Assembly: GCA_025458465.1 (NCBI GenBank) | Contig: JALOSK010000091.1 | Coordinates: 1 to 14,055, forward strand | Direction of reading: 5' to 3' | DNA: 14,055 bases | DNA from: Sandarakinorhabdus sp. | GTDB lineage: Bacteria > Pseudomonadota > Alphaproteobacteria > Sphingomonadales > Sphingomonadaceae | Shown: piece by piece, positions 1-14,055 of the stretch | Numbering within the stretch: position 1 is the stretch's first letter | Layout: every line of letters begins with the position of its first letter | Translations under genes and position numbers: made by a program | Notes under the pieces: model-generated | Databases searched by the model: none | The model's input: the letters and a program-made list of their open reading frames with translations, nothing else | Told to the model about the DNA's origin: nothing

Positions 1-804
1 TTCATCACCCACCGCCTCGCCGGCTTTGGCGATTATCAGGATGCGATGGTCACCGGCGAGGATGTGCTCAACCACAGCCTGCTCTCGCCCGCGCTCAACC
101 TTGGCCTGCTCTCCCCACTGGAAGTGTGCCGCGCCGCTGAAGCCGCATACCATGCCGGCACCGCGCCGCTGAACGCCGTGGAAGGTTTCATCCGGCAGAT
201 ATTGGGCTGGCGCGAATATGTGCGCGGCCTCTACTGGTTCGCCGGGCCGGATTACACCAGCCGCAACCACCTCGATGCCCACCGCCCGCTGCCCGCCCTG
301 TTCTGGGGCGCGCCCACCGATCTGAAGTGCCTGGCACAGGCCGTGGACGCCACGCGCCGCAACGCCATGGCCCACCATATCCAGCGCCTGATGATCCTGG
401 GCAATTTCGCCATGCTGGTGGGCAGCGATCCGCACGAAGTGCACCGCTGGTATCTTGCCGTCTATGCCGACGCCCTCGAATGGGTGGAGGCCCCCAACGT
501 CATCGGCATGAGCCAGTTCGCCGACGGCGGCCTGATGGCCACCAAGCCCTACGCCGCCGGCGGCGCCTATGTGAACCGCATGGGCGATCACTGCAAAAGC
601 TGCCGATACGACGTGAAACAACGCACCGGCCCCAGGGCCTGCCCGCTCAACAGCCTCTATTGGGACTTCCTCGCCCGCCACGAAGAGCGGTTGAGCAGCA
701 ACCAGCGCCTCTGGCGCATGTACGACGGCTGGCGGCGGTTTGCGCCCGAAGAACAGCTGCGCGTCCGCGAGCAGGCAGCGCAGTTCCTCGCCACCCTCAC
801 CTGA
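1..804 (+). CDS. FeS-type bacterial photolyase/cryptochrome (FeS-BCP, PhrB/CryB-like), 5'-truncated by window edge
   Basis: This is the C-terminal 267 residues of a flavoprotein that uses light to repair DNA photoproducts; known FeS-BCP members such as Agrobacterium PhrB repair (6-4) lesions. The frame is open from base 1, so the N-terminal antenna domain lies outside the window, and the first ATG inside (46) is not the start. Residues are counted here from that ATG. The four [4Fe-4S] cysteines are present as C95, C183, C186 and C199. Their spacings of 88, 3 and 13 equal those I recall for PhrB C350/C438/C441/C454. The PhrB active-site pair H365-H366 matches H110-H111. The electron-transfer residues W342, W390 and Y391 match W87, W135 and Y136. 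The FAD-domain motif FADGGLMATKPY follows at about 158-169. The stop is at 802-804. The family is very secure. (6-4) repair rather than a signalling role is inferred from family membership. Confidence 0.95.
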   Translation, partial: FITHRLAGFGDYQDAMVTGEDVLNHSLLSPALNLGLLSPLEVCRAAEAAYHAGTAPLNAVEGFIRQILGWREYVRGLYWFAGPDYTSRNHLDAHRPLPALFWGAPTDLKCLAQAVDATRRNAMAHHIQRLMILGNFAMLVGSDPHEVHRWYLAVYADALEWVEAPNVIGMSQFADGGLMATKPYAAGGAYVNRMGDHCKSCRYDVKQRTGPRACPLNSLYWDFLARHEERLSSNQRLWRMYDGWRRFAPEEQLRVREQAAQFLATLT

Positions 805-1222
805 CCCCTGCGTCGTCACCGCGGGCTTGATCCGGGGCCTGCTTGCCCCCCCGCTCATCCTGAGCGCGCCGAAGGACGCCAACGCCGTTACACCGGCCGG
901 CTGACGCGCGAACTGCTGACCCGCAGGGCGGCGCAGCCAAACAAGACAGCGCGGAAGAGGAAGAACAATGCAGCCTCCGGCGGGCAGGGTCGCGGACCCT
1001 GCACCAGCTTGTTTTGAAGTGGCAATCAATGGCGGGAGTGCGCCCCCACAATCGTCGTTCGCCGGCTGCTGGCATATTCCTCGAAGCTGCCGCTTCTTGC
1101 CAGGACAGAAGCTGGAGACGTACGGGGCTGCAGCGCACAAGCATGGCGACACGCCGCGGCAAGCCCCTTGCCTCGCCTCCCGCGCAAGGCATTATGCTGC
1201 ACATCCGCAGGGAGACGGCGAG
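805..1222 (+). other. Non-coding stretch between photolyase and esterase genes
   Basis: These 418 bases hold no gene I can support. Two segments resemble degenerate dispersed intergenic repeats seen in alphaproteobacterial genomes: one near 812-840 (core CGGGCTTGATCCGGGG) and one near 853-881 (core CATCCTGAGCGCGCCGAAGGA). An ATG at 968 is in frame with the downstream esterase. The peptide between it and 1223 is rich in Pro, Ala, Arg and Cys, has no family resemblance, and would bury the signal peptide 85 residues inside the protein, so I treat it as leader sequence. I see no clear terminator after the photolyase stop. Confidence 0.5.
1168..1198 (+). promoter_or_regulatory. Weak candidate promoter for the exported esterase
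   Basis: TTGCCT (1168-1173) could serve as a -35 element and TATGCT (1193-1198) as a -10 element. The 19-base spacer is longer than ideal, and ATTATG at 1191-1196 would give 17. The -10 lies 25 bases before the ATG at 1223. A promoter here fits a translation start at 1223 and not at 968. This is pattern matching only. Confidence 0.25.
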
Positions 1223-2929
1223 ATGCTGAAGATCGGGGCGTTGATTGCGTTGGCGCTGGCTGTGCCGGCGGCGGCCGGGCCATTTCGGGTGACGTTGGGG
1301 CCGGGCCAGCCGCAAGCCGCTTATGACGGCCGGGTGCTGGTGGTTCTGACAAGGGACGGCGCCAGTGAGCCACGCTTTCAGGCCAACCGCAGCAACACAT
1401 CGGCACAAGTGTTCGGCGTGGATGCGCAGGCAATGCGAGCCGGGCAGTCGGTCACCATCGACGGTACAGTGACCGGCTACCCCCTGGAGACGATGGGCCA
1501 GATCCCGAAGGGCCGCTATTTCATCCAGGCGATCCTCCACAAATACGACACGTTCAAATTGGCCAATGGCAAGACGGTCAAGCTGCCGGCGGCGCGCGGC
1601 GCGGGGCAGAACTGGCGCAAGGAGCCGGGCAATCTGATCAGCGCGGTCAAGCAGATCGACCATGATCCGGCGAGCGCAGCGCCGATCGATCTGGTGCTCG
1701 ACAAGGTGCTGCCGGACATCACGCCGCCGGCAGATACCGAGTTTGTGCGCCGCTTCAGCTTCAGGAGTCCGAGCCTGTCGAAGTTTTGGGGCCGCGACAC
1801 ATTTCTCAACGCCTATGTGCTGGTGCCACGCGATTTCGATGCCCACCCCGAAGCGCGCTTTCCGGTGATGATCAACCACGGGCATTTTCCGGAAGGCTTC
1901 AGCGGCATCCGGGCCACGCCGCCCGATCCCGATCTGGTGTGCGAGCCGAATTCGCGGTTCAATGATCCCTGCTACAACCGGGTGGAGCAGCAGGAAGCCC
2001 ACGCATTCTACAAGAAGTGGATTTCGCCTGAGTTTCCACGCTTTCTGGTCGTGGAGATCGACCACAGCAATCCCTATTTCGACGACAGCTATGCCGTGAA
2101 TTCGGCCAATCTCGGGCCCTATGGCGATGCCATCCAGCATGAGTTCATCCCGGCGCTGGAGAAGAAATTCCGGGGCATCGGCGCCGGCTGGGCGCGCTTC
2201 ACCTATGGCGGATCGACCGGGGGCTGGGAGGCGCTGGCCGTGCAGGTGTTTTATCCCGATGAATATAATGGCGCCTTCGCTGCCTGCCCTGACAGCATCG
2301 ATTTCCGGCAGACCAAGGTCGTTAACATCTATGATGATGACAACGCCTTCTGGAAGCAGGGGCGGTTCGGGAGCGTTCCGCGGTTCGTCAACCGCAACGA
2401 TCTGGGCCATGCCAACTGGACCAACGAAATGGAGAATCGTTACGAACGGGTGATCGGATCGAAATCACGTTCGGGCGGGCAGTGGGACATCTGGGATGCG
2501 GTTTATTCACCGATGGGCGATGATGGGTATCCCAAGCCGATCTGGGACAAGACCACCGGCGTGATCGACAAGACCGTGGCCGCGCACTGGCGCGAGAATT
2601 ACGACCTGCGTCACATCCTGCAGCGCGACTGGGCCAGGCTGGCGCCCAAGCTGCAAGGCAAGATCCATATCTACGTCGGTGACATGGACAATTTCTACCT
2701 GAACAATGCCGTCTATCTGATGGAGGATTTCCTCACCAGGGCCGACCCGCCATACCAGGGCGAGGTGACCTATGGCGACCGCGCCGAACATTGCTGGAAC
2801 GGCGACCCGGCCTTGCCCAATGCCATCAGCCGGCTGCGCTACAACAGCATGTATGTGCCGAAAATCCTCGATCGAATGCAGAAGACCGCACCGAAAGGCG
2901 CGGACATGACCAGCTGGCGCTATCCCTGA
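1223..2929 (+). CDS. Exported alpha/beta-hydrolase, putative esterase
   Basis: The product is 568 residues and probably periplasmic or secreted. I chose ATG 1223 because GGAGA at 1211-1215 sits eight bases upstream and because it opens directly onto a signal peptide (Lys3, hydrophobic residues 5-18, Ala-rich cleavage site near 18-20). Residues 20-190 look like a beta-rich accessory domain. The hydrolase domain follows: the HGHF segment at 219-222 is a likely oxyanion-hole region, GGSTG at 329-333 is the nucleophile elbow with Ser331, Asp487 or Asp489 (VGDMDN) is the likely acid, and His523 (AEHCW) the likely base. Overall it resembles the esterase-D/enterochelin-esterase-like group, but the substrate cannot be read from sequence. 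The stop is 27 bases from the converging peptidase gene. The fold is well supported; the triad acid and substrate are inference. Confidence 0.8.
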   Translation: MLKIGALIALALAVPAAAGPFRVTLGPGQPQAAYDGRVLVVLTRDGASEPRFQANRSNTSAQVFGVDAQAMRAGQSVTIDGTVTGYPLETMGQIPKGRYFIQAILHKYDTFKLANGKTVKLPAARGAGQNWRKEPGNLISAVKQIDHDPASAAPIDLVLDKVLPDITPPADTEFVRRFSFRSPSLSKFWGRDTFLNAYVLVPRDFDAHPEARFPVMINHGHFPEGFSGIRATPPDPDLVCEPNSRFNDPCYNRVEQQEAHAFYKKWISPEFPRFLVVEIDHSNPYFDDSYAVNSANLGPYGDAIQHEFIPALEKKFRGIGAGWARFTYGGSTGGWEALAVQVFYPDEYNGAFAACPDSIDFRQTKVVNIYDDDNAFWKQGRFGSVPRFVNRNDLGHANWTNEMENRYERVIGSKSRSGGQWDIWDAVYSPMGDDGYPKPIWDKTTGVIDKTVAAHWRENYDLRHILQRDWARLAPKLQGKIHIYVGDMDNFYLNNAVYLMEDFLTRADPPYQGEVTYGDRAEHCWNGDPALPNAISRLRYNSMYVPKILDRMQKTAPKGADMTSWRYP

Positions 2930-2956
2930 ACGAGGCTGGCACGCGGCGAGTGATGA

Positions 2957-4219
2957 TCAGGAGAACGGCTCGTCCAGGCTTTTGGGCGGGGTGGAAAACC
3001 AGCGCGGCCCGGCTTCTGTCATGTAAAAACAATCCTCGATGCGCACGCCGTAGCTGCCGGGCACATAGAGCCCCGGCTCGTTGGAGAAGCACATGCCGGA
3101 AGCCAGCGCCGTTGCCTCGCCATGCACGAGATTGACCGGTTCATGGACATCCATGCCGATGCCGTGGCCAGTGCGGTGTGACAGGCCGGGCAACTTGTAG
3201 CCGGGGCCATAACCGAGCGGTTCATAGACGGCGCGGACGGCATCATCGACACGGCCTGCCGGCGCCCCAACCTGCGCCGCTGCCATCGCGGCCTCCTGAC
3301 CAAGGCGAACATGGTCGAACAGGCGCCGCTGGCTGACATTGGGGCTGCCGTGGACGAGTGTGCGGGAAATGTCGGCATGATAGCCGTCGACCGTACAGCC
3401 ACAGTCCATCAGGATGACCGAGTTCTCGCGCACCAGCTGGCGTTCCTTGGACCCGTGGGGGAGCGCGCTGCCCTCGTTCAGCTGGATGCCGCCCGAAGGC
3501 GTCTGGCCACCAAAGCGGGTGATTTCGGCCGCCATGATCGCGAAGATGTCGGGGCCGGACATGCCGGTTTCGATCCGGGGCGCCGTGGCGCGATAGGCAG
3601 CGATGGTAATGTCGGACGCACGCTGCATCAGTGCGATCTCGGCCGGCGATTTCACCATGCGGCAGGCATTGACCAGCGCGGCGCCGGACCGCACGGCGAC
3701 GCCGGGGAGCGCGCGCTGCAGACCGTCGATGGCGAAGTGGCGGACGGTCTCCTCGATGGCAACGGGGCGGCCCGCAAGCTTGCGCTCCTTCAGCCATCCG
3801 GCAACCAGCGCGTGCGGACTTTCGTCTTCCTGCCAGACCCGGACATCACCGGGGACGGCCAGCATCTCGCGAATGGACGGTTCCTCGAAAAATGGCGTGA
3901 CCACGCACAACGGCCCTTCGGCGGGGATCAGCGCTGCCGTCAGCCGTTCGCTGCGCCACCAGTTGATGCCGGTAAAATAGCGCAGGGACGACCCGGCCTC
4001 GACAAAGAGCGCGCCGATGCCGGCCAGCTGCATCAACGACTGGACCTTGGCCATGCGGGCAAGGCGTTCGGCGGTGGTGATCGGTGCGGCGGCAGCGATG
4101 GGCGTGCTGGCAGGAACACTGCCGATGCCGGCGTAGGCGGCGTCGGACGCCGGAAGCGCGGCAAGGGCGGCGCCGGCCGCACCATAGGCAATCAGCTGGC
4201 GGCGATCGATGCGTGACAT
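2957..4219 (-). CDS. Tat-exported M24 metallopeptidase (Xaa-Pro aminopeptidase/prolidase-like)
   Basis: This 420-residue peptidase would cleave N-terminal or dipeptide bonds, typically at proline, using a dinuclear metal centre outside the cytoplasm. The start at 4219 is preceded by GAGGAGA, and the N-terminus carries a twin-arginine-type leader: DRRQLI at residues 5-10, then an Ala-rich hydrophobic stretch to about residue 30. Residues 45-180 form the creatinase-type N-terminal domain. The pita-bread catalytic domain occupies about 190-410. All five metal ligands are present: D272, D283 (HADISRT), H352 (GHGIGMDVHE), E381 (NEPGLY) and E395 (RIED). Spacing D272-D283 equals the E. coli PepP pair D260/D271, and H352/H359 match PepP H354/H361. 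An in-frame upstream start at 4312 would overlap the preceding small gene and displace the Tat motif, so I rejected it. Exact substrate preference is unknown. Confidence 0.92.
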   Translation of the reverse strand: MSRIDRRQLIAYGAAGAALAALPASDAAYAGIGSVPASTPIAAAAPITTAERLARMAKVQSLMQLAGIGALFVEAGSSLRYFTGINWWRSERLTAALIPAEGPLCVVTPFFEEPSIREMLAVPGDVRVWQEDESPHALVAGWLKERKLAGRPVAIEETVRHFAIDGLQRALPGVAVRSGAALVNACRMVKSPAEIALMQRASDITIAAYRATAPRIETGMSGPDIFAIMAAEITRFGGQTPSGGIQLNEGSALPHGSKERQLVRENSVILMDCGCTVDGYHADISRTLVHGSPNVSQRRLFDHVRLGQEAAMAAAQVGAPAGRVDDAVRAVYEPLGYGPGYKLPGLSHRTGHGIGMDVHEPVNLVHGEATALASGMCFSNEPGLYVPGSYGVRIEDCFYMTEAGPRWFSTPPKSLDEPFS

Positions 4220-4230
4220 GGACAGTCTCC

Positions 4231-4575
4231 TCAGGGCCTCAACTGTGGAAGGTCGCGGCGCAACCCTTCCCACATGACGGGCGTCTCGTCGAACGACTTG
4301 AGCAACAGCCACTCGCTGGTGCCAGGATCGCGTGCATGGATGAAGCGGTCCACGGCGGGGATGCCGTCACCACCAGCCGGAATGCTTGCGGTGCCGCCGG
4401 TCTGCGGCAGCGCAATGGTGGCATGCCGGCCTTCAACCTGCTCGACCCGGGTCGCCACATGATTCGTGATGGGCGAGGGAGGAACAACTGCCGTTTCCAC
4501 GCAAGTCAGGGATGGATAATGCTCCGGCTGCACCCGCTTGACGATCCTGTCGTTTGAAACCTGTCTGTCCGCCAC
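4231..4575 (-). CDS. Small hypothetical protein upstream of the M24 peptidase gene
   Basis: I do not recognise this 114-residue product. It ends 11 bases before the peptidase ATG on the same strand, which suggests one transcript and possible translational coupling. The start is uncertain: GTG at 4575 has no obvious Shine-Dalgarno sequence, the frame stays open to about 4641 without an ATG, and later GTG codons are possible. Codon use is reasonable for a GC-rich coding gene, and the C-terminal half (VDRFIHARDP, EWLLLKSFDE) looks like ordinary globular protein. There is no signal peptide or membrane segment. One cysteine (C25) is present. It could also be the remnant of a longer gene. Confidence 0.45.
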   Translation of the reverse strand: MADRQVSNDRIVKRVQPEHYPSLTCVETAVVPPSPITNHVATRVEQVEGRHATIALPQTGGTASIPAGGDGIPAVDRFIHARDPGTSEWLLLKSFDETPVMWEGLRRDLPQLRP

Positions 4576-4701
4576 CGGCCCAATGGCGGCCCAAGCGGCC
4601 GGCGGGGTGGGTTTGGACGGGCTGTGACCCTGCGAAATGCATCAAGACTGTCAAAACCCGTTCTGGGATGGCGTGGGTTTCGGGCGGCGTAGTGACGCGT
4701 G

Positions 4702-4758
4702 GTTGGCCAACAGGGGTGGTGCGACGCCAGTTGATGTGGAACACCGTGTTGACCAACA
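4702..4758. promoter_or_regulatory. Paired operator-like palindromes upstream of the GDSL hydrolase gene
   Basis: A perfect 10-base palindrome GTTGGCCAAC lies at 4702-4711. A near-palindrome TGTTGACCAACA, symmetric at 10 of 12 positions, lies at 4747-4758. They share the core GTTGRCCAACA as an imperfect direct repeat, with centres about 46 bases apart. The second ends 21 bases before the ATG at 4780. Such an arrangement would suit a dimeric repressor or activator acting on the hydrolase gene, the divergent small gene, or both. No regulator is encoded in the window and I cannot assign a family. Confidence 0.4.
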
Positions 4759-4779
4759 AGTGACTTCGGGGAGTGGATC

Positions 4780-5724
4780 ATGCGGCGGGTGGTGACGAAT
4801 CTTGTTCTGGCGGTTGCGGTGGCTGCGGTTGCGGTGCCGGCTTCGGCGCTGAATCTTTACGTTTTCGGGGATTCGCTGGTGGATGCCGGCAATGTTTCGG
4901 TGGCAACCGGCGGGGCTTCGCCCAATCCGGCGCAGGGCTATTTCCAGGGGCGGTTCACCAACGGGCTGAACTATGTCGATTATCTGAACCAGCGTTTTGC
5001 CGGTGTGAACACGGCGCCGTCCCTGCTGGGCGGGACCAACTTTGCCTTTGGAGGGGCGCGGGCGATCGGCAACGGGTTCGGCGGCTTTCCGGTGCCCGGC
5101 CTGCCGCAGCAGCTGAACAGCTATTTCGCCGCGACCGGCGGGCTGGCGGACAGCAACGGGCTTTATGTGATCAACTTCGGCGGCAATGATCTGTTCGGCA
5201 TCGCATCGGGCGATACGGGCGGGTTGACCGCCAATGATGTGGTGAACCTGCTGATCGCCAACACGGTGGGCGCGGTGCAATCGCTGAGCGCGGCCGGTGC
5301 CGGCAAGATCCTGGTGACCGGCATCCCGATCGGCGGCACGCTGGGCGTGACCATCGAAGGCCTGCTGCAATCCTCGCTGGACGCCGTGGAGCCGGGCCTG
5401 CAGGCGGGGCTGTTCCGCTTTTCCTATCTCGATTTCTATGATCGCCTGTTTGCCGATCCGGCGGCCTATGGCTTTGGCCAGGGCATCAACGTCACCTCCA
5501 ACTGCCTGGCGGATCGCACGCCGGTGAACGGATCGATCAACTGCGCCGGCTATTTCAGCTTTGATGGCACGCATTTCACCGCACAGGTGCAGCGCGGCAT
5601 CTACCGCGATCTGGTGCAGGTGCTGGGCGTGCCGGAACCATCATCGTGGGCGATGTTGATTGCCGGCTTCGGCCTGGTGGGCGCGGCGATGCGCCGGCAG
5701 GCGCGGCAGGTGGCGGCTCAGTGA
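4780..5724 (+). CDS. GDSL/SGNH-family hydrolase with PEP-CTERM sorting signal
   Basis: The product is 314 residues and is a probable esterase/lipase exported across the inner membrane and then processed by an exosortase. GGGGAG at 4768-4773 precedes the ATG by six bases. Residues 1-23 form a signal peptide. SGNH blocks follow in order: block I FGDSLVD with nucleophile Ser32; block II NFAFGGA with Gly near 91-92; block III FGGND with Asn136; block V DGTH with Asp262 and His265. All four catalytic elements are present. The C-terminus has VPEPSSWAM at 284-292, a hydrophobic helix to about 303 and the basic end RRQAR, which is the sphingomonad-type PEPxxWA sorting signal. The exosortase is not in this window. 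Two Cys (242, 255) may form a disulfide. The stop overlaps the converging dnaE2 remnant by seven bases. Substrate unknown. Confidence 0.93.
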   Translation: MRRVVTNLVLAVAVAAVAVPASALNLYVFGDSLVDAGNVSVATGGASPNPAQGYFQGRFTNGLNYVDYLNQRFAGVNTAPSLLGGTNFAFGGARAIGNGFGGFPVPGLPQQLNSYFAATGGLADSNGLYVINFGGNDLFGIASGDTGGLTANDVVNLLIANTVGAVQSLSAAGAGKILVTGIPIGGTLGVTIEGLLQSSLDAVEPGLQAGLFRFSYLDFYDRLFADPAAYGFGQGINVTSNCLADRTPVNGSINCAGYFSFDGTHFTAQVQRGIYRDLVQVLGVPEPSSWAMLIAGFGLVGAAMRRQARQVAAQ

Positions 5725-8700
5725 AAATCCCGGCTTTTGGGGATCACCCGCACGTCCCTTGGGTGGCGCGCCTTTGACGGTGGGGGTTTGCGTCCGGCCG
5801 GCCCGTGCACCAGGTCTTCACTGGCGCGGGCCAGGGGCGTGGTGGGATCGTGGGCGTCGGAAAGCCGGTCCAGCACGGCGCTCATGTCGGTGATGTGGGT
5901 GGCCATGAGGTGCATCACGCCTTCGGGGCTGCGCTGCACCTCGCCGTCCACCTGCATCAGCCGGCTGGCCATGATGGCGCGGCGGAAGCGTTCGAACAGC
6001 CGCGCCCACACCACCACGTTCACCACGCCGGTTTCATCTTCCAGCGTGATGAAGATGGCGTTGCCGCCGCCGGGCCGCTGCCGCACCAGCACCACGCCGG
6101 CCACGCTGGCCCGCCGGCCGTTCTTCGCCGCAGCAAACTGCGCGGCGGTGCGCACGCCGGGGAAATAGCGCCGCAACAGCGCCAGCGGGTGGGCGCGCAG
6201 GGACAGGCGCAGTACCTGATAATCGGCGGCCACTTCCTCGCCGGGGGCCATCAGCGGCAGATCGCTGCCCGCCTCTTCGCCCAGTTCGCTGGCCTGTGCC
6301 GCTGCGAACAGCGGCAGGCTGTCTGTCGGCGTGCGCAGCGCCTGCCAGCCGGCCTCGCGGCGATTGAGATTGAGCGACGCGCAGGCATCGGCATCGGCGA
6401 GCAGTTTGAGCGCCCGCGCCGGCAGCCCGGCCCGGGCGAGATGTTCCAGCGTGCGGATGGGCCGGGCGACCGCGATGGCGTGGGCCCATTCCTGGTGAAA
6501 GCCGCTGATCTGGCGCAGGCCCAGCCGCAGCGCGAGGGCGGGCGCCTGCCCTTCCAGCGTGCAATCCCAGGCGCTGTGGTTCACATCGACGGGCAGCACC
6601 GTCACGCCATGTTCGGCGGCATCGCGGACGATCTGGGCGGGGGCATAGAAACCCATCGGCTGCGCGTTCAGCAGCGCGGCGGCGAACACCGCCGGGTATC
6701 GGCACTTGAGATAGGCTGAAACCCACACCAGCCGCGCAAAGGCAATCGCGTGGCTTTCGGGGAAGCCATAGGAACCAAAGCCCTTGATCTGGTTGAAGCA
6801 GCGTTCGGCAAAATCGCGATCATAGCCGCGCGCTGCCATGCCTTCGATCAGCTTGGTTTCGAAAAACTCCATCCCGCCATTGTGGCGGAAGGTGGCCATG
6901 GCGCGGCGCAGGCGGTTGGCTTCGGCGGGCGTGAAATTGGCCGCCGTGATGGCCAGCTTCATCGCCTGTTCCTGGAACAGCGGCACGCCCAGCGTCTTGC
7001 CCAGCACCTGGCGCAGTTCATCTGGGTCGTGCGGCGGTTTCGGGCTGGGGAAGTTCACCGCCTCCCGTCCCTGCCGGCGCCTGAGGTACGGGTGCACCAT
7101 GTCCCCCTGAATGGGGCCCGGCCGCACGATGGCAACCTGGATGACAAGATCATAGAATTCGGCCGGGCGAAGGCGCGGCAGCATGTTCATCTGCGCCCGG
7201 CTCTCCACCTGGAACACGCCGATGCTGTCACCCTTCTGCAGCATGGCATACACATCAGGCGCATCGCCGGGCACATTGTCCAGCGTGTACTGATGGCCGA
7301 TGTGGGTCTCGATGAACTCGAAGGCGCGCCGGATGCAGCTCAGCATGCCCAGCGCCAGCACATCGACCTTCATCAGGCCCAGCGCGTCGATATCGTCCTT
7401 GTCCCATTCGATGAAGGTGCGATCGGGCATGGCGGCGTTGTGGATCGGCACCAGTTCATCCAGCCGCGTCTGCGTGAGCTTCCGGACTGTCGGGATCAAT
7501 CCCGCTTTCGGCGAAGCGCTCGCGCTCCATCGTGCTCGCGTAGCTGCCCCACACGGTGCTGGACAGGCGGCTGGTGAGATCCTCGCTCAGGCCCAGCACC
7601 TTGCCCACCTCGCGCACCGCGCTGCGCGGGCGATAATGGATCACGGTGGCGGCGATGCCGGCGCGCTCGCGGCCATAGCGTTCGTAAATCCACTGCATCA
7701 CCTCCTCGCGGCGCTCATGCTCGAAATCGACATCGATGTCGGGCGGCTCCTTGCGCTCTTCGGAAATGAAACGGGAAAACAGGAGATTGTGTTTGGCTGG
7801 ATCAACGGCCGTGATGCCCAGCACGAAACACACCGCGCTGTTGGCGGCGCTGCCGCGGCCCTGGCACAGGATGCCGCGCGATTGCGCGAAGGCGACGATA
7901 TCGTGGACGGTGAGGAAATAGGGCGCATAACCGGCACGTGCGATGATCCGGAACTCTTCCGCCAGCAGCGCCATCAGCCTGGGCGGCACGCCACCGGGCC
8001 AGCGTTCGCGCGCCTTTTGCAGCGTCAGCGTTTCCAGCCAGCCTTGCGCGGAATAACCCGCCGGCACCGGTTCATTGGGATATTCATAGCGCAACTGATC
8101 AAGGCTGAAATCGATGCGGGCCAGCAGCCGCGCCGGTTCCAGCACCGCGTCAGGGCGATCGCGGAACAGGCGGGCCATTTCGGCGGCGCCCTTCAGATGG
8201 CGTTCGGCGTTGGGTTCCAGCCGGGTGCCGGCCTGTGCCAGCGTCACGCCGGCGCCGATGCAGCGGATCACATCGTGCAGCGGGCGCTGCGCCGGCGTCG
8301 CGAACAGCGGCGCGCTCAGCGCCAGCAGCGGCACGCCCTGCCCATCGGCCACGGCAGCCAGCGCCGCCAGCCGGCGCCGATCATCGCCACGCCCCCACAT
8401 CATCGCGCCCTGCCACAACCGGTTCGGGCAAGCGCGCGCCAGTTCGGCCAGCCGGCCCTGCTGGCCAGGCCCGGGCGGCAGGGCGATCAGCAGCAGGCCA
8501 TCCTGATGATCGAGCAGATCGGGAAGGTGCAGGATGCACGATCCCTTTTCGGCCCGCCGGTTGCCCAAGGTGAGCAGCCGGGTGAGCTGCCCCCAGCCGT
8601 GCCGGTGCGCCGGAAAGGCGATCACATCCGGCGTGTGATCCGCAAACACCAGCCGCGCACCAACCGCCAGCTTGAACGGCGGCGGTTCCTGGCCGGCCTC

Positions 8701-8901
8701 CTGCGCTGCTTCGGCCAGTTCGCGCACTGCCACATGGGCGCGCACCACGCCGGCCACCGTGTTCCTGTCGGCAATGCCGATACCGGCATGGCCCAGCGCC
8801 TGCGCCGCGGCCACCATCGCCGCCGGGCTGGAGGCGCCGTCCAGGAACGAGAAATGGGTGGCCGCGGCCAGTTCCGCAAAGCCTTCGGGCAGCGCCATCA
8901 T
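5718..8901 (-). pseudogene. dnaE2: Error-prone C-family DNA polymerase DnaE2/ImuC, disrupted by an internal deletion with frameshift
   Basis: DnaE2 is the translesion polymerase of the SOS mutagenesis complex with ImuA and ImuB. The first 474 codons (8901 to about 7480) carry the PHP domain (THFSFLDGAS near the start) and the palm motif PDIDVDF (residues 387-393). The frame then runs into TGA at 7456-7458. The remaining 586 codons, from about 7478 to 5718, are in another frame. They begin at LTQTRLDELVPI and hold the second palm motif MKVDVLALGML (Asp codon 7362-7364), the fingers and tandem HhH region, and a C-terminal OB fold. Intact relatives have about 26 more residues at the join, including a GFPRHLSQHVGGF-like segment. 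The gene length is 3184 nt, not a multiple of three; adding about 77 nt would restore a product of about 1086 residues. The ATG at 8901 (or 8898) lies 13 bases after the imuB stop. An assembly error remains possible. Confidence 0.9.
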
Positions 8902-8914
8902 GCCAGCGGCCCGA

Positions 8915-10435
8915 TCACACGAACTGGCCGTGCACATACCAGCGCGGATGCGTGGCTTCGGCCCCATAAAGCCCGTGGCGCAGCAGCCACAAACGGCGGC
9001 CACTGGCGGTTTCCACGCGCCAGTAATCGCGCGTCAGGCCGGCGCCGTCCTTCCGGCGCCACCATTCCGCCGCGATGCGTTCCGGCCCTTCGGCCGCCGC
9101 CACATCATGCTGCTGCCCCCGCCAACGGAAACGGCGCGGCGGGCCATCGGGCACCTCCGCAAGCACTTCTATGGGCTGCGGCGGATCGAACAGCCGCCAG
9201 GGCCGGGCCGGTGGTTCTCCGGCTGCGGGCGCGGGCCATCGGCCAGGACTGCTGCCGATGAAGCTGGCGCGTTCGGGCACATGGCTTTCGGCCCGCGCAA
9301 GCCGCAACAGCCGCTGCCGCCCCAGCCGGGCCGCCAGCCTGTCCAACAGATCGGCAAGCCGGGTTTCATCGCCGCTGTCGCCATCCAGCCCCGCCTGCGC
9401 TTCGGCCAGCGGTGCCACGGCGGGCACCACCAGCCGGAGCAGATCATAGCCGAATCCGGGATCAAGCGGATCATTGAGGGCCGCGATGCGTTCATCGAAC
9501 AGGCGCAGCAGCACAGACACATCGCGCTGCGGCCGCCCGGTTTCCACGGCGACTTCGCATGTATGGCCATCGGCGCGAAACAGCATCAGCACGAAACGCC
9601 GACCGCCCTCTCCGCGTCGCGCCAGTTGCGCGGCACAATCGGCAAGCATGTCGGCCAGGCAGGCGTGCACGGCATCAAGGCTGGCAATCGGGCTGGCAAA
9701 GCGGCGGGTGGCGGCCACCAGTGCCACCGGCAACAACGGATCAAGCGGCTGCGACGCGGCTTCGGTGAGGGCATCGAGCGCCGTCACCAGCCCTGCCCCG
9801 AAGCGCGCGGCCAGCGCGGCGCGCGGGCGGGCGGCCAGATCGCCGATGGTCTTCAAGCCGGCGCGGCGCAGCGCGACCTGCACGCGATCCTCCTCGGTCA
9901 GCGCGGCAATCGGCAGATCGGCGATGCGCGCCGCTCCGAAGCGTGCCAGCGCCAGCGCGGCCGCCGGCGTGAAAGCCAGCGCGGCGCGCACGGTGAGGCC
10001 CTGCGCCTGCGCCCAGTCCACCACCTGCTGCACCAGCGCCGTTTCGCCGCCGAACAGATGCGCCGCACCACTGGTGTCGATCAGGATGCCGTGCGGTGGC
10101 CGTGCCGCCGTCGCCGGCGACCAGCGTCGCGCACGCCGCGCCAAGCGTTCCAGAAACGCCGCGTCTCCATGCGGATCATGCGCCGCCACCGCCACATCGG
10201 GCAGCAGGGCCCGGGCATCGGCCAGCGCCAGGCCAGGATGCAGGCCCTGCGCCATCGCAGCGGGATTGACGGCGCGGATCAGTTGCCGTCCGCGTTCGCT
10301 GGCAACCAGCACCAGCGGCGTTTCAGACGGTGCTTCAGGCGGCCCGCCTTGCTGCAGCCGCTGGGCGGAAAGGAAGGGCAGCGCCAGCGCCAGGATGCGC
10401 CGCTGCGACTGCGGCGCCGGATTTCCTGTGGTCAC
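8915..10435 (-). CDS. imuB: ImuB, catalytically inactive Y-family polymerase-like subunit of the SOS mutasome
   Basis: ImuB bridges the sliding clamp, ImuA and DnaE2 during damage-induced mutagenesis. Residues are counted from GTG 10435 (506 aa). The canonical start RRILALALPF appears at about 12-21; there LPF replaces the metal-binding Asp of active Y-family enzymes, as is normal for ImuB. ILIDTSGAAHLFGGE follows at about 117-131. A helix-hairpin-helix lies near 180-210, and a little-finger-like region near 230-340. QAGLDG at 347-352 is a candidate clamp-binding motif of the QxxLxx kind. The C-terminus (YWRVET, HPRWYVHGQFV) is typical of the family. An in-frame TTG at 10483 is the other possible start. 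Either start overlaps imuA, by 101 or 149 bases. Family assignment is secure; the start is not. Confidence 0.92.
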   Translation of the reverse strand: MTTGNPAPQSQRRILALALPFLSAQRLQQGGPPEAPSETPLVLVASERGRQLIRAVNPAAMAQGLHPGLALADARALLPDVAVAAHDPHGDAAFLERLARRARRWSPATAARPPHGILIDTSGAAHLFGGETALVQQVVDWAQAQGLTVRAALAFTPAAALALARFGAARIADLPIAALTEEDRVQVALRRAGLKTIGDLAARPRAALAARFGAGLVTALDALTEAASQPLDPLLPVALVAATRRFASPIASLDAVHACLADMLADCAAQLARRGEGGRRFVLMLFRADGHTCEVAVETGRPQRDVSVLLRLFDERIAALNDPLDPGFGYDLLRLVVPAVAPLAEAQAGLDGDSGDETRLADLLDRLAARLGRQRLLRLARAESHVPERASFIGSSPGRWPAPAAGEPPARPWRLFDPPQPIEVLAEVPDGPPRRFRWRGQQHDVAAAEGPERIAAEWWRRKDGAGLTRDYWRVETASGRRLWLLRHGLYGAEATHPRWYVHGQFV

Positions 10436-11015
10436 GCCCGAGGGTGATCGCCAGACGCGGCGGACCGGGGGCGCCGGCGGCAAGACGCCGGGCCGGGGCG
10501 GGATCGGCCTGCCAGCGGGTGAGCGCGGCGCTGGGGCGCGGCGGACCGTGGCGGACGATCAGGGTGAAGACGCCATGCGCCGCCGCAACCAGTTGCAGCC
10601 GGCGGGTGGCAGTGAGATTCAGCGCCGGCAGCGGCCGGATGGTATCGATCACGATGGCGCCAAGCGCGGTGCAGCGCTGCGCTTCGGCCGCGGCGCGCAG
10701 CATGGCCAGCGGATCGGGCGCGGCCACCAGCCAGAGCCGCGCCGGATCGCCGCCAAGTTCGGCGATGCCATCGCCATGCAGGTGGCCTTCGGGCGCCCGG
10801 ACATCGGTGATCCACAGGATCGGGCCGGGGCGCGGACAGGCCAGCGCCAGCAGCAACGCGAAGCCACTCGCTGCCGGGCCATGGGCTTCATGGCTGCCCG
10901 CCAGGCAAAGCCCGCCATTGAGCGCCGCATCCAGCCGCCCACCATCCAGCGCCAGCCGGCCCGCCGGGACGAGGGCAGATGCAACGGGCACAGACAGGCG
11001 GACAGGCAGGGACAA
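10335..11015 (-). CDS. imuA: ImuA, RecA-like SOS mutagenesis accessory protein
   Basis: The product is 226 residues from a TTG start. ImuA is the first subunit of the ImuA-ImuB-DnaE2 mutasome, related to the SulA/RecA fold without a proper Walker A. GGRLDAALNGGLCLAG at residues 25-40 and SHEAHGPAAS after it mark the region equivalent to the nucleotide-binding loop. Further family features are GPILWITD (64-71), the DPARLWLVAA segment (90-99), and LTATRRLQLVAAA (134-146). Position as the gene before imuB and just downstream of a LexA box confirms the call. No ATG is available in frame; TTG 11015 is only one option and GTG 10991 another, and no good Shine-Dalgarno is visible for either. The C-terminal tail from about residue 194 overlaps imuB and reads as low-complexity Ala/Pro/Arg, so the authentic end of the protein may once have been shorter or in another frame. 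Confidence 0.8.
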   Translation of the reverse strand: MSLPVRLSVPVASALVPAGRLALDGGRLDAALNGGLCLAGSHEAHGPAASGFALLLALACPRPGPILWITDVRAPEGHLHGDGIAELGGDPARLWLVAAPDPLAMLRAAAEAQRCTALGAIVIDTIRPLPALNLTATRRLQLVAAAHGVFTLIVRHGPPRPSAALTRWQADPAPARRLAAGAPGPPRLAITLGRDHRKSGAAVAAAHPGAGAALPFRPAAAARRAA

Positions 11016-11036
11016 GATGCGACTCGCGGAACGTTT

Positions 11037-11051
11037 GTTCCACTTTTGTTC
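11037..11051 (-). promoter_or_regulatory. LexA (SOS) box upstream of imuA
   Basis: The plus strand reads GTTC at 11037-11040, seven bases, then GTTC at 11048-11051. That is exactly the GTTC-N7-GTTC operator known for LexA in many alphaproteobacteria. It lies 22 bases before the imuA start and overlaps the candidate -10 element. A GAAC at 11029-11032 forms a second arrangement, GAAC-N4-GTTC (11029-11040), which resembles the Gram-positive LexA site. The cassette should be repressed until DNA damage triggers LexA cleavage. No lexA gene is in the window. Confidence 0.85.
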
Positions 11052-11073
11052 ACACCTTGACGGCCAGAGTCAA
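11045..11073 (-). promoter_or_regulatory. Candidate promoter of the imuA-imuB-dnaE2 operon
   Basis: On the minus strand TTGACT (11073-11068) matches the -35 consensus at five of six positions. A spacer of exactly 17 bases leads to AACAAA (11050-11045) as a poor -10. The -35 overlaps the last codons of the upstream isomerase gene, whose stop occupies 11070-11072. The LexA box covers the -10, which would explain repression. A small inverted repeat, CTTGAC (11056-11061) and GTCAAG (11069-11074) with a seven-base loop, occupies the same place but has no following T-run, so I do not call it a terminator. Confidence 0.4.
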
Positions 11074-11681
11074 GGGAGCCGCGCTGCCGCCTCCCGCACC
11101 AGGAGGATACGGTCCTGCCCGAAATACATGTCGTCCCCGCCGACATAGAAGGTAGGGCTGCCGAAGCCGCCACGTGCGATCAGTTCATCGGTGTTGGCGC
11201 GCAACTGCGCCTTCATCTCCGGCGAATCGGCCCGTTCCAGCGCGCTTGCTGCATCCAGCCCGCCAGCAGCAGCAGCCTCGGCCAGCGCCTCTGCTTGCGA
11301 AATGTCGCGATCCTCGCCCCAGTAAAGCTGGAAGATGCGGCGGGCGACCGCCTCGCAGGCACCAGCCTCGTCGGCCACCAGACACAGCCGCATGGCGCGC
11401 GCGCTGTTCACCGGAAAGATGCTGGGCGTCCACTTGATGGCCAGCCCGGAACGCCGGATCCAGTCGTGCAGATCCTTGGTGAAATAGCGCGCCTTGGGCA
11501 CCACGGGTTTGGAGCGCATTTCATACACGCTGGGGTTCACCGTGTTGAACACGCCGCCCACCAGAAACGGGCGCCAGCCGATGCTGAACCCGTCTTCGCG
11601 CGCCGCCGTCACCAGCGCCTCGAACCCCAGATAGGTCCAGGGGCTGGAACAATCGAAGAAGAATTCCACCTGTGCCGTCAT
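11070..11681 (-). CDS. 2-hydroxychromene-2-carboxylate isomerase-like protein (DsbA superfamily, kappa-GST type)
   Basis: The product is 203 residues and cytoplasmic (no signal peptide). The family includes glutathione-dependent isomerases of aromatic degradation. GGGGAGAGGG lies directly upstream of the ATG at 11681, supporting the start. The thioredoxin-fold opening VEFFFDCSSPWTYLG has Ser13 before Pro14, where the enzyme family has its glutathione-activating serine in place of a CxxC. A helical insertion fills about 60-150. GFGSPTFYVGG near 172-182 is the cis-proline loop, and YFGQDR near 186-191 is the family-typical end. Length is normal. No other aromatic-degradation gene is nearby, so the substrate is uncertain and it may be a generic glutathione-linked oxidoreductase. 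It is transcribed in the same direction as imuA but is separated from it by the SOS box and its own stop. Confidence 0.85.
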   Translation of the reverse strand: MTAQVEFFFDCSSPWTYLGFEALVTAAREDGFSIGWRPFLVGGVFNTVNPSVYEMRSKPVVPKARYFTKDLHDWIRRSGLAIKWTPSIFPVNSARAMRLCLVADEAGACEAVARRIFQLYWGEDRDISQAEALAEAAAAGGLDAASALERADSPEMKAQLRANTDELIARGGFGSPTFYVGGDDMYFGQDRILLVREAAARLP

Positions 11682-11722
11682 GACCCTCTCCCCAAACGCT
11701 GCTTTGCGGTTACTGTGCGGCC

Positions 11723-13216
11723 ATGATGCATCGTTTCAAACCGGTCTTTTTGCTGGCACCGCTGGCCGCCCTGCTGATCGCGGCAGCCCCCACCGATCCC
11801 GGCGCGGCGCCCGCCCGGGAGGATCGACTGGCCCAGGCCGCCGCACTGGTGGACGCCGGCAAGGCGGCCGATGCGCTGGCCATACTGGATGCCCTGCTCG
11901 TCGAATCCGATCTGCCGGCTGAAAAGGGTCAGGTGGAAGGCCTGCGCAGCTTTGCGCTGGCCCGCACCGGCAAGTTTGCCGAAGCAAGGCAGGCCATCGA
12001 ATTCGCAGTTGATGCCACCATGAACCCCTCCCTGCTGCTGCTGCGCCAGCTGTTCGTGCTGCGCGCCATCGGCGGCGATCTGCCGGCGGCCGCACAGACG
12101 CTGCAGCTTGTGGCGGTATCCAACCCGAAATGGCTGCCCGAATTGCCGGCGGAACTGGTGGCCGAAGTGCTGCGCGGGCTGGACGATGAACAGCAGCGCT
12201 TTGATCTGGCCTACACGCTGGTCACCGCCGGCCATGCCCCGACCGATCAGACGGTGGGCCAGGCCGACGATCTGAAGCTGCAGGTGATCACCGGCCTTGC
12301 CCAGCGCGGCCGGCTGGAGGAAGCAGGGCCCATCATCGAGGCGCTGCGCAACCCGGTCAGCCTCGTGCGGCTGGGCATTGACCGGCGCACGCAGCCATTG
12401 TGGCCGGCAATGGAAGCGCGGCTGGGCCCGGGCGCCGACACCGCCGATGCCGCCTTCATCGCGGCCGCCGAGAAGCGCCTTGCCGAACAGCCGCAATCGC
12501 TGATCGCCCGCAGCGGCGTGGCCGAGGCGCTCAACATCGCCAGCAAGGAACCCGAAGCGCTGGCCCGCATCCGCGATATCGGCGCAACGCCCGAAGCGCT
12601 GGCCAAACTGAAGGAGCGCGAACTGTGGATCATCAACCAGAAGGCAGCCCTGCTGGCCGATGCCGGCGAGATCGACGCCGCGCTGGCCGCGCTGGATGCC
12701 GTGGTGGCGCTGCCCGGTGATGCGCGGTCCAATACGCTGGCCTTCCGCATCCTTGCTGCCGACATGGCCGTGGAAGCCGGCCGCCACGACGATGCGCTGA
12801 AGCGCGCCGATGCGGTGCCGGCTGCCGATCTGAACGATTATGGCCGCCACGCGCTGGCCGCGATCAGGACCTGCGCGCTGGCCCGTTCCGGCAAGGCGGC
12901 AAACGCTGCCAAGGCCGCCGAGGCGCTGCCGGCCGGCTGGGTGAAGGGTGGCAACAATCGCGCGACCCAGATGGCGCTGGCCTGCCTTGGCCGCATGGAT
13001 GCCGCCGCCGCCATCCTGATCAAGCGGCTGGAAGAAACCGACAGCCGCGATGATGCGCTGTTCGAATTGCAACCCTTCCTGATCGCCGATCGCGCCAACG
13101 CGCCCGACCGCATGACCAAGGCGAGCCTGCGCACCCTGAAGGCCAGGCCCGACGTGAAGGCCGCCTTCACGAAATGGGGCCGTGACCTGCCGGCGGCGGT
13201 CAGCCCGCCCCGTTAA
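11723..13216 (+). CDS. Exported helical-repeat (TPR-like) protein of unknown function
   Basis: The product is 497 residues. ATG 11723 and ATG 11726 are adjacent; both open onto a signal peptide (His3-Arg4, hydrophobic residues 8-22, AAA-P near 20-23), without a lipobox Cys. A strong Shine-Dalgarno is not visible. The mature part is almost entirely alpha-helical and Ala/Leu-rich. Paired helices of TPR character lie at about 33-60 (AGKAADALAILDAL), 68-98 (ARTGKFAEARQAIEFAV) and 300-330 (LLADAGEIDAALAALDAVV). No enzymatic motif is seen. Such proteins usually act as periplasmic scaffolds, but the partner is unknown. It diverges from the isomerase gene with only 41 bases between the start codons. 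Its TAA stop overlaps the stop of the converging acyl-CoA synthetase gene. Confidence 0.8.
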   Translation: MMHRFKPVFLLAPLAALLIAAAPTDPGAAPAREDRLAQAAALVDAGKAADALAILDALLVESDLPAEKGQVEGLRSFALARTGKFAEARQAIEFAVDATMNPSLLLLRQLFVLRAIGGDLPAAAQTLQLVAVSNPKWLPELPAELVAEVLRGLDDEQQRFDLAYTLVTAGHAPTDQTVGQADDLKLQVITGLAQRGRLEEAGPIIEALRNPVSLVRLGIDRRTQPLWPAMEARLGPGADTADAAFIAAAEKRLAEQPQSLIARSGVAEALNIASKEPEALARIRDIGATPEALAKLKERELWIINQKAALLADAGEIDAALAALDAVVALPGDARSNTLAFRILAADMAVEAGRHDDALKRADAVPAADLNDYGRHALAAIRTCALARSGKAANAAKAAEALPAGWVKGGNNRATQMALACLGRMDAAAAILIKRLEETDSRDDALFELQPFLIADRANAPDRMTKASLRTLKARPDVKAAFTKWGRDLPAAVSPPR

Positions 13217-14055
13217 CGCCGGAACCGGTCGCGCAGTTCGAACTTCAGCACCTTGCCGGCGGGGTTGCGTGGCAGGGCAGTCACGATCTCCAGCCGGCTG
13301 GGCAGCTTGTAACGCGCCAGCCGTTCGGTGGCCCAGGCGCGCAGGGCTTCGATGTCGAGCGACTGGCCGGGCTTCAGCGCGGCGACGGCGGTGACGCTTT
13401 CGCCCCATTTCGCGTCGGGCTCACCGAAGATCGCCACTTCGGCGATGGCAGGGTGATCGTAGAGCACGGCCTCCACCTCGGCCGGGTAGATATTCTCGCC
13501 GCCGCTGATGATCATGTCCTTCAGCCGGTCGCAGATATAGAGGAAGCCATCCTCGTCGAGATAGCCGATGTCGCCCGAATGGAACCAGCCTTCGGCATCG
13601 ATGGCCGCCGCCGTGGCTTCGGGCTTGTTCCAGTATCCGCGCATGATGTTGGGGCCGCGCATGATCACCTCGCCGCGCGCGTTCGGGCCCAGCGGCGTGC
13701 GGCCATCTTCCCCCACGACCCGCAGATCGACGAAGAACATCGGCTTGCCGGCCGAACCCAGCTTGGCCAGCGCGAAATCGGGGCCGAGATAGGTGCCCGA
13801 TGGCGCGGTTTCGGTGAGGCCATAGCCCTGGTTCATCGGGATGCCGCGCGCGTTGTAGAGGCGCAGCAGGGGTTCGGGCACCGGCGCGCCGCCGCACATG
13901 ATGACGCGCAGGGACGACAGATCGGCCGCGGCGAAATCCGGGAGCTGGCTGACGAACAGCAGCATCGCCGGCACCGCGAACGTGGTGGTGACACGATAGT
14001 GCGCGACATCGGCAAGGAAGCGCGCCGGATCGAAGCTGCGGTGCAGCACGACATG
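13213..14055 (-). CDS. AMP-dependent acyl-CoA synthetase (ANL superfamily), N-terminus beyond window edge
   Basis: The frame is open through base 14055, so only the last 280 residues of a protein of perhaps 500-550 are visible; the GTG at 14049 is not the start. The enzyme activates a carboxylic acid as acyl-AMP and transfers it to coenzyme A. Visible motifs in order are CGGAPVPEPL, YGLTETAPSG (adenylate-binding A5), GEVIMRGPNIMRGYW (A6), GWFHSGDIGYLDEDG with the ribose-binding Asp (A7), DRLKDMIISGGENIYPAEVE (A8 hinge and beyond) and NPAGKVLK with the catalytic A10 lysine at 13252-13254. All expected residues of the C-terminal half are intact. Chain-length preference lies mostly in the missing part, so medium/long-chain fatty acid or aromatic acid remain open. 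Confidence 0.93.
   Translation of the reverse strand, partial: HVVLHRSFDPARFLADVAHYRVTTTFAVPAMLLFVSQLPDFAAADLSSLRVIMCGGAPVPEPLLRLYNARGIPMNQGYGLTETAPSGTYLGPDFALAKLGSAGKPMFFVDLRVVGEDGRTPLGPNARGEVIMRGPNIMRGYWNKPEATAAAIDAEGWFHSGDIGYLDEDGFLYICDRLKDMIISGGENIYPAEVEAVLYDHPAIAEVAIFGEPDAKWGESVTAVAALKPGQSLDIEALRAWATERLARYKLPSRLEIVTALPRNPAGKVLKFELRDRFRR

Follow-up and report, generated by a model that had tools for sequence, protein, structure and literature searches.

Split dnaE2 gene of a Sandarakinorhabdus draft genome: a 77-nt loss that is very probably an assembly error

The DNA polymerase gene dnaE2 (imuC) of Sandarakinorhabdus sp. is written in two pieces in the available draft genome, and we consider it very probable that this split arose by a fault in the assembly of the draft. 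This is the most likely cause because near-identical relatives have the gene whole and because similar small losses and duplications are found elsewhere in the same draft. The organism itself most likely possesses an uninterrupted dnaE2 of 1086 codons as the last gene of a LexA-controlled imuA-imuB-dnaE2 cassette, as predicted from the comparison of sequences. The window, i.e., the stretch of 14,055 nt that was analyzed, represents the whole of contig C143, one of 374 contigs of a draft that comprises 2.50 Mb and is 75.9% complete.

The location of the cassette genes and of the break is compiled in Table 1. The complete dnaE2 region extends from 8901 to 5718 on the minus strand; its upstream frame runs into a stop codon at 7458-7456 and its downstream frame spans 7499 to 5718, in agreement with the description in the first-pass annotation. 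The 5' part encodes the PHP domain and most of the DNA_pol3_alpha domain; the first and the second catalytic aspartate are located in it (codons 7740-7738 and 7734-7732). The 3' part supplies the remainder of DNA_pol3_alpha, in which codon 7364-7362 specifies the third catalytic aspartate, as well as the finger, HHH_6 and OB domains. The missing residues are thus situated between the second and the third of these aspartates. We take these three residues to be the equivalents of D401, D403 and D555 of E. coli. All domains of the DnaE2 subfamily (PHP, DNA_pol3_alpha, finger, HHH, OB) are present over the two pieces, and the NCBIfam DnaE2 profile is matched by the first piece up to position 478 and by the second one from position 505. 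The NF004225 scores amount to 504 and 772 bits, and either piece by itself remains below the cut-off of 939. A single chain with all three catalytic aspartates, which are split over two frames, is not encoded on the contig, and neither of the predicted products could, as written, act as a polymerase.

Table 1. Coordinates of the imuA-imuB-dnaE2 cassette and of the dnaE2 break in the window
Feature	Position	Strand	Remark
3' part of dnaE2/imuC	5718..7499	-	593-aa open frame; homology starts at its residue 8
5' part of dnaE2/imuC	7456..8901	-	481 aa including 7 out-of-frame residues ahead of the stop
dnaE2 breakpoint	7479..7480	-	77 nt of relatives absent between these bases
imuB, Y-family-like protein	8915..10483	-	no lesion seen; start position provisional
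imuA	10335..11015	-	assigned by position and a weak ImuA match (25.8 bits; curated cut-off 150)
LexA-type box GAACN7GAAC	11037..11051	-	21 nt ahead of the TTG start of imuA

The extent of the loss was determined by comparison with 106 of 113 loci, which match both flanks of the break and include some genomes twice (107 loci were reduced to 102 non-redundant ones in the later k-mer test); the other seven comprise four stretches from the genome of the window itself and three distant ones. The net loss is 77 nt relative to 90 of these loci, and 83 (six loci), 78 (four), 80 (three) or 74, 79 and 84 nt (one each) relative to the other 16. Alignments of near relatives place the breakpoint between 7480 and 7479. 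The missing stretch corresponds to 26 codons less one base, because the 26th missing codon keeps its last base, which makes the loss 77 rather than 78 nt, and it includes the HLSQHVGGF-type palm motif. The first-pass annotation, which had proposed a loss of 77 nt, a conserved palm segment of about 26 residues that is absent in any frame and a normal length of about 1086 residues, was therefore right about the lesion, since intact equivalents from other assemblies comprise 1086 residues, of which precisely 26 lie between the two points. The loss is clean, and dnaE2 is otherwise well preserved. A deletion between direct repeats was rejected, as neither a repeat search nor the near-relative alignments revealed a direct repeat at the ends of the 77-nt loss.

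The organization of the locus resembles the SOS-regulated imuA-imuB-dnaE2 cassette that harbors the polymerase ImuC/DnaE2: the window shares its gene order with dnaE2 as the last gene after imuB and the weakly matching imuA, its domains and a predicted LexA-type box ahead of imuA. It differs from the known cassette in the broken frame and in the 26 palm residues that are absent as assembled. The GAACN7GAAC pattern occurs twice in the window, compared to an expectation of 0.21, and a predicted LexA-type site is present in 66 of 70 long relative loci within the first 4.6 kb examined. The gene family, the cassette and its predicted regulation are ordinary, and the earlier impression that imuA and imuB are functional in appearance agrees with our analysis, in which both genes and the LexA-type box look normal. 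A search for a second dnaE2, which had been suggested before, revealed no DnaE family members in the same genome (76% complete) other than dnaE2 of the window and a fragment on contig C10; the latter is probably the replicative dnaE, because it is just 31% identical. An ordinary pair of dnaE2 and imuB on contig C4 of genome G019 is accompanied by a second, diverged pair (47% and 39% identical; G019:C17:12771-15720).

Two further observations concern other parts of the window. Positions 973-1015 are occupied by a dispersed hairpin-forming repeat (fold z-score -1.9) with many similar copies in four relatives; 1.52 Mb of G001 yielded 15 matches, and the sample of the draft (G000) two short ones. 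This repeat overlaps the listed start of the open frame at 968-2929, whose true start is thus probably located further in. Positions 4780-5724 encode a GDSL-type lipase with a PEP-CTERM end, and the end region (5617-5717) matches many places in the relatives, presumably other PEP-CTERM genes.

The fragmentation of the draft into 374 contigs and its incompleteness speak for an assembly error in general terms. The first specific line of evidence is the presence of whole dnaE2 genes in other assemblies. A search with the protein of the relative L034 retrieved two continuous polymerases of 1086 aa, P0261 and P0264, which are located on three and two contigs, respectively (longest 380,787 bp). Their identity with the two pieces of the window is 98.7% (5') and 99.7% (3') for P0261, and 98.5% and 99.8% for P0264, corresponding to eight differences each in 1060 residues. 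This similarity suggests that they originate from the same or a very near species, and the protein comparison documents that the 26 residues lost in the window are present in frame in both of them, with all three catalytic aspartates in a single chain. The extra sequence and the continuous frame, which the first-pass annotation had named as evidence against a loss if seen in reads, are accordingly found at the level of these two proteins. A total of 282 of the 357 listed proteins, with the window's own two left out, span both pieces, and the number of residues between the two points is 26 in 267 of them, 28 in 12 and 34 in one; the alignments of the remaining two are rearranged or partial. Among the best 120 matches listed per search, both broken pieces came only from a contig exactly as long as the window (14,055 bp). 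P0001, which is the 3' piece of the window, represents a 90% cluster of seven member sequences, some of which could be broken as well. The missing piece was also sought elsewhere in the draft with 141 nt of the relative L011 as query, which retrieved both flanks in the window and otherwise short matches, the best of them 21 nt on contig C300 in apparently unrelated sequence.

The second line of evidence is that unrelated genes of the draft carry similar lesions, more often than those of the control. We compared 40 other contigs of the draft (215 kb) and the window with 1.52 Mb of the relative G001, and 400 kb of the relative G010 were examined against G001 by the same tests as a control. Five of the 40 sampled contigs consist entirely of N and one contains a gap of 11 N (13.7 kb of N in total); nearly all comparable genes come from 15 of the 41 sequences sampled, which were joined into one set, because G001 was fetched in part. 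A scan for frame changes without a coding filter returned four candidates for 63 genes of the draft and 15 for 154 genes of the control. With a coding filter based on codon position 3, three frame changes were retained in 52 draft genes (45.8 kb) versus none in 149 control genes (162.7 kb). One of the three (L223) is a false positive that sits 5' of a probable start. The true frame-breaking losses are those in dnaE2 (77 nt) and in an ABC1-kinase gene on contig C290 near position 1584 (17 nt), and two versus none is a small count, in which one of the two is dnaE2 itself. The open frame of the ABC1-kinase gene comprises 306 aa compared to 442 to 531 aa in 22 of 23 relatives of the same genus, and the remaining one (G023) exhibits only a distant match.

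An in-frame loss affects the gene prs (L231, G000:C45, 2730-3602), which lacks, near position 2890, 63 nt or 21 codons of a conserved block that is present in G001 and in three aligned solved PRPP synthetases. The draft contains no other full-length prs and no other match that exceeds the cut-off of the family, and the family is represented in all 14 of the 14 control genomes. Three in-frame gaps (5, 13 and 21 residues) were detected in the draft and five (5 to 9 residues) in the control, and the one of 5 residues, found in L119, may be natural. A direct count of exact tandem duplications, with 20 nt as the smallest unit, gave three in about 216 kb of readable draft sequence including the window (39, 61 and 24 nt), whereas G001 and G010 together contain a single one of 44 nt in 1.92 Mb. 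The 39-nt duplication is located in a gene for an S10 peptidase on contig C100, near position 9430. The 61-nt duplication of L214 (G000:C50), which starts at position 324, breaks, as judged by eye, the frame of a protease-like gene just ahead of its PEP-CTERM end, and the in-frame duplication of 24 nt on contig C310 (L227) may be natural. Finally, the 11-N gap of contig C210 stands in place of about 58 nt in G010, as estimated from the flanking matches, which shows that the distance was misjudged there.

Contig-joining and gap-closing errors are a known class of faults in draft genomes. The draft resembles this class in its small losses, exact tandem duplications and misjudged N gap, all of which are rare or absent in the compared relatives; it differs in that the faulty step is a deduction in the present case. 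We infer that neighboring contigs were joined end to end without settling their true distance. A real gap at such a join would result in a loss and a real overlap in an exact tandem duplication, and end-to-end joining would thereby explain both kinds of lesions. Our literature search found no description of exactly this kind of assembly error. A collapse of the assembly graph at a shared k-mer was also considered and is unsupported: with L034 as the sole reference and 102 loci, the most widely shared 21-mers are located about 60 nt downstream of the loss (56 of the 102 loci, versus six in the lost stretch). The earlier alternative of a recent loss or an assembly collapse hence stands with respect to an assembly fault, which is supported by the other lesions and the whole copies, and lacks support with respect to a collapse at a repeat or k-mer.

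The competing scenario that fares best, though it is improbable, is a real, recent and strain-private deletion of 77 nt that turned dnaE2 into a pseudogene next to a retained imuA, imuB and LexA box. The clean loss in an otherwise well-kept gene would be in accordance with such an event, and a frame break in a dispensable gene is what a pseudogene would look like; Pseudomonas aeruginosa and P. putida are able to grow after deletion of imuC (PMC5261740), which documents that other bacteria can dispense with the gene. The listed matches from other species include broken DnaE2 frames, too. Arguments against a real deletion are the whole near-identical dnaE2 copies and the parallel lesions in unrelated genes: a lesion of this kind affects prs, which all 14 control genomes possess, and exact tandem duplications are far above the rate of the relatives. 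If the deletion were real, the strain would lose ImuC-dependent induced mutagenesis. For this case, the first-pass annotation had envisaged an ImuA/ImuB pair kept without its polymerase and a reduced induced mutagenesis, for which we found no support beyond the sequence itself. Even less likely is a combined scenario, in which dnaE2 was truly lost, the SOS-controlled imuA and imuB were kept, and the genome is really accumulating small deletions and tandem duplications; such lesions would befit a genome with disordered repair.

The broken frames from other species shift these odds little, because both queries were cut at this place. At least five non-homologous residues terminate 58 of the 120 listed upstream matches, and these ends, numbered after the intact protein, are distributed over residues 400 to 880, with 16 falling within 440-519 and 12 within 800-839. 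We read no hotspot from this distribution, since queries cut here favor such matches and the ends are spread along the gene. DnaE2 of other species apparently consists of two pieces on contigs of 58,403, 14,918, 5,799 and 8,217 bp, with a break within residues 470-517; the pieces were paired solely by equal contig size, and such hits are favored, as both queries end at the break and solely proteins of a similar size come into consideration. Two individual frame changes were observed in dnaE2 of other records. In the relative L010 (genome G008), the change occurs at an insert of about 139 nt (about 3966-4106), which holds a long inverted repeat with N at its center, and in L090 (4388-5922; Sphingomonas melonis AS2.3) it is located in the 5' half of the gene.

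A mixture of strains in the sample, a part of which carries a real deletion, with the minor form kept by the assembler, would be consistent with the near-identical whole copies on other contigs. It does not account for the lesions of both kinds that unrelated genes of the draft exhibit, and is very unlikely. A loss of dnaE2 in the whole lineage was examined on the basis of G022, the nearest relative according to the ABC1-kinase gene (94%; next 88%), which lacks an imuB match and contains DnaE of the replicative type only. This candidate was rejected: contigs C87 (from base 1) and C48 of G022 match the sequences that flank the cassette in the window, and the cassette probably fell between these contigs. 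A split yet working polymerase, whose pieces are made separately or by programmed frameshifting, is suggested by the overlap of the two open frames and a possible TTG start at 7499 for the second one, and it can nevertheless be dismissed, because no reading frame supplies the 26 conserved palm residues, 280 of the 282 listed proteins that span both pieces have 26, 28 or 34 residues there, whole copies are seen in what their identity suggests to be the same species, and just seven out-of-frame residues after the 5' part leave no room for an intein half.

An erroneous assembly has consequences for the interpretation of this genome beyond dnaE2. Three further suspicious indels, namely the losses of 17 and 63 nt and the duplication of 39 nt, were found in 52 genes (45.8 kb), and an apparent gene loss in this draft is hence not trustworthy by itself. 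Scans for pathway losses in such drafts need a prior check against near-identical copies. With respect to dnaE2, the other assemblies indicate that the species retains the whole gene.
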